A DNA stretch of 64,000 nt from Azospirillum thermophilum (GTDB taxonomy: Bacteria > Pseudomonadota > Alphaproteobacteria > Azospirillales > Azospirillaceae), in the NCBI RefSeq assembly GCF_003130795.1, contig NZ_CP029352.1, forward strand, positions 1 through 64,000, given 5' to 3'. How positions within the stretch are numbered: the stretch's first letter is position 1; each line of letters opens with the position of its first letter. The translations under genes and the position numbers were made by a program. The notes below the pieces were generated by a model. The model saw only the letters and a list, made by a program, of their open reading frames with translations, ran no database searches and was not told the DNA's origin. This document shows positions 1 to 64,000 of the stretch, piece after piece.

Positions 1-2062
1 CGATCACCATGGCGAATGCGTAGTGGTAGACGTAGCCGGACTGCAGGCGGCTGGCGCGCACCGCGACATCCTTCGTCGCGGCGGCCACGCCGTCCGGACC
101 GACGCCGTCGATCACCGCGCCGTCGCCCGACTTCCACAGCCCGTAGCCGAGATACTTGGCGGTCCGCACGAACAGGGCGTCGTACAGCTCGTCGAAGTAC
201 CACTTGTTGTACAGGAACTGGTGGACGCCGCGGAACGTCCCGGCGATGGCGCCCGGCAGGCTGGGGATCGCGATGTAGGCGATGTAGGCGAAGGCGATGC
301 CGATCAGGCCGACCACCAGCGGAGCCACCGGCACCCAGCCCGGCAGGTGATGGTGGGCCGCCTCGATGCTGTCGTGCTCGTGCAGGACGAACAGCGCCTT
401 GCCCCAGAACTCCGGCCGGTCGTGGCCGATGAACCAGTGGGCGAAGACGATGCCCGAGAACAGCGCGCCGAGCGCCAGCACCGCCAGCGGGATCAGCATG
501 ACGACCGGCGACTCGTGGGCGTGGTTGTAGACCTCCTTGTCCATCCGCGGCTTGCCGTGGAAGGTCATGAAGAGGAGGCGCCAGGAGTAGAAGGCGGTCA
601 TCAGCGCCGCGGCGATGCCGAGCGCGAAGGCGAACTTGCCGACCGGGCTGCCCGAGGCGAAGGCCGCCTCCAGGATCATGTCCTTGGAATAGTAGCCGGC
701 AAAGAACGGCAGGCCGGCAAGCGCCAGGTTGCCGATCCACATCACCGCGTAGGTGAAGGGGATCTTGCGCCAGACGCCGCCCATCTTGCGCATGTCCTGC
801 TCATGGTGCAGCGCATGGATGACCGAGCCGGCACCGAGGAACAGCAGCGCCTTGAAGAAGGCGTGGGTGAAGAGGTGGAACATGGCCGCGCCGTAGGCCG
901 AGACGCCGGCGGCGAAGAACATGTAGCCGAGCTGGCTCATCGTCGAATAGGCGATGACCCGCTTGATGTCGAACTGGGTGAAGCCGATCGTCGCCGCCAC
1001 GAAGGCGGTCAGGGCGCCGACCACCGCCACCACCTCGAGCGCCGCCGGGGCGTACTCGAAGACCGGGGACAGGCGGCAGACCATGAACACGCCGGCGGTC
1101 ACCATGGTGGCCGCGTGGATGAGGGCCGACACCGGGGTCGGGCCTTCCATCGCGTCCGGCAGCCAGGTGTGCAGGCCGAGCTGCGCCGACTTGCCCATGG
1201 CGCCGATGAACAGCAGCAGGCAGGTGACGGTCAGCGCGTCGAAGTCCCAGCTCAGGAAATGCAGCTTCTGGCCGACCAGGGTCGGCGCCTTGGCGAAGAT
1301 CGCGTCGAACTGGACCGAGCTGGTCAGCACGAACACCGCGAAGATGCCGAGAACGAAGCCGAAGTCGCCGACGCGGTTGACCAGGAAGGCCTTCATGGCG
1401 GCGGCGTTGGCCGACGGCTTCTCGTACCAGAAGTTGATGAGCAGGTAGGAGGCGAGGCCGACGCCCTCCCAGCCGAAGAAGAGCTGGACCAGGTTGTCCG
1501 CCGTCACCAGCATCAGCATGGCGAAGGTGAACAGCGACAGGTAGGCCATGAAGCGCGGCTTCTGCGGGTCCTCGGCCATGTAGCCGACCGAATAGACATG
1601 CACCATCGCCGAGACGGTGTTGACCACCACCAGCATGACCGCGGTGAGCTGGTCGATGCGCAGCGCCCAGGACACGTCCAGCGCGCCGCTGCGCATCCAG
1701 CTCATCAGCTCGATCGTGCGGGGATGCCCGCCGACCGCGACGTCGAAGAACAGCACCCAGGACAGCACCGCCGACAGCAGCACGGCGCCGGCCGTGACGA
1801 ACTGCGCCGCCCGGTCGCCCGCGGTGGGCGGGCCGGCGACGACGTGGTGGTCGTCATGCGCGTCGTCGTGGGCGTCGTGCAGCTCGTCATGGGAGACGGC
1901 ATGGCCGTGGCCGCCATGGGCGTCATGGCCGTGGCCGCCGTGACCATGGGCATCGTGGCCGTGGCCGGCCGCGGCGGCTTCCGCCTTCGGCCCGCCGAAC
2001 AGCGCGATCGATCCGGCGATGAGGAACGCCAGGAGCGGAAGGAATACGACAAGCACTTCCAT
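1..2062 (-). CDS. nuoL: NADH-quinone oxidoreductase subunit L (3' end beyond window)
   Basis: Proton-pumping antiporter-like subunit of respiratory complex I in the inner membrane. Reading the minus strand from ATG at 2062 gives about 687 residues without interruption to the window edge, with the family stretches around [46 protein letters not shown] split across the middle, and the C-terminal KWYFDELYD. Between the first two membrane segments (about residues 33-73) there is a histidine-rich insertion with 15 His in 41 residues (positions 1844-1966). It is the last subunit of the operon visible here; nuoM and nuoN would be expected just outside the window. Start chosen because it begins directly with a membrane helix, 9 bases after nuoK. 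Confidence 0.95.
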
Positions 2063-2071
2063 GGCGCTGCC

Positions 2072-2386
2072 TCAGCCCTTCATCATGTTGATGTCTTCGA
2101 CCCGGATCGAGCCGCGGTTGCGGAAGTAGACCACCAGGATGGCGAGACCGATCGCCGCCTCGGCGGCGGCCACGGTCAGGATGATCATGGCGAAGATCTG
2201 TCCGACCAGATCGTTCAGGTACGTCGAGAAGGCGACGAGGTTCAGGTTCACCGCCAGCAGCATCAGCTCGATCGACATCAGGATGATGATGACGTTCTTC
2301 CGGTTCAGGAAGATACCGAGAATGCCCAGCGTGAAGATGATCGCCGCGACCGTCAGGTAATGTCCGAGACCGATGTCCATGATCAC
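2072..2386 (-). CDS. nuoK: NADH-quinone oxidoreductase subunit K
   Basis: Small three-helix membrane subunit of complex I taking part in proton translocation. The protein is 104 residues from GTG at 2386 or 102 from ATG at 2380, the usual NuoK size, with the conserved helix-2 stretch [19 protein letters not shown] carrying the membrane glutamate. The GTG start overlaps the nuoJ stop by four bases (GTGA), suggesting translational coupling; the ATG six bases downstream is an equally good alternative. Confidence 0.95.
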
Positions 2387-2994
2387 ACGCCCTCCCCGGC
2401 CGACACCTTGCGGATGGCGACCACTTCCTCGCGGCGGCGGGCAAGCTGAACGTTGACGTTCTGCTTGCGCACGCCCGCCCGGTGGCGAAGCGTCAGCACG
2501 ATGGCGCCGATCATCGCGATCAGCAGGACGATTCCGCAGGCCTGGAACAGATACACGTAGTTGGTATAGAGCAGCCGGCCGATGGCCTCGGTGTTGGTCA
2601 CCGTGCCGAGCGCCGCGAGCGGAGCCGCCGCCGCCTTCTCCGCCGCCGGTGCGACGATCCAGCCGCCGAGCACCGCGGCGAGTTCCGCCAGCAGGATCAG
2701 CCCGACCAGCGCACCCAGCGGCAGCACCTGCATGGCGCCCTGCCGCAGTTCGCGGAAGTTGATGTCGAGCATCATCACCACGAACAGGAACAGCACCGCG
2801 ACCGCACCGACATAGACGATCACCAGGATCATCGCGATGAACTCGGCGCCCAACAGGACGCAGAGGCCGGCCGCCTGGAAGAAGCCGAGGATCAGATAAA
2901 GGACCGAATGAACGGGATTGCGCGCCGATATGACCATCACTGCGGAGGCCACCAGCAACGCGGCGAATACATAAAAGGCGATGCCTTGGATCAT
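2383..2994 (-). CDS. nuoJ: NADH-quinone oxidoreductase subunit J
   Basis: Membrane subunit of complex I, 203 residues with five predicted helices. The NuoJ signature region around residues 55-75 ([18 protein letters not shown]) is present and contains the pi-bulge helix of the family. Start taken at ATG 2994 because upstream in-frame sequence lies inside the nuoI end and is not NuoJ-like. Lies 20 bases after nuoI and overlaps nuoK, as part of one operon. Confidence 0.94.
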
Positions 2995-3014
2995 CGTCGA
3001 TTTCCCCGCACGCT

Positions 3015-3503
3015 TTACCGGTAAGGAGCCTCGGCCGCGAGGTTCTGGGCGATCTCCGCCTCCCAGCGGTCGCCGTTCGCCAGCAGCTTCTGCTTGTTGT
3101 AGAAGAGCTCTTCGCGACTTTCGGTCGAGAACTCGAAGTTCGGGCCCATGACGACCGCGTCCACCGGGCAGGCCTCCTGGCACAGGCCGCAGTAGATGCA
3201 CTTGGTCATGTCGATGTCGTACCGCGTGGTGCGGCGGCTGCCGTCGTCCCGCGGTTCGGCCTCGATGGTGATGGCGAGCGCCGGGCACACAGCCTCGCAC
3301 AGCTTGCAGGCGATGCAGCGCTCTTCGCCGTTGGGGTAACGGCGGAGCACATGCTCACCCCGGAAGCGCGAGCTGATCGGCCCCTTTTCGAACGGGTAGT
3401 TCAAGGTGACCTTGGGCTTGAACATGTAGCGCAAGGTCAAGCCGAGGCCGCCCAGCAGTTCGGTCAGGAACAGGCTGCGCGCCGCGCGGTCGAGGAACGC
3501 CAT
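3015..3503 (-). CDS. nuoI: NADH-quinone oxidoreductase subunit I
   Basis: Peripheral iron-sulphur subunit of complex I that carries the two tetranuclear clusters N6a and N6b feeding N2. The 162-residue protein has two ferredoxin motifs, [12 protein letters not shown] and [12 protein letters not shown], and the alphaproteobacterial N-terminal extension also found in mitochondrial TYKY. It sits between nuoH (80-base gap) and nuoJ. The size and motif spacing match the family; no anomalies seen. Confidence 0.96.
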
Positions 3504-3583
3504 GGCCTCTTCGTCTCCTTCCTTGCGGCCGCCCGGACGGGCGCCCGCTCAATCTCTTGTCAGCTTTCCGGCAGGCGCGGCCC

Positions 3584-4594
3584 TTACTTGGGCAGCCAGC
3601 CGAAGGTCACCAGGACGCCGGCGGTCAGCACGACCCAGAACAGCGAGAAGGGCAGGAACACCTTCCAGCCCAGCCGCATCAGCTGGTCGTAGCGGTAGCG
3701 CGGCATGGTGGCGCGAACCCAGACATACACGAACAGGCAGAACGCGATCTTCAGGGCGAACCAGACCGGACCGGGGATCCAGGTGAAGGGCGCGAACGGC
3801 AGCGGAGGCAGCCAGCCGCCCAGGAACAGGATGCTGGTCATCGCGCTCATCAGGATCATGTTGGCGTATTCGCCAAGGAAGAAGAGCGCGAAGGGAGCCG
3901 AGCTGTATTCCACCATGAAGCCGGCGACCAGCTCCGACTCGCCTTCCGGCAGGTCGAAGGGCGACCGGTTCGTCTCGGCCAGCGCCGAGATGAAGAACAT
4001 CACGAACATCGGCAGCAGCGGGATGGCGAACCACACCGTCTCCTGCGCCTTGACGATGTCGGTCAGGTTCAGCGACCCGACGCACAGCAGCACCGAGATG
4101 ATGATGAGGCCCATCGAGACCTCGTAGGACACCATCTGCGCCGCCGAGCGCAGCGCGCCGAGGAAGGCGTAGCGCGAGTTCGACGCCCAGCCCGCCATCA
4201 CGATGCCGTACACGCCGAGCGAGGAGATCGCGAACAGGTACAGCACGCCGACATTGATGTTCGACAGCACGACGCCGTAGTCGAACGGGATCACCGCCCA
4301 GGCGACCAGCGCCAGGAAGAAGGTGAGCATCGGCGCCACGTAGAAGACCACGCGGTTGGCGCCGGCCGGCAGGATCTGCTCCTTGGCGAACAGCTTGAGG
4401 CCGTCGGCGAAGGGCTGCAGCAGGCCGAAGGGACCGACGATGTTCGGACCCTGGCGGAGCTGCATGGCGCCCATGATCTTGCGCTCGGCATAGGTCATGA
4501 AGGCCACCGCCACCAGGAGCGGAACCACGATCGCCAGGATCTTGAGGACGATGATGATCAGCGGCAGGAGAAAGCCGCTCCAGAACTCAGCCAT
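3584..4594 (-). CDS. nuoH: NADH-quinone oxidoreductase subunit H
   Basis: Membrane subunit of complex I that forms the quinone-binding channel at the junction of the two arms. The 336-residue protein is all membrane helices and carries the conserved [17 protein letters not shown] block near residue 35 and the acidic loop [16 protein letters not shown] near residue 210. It overlaps the end of nuoG by eight bases. Length is normal for alphaproteobacterial NuoH. Confidence 0.96.
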
Positions 4595-6659
4595 GGGTAC
4601 CGGTCCTCTCCTGAGCGGTGGCAGCCGGGTCGACGAGCGTTTCCGTGCAGCGCGCCATCGTCACCGAGGCGCGGCTGATCGGATCGGTCATGTAGAAGTT
4701 CCTGATCGGCGACACGAAGGCGGCCGGGTCCAGGACGCCGGCGGTGCCGAAGGCGCCCCAGGCGGCCGGGGTGACGGTGCCGATCGCGGCGAAGACCGGG
4801 TTGGCCTTGGCCAGCTTCTGGCGAAGCTGGATCTGGCTGTCGTAGGACAGCCGGGCGCCGAGCAGCTCCGACAGCGCGCGGATGATCTTCCAGTCCTCCC
4901 GCGCCTCGCCGGGCGGGAAGGTGGCGAGACGCGCCATCTGCGGACGGCCCTCGGTGTTGACGTAGAGGGCGTTCTTCTCGGTGTAGGCGGCACCCGGCAG
5001 GATGACGTCGGCACGGTGGGCGCCGGCATCGCCGTGGTGACCCTGGTAGATCACGAAGGCGCGGCCCAACCGCGACGTATCGATCTCGTCGGCGCCCAGC
5101 AGGTAGACGACGTCGATCTCGCCCTTCGAGGCACCGTCGAGGATGCCGGCGAGGTCACGGCCGCCGGCCCCCGGCAGGAAGCCGGCCTCGATGCCGCCGA
5201 CCCGCGCCGCCGCGGTGTGCAGCACGTTGAAGCCGTTCCAGTCCTCGCGGACCATGCCGCAGGTCTCGGCCAGGGAGCGGGCCGCGGCCTGCACGGCCAG
5301 CCCGTCGCGGCGCTGGAAGGCACCCATGCCGACGATGACCATCGGGTTCTTGGCGCCGCGCAGCACCTCGGCGAAGGCATGGCTGCCGTCGAGGAGCTGC
5401 TGCAGAGCCTCCGGCCCGGTGCCGATGTGGCTGTACGGGTAGGTCAGCTCCTTCGCCTCGCCGATGACGGCGACCTTCAGGCCACCCATCAGGTAGCGCT
5501 TGCGGATGCGGGCGTTGACCAGCGTGGCTTCCCAGCGCGGGTTGGTGCCGACCAGCAGGATGACGTCCGCCTTCTCGATCCCGGCGATGCCGGAATTGAA
5601 CAGGTAGCCGGCGCGCACCGAGGTGTCGAACAGCGCGCCGTCCTGGCGGCAGTCGAGGTTGGTCGAGCCGAGGCCCTGCATCAGCTCCTTCAGCGCGAAC
5701 TGCGACTCGACGTCGGCGAGGTCGCCCGAGATGGCGGCGATGCGGTTGCCCGGAACGCCCTTGAGCCTGGCGGCGATGGCCTGGAAGGCCTCCGCCCAGC
5801 TCGCCGGGACCAGCTTGCCGTCCTTGCGGACATAGGGGCGGTCGAGACGCTGCCGCTTCAGCCCGTCATAGGCATAGCGGGTCTTGTCGCTCAGCCACTC
5901 CTCGTTCACCTCGTCATTGACGCGCGGCAGGATGCGCATCACCTCCGGGCCGCGCGTGTCGGCGCGGATGTTGGAGCCGACGGCGTCCAGCACGTCGATC
6001 GTCTCGGTCTTGCGCAGCTCCCACGGGCGCGCCGTGAAGGCGTAGGGCTTGTGGGTCAGCGCGCCGACCGGGCAGACGTCGGCGAGATTGCCCGACAGCT
6101 CCGACCCGATGGCCTTCTCGACGAAGGTGGTGATCTCCATGTGCTCGCCGCGGTTGACCGCGCCGATGTCCGGAACGCCGGCCACCTCGTTGATGAAGCG
6201 GATGCAGCGCGTGCAATGGATGCACCGGGTCATGATCGTCTTGATCACCGGACCCATGTACTTGTCCTTGACGGCGCGCTTGTTCTCGCCGTAGCGGCCG
6301 CGGTCGAACCCGTAGGCCATCGCCTGGTCCTGCAGGTCGCACTCGCCGCCCTGGTCGCAGATCGGGCAGTCCAGCGGGTGGTTGATCAGCAGGAATTCCA
6401 TCACGCCCTTGCGGGCCTTGTGGACGGTCTCGGTGTTGGTCTTGACGACCATCCCGTCGCCGCAGGGCATGGCGCAGGCGGCAACCGGCTTCGGCGCCTT
6501 CTCCAGCTCGACCAGGCACATGCGGCAGTTGGCGGGCACGCTGAGGCGCTCGTGGTAGCAGAAGCGCGGGATCTCGATCCCGAGCTGCTCGCACGCCTGC
6601 AGGATCGAGGTGCCCGGCTCGACCTCGATCTCGATCCCGTCGATCGTGAGTTTCGGCAT
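4587..6659 (-). CDS. nuoG: NADH-quinone oxidoreductase subunit G
   Basis: Large iron-sulphur subunit of the NADH-oxidising arm of complex I. The 690-residue protein starts with a 2Fe-2S ferredoxin domain ([15 protein letters not shown] near residues 34-48), then the His-ligated 4Fe-4S stretch with CxxCxxxGxC-like [12 protein letters not shown] and the second cluster motif [10 protein letters not shown], followed by a molybdopterin-oxidoreductase-like domain that is non-catalytic in the family. It overlaps nuoH and follows nuoF by 15 bases. The alphaproteobacterial length, shorter than in E. coli, is as expected. Confidence 0.96.
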
Positions 6660-6674
6660 GAGACTCCGGGCTCC

Positions 6675-7964
<1,290 letters not shown>

Positions 7965-7980
7965 CGCGTTCCCCTCCCCC

Positions 7981-8616
7981 TCAGTCGTCCGCCTGGGTCG
8001 ACGCGTCGGGCGTCGTGAAGGCCTTCAGCGTCGTCGGACCGCCCGCCGGCTCCGACGAGCGGCGGCCGGTCTGCGACCCGGGCTTCGGCGTCTCGCCGCG
8101 CTTCAGCGCGTCGATGATGGTCTCCATGTGCTCCGGCGCGACGTCTTCATAATAGTCGTCGCCGATCTGGACCACCGGCGCGTTGACACAGGCACCCGAG
8201 CACTCAACCTCGCCGAGCGTGAACAGCCCGTCCGCGGTCGTCTCGCCCACCTCGACGCCGAGCTTCTTCTTGCAGGTGTGGACGATCTCGTCCGACCCGC
8301 GCAGCCAGCAGGGGGTGGTGGTGCAGACCTGGATGTGGTGCTTCCCGACCGGGGTCTTGTTGTACATCGTGTAGAAGGTCGCGACCTCGTACACGCGGAT
8401 GCGCGGCATCGCCAGCAGGTCGGCCACATGGTCCATGGCGACGCGCGGCAGCCAGCCGCCGTTCTGGCGCTGGGCGAGGTCGAGCAGCGGCATGCAGGCG
8501 CTGGCCTGCTTGCCCTCCGGATACTTGGCGATGATGCGTTTCGCCAGCTCCTGGTTGTCCGGAGTGAAGGCGAAGGACGCCGGCTCGTTGGCCGGATCGT
8601 AGGCGGGCGCGCTCAT
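7981..8616 (-). CDS. nuoE: NADH-quinone oxidoreductase subunit E
   Basis: Thioredoxin-like 2Fe-2S subunit (cluster N1a) of the NADH dehydrogenase module. The 211-residue protein has the cluster cysteines in [11 protein letters not shown] and [15 protein letters not shown]-terminal tail of about 40 residues rich in Pro, Ser and Thr extends past the core, which is common in alphaproteobacteria. ATG at 8616 overlaps the nuoD stop (ATGA), suggesting coupled translation. Confidence 0.96.
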
Positions 8617-9830
8617 CGGTCGATCTCTCCGAAAACGATGTCCATCGACGCGATGTTGGCGACCGCGTCGGCCAGCATGTAGCCCTTGGACATGAAGTCC
8701 AGGCCCTGCAGGTGGGCGAAGCCCGGAGCCCGGATCTTGCAGCGGTACGGCTTGTTGGTTCCGTCGGAGACCAGGAACACGCCGAACTCGCCCTTGGGCG
8801 CCTCGATGCAGGTATAGGTCTCGCCGGCCGGGACGTGGAAGCCCTCGGTGAACAGCTTGAAGTGGTGGATCAGCGCTTCCATCGAGCGCTTCATCTCGCC
8901 GCGCGGCGGCGGGGCGACCTTGCGGTCCTCCACGCGCACCGGACCGTCGGGCATCTCCTTCAGGCACTGGCGGATGATGCGGTTGGACTGGCGCATCTCC
9001 TCCATGCGGACGAGGTAGCGCGCCCAGCAGTCGCCGGTCAGCCCGACCGGCACGTCGAAGTCCATGCGGTCGTAGACCTCGTAGGGCTGCGACTTGCGCA
9101 GGTCCCAGGCCACGCCGGAGCCGCGCAGCATCGGGCCGGTGAAGGCCCAGTCGAACGCCTGCTCCTTCGTCACGATGCCGATGTCGACCGTGCGCTGCTT
9201 GAAGATGCGGTTCTCGGTCAGCAGGTTGTCGATGTCGTCGACGAATTTCGGGAAGCGCTCGGTGAACTCCCAGATGTCGTCGGCGAGGCCGGCCGGCATG
9301 TCCCAGGCCACGCCGCCCGGACGGAAGTAGTTGGCGTGCAGGCGGGCACCCGACACGCGCTCGTAGAACTCCATGAGGATCTCGCGCTCCTCGAAGCCCC
9401 ACAGCGCCGGGGTGATCGCGCCGACGTCGAGCGCGCCCGTCGTGATCGACAGGATGTGGTTCAGGATGCGCGTGATCTCCGAGAACAGCACGCGGATGTA
9501 CTGGGCGCGCAGCGGCGCCTTGATCTGCAGCAGGTTCTCGATGCCGAGCACGAAGGCGTGCTCCATGCACATCGGGCTGACGTAGTCCAGCCGGTCGAAA
9601 TAGGGGATCGCCTGGATGTAGGTCTTGTACTCGATCAGCTTCTCGGTGCCGCGGTGCAGCAGGCCGATGTGCGGGTCGCAGCGCTCGACCACCTCGCCGT
9701 TCAGCTCCATGACCAGGCGCAGCACGCCGTGGGCCGCGGGGTGCTGCGGCCCGAAGTTCATGGTGTAGGGCTTGATCTGCGTCTTGGCGGCCTGCTCGGC
9801 CGTCGGGGATGCGGAGGTCGCAATGGTCAC
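8613..9830 (-). CDS. nuoD: NADH-quinone oxidoreductase subunit D
   Basis: The 49-kDa subunit of complex I; with NuoB and NuoH it forms the quinone site. The 405-residue protein shows [15 protein letters not shown] near residue 25 and [14 protein letters not shown] near residue 54, both hallmarks of the hydrogenase-derived fold. The GTG start at 9830 overlaps the nuoC stop by four bases. In this operon nuoC and nuoD are separate genes, unlike the fused nuoCD of enterobacteria. Confidence 0.97.
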
Positions 9831-10507
9831 GGCTTGCCCCCGTTATTGGCAGCTTTCTCGTCGCCCGGCAGCATGACGTTGGTCATGCCTTCCCAGGGGC
9901 TGAGGAAGTCGAAGGAGCGGAAATCCTGCGGCAGGCGCACCGGCTCGTAGACGACGCGCTTCTGGTCGTCGTCGTAGCGCATCTCGACGTAGCCGGTGAG
10001 GGGGAAGTCCTTGCGGAACGGATGCCCCTCGAAGCCGTAGTCGGTCAGGATGCGGCGCAGGTCCGGGTGGTTCTCGAAGAAGACGCCGAACAGGTCCCAG
10101 GTCTCGCGCTCGAACCAGTTGGCGGCGCTGAAGACGGGCACGCAGGACTGGACGGGCGTGTCCTCGTCGGTCGACAGCTTCACCCGCAGGCGCCGGTTGT
10201 GCCGGTAGCTGAGGAGCTGGTAGACGACCTCGAACCGCCCGGCCCGGTCGGGATAGTCGACCGCCGTGATGTCGGTGAGCTGCTCGAACGAGCAGGCCGG
10301 GTCGTCGCGCAGGAAGCTCAGGACCTTGATGATGGCCGGCCGCTGCACGGTGACCATCAGCTCGCCGAGCTTCACCTCGACCTTCAGGACGTCGCCGCCG
10401 AGTTTCCCGGCCACGTAGTCCCCGAGTTCCTTCAACGCCTGTTCGGCCTTGGCTTTGCCGGAGGCGGCCTGTTCGGAGATGGGCTGTTCGGACGTGGGTT
10501 GGGACAT
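9827..10507 (-). CDS. nuoC: NADH-quinone oxidoreductase subunit C
   Basis: The 30-kDa peripheral subunit of complex I. The 226-residue protein carries the family signature [20 protein letters not shown] and the following [13 protein letters not shown]. About 25 N-terminal residues rich in Ser, Glu and Ala precede the conserved core. ATG at 10507 chosen because the in-frame sequence further upstream runs into the nuoB gene and is not family-like. The stop overlaps the nuoD GTG. Confidence 0.96.
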
Positions 10508-10548
10508 GGGCCTGAGCCTGCCTTCTTCCTTGATCTCAGCGGGGGATC

Positions 10549-11094
10549 TCAGCGGGCGATGCGGTTGCCGCGCCGGATCTTCTTCTGAAGCTGCAGGATC
10601 CCGTACACGAGCGCTTCCGCCGTCGGCGGGCAGCCCGGCACGTAGACGTCGACCGGGACGATCCGGTCGCACCCGCGGACCACCGCGTACGAGTAGTGGT
10701 AATAGCCGCCGCCGTTGGCGCAGGACCCCATGGAGATCACCCAGCGCGGTTCCGGCATCTGGTCATAGACCTTGCGGAGCGCGGGGGCCATCTTGTTGGT
10801 CAGCGTGCCGGCCACGATCATGCAGTCCGACTGGCGGGGGCTGGGGCGGGGAATGACGCCGAAGCGGTCGAGGTCGTACCGGCTCATGTAGGCGTGGATC
10901 ATCTCCACCGCGCAGCAGGCCAGACCGAAGGTCATCGGCCACAGCGACCCCGTGCGGGCCCAGGCGAGCAGGTCCTCGTACTTGGCGAGGACGAAGCCCT
11001 TCTCCTGGATCTCGTCGGAGACGGCGCGGAGGTAGGCGTCCTGATCCGGTCCGGGCGGAATCGGCGCCATCGTCTTGGCGACCTCTACTCCCAT
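10549..11094 (-). CDS. nuoB: NADH-quinone oxidoreductase subunit B
   Basis: Subunit of complex I carrying the N2 cluster next to quinone. The 181-residue protein has the tandem cysteine [11 protein letters not shown] and the later ligands in [16 protein letters not shown] and [13 protein letters not shown]. The ATG at 11094 overlaps the end of nuoA by ten bases. Length and motifs are ordinary. Confidence 0.96.
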
Positions 11095-11468
11095 TCCAGA
11101 GCTCCTTTCTTCCACTCGTAGATAAAGCCGATGGTCAGGATCCCGAGGAACAGGATCATCGACCAGAACCCGAACATCCCGATGTCGCCGAGCGCGATCG
11201 CCCAGGGGAACAGGAAGGCGACTTCCAGGTCGAAGATGATGAACAGGATTGAGACCAGGTAGAACCGCACGTCGAACTTGGTGCGGGCATCCTCGAACGG
11301 CTCGAAGCCGCATTCGTAGGGGGAAACCTTCTCGGCGTCCGGGTTCTTCGGGCTGATGACGTAGGACGCGCCAACCATCACGACGGCCAGCGCGATGCCG
11401 ATCAGCAGGAACACCACGATCGGAAGGTACTCAATGATCAGCGGATTGGACACCGCAGTTCCTCCCAT
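11085..11468 (-). CDS. nuoA: NADH-quinone oxidoreductase subunit A
   Basis: Small membrane subunit of complex I and first gene of the operon. The 127-residue protein has three predicted helices and the conserved [20 protein letters not shown] loop. An internal GTG five residues in (before [10 protein letters not shown]) is an alternative start. The operon promoter should lie in the 299 bases between this gene and tRNA-Asp; I cannot identify -35/-10 elements with confidence. Confidence 0.95.
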
Positions 11469-11691
11469 AAGCCCACGGCCACGACCCCCGGCCCGGCCGC
11501 AATTACGGCGGACGCGCGGTGGCGTGGCTGGAATGCCTTGGATTAGCCCATCAGACGGGCCGGAATATATGCCGAGTACGGTGGCAAGGAAAGCGCTTTG
11601 AATCGCTTTCCGCAGCCTCGCGCATCCTGTCGCAGACGGCGCAAGCGCTTGGTATTACCACACGTTTTCAAAGTCGCGGCATGAAGACGAA

Positions 11692-11732
11692 AGGAAAACG
11701 AAAACGGACCCGCAGCGCGCGAGTCCCCGTTT
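11692..11732 (-). terminator. Probable Rho-independent terminator of tRNA-Asp
   Basis: On the minus strand an eight-pair stem (GGACTCGC with GCGGGTCC, one G-T pair) is followed by TTTTCGTTTTCC. It lies about 40 bases past the tRNA-Asp 3' end and before nuoA, so it would separate the tRNA transcript from the nuo operon. The rest of the 11469-11767 gap holds nothing else I can name. Confidence 0.55.
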
Positions 11733-11767
11733 CATCTTCGACTGTTTTTCATTTTTTGAAGAGGAAG

Positions 11768-11844
<77 letters not shown>

Positions 11845-12027
11845 GCAGAGCGACGTTCGGAAAAATGCTGGCTTTTGAAGGCCTTGGCGATTTTCTGAGG
11901 GGCTGTTCGCCCCCCGTCGTTCGGTGGGCGGTTTCTAGCCGTCCGCCCCACTGCCTGTCAATCAAGAAAATGAAAAAATTTTCGTCCGCCATCATCCGCG
12001 CTTCGCAACGGCGGTTTCGAGGGGATT

Positions 12028-12258
12028 TCACGGTTTCATCATGTGCTCCTCCCGGCGCAGGGCCTCCAGCCGTTCGAAGGCCAGCGCCATGGCTTCGGTG
12101 AAATCGCGGTGGTCGACGGCGCCGGCGCCGCCGAACCGGGTGAGGGCCGCTTCCAGCGCCTGCGCCAGATGCTCGGCCACCTCCAGATGCTTCTGCTCCA
12201 GCGCCAGGTCGAGCGCATGGAGAATGCGGTCTCCCAACCGCCGTTCCTGCAATGGCAT
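12028..12258 (-). CDS. Small conserved-looking protein of unknown function, 76 aa
   Basis: Not recognised. The predicted protein is a soluble, strongly alpha-helical 76-residue chain, rich in Leu, Ala, Glu and His, without signal peptide or cysteines. Start set at ATG 12258, preceded by a GAGGT ribosome-binding sequence eight bases upstream; longer in-frame forms reach back to 12462 but run into the region upstream of the divergent secreted-protein gene and look like random GC-rich translation. It stands alone between tRNA-Asp and the divergent gene at 12461. Confidence 0.6.
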   Translation of the reverse strand: MPLQERRLGDRILHALDLALEQKHLEVAEHLAQALEAALTRFGGAGAVDHRDFTEAMALAFERLEALRREEHMMKP

Positions 12259-12460
12259 GATGCGACCTCGCTGTTCAGCCGGGGGCTGTTCGGCCGGGAC
12301 GGCTCCAAGTGTCAGCATAGCAGACAATCGGCCTGCCCGAGGGTGGCTTGTCGCCGCATGGCGTGCCGCAGGCTTGCGGTTGCGGAGGAGGCCGGCGGCG
12401 GCCGGCGGTCCGTCGCAGCATCGCTTGGCCCCGATATGGGCAGCGTGGCATAGTGGCGCC

Positions 12461-12805
12461 ATGCCAAATCGACCGCTACCGCCTTGCTATTTCGGGGTAA
12501 TCGCCCGCCGGCCGCCGGCCGCGGCGCTGCTTGGGGCGGTTCTGCCCCGGGCAGCCCTTCTCGTGACGGCCCTTCTCCTGACGGGCTGGGCGGCGCCGGC
12601 CCGGGCGGCGGCGGTGTCCGCCGGCCAGGCCGAGGCGAAGGAGGTCGCCAAGAGCCAGGGCAACTGCACCCCCGGCAAGGTGGAGGTCATGCGCTATTCG
12701 GTCGGGCGCGAGGGGCAGACGGTCTTCAAGGTCGCCTGCACCGAGGACAAGGACGCCTTCGTGCTGGTGCAGTGCCGCTCGCGCGCCTGCAGCCTGCTGC
12801 GGTGA
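12461..12805 (+). CDS. Small secreted cysteine-containing protein, unknown function
   Basis: 114 residues. A basic start, a hydrophobic stretch at about residues 20-42 and an Ala-x-Ala site near residue 50 make a signal peptide. The mature part is about 65 residues with four cysteines (in GNCTP, VACTE, VQCRS and RACSL), suited to two disulphides. Function not recognised. The next gene on the strand is a lipoprotein and a DsbA-family gene follows 1.2 kb on, so periplasmic oxidative folding is plausible but only inferred. Confidence 0.65.
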   Translation: MPNRPLPPCYFGVIARRPPAAALLGAVLPRAALLVTALLLTGWAAPARAAAVSAGQAEAKEVAKSQGNCTPGKVEVMRYSVGREGQTVFKVACTEDKDAFVLVQCRSRACSLLR

Positions 12806-12881
12806 CGGATTCACCGGTTCTTAACGCCGCCGCGTCGGAATCGTGGCAGGCTGGCGGCGGACGGGCGGCGGGACGGGAACG

Positions 12882-13361
12882 ATGGCACAGGTGGGGAAGC
12901 GGACGATGCGGCGCGGCGGCCCGGCGGATGGGCGGCGCTCCGGCAAGCCGGTGCCGGTCGCGGGCCTGGCCGGGCTGCTGCTGGCCGGAGGGCTTCTGCT
13001 CGGCGGCTGCGCCGTGCCGGCGGCGGTCACCGGCACCTATCTGGCGGCCGAGGGCACCTCGCTGAACAGCACCAAGAAGACGCTGGCCGACCATCTGGTG
13101 TCCGCCGCGACGGGCGAGGACTGCTCGACCCTCTCCTTCACCAACACCGGCACCTACTGCCCGGAGAAGGTCGTGGTCGACCGGTCGCGCGTCTATTGCT
13201 ACCGCACGCTGGCCGACGTGGACTGCCACCACATCCCCGACCCCTACAAGAACGGCAACACCGCGCTGGCCAGCCCGCCGCCGGACCGCCGCGTCCTGCC
13301 GCGCAACCGCGGCTGGATCGACGACTGGCAGGTGCCGCCGCAGGCCCAGCCGTCGAACTGA
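12882..13361 (+). CDS. Putative lipoprotein of unknown function
   Basis: About 159 residues from ATG 12882. A hydrophobic stretch ends in the lipobox LLGGC near residue 43, so the mature protein should be lipid-anchored. The mature part has four more cysteines (GEDCS, GTYCP, VYCYR, DVDCH) and a proline-rich end. ATG at 12906 and an upstream GTG-like extension at 12843 are alternative starts; 12882 gives a normal-length leader after GGGACGG. Lies 76 bases after the small secreted protein, possibly co-transcribed. Confidence 0.7.
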   Translation: MAQVGKRTMRRGGPADGRRSGKPVPVAGLAGLLLAGGLLLGGCAVPAAVTGTYLAAEGTSLNSTKKTLADHLVSAATGEDCSTLSFTNTGTYCPEKVVVDRSRVYCYRTLADVDCHHIPDPYKNGNTALASPPPDRRVLPRNRGWIDDWQVPPQAQPSN

Positions 13362-13388
13362 GCCAGCCGTCGAACCGAGAGGGTGCGG

Positions 13389-13838
13389 TCAGCGGACCTT
13401 CTTCGCCGCGAAGGCCTTGGCGATCGCCATCATCGACTTTTCATGGGAGACCCCGTCGGGCGGCGGGGCGCTCACCGCGGCGGGACGCGGGCGCGGATCG
13501 GGCGCGCGGCCGGCGGCCGGCGACGCCTCGTCCGGATCGCGGCCCATGCGGTCGAGCAGGCTTTCCAGCGCCTCGCGGCTGAGGCCGGAGGCGCGGCCGG
13601 CCCCACCGCCGGCGGCGGGACGGGCCGCCGGCCGGTCGGACGGGGCGCGGGCGGCGGGACGGCCGGCCCGCTCGATGGCGGCGGCGGCGATGGCCTTCAG
13701 GAAGGGCTGCGCGATGCCCCGCAGCAGGTCGGGATCCTCGACCGCCCAGCCCATCAGGATCTTCTGCGCGGCGGCCCGGCTGCCCTTGGCCGCCTGGATC
13801 GCCTCGCGCACCTTGCCGTCCACGTAAGAGCTGCTCAT
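13389..13838 (-). CDS. Hypothetical protein, 149 aa
   Basis: Not recognised. The N-terminal 55 residues (SSSYVDGKVREAIQAAKGSR onward) look like a small helical domain, followed by an Ala/Pro/Arg-rich low-complexity middle, a short helix around SREALESLLDRMG, and a basic helical end (AIAKAFAAKKVR). No signal peptide. It is convergent with the lipoprotein gene. The coherent N-terminus and codon use favour a real gene. Confidence 0.6.
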   Translation of the reverse strand: MSSSYVDGKVREAIQAAKGSRAAAQKILMGWAVEDPDLLRGIAQPFLKAIAAAAIERAGRPAARAPSDRPAARPAAGGGAGRASGLSREALESLLDRMGRDPDEASPAAGRAPDPRPRPAAVSAPPPDGVSHEKSMMAIAKAFAAKKVR

Positions 13839-14008
13839 AGCCCGCGCGCCTCCCTCCGCCGTGACCGCGACGCATTACCCGGGTCGCCGCGGCCAGCGCG
13901 ACGACTGTCGATCCTTTTCGGTTAACAAAGGGTTGCGTGACAAAAGCCCGCGCAATCGGGCATCGTCAGACGGTTGCGCCCGCCGCGGCGCTCGGGAATA
14001 GTGGTTCG

Positions 14009-14662
14009 ATGCTGATCGAGACCTTCGCCGACCTGATCTGCCCCTGGTGCTACATCGGCAAGCGCCGGCTCGACCGCGCGCTGGCCGACCGGCCGGGCCT
14101 GCGGGTCGACGTCCGCTGGCAGCCCTTCCAGCTCAACCCCGACATGCCGGCCGGCGGCATGGACCGCGCCGCCTATCTGGCCGCCAAGTTCGGCGGGACG
14201 GAGCGGGCGCGCCACGTCTACCGCATGATCGAGGAGACGGCGGACCGTGACGGGCTTCCCCTGGCGCTCGACCGCATCCGGCGCACGCCCAACAGCCTGG
14301 ACGCCCACCGGCTGGTGCGGATCGCCGGCCGGCGCGGGCTGGGCAGCGCCATGGCCGACGCGCTGTTCGCCGCCTATTTCTGCGAGGGGCTGGACATCGG
14401 CGACCACGACACGCTGGCCGCCGCCGCCGTCCCGCTGGGCTTCGATGTCCAGGAGGTGAAGCGGCTGCTGGCGGGCGACGCGGAGGTCGCGGCGGTGCAG
14501 GCGGCCGACGGGCTGGCGCGGCAGATGGGGCTGCAGGCGGTGCCCTGCTACATCTTCAACCGGCGCTATGCGCTGTCCGGCGCGCAGGAGCCGGCGAGCT
14601 TCCTCCCCCTGCTCGACCTCGGCGCGGAAGAGCCGGAGGCCCTGTCCGTGGTCGCCGGCTGA
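14009..14662 (+). CDS. DsbA-family oxidoreductase (FrnE/2-hydroxychromene isomerase-like)
   Basis: 217 residues with a thioredoxin fold. It begins ETFADLICPWCYIGKRR, giving a CPWC active site at residues 11-14, then WQPFQLNPDMP and the DAHRLVRIAGRRG block that mark the FrnE-like branch of the DsbA superfamily, followed by GLQAVPCYIFN with the cis-proline loop near residue 180. No signal peptide, so it acts in the cytoplasm, likely as a thiol oxidoreductase or isomerase. ATG at 14009 excludes a non-family upstream extension to 13937. arfB follows after 8 bases, probably in the same transcript. Confidence 0.85.
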   Translation: MLIETFADLICPWCYIGKRRLDRALADRPGLRVDVRWQPFQLNPDMPAGGMDRAAYLAAKFGGTERARHVYRMIEETADRDGLPLALDRIRRTPNSLDAHRLVRIAGRRGLGSAMADALFAAYFCEGLDIGDHDTLAAAAVPLGFDVQEVKRLLAGDAEVAAVQAADGLARQMGLQAVPCYIFNRRYALSGAQEPASFLPLLDLGAEEPEALSVVAG

Positions 14663-14670
14663 CGGGCGCC

Positions 14671-15099
14671 ATGCTGAAGAGGATCCGCGTCACCCACCGC
14701 ATCTCGCTGAACGAGGACGAGATCGAGGAGAGCTTCGTCCGCGCCTCCGGCCCGGGCGGCCAGCACGTCAACAAGACGGAGACGGCGGTCCAATTGCGGT
14801 TCGATGTGCGCAACTCCCCCAGCCTGCCGGACGACGTGCGCTATCGGCTGGAGCGGCTGGCCGGCCACCGGCTGACCCAGGACGGCGTGCTGATCCTGGT
14901 CGCCGACCGGCAGCGCAGCCAGATCCGCAACCGGCAGGAGGCGCTGGAACGGCTGATCGAGCTGATCCGCGAGGCCGCCATCCCGCCGACTCCGCGCCGC
15001 CCGACCAAGCCGACCAAGGCGTCCAAGCAGCGCCGGCTCGAGTCGAAGTCGCAGCGGTCGGAGGTCAAGAGGATGCGCAGCGCCCGCCACGACGACTGA
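14671..15099 (+). CDS. arfB: Alternative ribosome-rescue factor / peptidyl-tRNA hydrolase ArfB
   Basis: 142 residues. The class I release-factor GGQ motif lies at residues 27-31 (GPGGQHVNK) and there is no stop-codon-reading domain, as in ArfB (YaeJ) and mitochondrial ICT1. The lysine/arginine-rich tail from about residue 108 matches the segment that enters the empty mRNA channel of stalled ribosomes. Hydrolyses peptidyl-tRNA on non-stop ribosomes. The TGA overlaps the left end of the hairpin-rich element at 15098. Confidence 0.93.
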   Translation: MLKRIRVTHRISLNEDEIEESFVRASGPGGQHVNKTETAVQLRFDVRNSPSLPDDVRYRLERLAGHRLTQDGVLILVADRQRSQIRNRQEALERLIELIREAAIPPTPRRPTKPTKASKQRRLESKSQRSEVKRMRSARHDD

Positions 15100-15255
15100 T
15101 ACCGTCGAGCGTAAGGTTTGACTTACGGTCGAGGGTAAGGGCCGCGGCTGCGGCCCCGCAGGCACATGCCTGCGAAGGCGAGCGGCCGGATGGCCGCGCC
15201 CGCCGTTTGAGGGCGGGCATAAAGCTGACGGGTCAGGCTTTATGCCGATAGTATC
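15098..15255. repeat. Hairpin-mosaic intergenic element with imperfect terminal inverted repeats
   Basis: 158 bases filling the gap between convergent arfB and ksgA. The ends GATACCGTCG (15098) and CGATAGTATC (15246) are inverted with 8 of 10 matches. Inside are stem-loops at 15110-15127 (CGTAAG/CTTACG), 15141-15154, 15157-15174 (CGCAGGC/GCCTGCG), 15182-15197 (GCGGCC/GGCCGC), 15198-15218 (GCCCGCC/GGCGGGC) and 15217-15245 (GCATAAAGC/GCTTTATGC). The loop GTTTGA occurs twice. It resembles REP/MITE-type mosaics and could also end both transcripts. No second copy noticed in this window. Confidence 0.6.
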
Positions 15256-15258
15256 GGG

Positions 15259-16127
15259 TCAGGCCGTGTCGCGCCGGCGGAACGCCCGGGCCAGCGCGGC
15301 GAAGCCGGCGACGTCCACCTCCTCCGCCCGGGCGGTCGGGGCGATGCCGACCTCCTCCAGCAGCGACTCGGCGTCGCCCAGCGACTTCAGGCTCTGCCGC
15401 AGCATCTTGCGGCGCTGGCCGAAGGCGGCGGCGGTGACCTGCTCCAGGGCGCGCCACTCCGCCGGCTCCGGCACGGCACGCGGGGTCAGGTGGACGACCG
15501 TCGACTCGACCTTCGGCGGCGGGGTGAAGGCACGCGGCGGCAGGTTGAACAGCACGCGCGCCTCGGCCCGCCACTGGGTGATGACCGACAGGCGGCCGTA
15601 GGCCTTGCTGCCGGGCTTCGCCACCAGCCGGTCGGCGACCTCCTTCTGGAACATCAGCGTCAGGCTGACATACTCCTCGATCCGCGCCAGCCAGCCGAGC
15701 AGCAGCGGGGTCGCGACGTTGTAGGGCAGGTTCGCCACGATGGCCCGCGGGCCGGGGCGATCTCCACCGGATCGACGGTCAGGGCGTCGGCCTCGACGAT
15801 GCTCAGCCGGCCGGCGGAGGCGGCGAGCACGTCCTGCAGCGCCTCGACGAAGCGGTGGTCGCGCTCCACCGCGATGACGGCGCGGGCGTTGGTGGCGAGC
15901 AGGGCGCGGGTCAGCCCGCCGGGGCCGGGGCCGACCTCCACCACCGTGACGCCGGCCATGTCGCCGGCCGAGCGCGCGATGCGGCCGGTCAGGTTGAGGT
16001 CGAGCAGGAAGTTCTGCCCCAGCGCCTTGCGGGCATCCAGCCCGAAGCGGGCGATGACCTCGCGCAGCGGCGGCAGGGCATGGGGATCGAAGGCAGCGGC
16101 GGGCGGAGCGGAGTCGCGGTCGGTCAT
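15259..16127 (-). CDS. rsmA: 16S rRNA (adenine1518-N6/adenine1519-N6)-dimethyltransferase, frameshifted as sequenced
   Basis: KsgA/RsmA, which dimethylates two adenines near the 3' end of 16S rRNA in late 30S assembly. The N-terminal part shows [20 protein letters not shown] and the SAM loop [15 protein letters not shown]; the C-terminal part continues with [12 protein letters not shown] (catalytic NLPY) and [20 protein letters not shown]. The two halves are in different frames: the break is at the GGGG run 15754-15757, where one extra base restores the expected sequence. Probably a sequencing error. ATG at 16127 gives a normal start. Follows the secreted protein gene at 16193. Confidence 0.9.
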
Positions 16128-16192
16128 GCGCTGCTTATAGGCCGGCACGGGGGCGCCCGTCACGCGGGATGGTGGCCGCACCGCAGGACGCT

Positions 16193-16765
16193 TCAGCCCT
16201 CCACCCGCAGCAGGATGCCCTCCCCCGTCGAATCGAGCCGGCCGCTGCACACCACCCGGCGGCCGTCGGCGAAGGCCTGGGCGGCGCCCGGACCGACCGT
16301 GACCTGCAGGATGACGCGGTCGACCATCTGCTCCCCCAGGTCGGCGGGCCGGTCGCCGCGCCGGCCCTCATGGGCGAAGACGCTCTCCAGATACCAGCTC
16401 GCCCCGCCGCTGCCCTGAGGCGCGCCATGGACCAGCGTGCCGGCGATGCGGCCGTAGAGGTCGCGGCAGACGTCTCCGCTGCGGTTGGCCGGCAGTTCCA
16501 CGAAGGTGACATAGAGCAGGATGCGGCGGTCCGGCGGCCGGTAGAAGACGCCGGTCCGCTCGACGGTGGAGCGGGTCTCGCGCGCCACCGCATCGACGGC
16601 GCGGTCGAGATCCTCGCGCAGCCGCACCATGCCCCAGTCGAGCAGGGTGACCGGCTCCCCCGCCAGCCAGTCCAGGGCATCGCGTCCGCCGCCCGGCCGC
16701 TGGGCGCCGGCCGGCCAGACGGCCAGCGCGGCGAGCCCGAGGACGGCGATGGCGATGCCCTTCAT
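16193..16765 (-). CDS. Secreted protein of unknown function, 190 aa
   Basis: Not recognised. Starts with a clear signal peptide (basic start, hydrophobic core, cleavage after WPAGA near residue 21). The mature 169 residues hold a segment [17 protein letters not shown], a beta-rich middle with [20 protein letters not shown] and two cysteines (CRD and VVCSG) that could pair. It lies 65 bases upstream of ksgA on the same strand and 33 bases after the alpha/beta hydrolase, so it is probably in an operon with them. Confidence 0.7.
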
Positions 16766-16798
16766 GCGCGGCGGCCTCCGGCCCTGGTTGCGGAACCC

Positions 16799-17644
16799 CT
16801 ACCCTTCCAGCAGGAAGCTGCGGACGACGGCCTTCTGCTCCTCGACCATCAGCGAGGGGGCGTGGCCGGTGCCGGCGATCTCCACCACCCGGGCGCCGGG
16901 GCCGCGGCGGCCCATCTCCTCGGCCGTCCCGGCGGTCAGCAGGTCGGAATCGGCGCCGCGCAGCACCAGGACCGGGCAGCGGATGCGGTCCCACACCGCC
17001 CACAGATCGACGTCGCCGATCGGCTGCGTCTTGAAGGCGTCGCCGATGCCGGGATCATAGGCGAGGCCGAAGCGCCCGTCCGGCAGGCGGCGGGCGCCGT
17101 GCTCCGCCATGTGGCGCCAGCACTCGTCGGGCAGCCGGCCGAAGCCCATCAGGACGAAGCGCAGGTAGGACTCGACGGCCGCGATGTCCTCGAACACCGG
17201 GTCCTTGCCGACATAGTCGGCGATGCGCTGCAGCCCGGCCTTGGCGACGAAGGGCCCGACATCGTTGATCACCAGCCGGCGGATCGGGCTGTTCGGCTGG
17301 GCGGCCAGCATCATGCCGATCAGCCCGCCCATCGAGGTGCCGACCCAGTCCAGCTCCGCCACCCCCAGCCGGGCGATCAGGGCGTTCATGTCGGCGCAAT
17401 ATTGCGGATAGCCGTAGAGCGCCGGGACCGGCAGCCAGTCGCTGCGCCCCCGCCCCACCACGTCGGGGCAGGCTACGCGGTAGCGGTCGGCGAGGTCGAG
17501 CGCCAGCGCGTCGAAGTCGCGGCCGTTGCGCGTCAGGCCATGGACGCACACCGCGGTGCGGGCGGCATCGTCGCGCCCCCACTGGGTGTAGGCGACCTTG
17601 TGGAAGCCCGCTGGGCTGAGGCCGAGAAAGCTGCGTTCAGACAT
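16799..17644 (-). CDS. Alpha/beta-fold hydrolase
   Basis: 281 residues with the classic order: oxyanion-region VCVHGLTRNGRDFD near residue 33, nucleophile elbow GTSMGG with Ser104, acid in VLRGADSDLL near residue 225 and catalytic His in GTGHAPSL near residue 258. No signal peptide, so cytoplasmic. Substrate cannot be told from sequence; the close look is to carboxyl-ester or lactone hydrolases. ATG at 17644 is preferred over in-frame upstream codons that overlap the lytic-transglycosylase gene. Confidence 0.85.
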   Translation of the reverse strand: MSERSFLGLSPAGFHKVAYTQWGRDDAARTAVCVHGLTRNGRDFDALALDLADRYRVACPDVVGRGRSDWLPVPALYGYPQYCADMNALIARLGVAELDWVGTSMGGLIGMMLAAQPNSPIRRLVINDVGPFVAKAGLQRIADYVGKDPVFEDIAAVESYLRFVLMGFGRLPDECWRHMAEHGARRLPDGRFGLAYDPGIGDAFKTQPIGDVDLWAVWDRIRCPVLVLRGADSDLLTAGTAEEMGRRGPGARVVEIAGTGHAPSLMVEEQKAVVRSFLLEG

Positions 17645-17724
17645 CGGCACGGCGTGCGCACTCCCTGGTCTTGCGGGCTGGTCTCGGCGAGCCGCCGGCC
17701 GGGGTGGGGCCGGCCGGCCCCGCC

Positions 17725-18624
17725 TCAGCCCTTGTTCGGCTTCGACAGGTCGGCCGCCTGGCGGACCACCGCCGGCGAGGGTTCCGCGATGCGCGGGTCG
17801 AAGGGATGCCGCTCCGCCCCGTACATCTGCCGGATGATCCGCACATAGTTGCGCGTCTCCTCGTACGGGGGAATGCCCTTGTAGCGGTCGACCGCCTTTT
17901 CGCCCGCGTTGTAGCCGGCCAGCGCCAACGTCACGTCGCCCTGGAAGTAGGAGAGCAGCCAGCGCAGGTACTTCACCCCGCCGCGGATGTTCTCCGCCGG
18001 GTCGAAGATGTCGTGCACGGCGAAGCGCTCCGCCGTCTCCGGGATGAGCTGCATCAGGCCGGCGGCGTCCTTGGGCGACACGGCGTCGGTGCGGAAGGCG
18101 CTCTCCGCCTGGATCACCGCCAGGACGAGCGCCGGGTCGAGCCCGTGCTTCGCCGCGATGTCGTTGACCAGCTTGACGATCTCCGCCGGCGGCGGGGTCG
18201 GGCCGCGCAGCGGTCCGCCGCCCGACCGGCACCAGGGGCGGATCTGGCCCATGCGGCCGGGGATGTAGTTGACCTGCCGCCGCGCCTCGGGATGGCCGTT
18301 GCTGGCGGCGGCCCGCAGCCACGCCATGCCCAGCCGGCGGTCGCGCGCCACCCCGTTGCCGAACAGGTAGCGCTTGGCGAGCCGGAAGGCCGCCTGCGGG
18401 TCCCCGCGCTCCGCCGCGGCGCAGTCGGACAGGCGGTCGCCGGCAGCCGAAGCCGCCTTTGGCGTGGCACTGGAGACCGCCTTCGGCGTGGTACTGGAGG
18501 CCGCCTTCGGCGTAGTACTGGAGGCCGCCTTCGGCGGCGTGGCCTTCGAGGCCTCCGCGGCGCCGGCGGACGATGCCGCCACCGCGATCAGGCCTGCCGC
18601 CAGCAACGTCGAGATGCGCCCCAT
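17725..18624 (-). CDS. Sel1-repeat and lytic transglycosylase SLT-domain protein
   Basis: About 299 residues. A signal peptide (to about residue 25) is followed by an Ala/Ser/Thr/Pro-rich linker with tandem KAASSTTP units, a Sel1-like repeat pair (about 70-125) and an SLT lytic transglycosylase domain with the catalytic Glu in VIQAESAFR, then GLMQLIPETA and ALAGYNAG. It would cleave peptidoglycan glycan strands in the periplasm, for remodelling or to let envelope machines through. ATG at 18624 fits the leader; 18669 would add a non-leader-like extension. Confidence 0.88.
   Translation of the reverse strand: MGRISTLLAAGLIAVAASSAGAAEASKATPPKAASSTTPKAASSTTPKAVSSATPKAASAAGDRLSDCAAAERGDPQAAFRLAKRYLFGNGVARDRRLGMAWLRAAASNGHPEARRQVNYIPGRMGQIRPWCRSGGGPLRGPTPPPAEIVKLVNDIAAKHGLDPALVLAVIQAESAFRTDAVSPKDAAGLMQLIPETAERFAVHDIFDPAENIRGGVKYLRWLLSYFQGDVTLALAGYNAGEKAVDRYKGIPPYEETRNYVRIIRQMYGAERHPFDPRIAEPSPAVVRQAADLSKPNKG
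18452..18537 (-). repeat. 24-base in-frame tandem repeat encoding KAASSTTP units
   Basis: Three full 24-base units (18452-18475, 18476-18499, 18500-18523) and a partial fourth differ at only a few bases. They encode the linker between the signal peptide and Sel1 region of the SLT protein. Units in frame can expand or contract without breaking the gene. Confidence 0.85.
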
Positions 18625-18753
18625 CAACCGCCGATCCTCCTCAGTCCGGCGCGGAGTATGGGGATGCAATTCCGACTCGGCAAGCGTCCGTGCAATTCGT
18701 CACAATCAATACACGCGATGGGCGTGGCGCCATGACCTTGGCGGCGGGCGGGG

Positions 18754-19314
18754 TCAGGTCACCCACTGCCGGACGACGAGCGCCAGCGTCCGCGCCGCCT
18801 GCTTCACGCGCCGCGCCGCGGCGACCACCGCCAGCCAGGGCGGCAGCCCCTTCAGCCAGCCGAGCCAGGCCACCAGCCGGACATGGACCCAGGCGAAGGC
18901 CGGGATGGTCATCAGCTTGTCGCGGCCGAGGCGGAACAGCCGCTCCACCAGCGTGACCTTCAGCAGCTCGGCGACGGCGATGACCAGCGCGCCCTCCACC
19001 GGGCGGCCGGTGCCGACCAGCCAGGCGCCGACCGGCTTCGCCGGCTCCAGCACGATCAGCGGGACGAGGAAGAGGGCGAGCGTCGGATAGGGGCCGAGCC
19101 CGGAGACCCAGGCCGCGAAAAGGGCGAAGACGCGGCGGCGGCCGATCCAGGCGGCGAAGGGCCGGATCACCCAATAGACCAGCGCGTCGACCAGGAAGTA
19201 CAGCAGCGCCAGCACCGTCACGACGGGGCGCAGGACCGTGCGCAAGGCCGCCCGGATCGGGGCATGCGGGCCGGTCGGGCCGGGGTTTCCCGGCGGCGGG
19301 CTGGGGTCGGTCAT
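18754..19314 (-). CDS. Membrane protein of unknown function, 186 aa
   Basis: Not recognised. A proline/glycine-rich start is followed by hydrophobic segments at about 33-55 (LALLYFLVDALVYWVIRPF), 63-90 and 110-125, and a basic, partly amphipathic C-terminal half. No cysteines or known motifs. Convergent with nothing: it reads away from the divergent penicillin-acylase gene, with 128 bases between the two starts that must hold both promoters. Confidence 0.65.
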   Translation of the reverse strand: MTDPSPPPGNPGPTGPHAPIRAALRTVLRPVVTVLALLYFLVDALVYWVIRPFAAWIGRRRVFALFAAWVSGLGPYPTLALFLVPLIVLEPAKPVGAWLVGTGRPVEGALVIAVAELLKVTLVERLFRLGRDKLMTIPAFAWVHVRLVAWLGWLKGLPPWLAVVAAARRVKQAARTLALVVRQWVT

Positions 19315-19442
19315 CGCGGTTCCCTCGTGGCGTCACGCCCCCTCCTTTTACCGACGGCACCCCCCTACCACCAAGGCAAGCCTTCTGTTGCCGGCGGCGG
19401 GCTGTCAGGCTGGACGCGATCGCCACCCCTGACGGAGCCCCG

Positions 19443-21849
<2,407 letters not shown>

Positions 21850-21853
<4 letters not shown>

Positions 21854-23064
21854 CCATCACGTTGGACGACGTGCGCGCCGCCGCGGCGCGCATCGCGGGC
21901 CACATTTCCGCAACGCCGGCCGTGCCGGCGCCGCGGCTATCGGAACTGGCGGGCTGTACGATCCACCTGAAGCTGGAAAACCAGCACGCCACGGGCGCTT
22001 TCAAGGAGCGCGGCGCCGTCAACAAGCTGCTGTCGCTGAGCGAGGCCGAACGGCAGGCCGGCGTGATCGCCATGTCGGCCGGCAACCACGCCCAGGCGGT
22101 GGCCCGCCATGCCGGGCTGCTCGGCATCCGCTCGACCATCGTCATGCCCAACTTCACCCCCTTCACCAAGGTGGAGCGGACGCAGAGCCTGGGGGCGACC
22201 GTCCGGCTGCACGGCGACACGCTGAGCGACGCCGGCGCCTTCGCCAACGAGCTGGCGAAGCAGGAGGGCTACGTCTTCGTCCATCCCTATGACGACCCCT
22301 ACATCGCCGCCGGCCAGGGCACCGTCGCGCTGGAGTTCCTGGAGGCGGTGCCGGCGCTCGACACGCTGGTGGTGCCGATCGGCGGCGGCGGGCTGATGGC
22401 CGGCATCGCCGTGGCCGCCAAGGCGCTGAAGCCCGAACTGCGGCTGGTCGGCGTGCAGTGCAGCTTCTATCCCGCCATGCGGCAGGCGCTGGCCGGCAAG
22501 CCGATCGTCTGCGGCGGCGCCACCATCGCCGAGGGCATCGCCGTCAAGGCGCCCGGCGGGCTGACCCTGCCGATCATCCGCGAGCTGGTGGACGAGGTGG
22601 TCGAGGTCGGCGAGGCGCGGCTGGAGGAGGCGGTCTTCCGCCTCGCCACCATGCAGAAGACGGTCGCCGAGGGCGCCGGGGCGGCCGCCCTGGCGGCGGT
22701 GCTGGACAACCCGTCGCTGTTCGCCGGCCGCAGCGTCGGCGTGGTGGTCTCCGGCGGCAACATCGACGCCCGCATCCTGGCGCAGGTGATGATGCGCGGG
22801 CTGGTCTACGAGGGGCGGATCGTCCGGCTGCGCATCGGCATCACCGACGCCCCCGGCGCGCTGGCCCGCGTCGCCCGGCTGCTGGGCGAGGCCGGCGCCA
22901 ACATCGTGGAGGTGCACCACCAGCGCCTGTTCCACAATGTGCCGGTGAAGATGGCCGAGGTGGACGTCGTGCTGGAGACCCGCGACCAGAGCCATGTCCG
23001 GTCGCTGATCGCCGTGCTGCGCGAGGGCGGCTTCCCGACCGAGCTGATGAACGAGGTGTCGTGA
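21850..23064 (+). CDS. ilvA: Threonine ammonia-lyase with C-terminal ACT domain
   Basis: PLP enzyme deaminating threonine to 2-oxobutyrate for isoleucine synthesis or threonine breakdown. 404 residues: fold-type II core with the PLP lysine Lys52 in TGAFKERGA, the phosphate-binding glycine loop PIGGGGLMAG near residue 180, and an ACT regulatory domain from about residue 325 (RLRIGITDAPGALARVARLL). One ACT domain at this length is the tdcB/IlvA-short type, so the symbol is tentative. The ATG overlaps the end of the acylase gene (ATGA), a sign of coupling. Confidence 0.92.
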
Positions 23065-23146
23065 GGGCGGTCGGCGCCCCTGCAGGCGATCCGGAGTGTC
23101 AGGGGGCGGGCCGGAAGGTCCGCGCCGTGGGCTCCGGGTTCGCGTC

Positions 23147-23650
23147 CTACTCCGCCAGCGCCGCGTAGCCGCCGCGGAAGTAGAGAAGCGGCCTGCCGTC
23201 CGGACGGGAGGCCAGGCGGCGGACGCGGCCGACGACGATGACGTGGTCGCCGGCGTCGAACAGGTGCTCGCGGTCGCATTCCAGCGAGGCGAGGCAGCCG
23301 GCGAGGATCGGCACGCCGCTGTCCCAGCGCTCCACCGCCACGCCGCCCCAGCGCTCCTGCTGCTCGCGGCGGGAGAAGCGGACGGACAGGTCCTCCTGGT
23401 CGTCGGCCAGGATGTTGACGGCAAAGGACGGGGCGGCGGTGAAGGCGGCGAAGGACTGCGCCGCGCGGCCCAGGCAGAACTGCACCAGCGGCGGGTCGAG
23501 CGAGACGGAGGAGAAGGAGTTGACCGTCACGCCGACCGGCTGGCCGTCCGGCTCCAGGGTGGTGACGACCGCGATTCCGGTGGCGAAGCATCCCAGCGCA
23601 CTGCGGAAGGAGCGGGCATCGAAGGGGGAGGCGACGGTCGTGGCAGTCAT
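23147..23650 (-). CDS. Flavin reductase family protein
   Basis: 167 residues of the FMN-binding split-barrel type: FRSALGCFATGIAVVTT, VTVNSFSSVSLDPPLVQFCL and FAVNILADDQEDLSVRFS are typical of HpaC/ActVB-like NAD(P)H:flavin reductases that supply reduced flavin to a two-component monooxygenase. No monooxygenase gene is beside it. ATG at 23650; an in-frame upstream extension to 23719 is not family-like. Convergent with threonine ammonia-lyase. Confidence 0.88.
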   Translation of the reverse strand: MTATTVASPFDARSFRSALGCFATGIAVVTTLEPDGQPVGVTVNSFSSVSLDPPLVQFCLGRAAQSFAAFTAAPSFAVNILADDQEDLSVRFSRREQQERWGGVAVERWDSGVPILAGCLASLECDREHLFDAGDHVIVVGRVRRLASRPDGRPLLYFRGGYAALAE

Positions 23651-23743
23651 GGCAGCCTGTGCTGGCTCTGCGGAAACGGGCGAGGCTCCGGGCTTATCCC
23701 AGCGGGGCGCCGGGTGCAAGCCGCAACTGCCCGGTCCCGAGCG

Positions 23744-23758
23744 TTAAACTGATCTTAA
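23744..23758. promoter_or_regulatory. Perfect CtrA-type box upstream of motB
   Basis: TTAA-ACTGATC-TTAA matches the TTAA-N7-TTAA consensus of the response regulator CtrA exactly. It ends 70 bases before the motB start. CtrA control of motility genes is established in alphaproteobacteria, and cckA, which feeds CtrA, is in this window. Confidence 0.6.
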
Positions 23759-23827
23759 GGAAGCTGTCGCACCGTTCGATCGCGTCAACCGGCCGCGTCG
23801 ACCGCCGGCCCCGTTCCTGCGGACAGC

Positions 23828-25024
23828 ATGGCCTCGAACCAAGGCGGCTCCGAACAGCCGATCATCATCAAGAAGAAGAAGGGTGGCCATGGCGGCCACC
23901 ACGGCGGCGCCTGGAAGGTGGCCTATGCCGACTTCGTGACCGCGATGATGGCCTTCTTCCTGCTGCTGTGGCTGCTGAACGTCACGACCTCGGACCAGCG
24001 CAAGGGCATCGCCGACTATTTCTCCCCGGTGTCGGTCAGCCGCGAACAGTCGGGCTCCGGCGGCATGCTGGGCGGCAAGACCATCACCGCGCCGGGCGCG
24101 CAGATTTCCCCCTCCTCGCCGATGTCCTCCAGCGCCTCGGTCTCCGGCCCGCCCGGCTATTCCTCGCAGGAGACGGAGGACGCCGACGACCCGACCGAGG
24201 CGGCGAGCAACGGTCCGGCGACCGAGGCCGGCCCCGGGGCGGGAACCGGCCCGGGCAACAGCACCGGCGCCGGTGCCGGCAACGCCTCCGGCGCTGGCTC
24301 CGGCGCCGAGCAGAAGCCGAACGAGACGCGGCTGCAGTACCAGCAGCGGCTGGAGGAGACGGCCAAGCAGCTGGGCATCCCCGGCCAGAAGCCGGGGGAG
24401 AAGCTGTCCGACTTCGCCGAGCGGGTGAAGGAGGCGGGCGAGAAGCTGCAGGACGCCCAGATGGAGGCGCGCCAGTTCCAGCAGGCCGCCACCGAGATCC
24501 GCCAGGCCATCCAGTCGGTCCCGGAGCTGGAGCCGCTGGCGCAGAACCTGATGATCGACCAGACGCCGGAAGGCCTGCGCATCCAGATCGTCGACCAGGA
24601 CCGCGTGTCGATGTTCCCGGGCGGCTCGGGCCAGATGTATCCGCAGACCCGCCAGCTCGTCACCCAGGTCGCCAAGGCGCTGGCGAAGCTGCCCAACAAG
24701 CTGTCGATCAGCGGCCACACCGACGGCACCCCCTTCCCCGCCGGCTCCGGCCGGGACAACTGGGACCTGTCGTCGGAACGCGCCAACGCCACCCGCCGGG
24801 CGCTGATCGCCGGCGGCATCGACGAATCCCGCATCCAGGACGTGGTCGGCCGGGCCGACCGCGAGCCGCTGGTCGCCGACCAGCCGGGCAGCCCGCGCAA
24901 CCGACGGGTCAGCATGGTGCTACTGCGGGAGACCCAAACGGTCCCGCCCGCGCCGGGCGGCGCCTCCGCCTCCGGTGCAGCGCCCGCGACCAAAGCCTCA
25001 CCGGCGCCAGCACCTAAGCGCTAG
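23828..25024 (+). CDS. motB: Flagellar motor stator protein MotB
   Basis: 398 residues. A Lys/His/Gly-rich cytoplasmic start (KKKKGGHGGHHGG) leads to one membrane helix with the proton-carrying Asp35 in AYADFVTAMMAFFLLLWLL, a Ser/Gly/Ala/Asn-rich linker (about 90-160), a helical stretch, and an OmpA-like peptidoglycan-binding domain with SISGHTDGTPF and NWDLSSERANATRRAL. It anchors the stator to the cell wall. No motA lies next to it, which is unusual because motA and motB are normally paired. A perfect CtrA box sits upstream. Confidence 0.93.
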   Translation: MASNQGGSEQPIIIKKKKGGHGGHHGGAWKVAYADFVTAMMAFFLLLWLLNVTTSDQRKGIADYFSPVSVSREQSGSGGMLGGKTITAPGAQISPSSPMSSSASVSGPPGYSSQETEDADDPTEAASNGPATEAGPGAGTGPGNSTGAGAGNASGAGSGAEQKPNETRLQYQQRLEETAKQLGIPGQKPGEKLSDFAERVKEAGEKLQDAQMEARQFQQAATEIRQAIQSVPELEPLAQNLMIDQTPEGLRIQIVDQDRVSMFPGGSGQMYPQTRQLVTQVAKALAKLPNKLSISGHTDGTPFPAGSGRDNWDLSSERANATRRALIAGGIDESRIQDVVGRADREPLVADQPGSPRNRRVSMVLLRETQTVPPAPGGASASGAAPATKASPAPAPKR

Positions 25025-25187
25025 CTTCCTGGCGGGCCGCATCGCAATTCTCCTCTTTTGACATTGCGTCGCACAATGACGGGCGTGTTTCACCTGTTCA
25101 AGGCGCGCGGCGATAGGTCATACTCCTTAACGCAAGCCTTGCCGATCGGCCGGCTGACCATGGTCCGTGACTAGCGCGGGGGAGTCC

Positions 25188-26657
25188 GTGAGCGTACCCG
25201 AGGCCAAACCTACTGACCTTTTGTCGTCCTACGATCCCGGCCCTTACCATGACGAGCTGTTCGGCGGCCGGGACTGTCCCGCCGACCACGCCGCCCTGAT
25301 CCGCCAGCGATTGTCGGGGCTCGATTTCGAGGAGCTGCGCCGCCGCGCGCAGGATGCGGAGCGGGAGCTCTACAACCTCGGCATCACCTTCCTGGTCTAT
25401 TCGGACAAGGAGGCGGTCGACCGGATCCTGCCCTTCGACATCATCCCCCGCGTGATCTCCGCCGCCGAGTGGAGCCATCTGGAGGCCGGGGTCAAGCAGC
25501 GCGTCGCGGCGCTGAACCTCTTCCTCCACGACATCTACCACGACCAGAAGATCCTGAAGGACGGCGTCGTCCCGCGCGACCTGGTGGAGCGCAACGCCAA
25601 TTTCCGCCCGCAGATGGTCGGGCTGGACGTGCCCTTCGACACCTACATCCACATCATGGGCACCGATCTGGTGCGCGACCGCCAGGGCACCTTCCGCGTG
25701 CTGGAGGACAACGGCCGCGTGCCGTCCGGCGTCTCCTACGTGGTCGAGAACCGGCACATGATGCAGCGGGTCTTCCCCGACCTGATGCAGGACATCGGCA
25801 TCCGCCCGGTCGACAATTACGGCCACAAGCTGCTGGAAGCGATGATGGAGATCGCGCCGCAGGGGGTGGTCGACCCGCAGGTCGTGCTGCTGTCGCCCGG
25901 CAGCTACAACTCCGCCTATTTCGAGCACATCTTCCTGGCGCGCGAGATGGGCGTGCCGCTGGTCGAAGGGCGCGACCTGGTGGTGGAGAACGACCGCGTC
26001 TACATGAAGACGACCAACGGCCTCGCCCCGGTCCATTCGATCTACCGCCGCCTGGACGACGCCTTCCTCGACCCGCGGGCCTTCAACCCCGACAGCCTGC
26101 TGGGCGTTCCCGGCATCCTGGAGGCCTACCGCAAGGGCAACGTGGCGCTGGCCAACGCCATCGGCACCGGCGTCGCCGACGACAAGGCGGTCTATTGCTA
26201 CGTGCCGCGGATGATCAAGTACTACCTGGACCAGGAGCCGATCATCCCCAACGTCGACACCCGCATCTGCCGCGAGCCCGACGCGCTGCAGTACACGCTG
26301 GACCATCTGGCGGACCTGGTGGTCAAGCCGGTGGGCGAGGCCGGCGGCTACGGCATCACAATCGGCCCGCGCGCCAGCAGGGCCGAGCTGGAGGAATGCC
26401 GGGCGAAGCTGCTGGCCGATCCGGCCAACTACATCAGCCAGCCGGTGGTCGACCTGTCGGTCTGCCCGACCGTGACCGACGACGGGATCGAGCCGCGCCA
26501 CGTCGACCTGCGTCCCTTCGCCATCACCGGCAGGAGCACCTGGGTGCTGCCCGGCGGCCTGTCGCGCGTCGCACTGAAGAAGGGCACGCTGATCGTCAAC
26601 TCCTCCCAGGGCGGCGGTTCCAAGGACACCTGGGTTCTGGAAGGGGGTGCGGCATGA
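25188..26657 (+). CDS. Circularly permuted ATP-grasp type 2 protein
   Basis: About 489 residues of the family once called DUF404/DUF407. Marks include YNLGITFLVYSDKEAVDRILPFD, LNLFLHDIYHDQKILKDGV, RVLEDNGRVPSGVSYVVENR and VVKPVGEAGGYGITIGP (ATP-binding end). Members are predicted amide-bond ligases. GTG at 25188 is preferred because GGGGGAG precedes it at normal spacing; GTG at 25167 is the alternative. The stop overlaps the alpha-E gene start (ATGA). The transglutaminase-like and proteasome-type partner genes often seen with this pair are absent here. Confidence 0.9.
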   Translation: MSVPEAKPTDLLSSYDPGPYHDELFGGRDCPADHAALIRQRLSGLDFEELRRRAQDAERELYNLGITFLVYSDKEAVDRILPFDIIPRVISAAEWSHLEAGVKQRVAALNLFLHDIYHDQKILKDGVVPRDLVERNANFRPQMVGLDVPFDTYIHIMGTDLVRDRQGTFRVLEDNGRVPSGVSYVVENRHMMQRVFPDLMQDIGIRPVDNYGHKLLEAMMEIAPQGVVDPQVVLLSPGSYNSAYFEHIFLAREMGVPLVEGRDLVVENDRVYMKTTNGLAPVHSIYRRLDDAFLDPRAFNPDSLLGVPGILEAYRKGNVALANAIGTGVADDKAVYCYVPRMIKYYLDQEPIIPNVDTRICREPDALQYTLDHLADLVVKPVGEAGGYGITIGPRASRAELEECRAKLLADPANYISQPVVDLSVCPTVTDDGIEPRHVDLRPFAITGRSTWVLPGGLSRVALKKGTLIVNSSQGGGSKDTWVLEGGAA

Positions 26658-27631
26658 ACCTGCTCGCCCGGTATGCCGAGTGCATTTTCTGGATGGCCCG
26701 CTACATGGAGCGGGCGGAGAATCTCGCCCGCATCCTCGATGTGCACGAGACCTTCGCCCGCGACACCCGCGGCGCCACAAACTGGTTCTCCATCGTCCAG
26801 CTCAACGCCGACGAGAAGGACTTCTTCAGCCGCCACGACCGGCCGACGGCGGAGGCGGTGATCCACTATTACATGTTCGACCCGCAGGCGCCCAACTCGC
26901 TGCTGTCGATGCTGCGGATGGCGCGGGAGAACGCCCGGACGCTGCGCCCCTGGATCTCGACCGAGATGTGGACGCAGATCAACGTCTTCCACAAGAAGCT
27001 GCAGGAGATGTCGGCGCGGGACGTCCCGATGCCGAACCTGTCCAAGGTCTGCACCTGGATCAAGGAGGAGTGCCAGACCCACACCGGCATCACCGAGGGC
27101 ACCTTCTACCGCGACCAGGGCTGGTACTTCTATCAGCTCGGCAAATACATCGAGCGGGCCGACCAGACCACGCGGCTGCTGGACATCAAGTACCACACGC
27201 TGCTGCCCTCGCCGATGGAGGTCGGGTCGACGCTGGACATCAGCCAGTGGATGACGGTGCTGCGCTGCACCGCCGGCTACCACGCCTTCCGCCGCGTCTA
27301 TCCGCGTGGCATGACGCCCGCCACGGTGGCCGGCTTCATGCTGTTCAACGAGGGCTTCCCGCGGTCGGTGGTGATGTGCGTCCGCCAGATCGACGGGGTG
27401 CTGACCCGGCTGCGCTCCCGCTACGAGCTGCGCGGCGGCAGTGCGGCCATGGAGCGGGTGGACGAGCTGCTGGCCGGCCTGCTGTCCCGCCCGATCGAGG
27501 GCGTGCTGCGCGACGGGCTGCACGAGTATCTCGACTGGATCCAGCTTCAGATGAACGGCGTCACCAACGAAATCGGACAGGCCTTCTTCGGGCTGGACGC
27601 GCCGCTGGCCGTAACGGAACAGTCGCAGTAA
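26654..27631 (+). CDS. Alpha-E domain-containing protein
   Basis: 325 residues, all alpha-helical. It begins LLARYAECIFWMARYMERAENLARILD, the signature of the alpha-E family, with a second such helix pair around YQLGKYIERADQTTRLLDIK. Alpha-E proteins almost always accompany circularly permuted ATP-grasp enzymes and probably hold or process their product; no reaction is proven. ATG at 26654 overlaps the upstream stop. bpt follows after 36 bases on the same strand. Confidence 0.9.
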   Translation: MNLLARYAECIFWMARYMERAENLARILDVHETFARDTRGATNWFSIVQLNADEKDFFSRHDRPTAEAVIHYYMFDPQAPNSLLSMLRMARENARTLRPWISTEMWTQINVFHKKLQEMSARDVPMPNLSKVCTWIKEECQTHTGITEGTFYRDQGWYFYQLGKYIERADQTTRLLDIKYHTLLPSPMEVGSTLDISQWMTVLRCTAGYHAFRRVYPRGMTPATVAGFMLFNEGFPRSVVMCVRQIDGVLTRLRSRYELRGGSAAMERVDELLAGLLSRPIEGVLRDGLHEYLDWIQLQMNGVTNEIGQAFFGLDAPLAVTEQSQ

Positions 27632-27667
27632 TCTGGGAGCCGTGGGTCCAAGCACACCGTAGGCGAA

Positions 27668-28480
27668 ATGTCGGTCATCCAGCCGCCGCAACGCCCGTTG
27701 CAGCAATTCTTCCGGTCGGGGCCGATGCCCTGCCCCTACCTGCCGGGACGGGTGGAGCGCAAGCTGTTCACGCGGCTGATCGGCCCGTACGCGGCGGAGG
27801 TGAACTCCACCCTGTCGCGTGCCGGGTTCCGGCGCAGCCACGACATCGTCTACCGCCCCGTCTGCCCCAACTGCCACGCCTGCGTGCCCGTCCGCGTCCC
27901 GGTGGCGGAGTTCGAGCCGACCCGCTCGCAAAAGCGCGTGCTGAAGCTGAACCAGGACGTCCGGCTGACCGAGCGGCCGGCCTACGCCACGGCGGAGCAG
28001 TACCGCCTGTTCGCCGGCTACCAGGCCTCGCGCCACGGCGATTCCGACATGGCGCGCATGGCCATGGGCGACTTCGCCGCCATGGTGGACGAGGGACGGG
28101 CCGACACCGGCCTGCTGGAGGCGCGCGACGCCACCGGCCGGCTGATCGGCTGCATGCTGATCGACCGGCTGACCGACGGCTTCTCGGCGGTCTACAGCTT
28201 CTACGACGCGCGGCAGGAACGGCGCAGCCTGGGCACCTTCATGATCCTCGGCCTGATCGAGCGGGCGCGCGCGGAAGGGCTGCCGCACGTCTATCTCGGC
28301 TACTGGATCGAGCAGAGCCGCAAGATGGCCTACAAGGTGCGGTTCCAGCCGCTGGAGGCGCTGGGACGCGACGGCTGGTACCGGATGAAGGCCGATCCCG
28401 CCCCTGACCGGCACCTTGGCAGCAGCGGCAAGCGTCACCTCTACGGGATTCTACGTAGCTCCTTCGTATCCCTTGCGTGA
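27668..28480 (+). CDS. bpt: Aspartate/glutamate leucyltransferase (arginyltransferase family)
   Basis: 270 residues. Bpt moves leucine from Leu-tRNA to N-terminal Asp or Glu of proteins, marking them for ClpS/ClpAP degradation by the N-degron pathway. Cysteine cluster VCPNCHACVPVRVP at residues 65-78, SQKRVLKLNQDV, and the C-terminal GNAT-like part with YSFYDARQERRSLGTFMIL and YLGYWIEQSRKMAYKVRFQP are all conserved. Close spacing to the ATP-grasp/alpha-E pair suggests one transcript. Confidence 0.94.
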   Translation: MSVIQPPQRPLQQFFRSGPMPCPYLPGRVERKLFTRLIGPYAAEVNSTLSRAGFRRSHDIVYRPVCPNCHACVPVRVPVAEFEPTRSQKRVLKLNQDVRLTERPAYATAEQYRLFAGYQASRHGDSDMARMAMGDFAAMVDEGRADTGLLEARDATGRLIGCMLIDRLTDGFSAVYSFYDARQERRSLGTFMILGLIERARAEGLPHVYLGYWIEQSRKMAYKVRFQPLEALGRDGWYRMKADPAPDRHLGSSGKRHLYGILRSSFVSLA

Positions 28481-28641
28481 ACCGGCCGCGCGGGGAATAG
28501 TCCTGCGGTTTCATGCCACTTAGTGGTAGTCTGTCCGGCCGAATGGCCTCTGACGCCGGGCCTAGCCGACGTCGCGAAAGTGGACATTACAAAAGGCAAT
28601 GCGGCACAAAGAGCCGCAGCAATAAACAGGGAGGTCCTCCG

Positions 28642-29181
28642 TTGAGAGTCCTGCTCGCGCTCAGCAGGCTGATCGATGCCGTCAACGATGGGATCGGGAA
28701 GCTGACCTATTGGCTGGTGCTGTTGGCCGTCCTCGTCAGTTCCGGCAACGCCGTGATCCGCTACAGCCTCAACCACAGCTCGAATGCGTGGCTGGAACTG
28801 CAGTGGTACCTGTTCTCCGCGGTGTTCCTGCTCTGCGCCGGCTACACGTTCCTGCGCAACGAACATATCCGGATCGACATCATCCTGGGCCGCTTCTCCA
28901 AGCGGGTGCAGGCCTGGGTCGACATCTTCGGCATCCTCGTCTTCATGTTCCCGATGACGATCCTCATCATGGTCCTGTCCTGGCCGATGTTCATGGACAG
29001 CTACCTGACGAACGAGATGTCGAGCGACGCCGGCGGCCTGATCCGCTGGCCCTCCAAGTTCCTGGTCCCGGCCGGCTTCTTCCTGCTGACCCTGCAGGGC
29101 GTGTCCGAGCTGATCAAGCGCATCGCCTATCTCGCCGGCGCGATCGACGAGCCGGGCGAGAAGATGCACGGCCACTCCTGA
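28642..29181 (+). CDS. dctQ: TRAP transporter small permease subunit
   Basis: 179 residues with four membrane helices, the DctQ partner of the large permease. The region GNAVIRYSLNHSSNAWLELQWYLFSAVFLLCAGYTFL carries the conserved WxELxxYLF-like stretch. Start set at TTG 28642 because GGGAGG lies nine bases upstream and the protein then begins right before the first helix; an in-frame ATG at 28513 would add 43 residues unlike the family. dctM follows after 19 bases. Confidence 0.9.
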   Translation: MRVLLALSRLIDAVNDGIGKLTYWLVLLAVLVSSGNAVIRYSLNHSSNAWLELQWYLFSAVFLLCAGYTFLRNEHIRIDIILGRFSKRVQAWVDIFGILVFMFPMTILIMVLSWPMFMDSYLTNEMSSDAGGLIRWPSKFLVPAGFFLLTLQGVSELIKRIAYLAGAIDEPGEKMHGHS

Positions 29182-29200
29182 CGGCGCGGGATTTCAGACG

Positions 29201-30709
29201 ATGACGCATTTCCTGATCGAGAATATGGCGCCGCTGATGTTCGCGGCGCTGATGCTCTTCCTGTTGATGGGGTTCCCCGTCGCCTTCGCGCTGGCCGCCA
29301 ACGGGCTGGTCTTCGGCCTGATCGGCATCGAGCTGGGGCTGCTGACGCCGGCCCTGTTCCAGGCCCTGCCGGAACGCGTGTTCGGCATCATGCGCAACGA
29401 CACGCTGCTGGCGATCCCCTTCTTCACCTTCATGGGACTGATCCTCGAACGGTCGGGCATGGCGGAAGACCTGCTCGACACGATCGGACAGCTCTTCGGG
29501 CCGCTGCGCGGCGGCCTCGCCTATGCGGTGATCTTCGTCGGCGCGCTGCTGGCGGCGACCACCGGCGTGGTGGCGGCCTCCGTCATCTCGATGGGCCTGA
29601 TCTCGCTGCCGATCATGCTGCGCTACGGTTACGACCGGCGCATCGCGTCTGGCGTCATCGCCGCGTCGGGCACGCTGGCGCAGATCATCCCGCCGTCGCT
29701 GGTGCTGATCGTGCTGGCCGACCAGCTCGGCCGGTCGGTCGGCGACATGTATGCCGGCGCGCTGATCCCCGGCCTGGTGCTGACCGGCCTCTATGCCGGC
29801 TACATCCTGGTGATGACCATCATCAAGCCGGAGTGCGCCCCCGCCTTGCCGCCGGAGGCCCGCTCGCTGCGCGGCGCCCAGCTCCTGCTGCGCGTCCTGA
29901 CCTCGCTGGTCCCGCCGCTGGTGCTGATCTTCCTGGTGCTGGGCACCATCTTCATCGGCGTCGCCACCCCGACCGAGGGCGGCGCCATGGGCGCCACCGG
30001 CGCCATGCTGCTGGCGCTGGCCAAGCGCAAGCTGAGCTTCGGCCTGCTGAAGCAGGCCATGGACAGCACGGCCAAGCTGTCGAGCTTCGTCCTGTTCATC
30101 CTGATCGGCTCCACCGTCTTCGGCCTGGTGTTCCGCGCGGTGAACGGCGACCTGTGGGTCGAGCATCTGATGACCAGCCTGCCGGGCGGCCAGCTCGGCT
30201 TCCTGATCGTCTGCAACATCCTGATCTTCCTGCTGGCCTTCTTCCTCGACTTCTTCGAGCTGGCCTTCATCATCGTGCCGCTGCTGGGGCCGGTGGCGGA
30301 CAAGCTGGGCATCGACCTGATCTGGTTCGGCGTGCTGCTTGGCGTCAACATGCAGACCAGCTTCATGCACCCGCCCTTCGGCTTCGCGCTGTTCTTCCTG
30401 CGCAGCGTCGCCCCGCGCACCGACTACATCGACAAGGTGACGGGCAAGCTGACGGAGAAGATCACCACCGCGCAGATCTACTGGGGTGCCGTGCCCTTCG
30501 TCGTCATCCAGGTCATCATGGTGGCGATCGTCATCAGCTTCCCCGAGCTGGTCAGCGCCGGCCTGGACAAGCAGGCTCCGATCGACCTCGACAAGGTGAA
30601 GATCGAGATCCCCGCCTTCGACAGCGGAACGGACGGCCCGCCGGCCTTCCCCGGCCAGCAGGAGGATGATCCGAACGCCGACATCATGAAGCAGCTTCAG
30701 CAGAAGTAA
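29201..30709 (+). CDS. dctM: TRAP transporter large permease subunit
   Basis: 502 residues, about 12 helices, the sodium-coupled transport channel of a TRAP system. Shows GFPVAFALAANGLVFGLIG, ERSGMAEDLLDTIGQLFGPLRGG and GVVAASVISMGLISLPIMLRYGYDRRIASGVIAASG-type blocks. About 50 extra soluble residues at the C-terminus (from QAPIDLDKVKIEIP) make it longer than the usual 430-residue DctM; I recall such tails in the subgroup for 2-oxo acids or lactate. Ends at a good terminator. Confidence 0.93.
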   Translation: MTHFLIENMAPLMFAALMLFLLMGFPVAFALAANGLVFGLIGIELGLLTPALFQALPERVFGIMRNDTLLAIPFFTFMGLILERSGMAEDLLDTIGQLFGPLRGGLAYAVIFVGALLAATTGVVAASVISMGLISLPIMLRYGYDRRIASGVIAASGTLAQIIPPSLVLIVLADQLGRSVGDMYAGALIPGLVLTGLYAGYILVMTIIKPECAPALPPEARSLRGAQLLLRVLTSLVPPLVLIFLVLGTIFIGVATPTEGGAMGATGAMLLALAKRKLSFGLLKQAMDSTAKLSSFVLFILIGSTVFGLVFRAVNGDLWVEHLMTSLPGGQLGFLIVCNILIFLLAFFLDFFELAFIIVPLLGPVADKLGIDLIWFGVLLGVNMQTSFMHPPFGFALFFLRSVAPRTDYIDKVTGKLTEKITTAQIYWGAVPFVVIQVIMVAIVISFPELVSAGLDKQAPIDLDKVKIEIPAFDSGTDGPPAFPGQQEDDPNADIMKQLQQK

Positions 30710-30729
30710 CGCTGCGATCCAACCGCCAG

Positions 30730-30762
30730 AGGGCTCAGGAGCGATCCTGGGCCCTTTTCCTT
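30730..30762 (+). terminator. Rho-independent terminator after dctM
   Basis: AGGGCTCAGGA pairs with TCCTGGGCCCT around a short loop, followed by TTTTCCTTT. Starts 20 bases after the dctM stop. Confidence 0.75.
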
Positions 30763-30816
30763 TGCCGCCATCCGGTGCAGCGCCGCCATCCGGCACGGCC
30801 ACGAACGGAAGAGGGG

Positions 30817-30845
30817 CAAAAAGAAAAGCCCCGCTTTCGCGGGGC
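30817..30845 (-). terminator. Rho-independent terminator after dctP
   Basis: On the minus strand a seven-pair stem GCCCCGC/GCGGGGC with a four-base loop is followed by TTTTCTTTTTG. It lies 26 bases past the dctP stop and faces the dctM terminator, so the two convergent units are insulated. Confidence 0.8.
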
Positions 30846-30870
30846 CTTCCAGGTCGCTCCGGAGAGCGGC

Positions 30871-31965
<1,095 letters not shown>

Positions 31966-32138
31966 TCAAAGGCTCCCTTGTTCATTCTGTTCTTCGCGTG
32001 CGTCCGAAGACATCCATGCCCGATGCTCCGGCAACCGCGCGCAGCGGCCGGGATACGGGACGAGCAGTGAAGGCGGGGAGACATAAGGATGCACACTCGG
32101 CCATCCCGGACGGCGCACCGCCGCCGGCCACGGCCGCT

Positions 32139-32161
32139 GTGCACCACCCGTGGTGGCGCAC
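32139..32161. promoter_or_regulatory. Inverted repeat upstream of dctP
   Basis: GTGCACCACC and GGTGGCGCAC are inverted with one mismatch around CGT, 174 bases before the dctP start. It could be a regulator's operator or a leader hairpin; no regulator gene is adjacent. Confidence 0.35.
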
Positions 32162-32362
32162 CAGACCGCACGCAGTCCCGGTGGTCATGCGTCTCCTCCC
32201 TGTCCGTCCGGGCTAACCGCCGGCCTCGCGACCGATCCGTCCCAGCTTCGTTTTGCCGACCCAACTATGCAGGAAACAAGCAGATCCGATCAAGGCCAAC
32301 CGACGAGTCCATGCCTGATTCCAGTGACTTATTGGCCGGGTACGAAAAGGCGGAAACGAACT

Positions 32363-32390
32363 CGCCCCGCCGGCGGGGGCCGGCGGGGCG
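32363..32390 (-). terminator. Strong stem-loop after parC
   Basis: A perfect 12-pair stem CGCCCCGCCGGC/GCCGGCGGGGCG with loop GGGG lies about 50 bases past the parC stop. The base run that follows on the minus strand is only moderately T-rich, so termination strength is uncertain. Confidence 0.6.
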
Positions 32391-32439
32391 ATTCGCGCGT
32401 CCGATGTGGCGGAGCGGCGGACTGAACCGCCCCGGCGGA

Positions 32440-34665
<2,226 letters not shown>

Positions 34666-34683
34666 GACGGTTCGATACCAGAT

Positions 34684-35406
34684 CTAGGGCAGGCGCGCCA
34701 CCGCATGCGCGTAGCGGTCCCGCAGACGGGTCCGGGCCGGCGGCAGCGGCCCGTTCAGCAGATGGCGTTCCAGGAAATGGGCGGTCAGGCGCAGCCCGCG
34801 CTCCACCTCCAGGGGGCCGCCGCCGCCCCGCCCGGCCAGGAAGTCGGGCAACGGCAGCAGCCGGTCGCGGTAGGGCTCGCCCGCCACGGCGGAGACGGCG
34901 CGTCCGGTGCGCGGGCTGACATAGGCGAGGTAGTCGTTGGCCCCGGTGACGGCGCAGCGGTCGAGGTCGAGGCCGAACCCCAGCTCCGCCAGAAGCCCCA
35001 GCTCCCACCGCACATAGGCCTCCGCCCAGGCCGGGGTGTCGAGCAGGCCGAACAGGGCGAGCATGCCGTCGAACAGGGCGGGGTGCGGCTCATGCTCCGG
35101 CAGGGCCGCCTCCACCAGGGCGCAGGCGCTGGCCAGCGCCGCCAGCACCAGCGGGTCGTCGAGCCAGGCGGCGGAATAGCCCTTCACCGGCTCCAGCGTG
35201 AAAGTGCCGAGATGCTCCGCCAGCCGGCCGCGCCAGCGGGCGGCGACCAGGGTGCCCGGCTCCAGCGTGCCGCGCTGGCGGCTCGACCGGCCGCCCATGA
35301 CCAGCCCGCCGTGCCGCCCGTGCTCGCGGGTCAGCAGCGTGGCGACCGCCGATCCCTCCCCGTGCGGGCGGGCCGACAGAACGATGCCCTGGTCGGACCA
35401 TTCCAT
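34684..35406 (-). CDS. recO: DNA repair protein RecO
   Basis: 240 residues. RecO helps load RecA on SSB-coated single strands in the RecFOR route. N-terminal OB fold [21 protein letters not shown], then [14 protein letters not shown] and a helical C-terminal part with [25 protein letters not shown]. The zinc-finger cysteines of some RecO proteins are reduced to one here. It is followed by parC. Confidence 0.94.
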
Positions 35407-35554
35407 AGGCCAAGCTCTAGCAAGAGTAACGGCGCCCCGCCAGAGCCCTGCGGCCGGACGGGGAAGGCTTCGTGGAGCCGCGACTGCCGCGACTGCCGCG
35501 CAACGCGAAATCGGTGATCGCGACGGTCTTCATTTCTTGTTCACACCGCCTTCA

Positions 35555-35569
35555 TTAAAGTGGCCTTTA
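35555..35569. promoter_or_regulatory. Near-consensus CtrA-type site upstream of the PAS-GGDEF-EAL gene
   Basis: TTAA-AGTGGCC-TTTA has one mismatch to TTAA-N7-TTAA and ends 57 bases before the ATG. It is part of CTTCATTAA, which also occurs at both flagellar operon sites (46055 and 46790). Confidence 0.4.
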
Positions 35570-35626
35570 CAACGGTGAAGTGCGGGTTAACCCTCCGCCG
35601 GGCCGGGGACAGGATCGGGCGAGAGG

Positions 35627-38152
35627 ATGGCAGGCGGCAGCATCGATCGCTATCTGCTGGCGGAAAAGGCCGGATCGGAAGGCGTGTGGGATTGGGATCT
35701 GCGGACGGATACGCTGTACCTCTCCCCCCGCTTCAAGGATTTCCTCGGCCTGCCGCCGGCCGTGACGGGTGGTCCGGACAACCGTCCCGACGACTGGCTG
35801 GCCCTCGTCCACCCCGACGACGTCGACTGGCTGCACGCGTCCTTCGAAGGACAGATGGTCGGCCTGTCCGTCCCTTTCCAGATCGAGCACCGGGTGCGGC
35901 GGGCCGACCAGCCGGATCTGGCGCTGAAGTCCGACGGCTGGCGCTGGCTGGCCTGCCGCGGCACGGCGGTGATGGACGACACCGGCGATCCGGTGCGGCT
36001 GGTCGGCTCCGTCTCCGACATCACCGAGCGCAAGCGGGCCGAGCGGGAGCTGCGCCGCAGCGAGGAGCGCTACGCGCTCGCCGCCGCCGCCAGCAACGAC
36101 GGGCTCTACGACTGGGACCTCGCCGCCGGCCGGGTCTACTACTCGCCGCGCTGGCGGTCGCTGCTCGGCCTGTCCGAGGCCGAGGTGGGCGACAGCCCCG
36201 CGGAATGGCTGGACCGCGTGGCGCCGGAGGACCGGCCGGCCCTGCTGCAGGCGCTCGACCGGCTGGGCGAGCGGCGCGACGCCCCCTTCGAGATCGAATA
36301 CCGCATCCGCCACGCCGACGGCGGCCTGCGCTGGATGGCCTGCCGCGGCGTCGCCGTGCTGTCGGCCGAGGGGCGGCCGGTCCGGCTGGTCGGCAGCCAG
36401 GCCGACGTCACCGACCGCAAGCTGGCAGAGCAGAGGCTGCGCGACAGCGAGGAACGCTACGCGCTCGCCGCCGCGGGTGCCGCCGACGGGCTGTGGGACT
36501 GGCGGATCGACACGGGCGAGGTCTACTACTCCCCCCGCTGGCGGGAGATGATGGGCTGCCGGGACGAGGCGCTGGCCGGCACGCTGGTGGACTGGATGAA
36601 GCGGGTCGAGCCGCTCGACCGGCCGGGACTGAACACCGCCATCTCGCTGCATCTCTCCGGCCAGCGGGAGCATCTGCAGCATGAATGCCGCATGCGCCAC
36701 GCCGACGGCGGCACGCTGTGGGTGCTGATCCGCGGGCTGGCGGTGCGCGGGGCCGACGGGCGGGCCGTGCGCATGGCCGGATCGATGACCGACATCACCG
36801 CGCGCAAGCGGGCGGAGGAGCAGCTGCTCTTCGACGCCGTCCACGACACGATGACCGGACTGCCCAACCGGACCCTGCTGCTCGACCGCATCAGCCAGGC
36901 GCTGGACCGCAACCGGCGCGGCGGCGGCCGGCTGTTCGCCGCGGTGATCGTCGATCTCGACCGCTTCAAGTCGATCAACGACGCGCTCGGCACCCCGACC
37001 GGCGACCGGCTGCTGAAGGCGATCGCCGAGCGGCTGAAGGAGGTCCGGCGCATCGGCGACACGCTGGCCCGCCTGTCGGCCGACGAGTTCGGCGTCCTGA
37101 TCGACGACATCGGCGACGCCAGCGACGCCGTCGAGGCGGCGGAACGCATCGCCCAGGCCATCGCCCGGCCGGTGACCCTCGACGGTCACGATCTGGTGGT
37201 CACCGCCTCCATCGGCGTCGCCCTCAGCGCCACCGGCTACGACCGGGCCGAGGACATGCTGCGCGACGCCAGCCTCGCCATGTACCGCGCCAAGTCGGGC
37301 GGACGGGCGCGCATCGACCTGTTCGACGCCAACCTGCGCCGCCAGGCCATGGCGGTGATGCGGACGGAGGCCGAGCTGCGCGCGGCGCTGGAGCAGGGGC
37401 AGCTCCGCCTCCACTACCAGCCGATCGTCACGCTGGAGGACGGCGCCGTCGCCGGCTTCGAGGCGCTGATGCGCTGGGAGCATCCGGAGCGCGGCCTGGT
37501 CCCGCCGGGGGACTTCATCCCGCTGGCCGAGGAGTCCGGGCTGATCGTGCCGATGGGCCGCTGGGCCCTGCGCGAGGCGGCGCGGCAGGCCGCCTGCTGG
37601 CAGGCGCGCTTCCCGCGGCCGCAGCCCCTGTTCATCAGCGTCAACGTCTCCTCCCGGCAGTTCCGCGACGACGACCTCGTCGGGCTGGTGCGCGAGGTGC
37701 TGGCGGAGAGCGGCATCGCGCCGTCCAGCCTGAAGCTGGAGCTGACGGAAAGCCTGCTGATGGAGGATCCCGACCGCTGCCGCGAACGGATGATGGAGAT
37801 CCGCGCCATGGACGTGCGGCTGTCGATCGACGATTTCGGGACCGGCTACTCCTCGCTCGCCTACCTGCACCGCTTCCCGGTGGACACGCTGAAGATCGAC
37901 CGCAGCTTCGTCCGCGCCATCAGCTCGGGCGAGAGCAACGCCGCCATCGTCCAGGTCATCGCCACGCTCGCCAGCATCCTGCAGCTCGACGCGGTCGCCG
38001 AAGGGGTGGAGACCGCAGAAGAGGCTGGCTTCCTGCAGGACATCCGGTGCAAATACGCGCAGGGCTTCCACTTCGCCCGTCCGACCCCACCTGAAGGGAT
38101 CGAACGGCTGCTTGCCGAATGCCCGGCGCGGTACGCCGCCCCGGCCGGCTGA
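35627..38152 (+). CDS. PAS-PAS-PAS-GGDEF-EAL cyclic-di-GMP signalling protein
   Basis: 841 residues without membrane segments. Three PAS/PAC sensor modules (about 12-140, 145-270 and 275-400), each ending in a VTDRKLAE- or ITERKRAE-like helix, are followed by a GGDEF domain and an EAL domain. The diguanylate cyclase motif is degenerate: SADEF at residues 484-488, so cyclase activity is doubtful. The EAL domain is intact: EAL at 612-614, later SIDDFGTGYSSL and DTLKIDRSFV. Most likely a cyclic-di-GMP phosphodiesterase with a regulatory GGDEF domain. The next gene follows after 28 bases. Confidence 0.93.
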   Translation: MAGGSIDRYLLAEKAGSEGVWDWDLRTDTLYLSPRFKDFLGLPPAVTGGPDNRPDDWLALVHPDDVDWLHASFEGQMVGLSVPFQIEHRVRRADQPDLALKSDGWRWLACRGTAVMDDTGDPVRLVGSVSDITERKRAERELRRSEERYALAAAASNDGLYDWDLAAGRVYYSPRWRSLLGLSEAEVGDSPAEWLDRVAPEDRPALLQALDRLGERRDAPFEIEYRIRHADGGLRWMACRGVAVLSAEGRPVRLVGSQADVTDRKLAEQRLRDSEERYALAAAGAADGLWDWRIDTGEVYYSPRWREMMGCRDEALAGTLVDWMKRVEPLDRPGLNTAISLHLSGQREHLQHECRMRHADGGTLWVLIRGLAVRGADGRAVRMAGSMTDITARKRAEEQLLFDAVHDTMTGLPNRTLLLDRISQALDRNRRGGGRLFAAVIVDLDRFKSINDALGTPTGDRLLKAIAERLKEVRRIGDTLARLSADEFGVLIDDIGDASDAVEAAERIAQAIARPVTLDGHDLVVTASIGVALSATGYDRAEDMLRDASLAMYRAKSGGRARIDLFDANLRRQAMAVMRTEAELRAALEQGQLRLHYQPIVTLEDGAVAGFEALMRWEHPERGLVPPGDFIPLAEESGLIVPMGRWALREAARQAACWQARFPRPQPLFISVNVSSRQFRDDDLVGLVREVLAESGIAPSSLKLELTESLLMEDPDRCRERMMEIRAMDVRLSIDDFGTGYSSLAYLHRFPVDTLKIDRSFVRAISSGESNAAIVQVIATLASILQLDAVAEGVETAEEAGFLQDIRCKYAQGFHFARPTPPEGIERLLAECPARYAAPAG

Positions 38153-38180
38153 CGGTTTCATCAACGGAGAATTGGTCATC

Positions 38181-38564
38181 ATGTCGGACCGCGGCTGCGG
38201 AGAATGCACCCTGTGCTGCAAGCTGATGGGCGTGCCGGAACTGAAGAAGCCGTCCGCCAAATGGTGCGCGTCCTGCGACCAGGGCAAGGGCTGCACCATC
38301 TATGACGAGCGGCCGCAGTCCTGCCGGAACTTCCAGTGCTTCTGGCTGATGGACGAGAATTTCCCGGAGGAGTTCCGCCCGGACCGCATCCATGCGCTGG
38401 CCGCCTTCAACGACACGCCGGACAGTTGCGTCCTGCACGTCGACCCGGCCAAGCCCCGCGCCATCTCCAGCCCGGAGGTCAATGCCCTGACCGACGCCCT
38501 GCTGAAGAGCTACAAGCGCGTCTTCGTCATGTGCGGCAAGGAAAGCGCCATGCTGCAGGCGTGA
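38181..38564 (+). CDS. YkgJ-type cysteine cluster protein
   Basis: 127 residues. The start SDRGCGECTLCCKLMGV gives CxxCxxCC at residues 6-13, followed by WCASCDQGKGCTIYDERPQSCRNFQCFW, the cysteine pattern of the YkgJ family that binds zinc or an iron-sulphur cluster; function unproven. A short gap to the PAS-GGDEF-EAL gene suggests co-transcription. ATG at 38181; an upstream in-frame ATG inside the previous gene is unlikely. Confidence 0.85.
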   Translation: MSDRGCGECTLCCKLMGVPELKKPSAKWCASCDQGKGCTIYDERPQSCRNFQCFWLMDENFPEEFRPDRIHALAAFNDTPDSCVLHVDPAKPRAISSPEVNALTDALLKSYKRVFVMCGKESAMLQA

Positions 38565-38623
38565 CGCCCCGGAAGGGCGCCCGGCCGACCCGGAACGGAC
38601 GGCGGGACGGACCCGAAAGAAAC

Positions 38624-38660
38624 AAGGCCGGCACGGGCATTCTCCCCTGCCGGCCTTTTT
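38624..38660. terminator. Terminator between the YkgJ-type gene and recA
   Basis: AAGGCCGGCA (38624-38633) pairs with TGCCGGCCTT (38648-38657), followed on the plus strand by TTTTT. A-rich bases on the other side make it usable for the convergent recA transcript too. Confidence 0.75.
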
Positions 38661-38682
38661 CGCGCCCGCCCCCGGAGTTGCC

Positions 38683-39762
<1,080 letters not shown>

Positions 39763-39834
39763 GCCCGGTTCCCCTCTCTTAGACCATACGGCCGGCGCTC
39801 ATGCAACGAGGCTGAACGTGCAACGAGAGTGAAT

Positions 39835-39849
39835 GTACTCTCTTTGTTC
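39835..39849. promoter_or_regulatory. LexA (SOS) box upstream of recA
   Basis: GTAC-TCTCTTT-GTTC has one mismatch to the alphaproteobacterial LexA consensus GTTC-N7-GTTC. An overlapping inverted repeat GAGAGT/ACTCTC sits at 39825-39842. The position just upstream of recA fits autoregulated SOS induction. Confidence 0.6.
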
Positions 39850-39978
39850 TCGTTTGCAAGGACCAATGTTCCGCCGGCGTTCCGGTTCCGCGAGGGAGGT
39901 CGCGAGGGGGGCAGGGAGAGGAGCCGGGAGGGGCTCCGGCGATGGTCCGCGGGTATCGCGTATGGCAAGGGAGAGGCG

Positions 39979-42483
39979 CTATTTCCCCTCCCGGATGACC
40001 TCCTTCACCTTGCTGGCGAGCTGCTTCAGCGAGAAGGGCTTGGGCAGGAAATGGGCGACCTCCACCCCGTCGATGTCGCCCAGCCGGTCCTCGGCATAGC
40101 CGGAGATGAAGATCACCCGCATGTCCGGACGCAGCCGGCGGACGTGGCGGGCCAGCGTCGGGCCGTCCATCTGCGGCATCACCACGTCGGTGATCAGCAG
40201 GTCGATGCGCGAGCCGTTGGATTCGATCTGCTGCAGCGCCGCCTCGCCGTTCTTGGCCTCCAGCACCTGATAGCCCTTGTTGCGCAGGGCGCGGGCGGAG
40301 AAGACGCGCACCGCGTCCTCGTCCTCCACCAGCAGGATGGTGCCGGTGCCGGTCAGGTCGCTGCCGCGGCGCTCGCGCGGCTCGCCGCTGTCCACCGGCC
40401 GGATCTCGCCCTGGTGGCGGGGCAGCAGGATGGTGAAGGTGGTGCCCTCGCCCACCGCGCTGTCGACGAAGACGAAGCCGCCGGTCTGCCGCACGATGCC
40501 GTAGACGGTGGACAGGCCGAGCCCGGTGCCCGACCCGACCTCCTTGGTCGAGAAGAAGGGCTCGAAGATGCGCTGCAGGTTCTCCCGCGGGATGCCGCAG
40601 CCGGTGTCGATCACCTCGACCGAGACATAGTCGCCGGGCGGGATCGTCTCGTGCTCGCGGCGCTCGGCGTTGGCGACGGCGTAGTTGGAGGTGACGATGG
40701 TCAGCCGCCCGCCGCCGGCCATGGCGTCGCGGGCGTTGACCACCAGGTTGATGATCACCTGTTCGAGCTGGTTCTGGTCCACCTTGATGAGGCCGAGGTC
40801 GCGGCCGTGGATCATCTTCAGCTCGATGTTCTCGCCGATCAGCCGGCGCAGCAGGTTCGCCAGCTCCGCCAGCACGTCGGTGACGTTGATCACCCGCGGC
40901 TGCAGCGTCTGCTGGCGCGAGAAGGCCAGGAGCTGCCGCACCAGGTTGGCGGCCCGGTTGGCGTTCTGCTTGATCTGCATGATGTCGCTGAAGGACTGGT
41001 CGCCCGGCTTGTGCCGCAGCAGCAGCAGGTCGCAGAAGCCGATCATCGCCGTCAGCAGGTTGTTGAAGTCGTGCGCCACGCCGCCGGCGAGCTGGCCGAC
41101 CGCCTGCATCTTCTGCGACTGGGCGAACTGCGCCTCCAGGCTCTTGCGCTCGGTCATGTCGATGAAGTGCAGGATCAGCCCGGCGGCGCCGTCCGGCCCC
41201 ACCCCGCCCAGCCGGCGGGCGTAGAGCTGGGCGCTCAGCTCCCGCCCGGCGGACAGGCGGATTTCCAGCGGGGCCGCCGGATCGCCGCCGCCCTGCACCT
41301 CCTTCAGCCGCTCCGCCACCATGTCGCGCTCGGCCGGGACGATCAGGTCCGGCATGGGGCGGCCGATCACCTCCTGCGCGGCGCTGCCGATCAGCGCCAG
41401 GAAGGCCTCGTTGCATTCCGCCAGCCGGCCGTGCTCGTCCACCAGGGCGATGCCGATCGGCGCGTCCTCGAAGAAGCGCTGGAAGCGCTGTTCGGACAGG
41501 CGCAGCGCCTCCTGCCACTCGCGCTCCGGCGTCAGGTCGCGCACCACCGACCGGGTGTGGACCTGCCGCCCGTCCTCCGCCCGCACCACCGTCTGCGCCA
41601 CCGAGGCCTGGAAGCGCCGGCCGCCCGGCCCGCGCATCGCCAGCTCGCCGCGCTGCTCCGGCCCGCCGCCCTCGAACAGGTCGTAGGGCGCGGCGCCCGC
41701 CGGCGGCGTCGCCAGCATCTCGTGCAGCGTCCGCCCGCCTTCCACCAGATCGGTCGGGGAACAGCCGAGCCACTTGGCCAGCGTCGCGTTGACGAACAGG
41801 AAATGGCCGTCCTGGTCGACGGAGAAGAAGCCAACCGGCGCATGGTCCATGAAATCGACCAGCTTGGCCTGCTCCCGCAGCATCACCTGCTCCAGCTCGC
41901 GCCGGGCGGTGATGTCCTCGACCCGCCAGTGGACCGAGCCGGGAAAGCCGTAGACCGGCTGGCCCTGCAGGCGCAGCCAGACCGGCGGGCGCCCCTCGTA
42001 CGGCACGGCCAGCTCGGCCGAGGCCGCGGTACCGGCCCGCACGCGCTCGCGCAGGCGGCGGAACTCGGCCAGCCCGTCGGGATCGCCGGCGAAGCGGCGC
42101 TCCAGCGCGTCCAGCGGCCGTTCGCCGTCGCGCCAGCCCGACAGCTCGCGGAAGGCGCCGTTGATGAAGACCACGTTGTCGTCGCCGTCGCACAGCAGCT
42201 GCCCGGCCGGCAGCCCTTCCAGCGCGCCGCCCAGCAGAAGGCCGAGCCGGCTCGACCGCCGCGTCGCCGAGGCCGCGCGCCCGACCAGCAGGGCGACCCC
42301 CGCCGCCGCCGCCAGCGTACCGGCCCAGGCCACCGGATCATTGTCGATCAGCAGCCCGCCGGCCAGCCCGGCCAGCCCGAGCGGAGCGAGCGCATACAGC
42401 AGCGCCGTGGCGACGGGGTGCCCGGACCCGGACCACCTCCCGCCGCGCCGGGGTTCATCGACAAGAGAGGTTGCGTCGTTCAC
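39979..42483 (-). CDS. cckA: Hybrid sensor histidine kinase CckA
   Basis: About 834 residues. Two N-terminal membrane helices (about 25-70), three PAS-type regions (about 80-195, 200-320, 330-445), a HisKA domain with phosphoryl His471 in GGVAHDFNNLL, an ATPase domain with DTGCGIPRENLQRIFEPFF and GTGLGLSTVYG, and a receiver domain with Asp766 in LLITDVVMPQMDG. The stretch IMQIKQNANRAANLVRQLLA is a strong CckA mark. CckA phosphorylates ChpT and through it CtrA and CpdR. GTG at 42483 follows GGAG; TTG at 42528 is an alternative. It lies downstream of flhB. Confidence 0.92.
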   Translation of the reverse strand: MNDATSLVDEPRRGGRWSGSGHPVATALLYALAPLGLAGLAGGLLIDNDPVAWAGTLAAAAGVALLVGRAASATRRSSRLGLLLGGALEGLPAGQLLCDGDDNVVFINGAFRELSGWRDGERPLDALERRFAGDPDGLAEFRRLRERVRAGTAASAELAVPYEGRPPVWLRLQGQPVYGFPGSVHWRVEDITARRELEQVMLREQAKLVDFMDHAPVGFFSVDQDGHFLFVNATLAKWLGCSPTDLVEGGRTLHEMLATPPAGAAPYDLFEGGGPEQRGELAMRGPGGRRFQASVAQTVVRAEDGRQVHTRSVVRDLTPEREWQEALRLSEQRFQRFFEDAPIGIALVDEHGRLAECNEAFLALIGSAAQEVIGRPMPDLIVPAERDMVAERLKEVQGGGDPAAPLEIRLSAGRELSAQLYARRLGGVGPDGAAGLILHFIDMTERKSLEAQFAQSQKMQAVGQLAGGVAHDFNNLLTAMIGFCDLLLLRHKPGDQSFSDIMQIKQNANRAANLVRQLLAFSRQQTLQPRVINVTDVLAELANLLRRLIGENIELKMIHGRDLGLIKVDQNQLEQVIINLVVNARDAMAGGGRLTIVTSNYAVANAERREHETIPPGDYVSVEVIDTGCGIPRENLQRIFEPFFSTKEVGSGTGLGLSTVYGIVRQTGGFVFVDSAVGEGTTFTILLPRHQGEIRPVDSGEPRERRGSDLTGTGTILLVEDEDAVRVFSARALRNKGYQVLEAKNGEAALQQIESNGSRIDLLITDVVMPQMDGPTLARHVRRLRPDMRVIFISGYAEDRLGDIDGVEVAHFLPKPFSLKQLASKVKEVIREGK

Positions 42484-42544
42484 CGGAACTCCAGACCAGC
42501 CGTTCACCACCCATAACACTTCAACCAAGGTGGCGTCCGGTGCC

Positions 42545-43624
42545 TCAATGACGCAAGGACCGCCCCTTCAGTTTGAACACGTAAGTGATCACCTCCGCGA
42601 CCGCACGATAGTGCTCGGACGGGACTTCCTCGTCGATATCGCATGCGGCATAGAGCGCACGGGCAAGCGGCGGATTCTCCACCACGGGCACCTCGTTCGC
42701 TTCCGCGACCTCGCGGATTTTGAAGGCGACCTGATCCACGCCTTTCGCGAGCACGAGAGGCGCACTCATCTTGGTGGGGTCGTACTTCAGCGCTACCGCG
42801 AAGTGGGTCGGGTTGGTCACCACCACGTCGGCCTCGGGCACCGCCGCCATCATGCGCTTGCGCGCCCGCTCGAAGCGGATCTGGCGGATGCGGCCCTTCA
42901 CCATGGGGTCGCCTTCCTGCTGCTTGTGCTCGTCCTTCACCTCCTGCTTCGTCATGCGCATGTTCTTGTTGTACTCGTAGCGCTGCCAGAACAGGTCGCC
43001 GGCGGCGATGACGGTCAGCACCGCCAGCACGCCGGCCAGCAGGCGGAAGGCCAGCACGTCCATCTCCCGCACCATCGCCATCATGTCGATGCCGATGAAA
43101 TGCTCGATGCCCGTGAACATCGGCTGCAGGCAGAGGTAGGAGACCGCCCCCACCACCGCCAGCTTGGCGAGGCTCTTCAGAAGCTCGACGCCCTGCGTGC
43201 TCAGCTTGAACATGCGGCCGAACCCGGCGATGGGGTTCAGCTTTTCCAGCTTGGGCTGGATCAGCTCCCACGAGACGCTGAACCCCTTCTGGCTGACGGT
43301 CGCAAGGACGCTGGCGATCACCAGCAGCACGATCGGCAGCCACAGCGCCCACAGGGTATCCGACATCACGCGGAACAGGACGGCTCCCACCCCGCCGCGG
43401 TCCAGCGTGATTCCGTCGACGTTCTCCAGGTAATAGTTCAGCCGTAGCATCAACCCCTTCAGGGTTCCCGGCACCACGGACAACAGAAGGACCAGCATCG
43501 CCGCGACCATCAGCCAGTTGCCGAGTTCGCGCGTCATCGCGTACTGGCCCTTCTTGTGGGCCTCGTCGAGCTTCTTCTGTGTCGGCTCTTCTGTTTTGGA
43601 GGACTCGTCCGCGTCTTCGGACAC
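42545..43624 (-). CDS. flhB: Flagellar type III export switch protein FlhB
   Basis: 359 residues. N-terminal EEPTQKKLDEAHKKGQ, four membrane helices and the autocleaving NPTH motif at residues 271-274 in the cytoplasmic domain. Cleavage there switches export from rod/hook to filament substrates. Follows fliR by 19 bases and precedes cckA by 61 bases. Confidence 0.97.
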   Translation of the reverse strand: MSEDADESSKTEEPTQKKLDEAHKKGQYAMTRELGNWLMVAAMLVLLLSVVPGTLKGLMLRLNYYLENVDGITLDRGGVGAVLFRVMSDTLWALWLPIVLLVIASVLATVSQKGFSVSWELIQPKLEKLNPIAGFGRMFKLSTQGVELLKSLAKLAVVGAVSYLCLQPMFTGIEHFIGIDMMAMVREMDVLAFRLLAGVLAVLTVIAAGDLFWQRYEYNKNMRMTKQEVKDEHKQQEGDPMVKGRIRQIRFERARKRMMAAVPEADVVVTNPTHFAVALKYDPTKMSAPLVLAKGVDQVAFKIREVAEANEVPVVENPPLARALYAACDIDEEVPSEHYRAVAEVITYVFKLKGRSLRH

Positions 43625-43643
43625 CGGCAGTCTCCTTTCGCGC

Positions 43644-44414
43644 TCAGGTCGGCTTCAGGAAGTCGACGAAGGTCGACTCGAAGTGGCTCAGCCAGAACAT
43701 CATCATCGCCGCCAGCGTCAGGGCGAACATGAACAGCCCGAGCGCCACCTGGACGGAGGTGAAGAGGAAGAACACCTGGATCTGCGGCGCCAGCTTGTTC
43801 AGCAGCCCCAGCGCCAGCGCGAACAGCAGCCCGGTGATCAGGAAGGGCGCGGACATCTGCACGCCCAGCAGGAAGCTCTTGGAAACGAGCTGCGAGACCA
43901 CGTTCGCCATGTCGTCCACCGCGATCGCCCCGCCCGGCGCGAAGGTGGCGTAGCTGTCGATCACCGCCATGATCAGCAGATGGTGCAGGTCGGTGATGAA
44001 CAGCAGCAGCAGCCCCAGCCAGCCCATCAGGGCGCCCGGCAGCGATCCCTGCGTCGCCATCGCCGGGTTGAAGATCTGCGCGTTGGCGAGGCCGGCCTGC
44101 AGGCTGATGATGGTGCCGGCCACCTCCAGCGCCCCCATCAGCAGCCGCGCCACGGTGCCGAGGAAGATGCCGACCCCCATCTCGCCCACCAGCAGGACCA
44201 GCAGGCGGAACAGGTCGGTCGGCACGGGCGGGATCTGCGGCCGCAGGACCGGCGCCACCACGACCGAGACGGCCAGCGAGAACAGCAGGCGCGTGCGGGC
44301 GGAGACGAAGGCGTCGCCGATGGTCGGCATCACGCTGAAGGCCGTGCCCACCCGGGCGAAGACGAGGAGCCAGACGAAGAGCTGGTCGCCCACCAGTTGC
44401 GACAGCGCGTTCAT
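43644..44414 (-). CDS. fliR: Flagellar export gate protein FliR
   Basis: 256 residues with about six membrane helices. FARVGTAFSVMPTIGD, RLLFSLAVSVVVAPVL and LPGALMGWLGLLLLFITDLHHLLI are typical of FliR, which sits with FliP and FliQ in the export gate. Its ATG overlaps the fliQ stop (ATGA). Confidence 0.96.
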   Translation of the reverse strand: MNALSQLVGDQLFVWLLVFARVGTAFSVMPTIGDAFVSARTRLLFSLAVSVVVAPVLRPQIPPVPTDLFRLLVLLVGEMGVGIFLGTVARLLMGALEVAGTIISLQAGLANAQIFNPAMATQGSLPGALMGWLGLLLLFITDLHHLLIMAVIDSYATFAPGGAIAVDDMANVVSQLVSKSFLLGVQMSAPFLITGLLFALALGLLNKLAPQIQVFFLFTSVQVALGLFMFALTLAAMMMFWLSHFESTFVDFLKPT

Positions 44415-44770
44415 CCGCCGGGATCGGTGACCGGGGCCGGCGTCACGCCGGTGCCGGGCGTGACCGGAACGCCGTTCGCCCCGGCCCCGGGATTGGCCCC
44501 CACCCCGATGGCGACGATGCGGTCGGCGACCTCGTGCTGGAAGAACTCCGTCAGCTCGCCCAGCATGAAGGGCATCAGCAGGATCGACAGGCCGAAGACC
44601 AGCAGCACCTTCGGCACCATCGCCAGCGTCTGCTCGCTGATCTGGGTCACCGCCTGGAAGACGGAGATCACCGTGCCCACCGCCATCATGATGACGAGGA
44701 TCGGCCCGGCGACCATCACCAGCGTGATGATCGAGGTGCGGCAGATCTCGATGACTTCCGTTTCGCTCAT
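44411..44770 (-). CDS. fliQ: Flagellar export gate protein FliQ with long C-terminal tail
   Basis: 119 residues. The first 88 match FliQ: two helices with GPILVIMMAVGTVISVFQAVTQI and FVPK-like MVPKVLLVF. About 30 extra residues rich in Gly, Pro, Val and Asn follow (VGANPGAGANGVPVTPG) whereas FliQ normally ends near 89. The tail runs up to and overlaps the fliR start. No frame break is seen, so the tail appears real. Confidence 0.94.
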   Translation of the reverse strand: MSETEVIEICRTSIITLVMVAGPILVIMMAVGTVISVFQAVTQISEQTLAMVPKVLLVFGLSILLMPFMLGELTEFFQHEVADRIVAIGVGANPGAGANGVPVTPGTGVTPAPVTDPGG

Positions 44771-44798
44771 GACGGCGGGACCGGGGACAGGCGCGCCG

Positions 44799-45098
44799 TC
44801 AGATCGGCATGCGCAGGATTTCCTGGTAGGCGTTCAGCACCTTGTCGCGCACCGCCGTGACGGTCTGCAGCGTCACCTCGGCGTTGCTGACCGCCTGGAC
44901 GACGTCGGTCAGGTCGGCCTTGCCCACGGCGGCCAGCGCCGACATGGTCTCGCCCTTCTGCAGGGAGCCGACGGCCTCCTTCGCCACCTCCTCCAGCGCG
45001 TCGCCGAAGCTGGCGCCGTCGCGCGGCGCCATCCCCCCGCCGACGGTCTTGGCGGCGGTGGCGGCGTAGGCCGCGGCGGCATTGACGGGGTTGACCAT
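44799..45098 (-). CDS. fliE: Flagellar hook-basal body protein FliE
   Basis: 99 residues. C-terminal half VVQAVSNAEVTLQTVTAVRDKVLNAYQEILRMPI is the FliE signature; it joins the MS ring to the rod. ATG at 45098 is preferred because longer forms run back through flgC. Between flgC and fliQ in the operon. Confidence 0.95.
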   Translation of the reverse strand: MVNPVNAAAAYAATAAKTVGGGMAPRDGASFGDALEEVAKEAVGSLQKGETMSALAAVGKADLTDVVQAVSNAEVTLQTVTAVRDKVLNAYQEILRMPI

Positions 45099-45139
45099 GG
45101 GACCGGCTCCGTGACTGGGGTGGAGTGCTGCCGAGCGGC

Positions 45140-45550
45140 TCAGCTGCGCAGGATGTCTATGGTGCGCGTCAGCATCTGGCGCGCGTTGTCGATGGCGGAC
45201 AGGTTGGCTTCGTAGCTGCGCTGGGCCTCGCGGATGTCCATCGCCTCGACCACCGAGTTCACGTTGGGCAGCAGCACGTAGCCGTCGGCGTCGGCCGAGG
45301 GGTGCGAGGGGTCGTAGCGGCGCTGGAAGTCCCTCTTGTCCACGTCGATCTTGGCGACGCGGACGGTGTCGACCCCCATCTGGCGGTCCAGCACGTTCTG
45401 GAAGACCACCACCTTGCGGCGGTAGGGCAGATCGCCCGGCGTTTCCGCCGTGGTGTTGATGTTGGCCAGGTTCTCCGCGATCACCTTCAGCCGGGTGCCC
45501 TGCGCCTTCATGCCGGCGGCCGAGGCCGCCATGGCCTTGTAGAGGTCCAT
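45140..45550 (-). CDS. flgC: Flagellar proximal rod protein FlgC
   Basis: 136 residues. N-terminal AMAASAAGMKAQGTRLKVIAENLANINTT and the C-terminal NVNSVVEAMDIREAQRSYEANL are the rod-protein consensus ends. Exported through the gate encoded by the same operon. 18 bases after flgB. Confidence 0.96.
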   Translation of the reverse strand: MDLYKAMAASAAGMKAQGTRLKVIAENLANINTTAETPGDLPYRRKVVVFQNVLDRQMGVDTVRVAKIDVDKRDFQRRYDPSHPSADADGYVLLPNVNSVVEAMDIREAQRSYEANLSAIDNARQMLTRTIDILRS

Positions 45551-45568
45551 CCCTCAGCCCTCCTGCCG

Positions 45569-45973
45569 TCAGCTGCCGGTGCGGATCGCGGATTTGATCA
45601 TCGCGACCTGCTTCTTGTAGAGGTTGGTGATGGTCTGGTAGTCCATCACCGTCTGGCCCTGGCGGATCATCTGGTCCTCCAGGATGACGTTGTTGCCGTC
45701 CGGCGCCGTCTCGTAGGGGTCGCGGACCTTCTGGTCCTTGGCGATTCCGCCGGGGCCGCGCGTACCGGCCAGATGGGCGGCGTTGGTCGCGGACGGCGTC
45801 AGGCGCCGGTTGTCGGTCAGCGCGTCGCGGAAGGTGAAGGGCTTCAGGTCGCGCGACTTGTACTCCGGCGTGTCGGCGTTGGCGATGTTCTGCGCCAGCA
45901 CCTCCTGCCGCTGGGTCAGCCAACCCATCTTGCGCGACATCAGCTTGAAGAGGCCGAGATTGCCGAGGTCCAT
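45569..45973 (-). CDS. flgB: Flagellar proximal rod protein FlgB
   Basis: 134 residues. KMGWLTQRQEVLAQNIANADTPEYKSRDL near the start is the rod-protein consensus, and the end TITNLYKKQVAMIKSAIRTG fits FlgB. First gene of the minus-strand flagellar operon flgB-flgC-fliE-fliQ-fliR-flhB-cckA. A near-consensus CtrA-type site lies 82 bases upstream. Confidence 0.95.
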   Translation of the reverse strand: MDLGNLGLFKLMSRKMGWLTQRQEVLAQNIANADTPEYKSRDLKPFTFRDALTDNRRLTPSATNAAHLAGTRGPGGIAKDQKVRDPYETAPDGNNVILEDQMIRQGQTVMDYQTITNLYKKQVAMIKSAIRTGS

Positions 45974-46054
45974 GGCCGTCCACCGAAAACAGGCGACGGC
46001 ACCCGCCGCAGACCGGCGGATGCGTCCATCAGGCCCGATGGTCGTCCCTTTGCG

Positions 46055-46069
46055 TTAATGAAGGATGAA
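46055..46069 (-). promoter_or_regulatory. CtrA-type site upstream of flgB
   Basis: Minus strand TTCA-TCCTTCA-TTAA has one mismatch to TTAA-N7-TTAA. It differs at one base from the site at 46790-46804 that faces the opposite flagellar operon. Confidence 0.5.
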
Positions 46070-46177
46070 TCCGGACCGGCGCGCGATGCCCGGCCATGCC
46101 CTTCGGCCGTCTGGACCTGCAATCTCCGGCTGGCTAGGGTGGCCGGCGTCCAAGAAGAACGCAACCGGGAACCAACC

Positions 46178-46768
46178 ATGATCGCCAGACTTGCCGCCGT
46201 CGCCGTCGCCGCCACCGTTGCCCTGGGCGCCCTGTGCGGACCGGCCGCCGCCGCCGAGGGCGTGGCCGCCACCGACGCCTGGGCGCGCGCCGGCGCCCCC
46301 GCCGCCAAGGCCGGGGCCGCCTTCCTGACCCTGACCAACCAGGGCGCCGCCGCCGACCGGCTGGTCGCCGCCGAGAGCCCGGTGGCCGACAAGACCGAGC
46401 TGCACACCCACCTGATGGACAACGGCGTGATGAAGATGCGCCCGGTCGACGCCATCGAGCTGCCGCCGGGCTCCCCCGTCATGCTGAAGCCGGGCGGGCT
46501 GCACGTCATGTTCCTCGGCCTGAAGCAGCCGCTGACCGAGGGGGCGCGCTTCCCGGTCACGCTGGTCTTCGAGAAGGCCGGACGGCTGACCGTCGACGTC
46601 ACCGTGCAGGGCGCCGCCGCCATGGGACCCGGCGGGATGGGCGCCGGGGCGATGGGCCAGGGCCACATGAACCCCGGCCACATGAACCCGGGCCACATGA
46701 ACCCGGGCCATATGGGGCAGGGCGGCATGATGAACCAGGCGCCGGCCGGCACGCCGCAAAAGCAGTAG
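46178..46768 (+). CDS. Periplasmic copper chaperone PCu(A)C with Met/His tail
   Basis: 196 residues. Signal peptide to about residue 26; the copper motif H-x10-M-x21-H-x-M is complete (His76, Met87, His109, Met111). The family delivers Cu(I) to cytochrome oxidase. An extra C-terminal tail from about 155 has four HMNPG-like units and several Met-Gly pairs, suited to binding more copper. Placed between two divergent flagellar operons without an evident link to them. Confidence 0.9.
   Translation: MIARLAAVAVAATVALGALCGPAAAAEGVAATDAWARAGAPAAKAGAAFLTLTNQGAAADRLVAAESPVADKTELHTHLMDNGVMKMRPVDAIELPPGSPVMLKPGGLHVMFLGLKQPLTEGARFPVTLVFEKAGRLTVDVTVQGAAAMGPGGMGAGAMGQGHMNPGHMNPGHMNPGHMGQGGMMNQAPAGTPQKQ
46661..46720 (+). 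repeat. 15-base tandem repeat encoding the HMNPG copper tail
   Basis: Four in-frame units, GGCCACATGAACCCC and variants, with the last one diverged. Each gives Gly-His-Met-Asn-Pro or close to it at the end of the copper chaperone. Confidence 0.8.
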
Positions 46769-46789
46769 GCCTGACCTTCGGAGGAGGCC

Positions 46790-46804
46790 TTCATACTTCA
46801 TTAA
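46790..46804 (+). promoter_or_regulatory. CtrA-type site upstream of the flhB-like/fliO/fliP operon
   Basis: TTCA-TACTTCA-TTAA has one mismatch to TTAA-N7-TTAA and one base difference from the flgB site at 46055-46069. It ends 52 bases before the first gene of the plus-strand flagellar operon. Confidence 0.5.
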
Positions 46805-46805
46805 G

Positions 46806-46854
46806 CCTGTTGGGCCAGGATGCGCGGATCGCATCTGGCCCAACGGCAGGTTTT
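46806..46854 (+). terminator. Long stem-loop with T run between the copper chaperone and flagellar operon
   Basis: TTGGGCCAG/CTGGCCCAA (46810-46818 and 46835-46843) with inner ATGCG/CGCAT and an outer CCTG/CAGG, followed by TTTT. It could end the chaperone transcript. It also stops just before the TTG start of the flhB-like gene, so it may lie in that gene's leader instead. Confidence 0.55.
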
Positions 46855-46856
46855 CC

Positions 46857-47228
46857 TTGGCCGCGTCGCCCCGAGACTCCGTCGCTTCCCGCCAGTCCCG
46901 TCCGGCTGGCCGCCCGGCCCCCCGGCCGGTCGCGGTGGCGCTGAAGTACGAGCTGGGCACCAACACGCTGCCGCGGATCGTCGCCACCGGCAAGGGCACG
47001 GTGGCCGAGCAGATCCTGGAGATCGCCTTCGCCAACGGCGTGAAGGTGCGCGAGGACGCCGATCTGGTGGAGGTGCTGGCGGCGGTGGACGTCGACAGCG
47101 ACATCCCGGTGGAGGCGATCGCCGCGGTCGCCGAGATCCTCGCCTATGTCTACCGCGCCAACGGCACCTTTCCGCCCGAACCGGGGCCGCCCGAACCGGA
47201 GCCGCCCGAACCCGGAGACGACGCATGA
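46857..47228 (+). CDS. Stand-alone FlhB C-terminal-domain-like protein
   Basis: About 123 residues from TTG 46857. The core VAVALKYELGTNTLPRIVATGKG, VAEQILEIAFANGVKVREDADLVEVL and VEAIAAVAEILAYVY resembles the cytoplasmic half of FlhB after its NPTH motif, but there are no membrane helices and no NPTH. Similar stand-alone proteins occur in flagellar loci; their role in export is unclear. A Pro/Glu-rich tail ends the protein. The true start could be downstream (GTG near 46935). Its stop overlaps the next ATG. Confidence 0.75.
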   Translation: MAASPRDSVASRQSRPAGRPAPRPVAVALKYELGTNTLPRIVATGKGTVAEQILEIAFANGVKVREDADLVEVLAAVDVDSDIPVEAIAAVAEILAYVYRANGTFPPEPGPPEPEPPEPGDDA

Positions 47229-47641
47229 CCGCGCCCGCTCCGCTGCTGCGCGACATCGCCACGCTGGCCGCCGCCCTCGACGAGGCGCGGACCCAGGCCG
47301 AGTCCGGCGCCCCGCTCGACCTCTCGGGGCTGGAGGCGCGGGCGGCCGAGCTGTGTGCCGCCGCGCAGCGGCTGCCGCGGGCGGAGGCCGCCCCGGCCGT
47401 CGTCCATCTGCAGAACCTGCTGGACGCGCTGGACGCCCTGGGAAAGGCGCTGTCCGCCCAGCACGCCGCGCTGGCCGCCGCCCTCGCCGAGGCGGCCGAA
47501 GGCCGGCCCGACCCGCACACCGCCCGGCAGCGCGCCTCCGCCCTCTACCGCCGCGCCGCCGCGCCGGACGGCAGCCCGGGCGCGGCGAGCGGCTCCGGTC
47601 CCGACCGTCCCGCCCCTCCCCCGCAAGACACGCCGTCCTGA
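47225..47641 (+). CDS. Flagellar-operon protein of unknown function, 138 aa
   Basis: Not recognised. Ala/Leu-rich helical protein: a likely coiled-coil or helical bundle covers residues 5-105 (LLRDIATLAAALDEART, VVHLQNLLDALDALGKAL), followed by a Pro/Ser-rich tail. Its place between the flhB-like gene (ATGA overlap) and fliO, three bases upstream of it, suggests an export-related role such as a chaperone; this is inference. Confidence 0.7.
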   Translation: MTAPAPLLRDIATLAAALDEARTQAESGAPLDLSGLEARAAELCAAAQRLPRAEAAPAVVHLQNLLDALDALGKALSAQHAALAAALAEAAEGRPDPHTARQRASALYRRAAAPDGSPGAASGSGPDRPAPPPQDTPS

Positions 47642-47644
47642 CCC

Positions 47645-47977
47645 ATGGACCTTGACCAGTACGTCCGTTTCGCCGCCGCCCTTCTCTTCGTCGTCGCGCT
47701 GATCGTCGCGGTGGCCTGGATGATGCGCCGCATGGGGCTGGGGGGTGCCACCACCGCCGCCGCCCGGCACCGCCGCCTCGGCGTGGTGGAGATCCTGCCG
47801 CTGGACGCCAAGCGGCGCCTGGTGCTGGTCCGCCGCGACAACCGCGAGCACCTGATCCTGCTGAGCGCCGCCGGCGACCTTCTGGTCGAATCCGGCGTGC
47901 AGGAGGAGTTCCTCCACGCCCTGGCGGAAGCGGCCCCGCATGCCCGGCCGCACGGCGAGGAGGACGGCGCGCCATGA
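47645..47977 (+). CDS. fliO: Flagellar biosynthesis protein FliO
   Basis: 110 residues. One membrane helix (RFAAALLFVVALIVAVAWMM), then the small FliO domain with RLGVVEILPLDAKRRLVLVRRDNREHLIL. FliO aids FliP complex assembly. ATGA overlap with fliP. Confidence 0.92.
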   Translation: MDLDQYVRFAAALLFVVALIVAVAWMMRRMGLGGATTAAARHRRLGVVEILPLDAKRRLVLVRRDNREHLILLSAAGDLLVESGVQEEFLHALAEAAPHARPHGEEDGAP

Positions 47978-48744
47978 CCGGCCGCGACCTCGGCAAGAGG
48001 CTGGCGCTGGCCGGCCTGCTGGCGCTCGTCCTCGGGACGGCGGGCGCCCTGCTCGCCCCGCCGGCCCTGGCGCAGAGCGTGACCTTCGACCTGGGCGACG
48101 CCGGCGGCACCACCACCGGGCGCATCGTCCAGCTCATCGCGCTGATGACGGTGCTGTCGCTCGCCCCGTCGATCCTCATCATGATGACGGCCTTCACCCG
48201 CATCGTGATCGTGCTGTCCTTCCTGCGCTCGGCCCTCGGCGTGCAGCAGGTGCCGCCGAACACCGTCATGGTGTCGCTGGCGCTGTTCCTGACCTTCTTC
48301 GTCATGGCCCCGGTGTTCGAGCGCAGCTACACCCAGGGCATCCAGCCGCTGATCAACCAGGACATCGACGAGATGGAGGCCTTCCGCCGCACGACGGCGC
48401 CGCTGCGGGAGTTCATGCTGAACCACACCGGCGAGAAGGACCTGCGGCTGTTCCTCGACATGGCGCGGATCGAGACCTTGCAGGAGCCCTCGCAGACCCC
48501 GCTGCATGTGCTGGTGCCGGCCTTCATGATCTCGGAAATCAAGCGGGCGTTCGAGATCGGGTTCCTGCTGTTCCTGCCCTTCCTGATCATCGACATGGTG
48601 GTGTCCTCCATCCTGATGTCGATGGGCATGATGATGCTGCCGCCGACCATGGTGGCGATTCCCTTCAAGATCATCTTCTTCGTCCTGGTCGACGGCTGGC
48701 ATCTGATCGCCGGCTCGCTCGCCCGCAGCTTCGGGACGGTTTAG
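47974..48744 (+). CDS. fliP: Flagellar export gate protein FliP
   Basis: 256 residues. A signal peptide at the start, then ALMTVLSLAPSILIMMTAFTRIVIVLSFLRSALG, TPLHVLVPAFMISEIKRAFEIGF and MMMLPPTMVAIPFKIIFFVLVDGW, all conserved in FliP, the core of the export gate. Last gene of this small operon. Confidence 0.97.
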   Translation: MTGRDLGKRLALAGLLALVLGTAGALLAPPALAQSVTFDLGDAGGTTTGRIVQLIALMTVLSLAPSILIMMTAFTRIVIVLSFLRSALGVQQVPPNTVMVSLALFLTFFVMAPVFERSYTQGIQPLINQDIDEMEAFRRTTAPLREFMLNHTGEKDLRLFLDMARIETLQEPSQTPLHVLVPAFMISEIKRAFEIGFLLFLPFLIIDMVVSSILMSMGMMMLPPTMVAIPFKIIFFVLVDGWHLIAGSLARSFGTV

Positions 48745-48931
48745 CGTCAAGATGGTATATCCGGGCGGCTGCGCACTTCGTCGCAGCCCCCGCCCCCGCC
48801 CGGCGGCGGGTGCAAGACTCGCTGGCGTCGACCGGCGGAAACGCGTATGAGGTTCAGACGGGCAGGCGCCGTCCCGCAGTCCGGACACCGGTCCGGCAAG
48901 GGTTCGGGGTGGTGCCGGCCGCAAGATCCGA

Positions 48932-48964
48932 GGTTATCTTCGTCCCGGTGGTTATCTTCGTCCC
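48932..48964. repeat. Two direct repeats upstream of kup
   Basis: GGTTATCTTCGTCCC occurs twice (48932-48946 and 48950-48964) with an 18-base period, 33 bases before the kup ATG. It could be a tandem operator. The rest of the 48745-48997 gap shows nothing I can name. Confidence 0.5.
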
Positions 48965-48997
48965 CGTCTGGGCAAAACACGGACCTCATCCGACCGC

Positions 48998-50895
48998 ATG
49001 ACAGACTCTACTTTGAAGGCCGCGGCGCCCGATACGGGAAAGCTGGCGACGTTGACGCTCGGCGCCTTGGGCGTCGTCTTCGGCGACATCGGGACGAGCC
49101 CGCTCTATACCCTGCGCGAATGCTTCGGGGGGAGCACGGGCTGCCGCTGACGCCGGACAACATCATGGGGATCATGTCCCTGGTGTTCTGGGCGCTGATC
49201 ATCGTCGTGACGGTGAAGTACGTCCTGTTCGTCATGCGGGCCGACAACAAGGGCGAGGGCGGCATCCTGTCGCTGCTGGCTCTGGCGACCAACAGCCGGC
49301 CGGACTCCACCGGGAAGCTCAGCTTCCTGATGATCCTCGGCCTGTGCGGCGCGGCGCTGTTCTACGGCGACGGCATGATCACCCCCGCCATGTCCGTGCT
49401 GTCGGCCGTGGAAGGGCTGGAGGTGGCGGAGCCGGCGCTGGAGTCGGTGGTGGTCCCGCTGACCATCGCCATCCTGATCGCGCTCTTCACCATCCAGAGC
49501 CACGGGACCACCCGGGTCGGCGCGCTGTTCGGCCCGATCATGATGACATGGTTCACCACGCTCGGCATGCTGGGGCTGATCGAGGTCGTGCAGCAGCCGG
49601 GCATCCTCGCCGCCTTCGACCCGCGCTATGCCGTCGGCTTCTTCCAGGCCAACGGGGCGGTCGGCTTCCTCGTGCTGGGCGCGGTCGTGCTGGCGGTGAC
49701 CGGCGGCGAGGCGCTCTACGCCGACATGGGCCATTTCGGCCGCCTGCCGATCAAGCTCGCCTGGCTGTGCGTGGTGCTGCCGGCGCTGCTGCTGAACTAT
49801 CTCGGGCAGTGCGCCCTGCTGCTGACCGATCCGGAAGCGGTGCGCAGCCCCTTCTATCTGCTGGCGCCCGATTGGGGGCTCTACCCGCTGATCGCGCTGT
49901 CCACCGCGGCGACCGTCATCGCCAGCCAGGCCGTCATCTCCGGCGTCTTCTCGCTGACCCGGCAGGCCGTCCAGCTCGGCCTCTGCCCGCGCCTGCACAT
50001 CCGCCACACCTCCAGCGAGGAGGAGGGGCAGATCTACATCCCGCGCGCCAACTGGGGCCTGCTGCTCGCCATCATCGGGCTGGTCCTGTGGTTCCAGTCC
50101 TCCAGCAAGCTGGCCGCCGCCTACGGCATCGCGGTCACCGGCGACATGATCATCACCACCATCCTGGCGCTGGTCGTCGCCCATATCCGCTGGAAGTGGA
50201 GCCTGCCGCTCTGCCTCACGCTCGGCGCCCTGTTCCTGTCGGTGGACCTGTCCTTCTTCGCGGCCAACGCGGTGAAGATCCCGCATGGCGGCTGGGTCCC
50301 GCTGGTGATCGCCGCCATCACCGTCGGGCTGATGTCCACCTGGCGCCGCGGCCGCGCGGTGCTGGGCCAGCGGCTGGCGGAGGAGTCCCTGCCGCTCGAC
50401 GCCTTCGTGCAGCGCCAGGCCAAGTCGACCGACATCCACCGGGTGAAGGGCACGGCGGTCTTCATGACCTCCAGCTCCAACACCGTGCCGATCGCCCTGC
50501 TGCACAACCTGAAGCACAATCAGGTGATGCACGAGCGCGTCGTCTTCGTGACGGTGGTGGTGGAGGACGTGCCGCGCGTCCCGGCCAAGGAGCGCGTGGT
50601 GGTGGAGGGGCTGGCCGACGGCTTCTACCGCCTGACCGTCCGCTACGGCTTCTCGCAGGAGCCGAACATCCCCAAGGCGCTGCGCCTGTGCAAGGCCTTC
50701 GGGCTGGAGTTCGACGTCATGCAGACGTCCTTCTTCCTCGGCCGCGAGACGCTGATCCCGCAGATGAACTCGCAGATGGCGCTGTGGCGCGAGAAGCTGT
50801 TCGTCCTGATGGCCCGCACCTCGGTCAGCGCCACCGACTTCTTCCGCCTGCCGCCCAACCGGGTGGTGGAGCTGGGCACGCAGGTGCAGCTGTAG
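48998..50895 (+). CDS. kup: Potassium uptake protein Kup, frameshifted near the start as sequenced
   Basis: About 632 residues, proton-coupled K+ importer of the KUP/HAK/KT family. From ATG 48998 the first 45 residues read as Kup ([24 protein letters not shown]); the frame then breaks in the G run 49127-49132 and resumes with [22 protein letters not shown]. One extra G restores the whole gene. Later marks are [20 protein letters not shown] and [14 protein letters not shown]; about 12 helices, then a cytosolic domain. Confidence 0.93.
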
Positions 50896-50980
50896 CGGGC
50901 GACGCGGCTGCCGGCGGAGCCGCCGCGCAGCCGCCCCACGCAACCGGCGCCCGACCCGGCACCCGACGCGCCGGCCCGGC

Positions 50981-53900
50981 TCAGCTCGTCGGCTTGTTCG
51001 GGGTCTGCCTGCCCCGATAGTTCTTCAGGAAGCTCTTGAACATATCCACTTCCGCGACGCGGGAGCGGATGGTGCCGACGTCGATCAGGCCCATCGCCTG
51101 TTCGGGGCGGGTCAGCACGCGGAAGGCGTCCTCGTTCGGGCCGCCCCTCATCGCACCCTCGAACTCCTTGCGGAGCTGGTTGAGCCCGGTGCCGTCGCCG
51201 GCCAGCGCCAGGGCGACCGCGCGGTTGAGCACGAGCTGCGACTTGCCGGCATCCATCGGCTGGCCGGGGGCCGGCGGCGGGCCGATCACCTTGGCGAGCG
51301 CGATGGCCGCGGAGTCCCACTTCTGGCCCTTCCAGGCGATGTCGATGCGCAGCAGGTTGGCGTTGGTGCTGTCGTCCTGGGCGAGGAGCTGCATCGCCTC
51401 ATCGCCGCGGTTCAGTTCCGACAGGGCCTTGGCCTGCATCAGCCGGCGCTCGGCCAGCAGATCCTCGGGCATGCCCGGCACGTTCGACAGCTCCAGCGCC
51501 TGCAGCGCCTGCTCCGGCTTGTTGTCGAGCAGCCGGATGGAGGCGAGGCGGGTGCCGAAGCGCGCCTTGTCCATGCCCGACAGCCGGTATTCCACCTGGT
51601 GCTGGATAAGGTCGGCGGCCCGGTTCAGCAGATCCACCGCGATCAGCCGCTCGGCAAGCTGGCGGATCACCTCGTCGCCGGCCTCGCCGACCGGGGTCAG
51701 CTCGCGGAACTGGTCGTAGAGCTGCAGCGCCTCCAGCGTCGGCAGCTTGGATGCACCGTCCTTGAACAGATCGGCGAAGATGCGCGACATGTCCCGGGTG
51801 ATCGCCTCGGCCCGCGGCGTGTCGGCGAGCAGCGCCGCCGTCTCCTTCATGCTGTTGAAGCCTTCGGCATATTTGCCCCCGGCGATCAGCACCTCGCCCA
51901 TGCGCTGGCGGATCTGCACCTCCAGATCGTCGCCGCGCCAGGTGAAGGTCAGGCCGGCGAGCTGCTCGGCCGCGGCGGACGGCGACATCCGGCCCTCGCC
52001 CACCTCCAGGTTGACCAGCGCCAGCCCGGCCTTGGCGCGGTAGAACCGGTCGAAGCTGTTGTAGGCGGCGGTCAACTGCTCGCGCGCCCGCTCCGTCTCG
52101 CCGGTCTGGGCGAAGTAGAGCCCGCGGAGATACTGCACCTCCGGCCGTTCCTCGGATTCGGGGTCGCCGCGCTCGACGATGCGGTCGAGCAGGCGCTTGG
52201 CCGTGGCGGGGTCGCGGGTTTCCAGCGCCGCCTCGGCCGCGCGCAGGGCGAGCTTGCTGAGGATCGGTTCGGGATAGGAGTTGAGGATCGCGCTGCCCGC
52301 CTTGAAGCCGGCCTGCGCCGCCGGCCAGTCGCGCATATCGGCCGACACCGCCGCGCGCCACAGCGCCGCCTCCGGATTGTTCGCCAGATCCGGAGAGTTC
52401 AGGTCGGCCAGGGCGCCGGCCGTGTCGCCGGCCAGCACCCGCGCCGCGCCGCGCAACGCCCGGAACTCCGGCCAGCCCTCCAGGTCCGGCTGGTTCTGCT
52501 GCAGCACGTCGAGCATGCCCAGCGTCTCCTGCCCGAATCCGTGGGCGAAGTAGAAGCGCGCGAGGTCGAGCTGCGCCTTCGGCCGCTCGGACTCCGGGGC
52601 GTTGACGATGGCGAGCTGCAGGTTCTGGCGCGCCTCGGTGTAATGGTCGAGGTCGCCGTGCTTCCAGGCCGGCAGGTTGAACAGCCGGCGCCCCTGCGGC
52701 TGAGGGGCCGCGGCCTTCGGCGGCTCCAGGCTGCGCGAGGCGCCGCCCTGCGGCGGAGCGGCGGCGGTGGCGACCGCCTGCGGCGGGGTGGCGGGAAGCG
52801 GGGCGGCGGGCGGAGAGATGGCCGGGTTGCCGGCGTCGGCCATCGGCGACATGTGCAGGCCGCCGGCCGCCGTCAGCTCCACCCCCTCCTTCACCGGCCG
52901 CACCGTGATGTTGTCGGAGATCGGGCGTATCGCCACGCCCTGGAAGGAGCTCAGCACCTCGAGGTCCGGGTAGCGCCGCGCCTCCACCACCGCCGATCCC
53001 GGCGCCGGCAGCGGCACCACCTGGATACGGTCGCCGACCTCCGGATCGGACAGTTGCACGACCGACGCCGCGTCGGGCGCACGCACCAGCAGGCGGGCGC
53101 CCAGCAGGAAGTCCGGTTCGGCGTCGATCCGCAGGTCGCCCAGCCCGACGCTGGCCAGCCGCGTCGACGGCACGATGCGCCAGACCGTCCCCTGACGCTC
53201 CACCTTCGGCCAGATCATCGGCCCGATCTTGGTCCGGAAGGCGGTGCCGCCGGTCGCCGGAACCGGCTCGACCGATCCCATCAGCTCCGCACCGGCGCCG
53301 ACGATCCTGCCGGCGCCGATCGGCAGCGGCCGGTCGAACACGATGTAGAGATGGCCCGCCCGCGGATAGACGGCGATGGAGGCCGGCCCGCCGGTGTCGA
53401 AGACCAGGGTCGGCCCCTTCGGCGCCTCGGCCTGCGGCTTGGCTTCGGTCTGGCTGGCGGCAGGCGCCGGCTCGGCGGCCTGGGCGGCGTTGGCCCCCTG
53501 GCTGGAGGAGCCGGACAGGGTGGAGGCGATACCCGTCGGCGCCTTCGGCACGGACTCGCGCGGCGGAGCGGCCGGAGACTGTGCAGCGGGTGGCGGGGCG
53601 GCGGGTGGCGGGGCCGCCGGTTCCGGCCGCACGCCGGTCGTGGTGGCACCGGCCGGGGACGCAGGCTGGGCGGACGGTTCCGTCGCCGGGGCGGCCTTGT
53701 CGGCAGCCTTGCGCGTACCGGCGTTCAGCACGTCCAGCACCACCGTCCTGCCGGAGCGGCTGTCCTTGACCTCCGAATCCTGAGGGACCGCGAAGGTGAC
53801 GGCCAGCCCGCCGTTGGGCAGGCGGAACTGCTCGATGTTGCGGACGTTGCGCAGCGCCGCCTTGGCGGCGCGCGACAGATCCGCGGTTCCCCCCTTGGCG

Positions 53901-54496
53901 AATTCCACCGTGACGGAGGCGCCGTCGCGCTTGACCGAGTAATCCACCGGGGCCGGCCAGTCGAAGGCGACGCGGCTCTGGTTGGGATCGTCGCTCGCCC
54001 GCACCGCCACCCGCCCGGCCGAGGGGACCGGCTTCGCCGCCTCCGCCGCGGGCTGGACCGGAGACTGCGCGGGGGGTTGAGCCTGTGCCGGCGCCTGCGC
54101 CGCCGCGGACGACGCCCCGGAGGCGGGCGCCAGATCCACGGCGACCGAGTTGCCGTTGCGGAAGCTCTTGACGGTGACCGGCCGCTTCAGGTCGAACTCG
54201 ACCGTCCTGCCGTCACCGGCGATGCGGCCGGCGGCCAGATAGTCCGGCAGCGCCGCCACCGCCCGCTCCACCGGCGCGTCCACCGGCCGGTCGAAGCTCA
54301 GCACCAGCTTGCCGCCCTCGGCCCTGGCGGAGAACTCCACCCGCTCCGGCCAGTCGAAGACCATGCGGCCGAAATCCTTGTGGGCGGCGGCACGGAGGGG
54401 AACGGCGGCCAGCGTCACCTGCGGCAGGACGAGCAGGGCCGCCGCGGCCGCGAAGCCGCCGAGCCAGTGCCGATATGCCGCCCCACGCCGTGCCAT
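50981..54496 (-). CDS. Very large periplasmic AMIN-like and TPR protein, unknown function
   Basis: About 1171 residues. Signal peptide (to about residue 30). Residues 35-130 and 165-265 are two AMIN-like beta segments (GRMVFDWPERVEFSARAEGG; SRVAFDWPAPVDYSVKRDG), joined by Ala/Pro/Gln-rich linkers; about 350-560 is a further beta-rich part. From about 600 to the end there are many helix-turn-helix TPR-like repeats. AMIN segments often target envelope machines. It closes the set cheZ, two MotB-like genes and this gene (4-base gap), so a role at the flagellar motor or chemotaxis is the best guess. Confidence 0.8.
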   Translation of the reverse strand: MARRGAAYRHWLGGFAAAAALLVLPQVTLAAVPLRAAAHKDFGRMVFDWPERVEFSARAEGGKLVLSFDRPVDAPVERAVAALPDYLAAGRIAGDGRTVEFDLKRPVTVKSFRNGNSVAVDLAPASGASSAAAQAPAQAQPPAQSPVQPAAEAAKPVPSAGRVAVRASDDPNQSRVAFDWPAPVDYSVKRDGASVTVEFAKGGTADLSRAAKAALRNVRNIEQFRLPNGGLAVTFAVPQDSEVKDSRSGRTVVLDVLNAGTRKAADKAAPATEPSAQPASPAGATTTGVRPEPAAPPPAAPPPAAQSPAAPPRESVPKAPTGIASTLSGSSSQGANAAQAAEPAPAASQTEAKPQAEAPKGPTLVFDTGGPASIAVYPRAGHLYIVFDRPLPIGAGRIVGAGAELMGSVEPVPATGGTAFRTKIGPMIWPKVERQGTVWRIVPSTRLASVGLGDLRIDAEPDFLLGARLLVRAPDAASVVQLSDPEVGDRIQVVPLPAPGSAVVEARRYPDLEVLSSFQGVAIRPISDNITVRPVKEGVELTAAGGLHMSPMADAGNPAISPPAAPLPATPPQAVATAAAPPQGGASRSLEPPKAAAPQPQGRRLFNLPAWKHGDLDHYTEARQNLQLAIVNAPESERPKAQLDLARFYFAHGFGQETLGMLDVLQQNQPDLEGWPEFRALRGAARVLAGDTAGALADLNSPDLANNPEAALWRAAVSADMRDWPAAQAGFKAGSAILNSYPEPILSKLALRAAEAALETRDPATAKRLLDRIVERGDPESEERPEVQYLRGLYFAQTGETERAREQLTAAYNSFDRFYRAKAGLALVNLEVGEGRMSPSAAAEQLAGLTFTWRGDDLEVQIRQRMGEVLIAGGKYAEGFNSMKETAALLADTPRAEAITRDMSRIFADLFKDGASKLPTLEALQLYDQFRELTPVGEAGDEVIRQLAERLIAVDLLNRAADLIQHQVEYRLSGMDKARFGTRLASIRLLDNKPEQALQALELSNVPGMPEDLLAERRLMQAKALSELNRGDEAMQLLAQDDSTNANLLRIDIAWKGQKWDSAAIALAKVIGPPPAPGQPMDAGKSQLVLNRAVALALAGDGTGLNQLRKEFEGAMRGGPNEDAFRVLTRPEQAMGLIDVGTIRSRVAEVDMFKSFLKNYRGRQTPNKPTS

Positions 54497-54500
54497 CGCG

Positions 54501-55202
54501 TCAGTCCGCTCCGTCCTCGCGCACCACCACATCGACCCGCACCCGGCCGGGCGCCGCGGCCGGGGCCATCACGCTGCGGGCGACCAGATCACGGCGGTAT
54601 CCCGTCTCGCGCAGCGCCGCCGCCACCGCCACCGCGCGGGTCAGCGCGCGTTCCCAGGCGAAGCCGCCGCTCTGGTCCTCGCGCTCGGCATGGCCCACCA
54701 CCTCGATCCGGTTGCCCAGCCGGGCGACCACCGCGCCCAGCAGGTACAACAGGCGGCGCCCCTCGTCGGTAAAGGCGCCGCCGCTCGCATCGAACATCCG
54801 CTCGCCCGGCAGGCCGATCACCACCCGGTCGTCCTCGCGCCGCACCTCCAGCACCGCCAGTTCGGCATTCGCCGCGGTCTGGGCGCGCAGCAGGGCGCCG
54901 AGATAGTTCAGGTCCATCGCCGCCTTCGGCTCCACCGCCTGCGCGTTGAAGGCGGCATGCGGCTCGGCGGGCAGGCCGGTCGGCGTCTGGGCGGTCGAGC
55001 GGGCGGCCGGCACCCGCTCCGCCAGCCCCTGGACCAGACCGACCCAGCGCTGGGTCTCGGGCTCGCCCATGGAATACATCAGCACGAAGAAGGCGAGCAG
55101 CAGGGAGATCAGGTCGGTGAAACTGATCAGCCACATGGTCCGGCGGGCGCCGGCATGGCGGTCGGTCGGCTTCGGGACGCGGATCAGCGGGCTCTGCAGC
55201 AT
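54501..55202 (-). CDS. MotB-like single-helix protein with degenerate OmpA domain (second copy)
   Basis: 233 residues. One helix at about 23-45 (WLISFTDLISLLLAFFVLMYSM) keeps an Asp before the helix as in MotB; the periplasmic part has IEVVGHAEREDQSGGFAWERALTRAVAVAAALRETGYR, an OmpA-like region. Not a normal MotB: there is no motA and the OmpA motif is weakened. Its start abuts the end of the preceding MotB-like gene (one-base overlap). Confidence 0.8.
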   Translation of the reverse strand: MLQSPLIRVPKPTDRHAGARRTMWLISFTDLISLLLAFFVLMYSMGEPETQRWVGLVQGLAERVPAARSTAQTPTGLPAEPHAAFNAQAVEPKAAMDLNYLGALLRAQTAANAELAVLEVRREDDRVVIGLPGERMFDASGGAFTDEGRRLLYLLGAVVARLGNRIEVVGHAEREDQSGGFAWERALTRAVAVAAALRETGYRRDLVARSVMAPAAAPGRVRVDVVVREDGAD

Positions 55203-55963
55203 CAGCCCCCCTTCCGCCGGGCGGTCGCCGCGGTACGCGGCTCGTCGGCGAGGCGCAGGCTGAACAGCAGGCGGGTGGAGCCGGGCTCGCCGCGCTCGAT
55301 CCCCACGGTCACCGCCCCGGGCGGGGCGCCGTCCTCGACCAGGGCGCGGGCAAGGGCGCCGGCACGCGCCACCGGTCCGGGCGGCTGGCTCGGCTGGCCG
55401 GTCGGGCCGATCGCCAGCAGGGCGTCCAGCTCGATCCGCTCGCCCTGGCGGGACTCGCGGAGCGCCAGCACCACGCGGTCGATCAGCCCCTGACGGTCGG
55501 GTCGCAGGGTCGCGGTGCCCGGAACGAACAGGTCGTCGGCCGGCAGCCGCACTTCCAGCAGGCGGCCGGGCGACACCACCTCGACCTTGGCGACGGCGAC
55601 GGCGGTGGCGAACAGGGTGCCGACGCCGTCCAGCCGTTCCACCGCGAAGACGGTGCCGGCGCGCGAGGCCACCGGATCGCTGCCGTGGCGCAGCCGCGGA
55701 TCGACGGTGAAGGAGGGGAAGCTGCGCTCCAGCGAGGCGGCGACCGCCTTCACCTTCTGCACGGTCTGCACGGAATGGGCGTTGAGGACGATGAAGAAGA
55801 CCAGAAGCAGCAGGAACAGCGACAGCAGGAGCACGATGCTGCCGTTGTTCGGGTTGCCGGCGGCAACCGCCCCCCGGCCGGACGCGCCGCCCGGCAAGCC
55901 ACCGCCCGGTTTGGCGCCGGGAAGGCCGGCGCGGCCGGAAAGGGGGGAGCCGGCGGCGGCCAT
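55202..55963 (-). CDS. MotB-like single-helix protein with OmpA-like region (first copy)
   Basis: 253 residues. A Gly/Pro/Ala-rich cytoplasmic start of about 40 residues, one helix (IVLLLSLFLLLLVFFIVLNAHSV), then a long periplasmic part with FVPGTATLRPDRQGLIDRVVLALRE and a C-terminal beta segment. It lacks the proton-carrying Asp in the helix, so it is unlikely to be a working stator subunit. Four bases from cheZ. Confidence 0.75.
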   Translation of the reverse strand: MAAAGSPLSGRAGLPGAKPGGGLPGGASGRGAVAAGNPNNGSIVLLLSLFLLLLVFFIVLNAHSVQTVQKVKAVAASLERSFPSFTVDPRLRHGSDPVASRAGTVFAVERLDGVGTLFATAVAVAKVEVVSPGRLLEVRLPADDLFVPGTATLRPDRQGLIDRVVLALRESRQGERIELDALLAIGPTGQPSQPPGPVARAGALARALVEDGAPPGAVTVGIERGEPGSTRLLFSLRLADEPRTAATARRKGG

Positions 55964-55967
55964 GGCG

Positions 55968-56681
55968 TCAGTCGAAGCTCGCCAGCAGGCGGTCGATCTC
56001 GTCCTGGTCCATCGCGTTGCCCGGAAGCTGCGGCCCGTGGAGGAGCTGCTGGTCCGCCTCCTCCTCGCTCATCGGGGTGAAGGCCGGGGCCGGGGCCTCC
56101 GCCCCCTGCTCCGCCGCCAGCCGCGCGATGCGCGGGGCGTGGTTCTGCCGGACCTCGCTGCCGAAGGCGGCGACGATCATGTCCACCTTGGATTCGATGT
56201 ATTTCAGCGTGCGCACGACCTTGCTGATGCGCTGGCCGGTAATGTCCTGGAAGTTGCAGGCCTCGTAGATCTTGGTGACCTGGTCGTTCAGCAGGGCGGC
56301 GGTCTCGGGGTCGGACTTGCCGGCGGAGGCGCTGATCGCGTCGCAGGCGTCGAAGATCGCGAAGGTCGCCTTCTCCGTGGCGCCGATCACCGCGTCGAGC
56401 TCGTCGGTGGCGCTGCGGATATGCTCGTCCTTGATGTCCTCGGGCTGGATCGCGGCCAGCTCGCGCTTGGCGTTCTCGATGTACTTCGCGAGGTCGACCA
56501 CCTCCTTGTAGAGGCGCAGGTCGGTCGCGGAGATGTCCCCGTCCATGCTGCCGAGGATGGAGCGGACGATCTCCGTCACCTCCTCGCGCGACAGGGGCTG
56601 TGCGGCTTCGGCCAGGGCAGCATCCAGGCGCTGTCTCAAGAGCTTCTGCTCCATCACGGAAGACTGGGCGGAAATCGTCAT
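55968..56681 (-). CDS. cheZ: Chemotaxis phosphatase CheZ
   Basis: 237 residues. CheZ removes phosphate from CheY-P. The long helical hairpin carries the catalytic loop NFQDITGQRISKVV with the Gln at residue 145 and Gln150, and the C-terminus DQDEIDRLLASFD fits the CheY-binding tail. ATG at 56681 is chosen; longer forms to 56813 are not family-like. First gene of a four-gene minus-strand unit. Confidence 0.9.
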   Translation of the reverse strand: MTISAQSSVMEQKLLRQRLDAALAEAAQPLSREEVTEIVRSILGSMDGDISATDLRLYKEVVDLAKYIENAKRELAAIQPEDIKDEHIRSATDELDAVIGATEKATFAIFDACDAISASAGKSDPETAALLNDQVTKIYEACNFQDITGQRISKVVRTLKYIESKVDMIVAAFGSEVRQNHAPRIARLAAEQGAEAPAPAFTPMSEEEADQQLLHGPQLPGNAMDQDEIDRLLASFD

Positions 56682-57005
56682 TGGCGTGTCCAGCAGGGCT
56701 TTTCCAGTGAAGGGGCAGAACCGGGCGGGACAAGCCGACCAGGCGATACGGCCCCGACGACAGGACGGGGCGTCCGCCAAGACGCACGAAGATGTGCGCC
56801 AGGGCCTGTCCATGCCATTTTAACCTAATTTCGCTGGGTTAATAGCCCGTAAACGGGATCCGGCCTCGGCCGGCTTTCACGACACCCCGGGTGCCCCGAT
56901 CATGGCCCCGGGCTGCCTGGGTTGCGACACACCCGGTGCCTGGGTCGGCCCTGCCGCGCAGGGTCACGGCGGACTATTGCAGGATTGCAACAGTCCGATG
57001 CTGCC
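56682..57005. other. 324-base gap upstream of cheZ
   Basis: Contains an AT-rich island with the inverted repeat TTAACC/GGTTAA (56820-56842) and the CtrA-like site at 56839-56853; the rest is GC-rich with no convincing reading frame. The cheZ promoter should be here. Confidence 0.6.
56839..56853 (-). promoter_or_regulatory. Near-consensus CtrA-type site upstream of cheZ
   Basis: On the minus strand TTTA-CGGGCTA-TTAA differs from TTAA-N7-TTAA at one base. It lies 157 bases before the cheZ ATG, next to the inverted repeat TTAACC/GGTTAA. Confidence 0.4.
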
Positions 57006-57137
57006 TCACAGCAAGCCGATGGTCACCGGGCCGCCCAGGACGACGGCGAGCACGATCAGCAGCGTCACCGCCGCGAGCCTCTCCGCCGGCGACCAGCGCT
57101 GCCAATCCTTCTTGAAGCTCTTCAGTTCGTTGGTCAT
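57006..57137 (-). CDS. Small membrane protein, 43 aa
   Basis: Read directly from the minus strand: ATG at 57137, TGA at 57006-57008. The 43-residue product has a charged start (TNELKSFKKDWQRWSPAERL) and one membrane helix (AAVTLLIVLAVVLGGPVTIGLL). GGGGA precedes the ATG by about nine bases. Function unknown. It lies between divergently placed patatin and cheZ genes and is followed by the 324-base gap. Confidence 0.6.
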   Translation of the reverse strand: MTNELKSFKKDWQRWSPAERLAAVTLLIVLAVVLGGPVTIGLL

Positions 57138-57453
57138 GGCACGTCCCCGCCGGTCCTGACACTGAGTATGTGCGAAGCAATAAACGCCTTACCAGTTGAT
57201 GTGTGGTTAACGTACCGCACCGCAAAACTCTTCCCGACGGAGTGACACCAAAATGCCACATGACCTGCGCGATCGATCGGGGTAGAGGACCATGTCGGGC
57301 CGGGACGGCCGCGGCGCAAGCCGCCGGCGGGGGACCGGCGCCGGTGCGGGCGGCGTGCCCCGAATGGCACCTTCCGCCAAGCCCAGGCTACTCTTAGATA
57401 GAGAACGGGCGGATAGAGGACGGGCCCATTCGCGGAGACCGGAGGAAGCACGG
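57138..57453. other. 316-base gap upstream of the patatin gene
   Basis: Should hold promoters for the small membrane protein and patatin. A single GGTTAACG lies at 57206. An in-frame ATG at 57292 would extend the patatin by 54 low-complexity residues and is less likely. Nothing else seen. Confidence 0.5.
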
Positions 57454-58481
57454 GTGAGCGGCTTGAAGATCGGGCTTGCGCTCGGCAGCGGGGCGGCCCG
57501 CGGCTGGGCCCATATCGGCGTGCTGCGGGCGCTGGAGGAAATGGGCATCAAGCCGGAGATCATCTGCGGCACGTCCATCGGCGCCGCGGTCGGCGCCGCC
57601 TACCTGACGGACCAGCTCGACGAGCTGCAGGGCTGGGCGCAGAGCATGGGGCTGCTCGGGCTGCTCGGCATCATCGACCTGACCTTCCGCAAGGGCGGCC
57701 TCGTCTCCACCGAACGCGCCTTCGAGCGGTTCCGCAACGACCGCAGCAGCGTGCGGATCGAGGATCTGCCGCGCCCCTTCGCCACGGTGGCGACCGACCT
57801 GTCCACCGGCCGCGAGATCTGGCTGCGCGAGGGGCCGCTGCTGGAGGCCGTCCAGGCCTCCGCCGCCATGCCCGGCCTGTTCCCGGCGGTGCGGCTCGAC
57901 GGGCGCTGGCTGGTCGACGGGGCGATGGTCAACCCGGTGCCGGTCTCGCTCTGCCGGGCGCTCGGCGCCGACGTGGTGGTGGCGGTCAACCTGAACAGCG
58001 AACTGGCGCCGCTCGCCCGGCCCGGCAAGGCGAGCCGCGCCGAGATGGCCGCGAAGGAGGCGGCCGCCAAGGCCGCGGCAGCGAAGGAGGCGGAGAAGGA
58101 GGCCGCCCTGGACGAGGTGGCGGTGCCGGCCGCCGCCGCGGGCGATGCCACCTCCCCCGCCCTGTCGCAGCTCACCGGGCAGATTTCCTCCTGGCTCGGC
58201 CGCCGGCCCAGCCGCCGCACCCGCTTCCTCGCCGACCAGCTCGACCATGCCTGCGAGCCGGTGCCCAACGTGCTGGAGGTGATGGCGGGCTCGATCGACA
58301 TCATGCAGGACCGCATCACCCGCTCCCGCCTCGCCGGCGAACCGCCGGACGTGCTGATCGCCCCCGGCTCGGCCATGTCGGCATCCTGGAGTTCGACCGG
58401 GCGGAGGAGGTGGTGGAGATCGGCTATGCCGCCGCCTCGATGCTGCGCCCGGCGATCGACCTGGCGTTGCGCCGGCTGTAG
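57454..58481 (+). CDS. Patatin-like phospholipase (RssA/NTE type), frameshifted near the 3' end
   Basis: About 342 residues. Starts SGLKIGLALGSGAARGWAHIGVL with the oxyanion glycines, then the nucleophile Ser41 in GTSIGAA and the Asp of the dyad in WLVDGAMVNPVPV near residue 152. A charged, Ala/Lys/Glu-rich helical insertion (about 200-240) separates two halves. GTG at 57454 follows GGAGG. The frame breaks in the C run 58361-58365; one extra C restores RLGHVGILEFDRAEEVV through the TAG at 58479-58481. Lipid hydrolase, substrate unknown. Confidence 0.88.
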
Positions 58482-58585
58482 GGCCGGTCGAAAAGCCGGG
58501 CGGGCCGGGAAACCAACGGGACCTCGGCCGGTTGTAGGAGGCAGCGCCGATCACGGCCGACCGACAACCGGAAGGGGACCCGCCC

Positions 58586-58759
58586 ATGACCAAGCAGCCG
58601 CACACCGAAGAGACGGTCAAGCACACCGACGACCAGCAGAACACCGGCAACCACAAGAAGCCGGACGCGCCTGACGCCAAGGGCGCCGACCGCTTCGGCG
58701 GCACCCGCGCCGGGGCCGGGAACGTGGAAGGCGGCTCCGGCGGCTCCCGCAAGGGCTGA
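58586..58759 (+). CDS. Small hydrophilic protein, 57 aa
   Basis: Read directly: ATG 58586 to TGA 58757-58759, with GGAAGGGGA upstream. The product is very polar, rich in Lys, Asp, Thr, Asn, Gly and Gln (KQPHTEETVKHTDDQQNTGN at the start, GAGNVEGGSGGSRKG at the end), probably disordered. Not recognised; small stress or desiccation-related proteins look like this but that is a guess. Confidence 0.55.
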   Translation: MTKQPHTEETVKHTDDQQNTGNHKKPDAPDAKGADRFGGTRAGAGNVEGGSGGSRKG

Positions 58760-58873
58760 CGCCCTCCGGCCGGGCGGGGGCTTGCCTGCGGCGGGGCTGC
58801 CATGCGACACCGGAGCATCGGATCCGAACGCCACCGCCCGCGACGCGGAGGCAGCCACAAGGAATGACGCGCC

Positions 58874-59125
58874 GTGGCGCACGCGATGTTCAAACGCTTC
58901 CGCATCCATTTCACCCGCCCCCTGCCCGGCCTGCGCCCCGGCCGGCCGGAACGCGACGCGATGGTCGAGCGCGTGAAGCGCTTCGCCGGCGAGAACGGCA
59001 TGGCGGGCGACCTGCACGCCATCGCCCCCAATGCCGGCTTCGGCATCCTGGAAATCCTCTGCACCGAGAAGCTCGCCCGCCGCCTCTCCGACCTGCCGGA
59101 GGTCGAGACGGTGATGGAGGGGTGA
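58874..59125 (+). CDS. Small protein of unknown function, 83 aa
   Basis: Not recognised. Begins with GTG 58874 (or ATG 58886). Basic start (FKRFRIHFTRPLPGL), then a compact alpha/beta-looking part VERVKRFAGENGMAGDLHAI and FGILEILCTEKLARRLSDL. No signal peptide. Stands between two other small genes on the same strand. Confidence 0.6.
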   Translation: MAHAMFKRFRIHFTRPLPGLRPGRPERDAMVERVKRFAGENGMAGDLHAIAPNAGFGILEILCTEKLARRLSDLPEVETVMEG

Positions 59126-59366
59126 GGGGGAGGCCCGCTGGGCCATCCCCCACCGGCACCGCCGCCCTCCCCCGTCAGGCGACTTGACGGCACCCCCGCA
59201 CGCGGCACCCTTGCCAGACGGGGCGGGCGGTCCCATTTGCGGCCCCTGACCGCGTTTACCATATGTGGACGGACGGATAGCCGGCGGGACAGGTCGCCCG
59301 CTGCGCTGTTTTGCAATGGTAACGCGCTTCCGGCCGACAGACGTGCCCAGCCCGAGGACCGCCGCC

Positions 59367-59675
59367 ATGGACGAAACCCTTCTTGCCGAATTGCTGGAGC
59401 CGGTGCTCGGCGCCGCGGACCAGGAGGATGAGGATCTGTCGGAGGCGGTGAACCTCTCGGCGGAGGCGCTGGCGGCTCTCGGCGCCGTGGTGCTCGACCC
59501 CGACGGCCAGCCCGCCCGGGGGGTGAGCGACGAGCGGGCCATCGTCGCGGCGCTGAACACCCACGCCCACAACCTGATGCAGGCCGGCCGGCTGGACGAC
59601 GTGGTGGAAGCCCTGCAGGTGGCGGAACGGATCGGCAAGCTCGCCCGGCTGCCCCACCACCCCCGGACCGTGTAG
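59367..59675 (+). CDS. Hypothetical protein, 102 aa
   Basis: Not recognised. Acidic, helical: DETLLAELLEPVLGAADQEDEDLSEAV at the start, then ALNTHAHNLMQAGRLDDVVEALQVAERIG, which resembles one TPR-like helix pair. ATG 59367 is preferred with CGAGGA about ten bases upstream; ATG 59316 and 59265 are possible. Ends 116 bases before the Mak-TreZ-MalQ gene. Confidence 0.6.
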   Translation: MDETLLAELLEPVLGAADQEDEDLSEAVNLSAEALAALGAVVLDPDGQPARGVSDERAIVAALNTHAHNLMQAGRLDDVVEALQVAERIGKLARLPHHPRTV

Positions 59676-59747
59676 GAGTCCACCGGCCATACCACCTGTC
59701 TTTCGGCGATAGTCTTTTTGCCCGTGCGGGAGGAACCGTCACCTGAA

Positions 59748-59791
59748 GTGTTGAGCGAGGGCCGTACAAGCGCTCAACACGGAGACGTCTC
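59748..59791. promoter_or_regulatory. Palindromes directly before the Mak-TreZ-MalQ start codon
   Basis: GTGTTGAGCG (59748-59757) and CGCTCAACAC (59771-59780) are perfect 10-base inverted arms with a 13-base spacer. Right after them comes the 10-base palindrome GAGACGTCTC (59782-59791), which includes the GGAGA ribosome-binding sequence and touches the TTG start. Operator or leader hairpin that hides the start. Confidence 0.55.
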
Positions 59792-62700
59792 TTGCCGACC
59801 GCGCCCAAACCGAACGCTTTCCCCGGCCCGCTGGAAGGGGAGGCGCTGTCCCTCCTCCAGGACACGCTGCTCCCCGATTTCCTGCTGACGCGCCGCTGGT
59901 ATGCGGCGAAGGATGCGGGACGGCCGGTGGTGCGCGTGGTCGATGCGCTGCCCCTGCCGCTTCCGGGCGGGTCGGCACAGCTCTGCCTCCTGCGGGTGGA
60001 GCCGCCGGGGCGCGACCCCCAGCTCTACCAGCTTCCCCTGATCCTCGACCGCGGCGGCAGCGGCGGCGATCCCGCCACGCTGGTCGCCGCGGCCGACGCC
60101 CTGCCCTGGGCCGGGGACCTGCGCGACGGCTATGGCGAGGATGCGGTGATCCGCGCCTTCCTGGAGGCGATCCGCAGCGGGGCCGCCCCCTCCGCCGGGC
60201 TGAGCGGCCAGCGCACCGGCGCCTGCGAGGCGGTGCTCGACCGCATCGGGCCGGAGGCGCCGCTGCGGCGGTCGAGCGCCGAGCAGTCCAACACCTCCAT
60301 CCGCGTCGGCGACGCCGCCATCCTGAAGGGCATCCGCAAGCTCGAACCCGGCATGCATCCGGAGCTGGAGATGTCGCGCTTCCTGACCGAGGTCGCGAAG
60401 TTCCCCAACACCCCGCCGCTGCTCGGCTGGGTCGAGCGCACCAGCAGCTCGGGCAACACCACGCTGTGCGTGCTGCAGGGGCTCGTCCAGGGGGCGGAGG
60501 ACGGCTGGAGCCGGGTGACCGGACGGCTGAGCCGGCGGGTCACCCGCTTCGACGATTCCGACGCGGCGCAGGACCAGCAGGCGACCGCCCTGCTCCGCCT
60601 GCTCGGGCGACGCACGGCCGAACTGCACCGGGCGCTCGCCACTCCCGGCGACGATCCCGCCTTCACGCCGGAGCCGGCGACCCGCGAGACGGTCTCCGCC
60701 TGGGCCGACGGCGTGCGGCGGCTCGCCCGCCGGGTGATGGAGCAGCTCCGCCAGTCGATCCCGCGGCTCGACGGGGCGACCGCCGCCTATGCCCGCTCGC
60801 TCGCCGACGCCGAGGGGACGGTGATGGCGCAGATCGACGCGCTGACCCCGGCACGGGCCGCGCTGGCCGCCATGCGGCTGCACGGCGACTACCACCTGGG
60901 GCAGGTGCTGGTCGCCGGCGACGACGTGCAGATCGTCGATTTCGAGGGCGAGCCGATGCGCCCGCTGGCCGAACGGCGAGCCAAGCACTGCATCCTGCGC
61001 GACGTGGCCGGCATGCTGCGCTCCATCGCCTATGCCGCGGCCACCGCCCGCGCCGCCCTGCCGGACGACCTCGACGAGCCGTCCCGCGCCTCCCGCGAGT
61101 CCTGGATCGCCTGGTGGGAGGGGGCGGCGACCAACGCCTTCGTCGACGGCTACCGCGAGGCCATCGGCGACTGTCCCGGCTATCCGCGGGACGGCGAGAC
61201 GGCGAGCTGCCTGCTCAAGCTGTTCCTGCTGGAGAAGGCCTTCTACGAGATCGGCTACGAGCTGGCCAACCGGCCGGACTGGGTGGCGATCCCGCTGGCC
61301 GGCGTGCTGGGCATCCTGGGAGCCGACGCCGGACCGGACGTCGCCGACCATGTCGCCGTGCGGTCCGCCGGGACGCGCAGCCACTCGATGCCCTATGGCG
61401 CGCAGGTGCTGCCGGACGGCTCGGTCCGCTTCGCGCTGTGGGCGCCGACGGTCGACCATGTGTCGCTCTGGCTGGAGGAGACGCACGCGCTGCTGCCGAT
61501 GATGCGGCGCAGCGACGGCTGGTTCGAGTGGACGACCTCCCAGGCCCATGCCGGCACCCGCTACAGCTTCGAGTTGCCCGACGGGCTGCGCGTCCCCGAC
61601 CCGGCCTCGCGCTACCAGCCGCAGGACGTGCATGGCCCGTCGGAGGTGATCGACCCCACACTCTACCGCTGGGGCGACACCGCCTGGACCGGCCGGCCCT
61701 GGCACGAGACCGTGCTTTACGAGCTGCATGTCGGCACCTTCACCCCGAAGGCACCTTCCGCGCGGCCATCGAACGGCTGGACGATCTGGTGGAGCTCGGC
61801 GTCACCGCGATCGAGCTGATGCCGGTGGCCGATTTCCCCGGCGAGCGGAACTGGGGCTATGACGGCGTGCTGCCCTTCGCCCCGGACTCCCGCTACGGCC
61901 GGCCGGAGGACATGAAGGCCCTGGTCGACGCCGCCCACGAGCGGGGGCTGATGGTCTTCCTCGACGTCGTCTACAACCATTTCGGGCCGGACGGGAACTA
62001 CCTGCACGCCTACGCCGACGCCTTCTTCACCGACCGGCACAAGACCCCCTGGGGGGCCGCCATCAATGTGGACGGCCCGCGCAACGCGGCGGTGCGCAAC
62101 TTCTTCATCCACAATTCGCTCTACTGGCTGGAGGAGTTCCATCTGGACGGGCTGCGCTTCGACGCCGTCCACGCCATCCTCGACGACGGACCGAAGCACT
62201 TCCTGGAGGAGCTGGCCGAGCGGGTGCACGACCGCTTCCAGGGCCGCCGCCACGTCCATCTCGTGCTGGAGAACGACGCCAACCAGGCGCGCTTCCTCGC
62301 CCGCCACGCCGAGGGCGATCCGCACTGGCACACCGCCCAGTGGAACGACGACCTGCACCACGCGCTGCACAGCTTCGCGAGCGGCGAGGCCGGCGGCTAC
62401 TACAGCGACTATGCCGACGACCCGACGAAGCTCGCCCGCGCGCTGGCCGAGGGCTTCGCCTTCCAGGGCCACCCCTCCGCCTATCGCGACGGCGAGGCGC
62501 GCGGCGAGCCGTCCGCCCACCTGCCGCCGACGGCCTTCGTCGGCTTCCTGCAGAACCACGACCAGATCGGCAACCGCGCCTTCGGCGACCGCATCACCGC
62601 CATCGCCAAGCCGGAGGCGGTGCGCGCCGCCGCCTGCCTCTATCTGCTCGGCCCGCAGGTCCCCATGCTGTTCATGGGCGAGGAATGGGGCAGCGCCCGG

Positions 62701-64000
62701 CCCTTCCCCTTCTTCTGCGACTTCGGCGAGGAGCTGGCCGAGGCGGTCCGCCAGGGCCGGCGGGAGGAGTTCGCCAAGTTCCCCGAGTTCCAGGATCCGG
62801 AGGCGCGCAAGCGCATCCCCGACCCGACCGCGCCGGACACCTTCCAATCCGCCATCCTCGACTGGGAGAACCGCGACAAGGCCCCGCATGCCCGGTGGCT
62901 CGACTGGTACCGCCGGATGCTGGCCCTGCGCCGGAGCGAGATCGTGCCGCGGCTGGCCGGCGCGCCGGGCGGCACCGCCCGCTTCGAGGTGGTGGGGAAC
63001 GGCGGGATCCGCATCTGCTGGCGGCTCGGCGACGGCAGCCGGCTGCATCTGATCGCCAACCTGTCGGATACGCCGGTCCCCGGCCTGACCGAACCGTCGG
63101 GCCGCATCCTGTGGACCGAGGGCGGCGGGGTGCGCGACGGCGTGCTCGACCGCTGGTCGGTGGTCTGGTCGCTGGAGGACACCTCGGCGCTCGACCGGCT
63201 CGGCGAGCGGATGGGCATCGAGACGGAGTTCCGCAACGCCGCCGGCGAGACCGTCCGGGCCAGCGAGGAGACGATCCGCGCGCTGCTGTCCGCCATGGGG
63301 GTGGACGCCCCGGACGAGCAGGCGGCCGGCCGCCATCTGGAGGCGATGGAGCGGGCGGAGCTGTCCCGCGTCCTGCCGCCGGTCGTGGTCCAGCGCGTCG
63401 ACCAGTCGCCCTTCGCCGTCCCGGTGACGCTGCCCCAGGGCGCCGGCGCGCTGCGCTGGACCCTGACGCAGGAGGACGGCACGGTGCGGCAGGGCGACGT
63501 GCCGTTCGCCGACCTGCCGCTGATCCGCACCGCCGCCCTCGACGGCCACCCGGTGGAACTGCGCCGTCTGCCGCTGGGCGAGGCGCCGCCCGCCGGCTAT
63601 CACCGGCTGTCGGTCGAAGCCGGCGGACGGCAGGCCGCGACGACGCTGGTCGCCACGCCCGAGCGCTGCCACCTGCCGGCGCCGATCGCGCTCGGCGAGC
63701 GGCTGTGGGGCCTGTCGGTCCAGCTCTACACCCTGCGCAGCGCCGGCGACTGGGGGATCGGCGACTTCGGCGACCTGATGCGGCTGACCGACATCGCGGC
63801 GGCGCGCGGGGCGGCGGTGATCGGGCTGAACCCGATGCATGCGCTGTTCCTCGACAACCCGGCGCATGTCAGCCCCTATTCGCCGGCGAGCCGCCTGTTC
63901 CTCAACCCGCTCTACATCGACGTCACCGCCCTGCCGGAGCTGATGGCGTGCGAGCCCGCCCGCGCCCGCATCGCGTCGGAGGCGTTCACCCGCGCGCTGG
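59792..64000 (+). CDS. Fused maltokinase-TreZ-MalQ enzyme (5' part; continues beyond window; one frameshift)
   Basis: More than 1400 residues. Residues 1-520: maltokinase (Mak/Pep2) with LTRRWYAAKD, SAEQSNTSIRVGDAAILK and the kinase core MRLHGDYHLGQVLVAGDD, IVDFEGEPMRPLAERR; makes maltose 1-phosphate. Then a GH13 TreZ (malto-oligosyltrehalose trehalohydrolase) domain: GYDGVLPFAPDSRYG, nucleophile Asp in GLRFDAVHAI, acid in LENDANQARF, FLQNHDQIGNRAFGDR. From about 63175 a GH77 MalQ (4-alpha-glucanotransferase) domain begins: RLWGLSVQLYTLRSAGDWGIGDFGDL. The frame breaks in the C run 61743-61746 (one extra C repairs it); no stop lies between TreZ and MalQ. TTG start at 59792. Confidence 0.85.

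Follow-up and report, generated by a model that had tools for sequence, protein, structure and literature searches.

The end of a 64,000-nucleotide stretch of Azospirillum thermophilum DNA (the window; the start of contig C1) likely encodes a trifunctional polypeptide of ~1,860 residues, in which predicted maltokinase (Mak), malto-oligosyltrehalose trehalohydrolase (TreZ) and 4-alpha-glucanotransferase (MalQ) domains follow one another in a single chain. NCBIfam and Pfam profiles, searched against both frames of the gene, bore out the domain set and order read by the first-pass annotation. The Mak-TreZ-MalQ architecture is firmly supported, and we infer that the activities are coupled. Besides Azospirillum, a small number of its relatives have this single chain. 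The first-pass annotation had known of no described enzyme with this domain set, and the literature we searched likewise yielded no account of the set and no biochemistry of any fused protein; a mention in the cluster survey of Chandra et al. (2011) is possible.

The window contains Mak, TreZ and only the beginning of MalQ, on the forward strand, in two frames that are joined at a one-base frame shift within TreZ (61741..61747). The first frame (59792..61741) begins with a TTG start codon at 59792, preceded by a Shine-Dalgarno-like 'ggag', and comprises the maltokinase, a linker, a CBM48 domain and the first ~105 positions of TreZ; frame +2 is open at 59747-61819. The second frame (61747..64000, continuing past the window to the stop) holds the remainder of TreZ and MalQ. 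Consistent with the first-pass annotation, which had TreZ running into MalQ without a stop as far as the window edge, frame +1 is open from 59755 to beyond the window, up to a TGA at C1:65365-65367.

The Mak domain (59840..61318) matches positions 22-529 of the NCBIfam profile TIGR02457 over residues 17-509 of the first frame, with a score of 425.6 bits (cut-off 375). Using the names of active-site and maltose-binding residues given in the available text of PMC4306142, we located the P-loop EQSNTS (60281-60298), the HGD loop (60881-60889), the DFE loop (60938-60946) and the codons of the maltose-binding K/Y/Y residues (61235, 61244 and 61256). The P-loop, the phosphate-binding Lys, HGD, DFE and the K/Y/Y residues are present in all 30 aligned chains, except for the first residue of the P-loop, which differs (A in 22 chains, V in 7, G in 1). 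Among the five triple fusions outside the genus, one lacks the exact EQSNTS, and the K-x2-Y-x3-Y pattern occurs in all five, as it does in 6/6 Mak-MalQ double fusions.

The TreZ domain (TIGR02402; 61424..63078) is divided between the frames, with profile positions 1-105 matching the end of the first and 108-542 the second. The two parts score 116 and 593 bits in the window, against a cut-off of 538.8 bits, and the intact triple fusions of the same genus give full-length TreZ matches of 692-736 bits in one frame. MalQ, a GH77 enzyme (MalQ_N and Glyco_hydro_77), has only its start in the window (63178..64000); it scores above the cut-off with both TIGR00217 (467.5 bits) and Pfam GH77 (PF02446; 399 bits). 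The residues that we take, from GH13 motifs, to be the catalytic D/E/D of TreZ (codons at 62161, 62269 and 62560) and their presumed MalQ counterparts, placed likewise by motif (64615, 64759 and 64915, outside the window), are found in 30/30 chains. In a relative, G026, the TreZ part has matches to trehalohydrolases of solved structure (1e-124 to 1e-119) and the MalQ part to a solved 4-alpha-glucanotransferase (1e-148). All three domains are under purifying selection, with dN/dS values in eight close pairs of 0.12-0.24 for Mak, 0.07-0.15 for TreZ and 0.11-0.23 for MalQ.

In a domain-by-domain check of 36 genomes of the same genus, 29 proved to carry Mak, TreZ and MalQ together in an uninterrupted frame; in two of the 29 the frame leaves the contig end, after a complete MalQ match in G004 and inside MalQ in G008. 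Of 82 genomes across the order, 40 have Mak and TreZ matches that share an open frame 1,783-2,048 codons long, counted as matches with equal open-frame length, which is also the sole basis for seven of the Azospirillum triple fusions (G062, G063, G064 and G066-G069). Our own profile HMMs confirm the triple fusion in Belnapia, Indioceanicola (G077), G089, G090 and G100. A Mak-MalQ double fusion without TreZ occurs in six genomes. A contig scan gave at least 587 stretches, at least 573 of them from relatives; the 80 retained include five with the triple fusion (L082-L086) and one with Mak-MalQ (L130; it and G105 are one contig). A class-level search of 385 genomes from a larger group found, among the Mak frames checked, the fused type only in the A. 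thermophilum genome and G103. The longer Mak frames of G109, G146 and G261 proved on checking to be TreS-Mak, and further longer Mak frames occur in G355, G358 and G432 (1,226-1,494 codons). One annotated public record shows the fusion as one 1,868-aa CDS with treY after it. The name given to this CDS is treZ alone, and metabolic models that rely on names of this kind can therefore overlook the kinase and the glucanotransferase.

The fused Mak domains, together with one free Mak (G061), form a group of their own in the Mak tree, apart from TreS-Mak (support 100/99). The Mak-MalQ pair is kept where TreZ is absent in two separate lineages. One double fusion, that of G027, is nested among the triple fusions in the Mak tree (100/100), a position that fits loss of TreZ, but in a quick MalQ tree it stands beside all 18 Azospirillum triples (SH-aLRT 83). 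The double form, of which there is also a Skermanella type, may be ancestral or may derive from the triple by loss of TreZ. No remnant of TreZ was seen at the Mak-MalQ junction in the four doubles aligned. Separate treZ and malQ genes in the same-genus genomes G009, G027 and G032 fall in clades other than those of the fused TreZ and MalQ. A Roseomonas metagenome-assembled genome has separate treZ and malQ genes whose proteins lie inside the fused clades, so either the fusion split there or the genes had yet to join.

The first-pass annotation had proposed a search for treY, treS and glgE in the neighbourhood. The next gene is treY, the sole treY match in the genome; treS is present as a TreS-Mak fusion on contig C7, whereas the fused gene is on C1. 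The A. thermophilum genome also has another MalQ and another TreZ, as well as GlgX. Elsewhere, treY comes next at 28 of the 32 other triple loci with downstream sequence, with no treY following at the remaining four (G022, G028, G089 and G100), and it comes next in 6/6 Mak-MalQ doubles. GlgE was found in 46/46 genomes with a triple or double fusion and in 8/33 others, a comparison that left out three broken or fragmented genomes (A. thermophilum, G017 and G065) and in which the 46 are not independent cases because most belong to one genus. That the chain would connect the GlgE route with the TreY-TreZ route, as the first-pass annotation envisaged, is supported only indirectly, by the adjacent treY and by the presence of GlgE in all 46 genomes; the four loci with no treY following count against a simple reading, as do the separate treZ and malQ genes described above.

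The scheme that follows gives the activities, the direction of flux and the benefit of physical proximity that we infer for the fused chain. The Mak-TreZ-MalQ chain would act at the point where the routes from linear maltodextrin divide. TreY and the TreZ domain would convert chain ends to free trehalose, leaving shortened chains, and the MalQ domain would re-pool these short chains, returning substrate to TreY and releasing maltose. The N-terminal Mak would convert maltose to maltose 1-phosphate for GlgE, with no need for TreS. In the portion of PMC8084333 available, P. aeruginosa MalQ and TreS/Pep2 produce maltose 1-phosphate from maltohexaose and ATP by a TreS-independent route, and trehalose serves osmotic tolerance while GlgE-made alpha-glucan serves desiccation tolerance. 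The fused enzyme probably helps to set how much of the stored glucose chains goes to trehalose, a stress protectant, and how much to the unit from which a different glucose polymer is built. There is about an even chance that Mak-TreZ-MalQ and Mak-MalQ are an undescribed TreS-independent maltose 1-phosphate synthase that wires the MalQ bypass to GlgE and splits linear alpha-glucan between trehalose and GlgE polymer by competition or channelling within the one chain. One chain with both maltodextrin exits would be a natural experiment on flux splitting in bacteria, for which the natural Mak-MalQ variant offers a built-in comparison without TreZ.

A less probable reading is that the fusion serves only to provide equal amounts of the enzymes, without channelling, and that its Mak duplicates the TreS-Mak kinase and is redundant. 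Another Mak, in a frame about as long as a TreS-Mak (1,116-1,293 codons), domain-checked as TreS-Mak in A. thermophilum and assigned by frame size elsewhere, is present in 46/46 triple- or double-fusion genomes, indicating that the fused Mak is in principle not needed for maltose 1-phosphate; the additional TreS-Mak, MalQ, TreZ and GlgX of A. thermophilum point the same way. By contrast, the fused Mak groups apart from TreS-Mak, is under purifying selection, and has stayed with MalQ in the two lineages that lack TreZ. It is very improbable that the kinase domain acts on another sugar, such as MalQ-released glucose or glucosamine, rather than on maltose. Mak paralogues with other substrates do exist, among them the actinobacterial glucosamine kinase described in the accessible part of PMC6520443, and the NCBIfam GlcN_kinase profile gives a weak match (101 bits, cut-off 550). 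However, all 30 chains have the maltose-binding K-x2-Y-x3-Y and none has the signature that the same part of PMC6520443 gives for glucosamine kinase (Q-x2-RE-x2-YA-x3-LP-x-W), which led us to reject glucosamine kinase. Moreover, the TIGR02457 score exceeds its cut-off, and solved maltokinases match the fused Mak better (1e-36 to 1e-34) than glucosamine kinase does (2e-18).

The gene is broken in the A. thermophilum assembly. Position-specific GC content indicates that, over as much of the gene as lies in the window, the reading phase changes just once, at 61720-61750, and hence that the gene has a single frame shift there, within TreZ. This shift is absent from the 29 relatives examined, so the normal gene does not carry it, and we rejected a programmed frame shift since their uninterrupted frame needs none. 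A second GC phase change lies ~3.4 kb upstream, at ~58380 in a patatin-like gene, making assembly indels the likelier cause; an indel introduced in sequencing or assembly is the most probable explanation of the broken frame. A recent true breakage, leaving a pseudogene or a phase-variable gene, is unlikely. The shift does stand in the assembly, and the second, distant TreZ could compensate for the loss, but the lesion is the only one in ~1,857 codons, every checked active-site residue is retained, and a phase switch in the neighbouring patatin-like gene as well fits assembly indels. The first-pass annotation had named a stop between domains, or separate genes at a junction, as contrary findings. 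Neither occurs at this locus, and separate neighbouring genes are rejected by the one uninterrupted frame of the 29 relatives. In a consensus scan of nine genomes, weak in-frame starts with Shine-Dalgarno-like sites recur at the same position in no more than two genomes for either junction (A. thermophilum and G022; G001 and G020); internal restart at those sites in these four genomes, or proteolysis, may occur. A predicted structure of the Mak-TreZ half (G026 residues 1-1140) was weak (mean pLDDT 67.6, pTM 0.48), with a confident kinase half, a pLDDT below 50 at residues 515-538 and a poor TreZ half, and was uninformative on domain contacts.

Mak is usually fused to TreS. The TreS-Mak (TreS/Pep2) fusion resembles the protein studied here in joining a maltokinase to a trehalose/alpha-glucan enzyme able to supply maltose, but there Mak is C-terminal to TreS, whereas here it is N-terminal and followed by TreZ and MalQ; profile search found no TreS domain in the fused gene, which is not a TreS-Mak fusion. 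The MalQ-TreY fusion (NF011077, PRK14507) likewise joins two neighbours of the treZ-malQ-treY cluster, whereas in the gene studied here the fusion partners of MalQ are TreZ and Mak, and TreY has a gene of its own; against PRK14507, the TreZ-MalQ frame scores 848 bits and the separate TreY 1173 bits, both below the cut-off of 2148. The glgA-treZ-malQ-treY-glgX operon of P. aeruginosa, as presented in the available text of PMC8084333, has the same treZ-malQ-treY order and activities, but in separate proteins rather than in one chain with its own Mak. Fusions of GlgX to TreZ (L113, L142 and L185-L187) and of GlgX to MalQ (NF011082, PRK14510) also unite TreZ or MalQ with a cluster neighbour, but with a different partner and no kinase. 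Positions 11-479 of a branching-enzyme-containing model match residues 24-518 of the fused chain, but the remainder of that model is branching enzyme rather than TreZ-MalQ, and the score of 135 bits falls short of the cut-off, 2376. Adjoining the fused gene upstream, and likewise on the forward strand, is a gene for a 102-aa protein of unknown function (59367..59675); of 39 distinct loci in relatives, 28 have it, with 71-83% identity.

Open-frame analysis of the Azospirillum thermophilum genome (6.78 Mb, 9 contigs) divided the fused gene into two overlapping plus-strand frames, the first running from a TTG at 59792 to 61819 and the second staying open past the window edge for another 1.4 kb, until it meets a stop at 65365-65367. 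NCBIfam models matched maltokinase (Mak) and then trehalohydrolase (TreZ) positions 1-105 on the first frame, and TreZ positions 108-542 and then the GH77 4-alpha-glucanotransferase (MalQ) on the second, bearing out the domain order in the first-pass annotation, which had placed all three on one polypeptide at 59792..64000. Within the portion of the fused gene that the window covers, position-specific GC showed a single switch of reading phase, at 61720-61750, and no such frame shift turned up in the same-genus relatives examined. The same measure revealed a second switch at ~58380, within an RssA-like patatin-like gene (57292-58674, plus strand), which is probably a second indel in the assembly. 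From the sequence, this second switch points to an assembly indel as the cause of the frame shift in the fused gene.

We searched 36 genomes of the same genus for Mak, TreZ and MalQ. The fusion, rather than separate genes, held up in close relatives: 29 of the 36 have a single stop-free frame with Mak, both TreZ parts and MalQ, with G004 meeting a contig end after a complete MalQ match and G008 inside MalQ. The fused gene is divided across contig ends in G017, treZ and malQ are separate in G009, G027 and G032, and no TreZ over the cut-off was found in G029, G031 or G036. Listing homologues by domain order across the order, we observed a common Mak-TreZ frame of 1,783-2,048 codons in 40 of 82 genomes (A. 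thermophilum included in the 82), comprising 36 of 44 same-genus relatives together with G077 (Indioceanicola), G089, G090 and G100. With our own profile models, Mak, TreZ and MalQ were all confirmed in these last four genomes and in Belnapia moabensis. A single Mak-MalQ frame without TreZ occurs in six genomes: G101-G105, which belong to one genus, and Azospirillum G027. In a class sample of 385 genomes, drawn from a larger group, A. thermophilum and G103 alone showed this kind of Mak fusion, a check of the longer Mak frames that covered G109, G146 and G261 giving TreS-Mak in all three.

We aligned 30 chains, 29 from relatives and the A. thermophilum chain read through with an X. All checked residues were invariant save the first P-loop position. 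The invariant residues include the glycoside hydrolase acid triads of TreZ and GH77. In Mak, the invariant set comprises the P-loop EQSNTS, a lysine, HGD, DFE and the maltose-binding K-x2-Y-x3-Y, the residues checked being those given in PMC4306142. A glucosamine kinase signature, as described in PMC6520443, was present in 0 of the 30 chains. The A. thermophilum Mak matches solved maltokinases. For the other two domains the relative G026 was used: its TreZ part matches solved trehalohydrolases, and its MalQ part solved 4-alpha-glucanotransferases. For eight pairs of close relatives, dN/dS was 0.07-0.24 across Mak, TreZ and MalQ. When both junctions were scanned for internal starts in nine genomes, isolated sites appeared, any one place being common to at most two genomes.

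The first-pass annotation had suggested looking nearby for treY, treS and glgE. The only treY match in the A. thermophilum genome begins 41 bases past the end of the fusion and has an AGGAG of its own, and treY is the next gene at 28 of 32 other triple-fusion loci with enough sequence (27 of the 29 same-genus genomes, plus G077, G089, G090, G100 and Belnapia). It is not the next gene at L069 (G022), L070 (G028), L201 (G089) and L203 (G100), with at least 4.5 kb downstream covered. Contig C7 carries a group of TreS-Mak, GlgX and a second MalQ, with GlgE ~113 kb off. Every one of the 46 genomes that carry either fusion, triple or double, has GlgE, along with a further Mak whose frame, at 1,116-1,293 codons, is of TreS-Mak size. 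Among the remaining 36 genomes, the three that are broken or fragmented at the fused gene (A. thermophilum, G017 and G065) all have GlgE, as do 8 of the other 33; in genus g35, GlgE is in 2/2 fused genomes versus 0/9 others, all these being counts of related and hence non-independent genomes. Directly upstream of the fusion, a 102-aa protein (59367-59675, plus strand) is possibly an operon partner; it occurs at 29 of 40 loci searched (28 of 39 distinct, L064 and L210 being the same replicon), only in Azospirillum among these, with 71-83% identity, and has only a sub-threshold TPR match in Pfam.

We favor a model in which TreY and TreZ would convert maltodextrin ends to trehalose, MalQ would reshuffle the remaining short chains with release of maltose, and Mak would phosphorylate maltose to maltose 1-phosphate, which GlgE would then add to alpha-glucan. 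The single chain would thus unite a MalQ/Mak bypass with a trehalose exit at a branch point, perhaps with channelling. We consider this trifunctional chain reasonably probable, our confidence being slightly reduced because treY is missing downstream at the four loci and the internal-start scan is not wholly clean. Mak-MalQ also exists with no TreZ, which suggests that these two form the core. According to PMC8084333, repeated in PMC11046441, P. aeruginosa MalQ with TreS/Pep2 converted maltohexaose, in the presence of ATP, to maltose 1-phosphate, and strains lacking treY or treZ retained maltose 1-phosphate; the steps are the same as those proposed here but are performed by separate proteins (PMC8084333).

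In a careful Mak tree of 50 rows, with a long-branched Thermoplasmatota row excluded, the fused Mak domains and the free Mak of G061 form one group, separate from TreS-Mak (100/99). The G027 double sits within the triples (100/100), and TreZ has therefore probably been lost there; in a quick MalQ tree, support was weaker (83) for its place next to the 18 triples from Azospirillum. On the side of the G101-G105 doubles, Mak-MalQ could also be the older form. In quick trees, the only kind built for MalQ, TreZ and TreY, free TreZ of G092, G099, a Roseomonas MAG, Falsiroseomonas, Azorhizobium and Granulicella falls inside the fused TreZ clade, and Roseomonas MalQ inside the fused MalQ clade; these may be either products of fission or remnants predating the fusion. 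The loci of G092 (L205) and G099 (L207) are treZ-treY pairs with no Mak or MalQ in the stretch. TreZ and TreY of both genomes lie within the fused clades, yet GlgE and Mak were not found in either genome. A. thermophilum has a second, free-standing TreZ (L075; G000:C2:1052373-1053989), with no treY in the surrounding stretch, and 32 of 36 same-genus relatives likewise show a second TreZ match over the cut-off; the A. thermophilum one and that of G035, the only two in the tree, cluster with Desulfobulbus and Verrucomicrobia rows.

In agreement with the first-pass annotation, which knew of no described enzyme with this domain set, we found no description of the triple or of Mak-MalQ in the literature searched, the survey of Chandra et al., 2011 being outside its scope. 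The parts are known and the sequences public; the combination appears undescribed within what was searchable. TreS-Mak is already in the literature (PMC4306142 and PMC11046441), and NCBIfam has models for MalQ-TreY (PRK14507) and GlgX-MalQ (PRK14510). We also observed GlgX-TreZ in a single open frame at L113, L142 and L185-L187 (Accumulibacter, a Methylococcaceae MAG and three Alphaproteobacteria genomes). In an annotated A. ramasamyi record from a plasmid collection, the fusion is a single 1,868-aa CDS that bears just the name treZ, and treY comes next.
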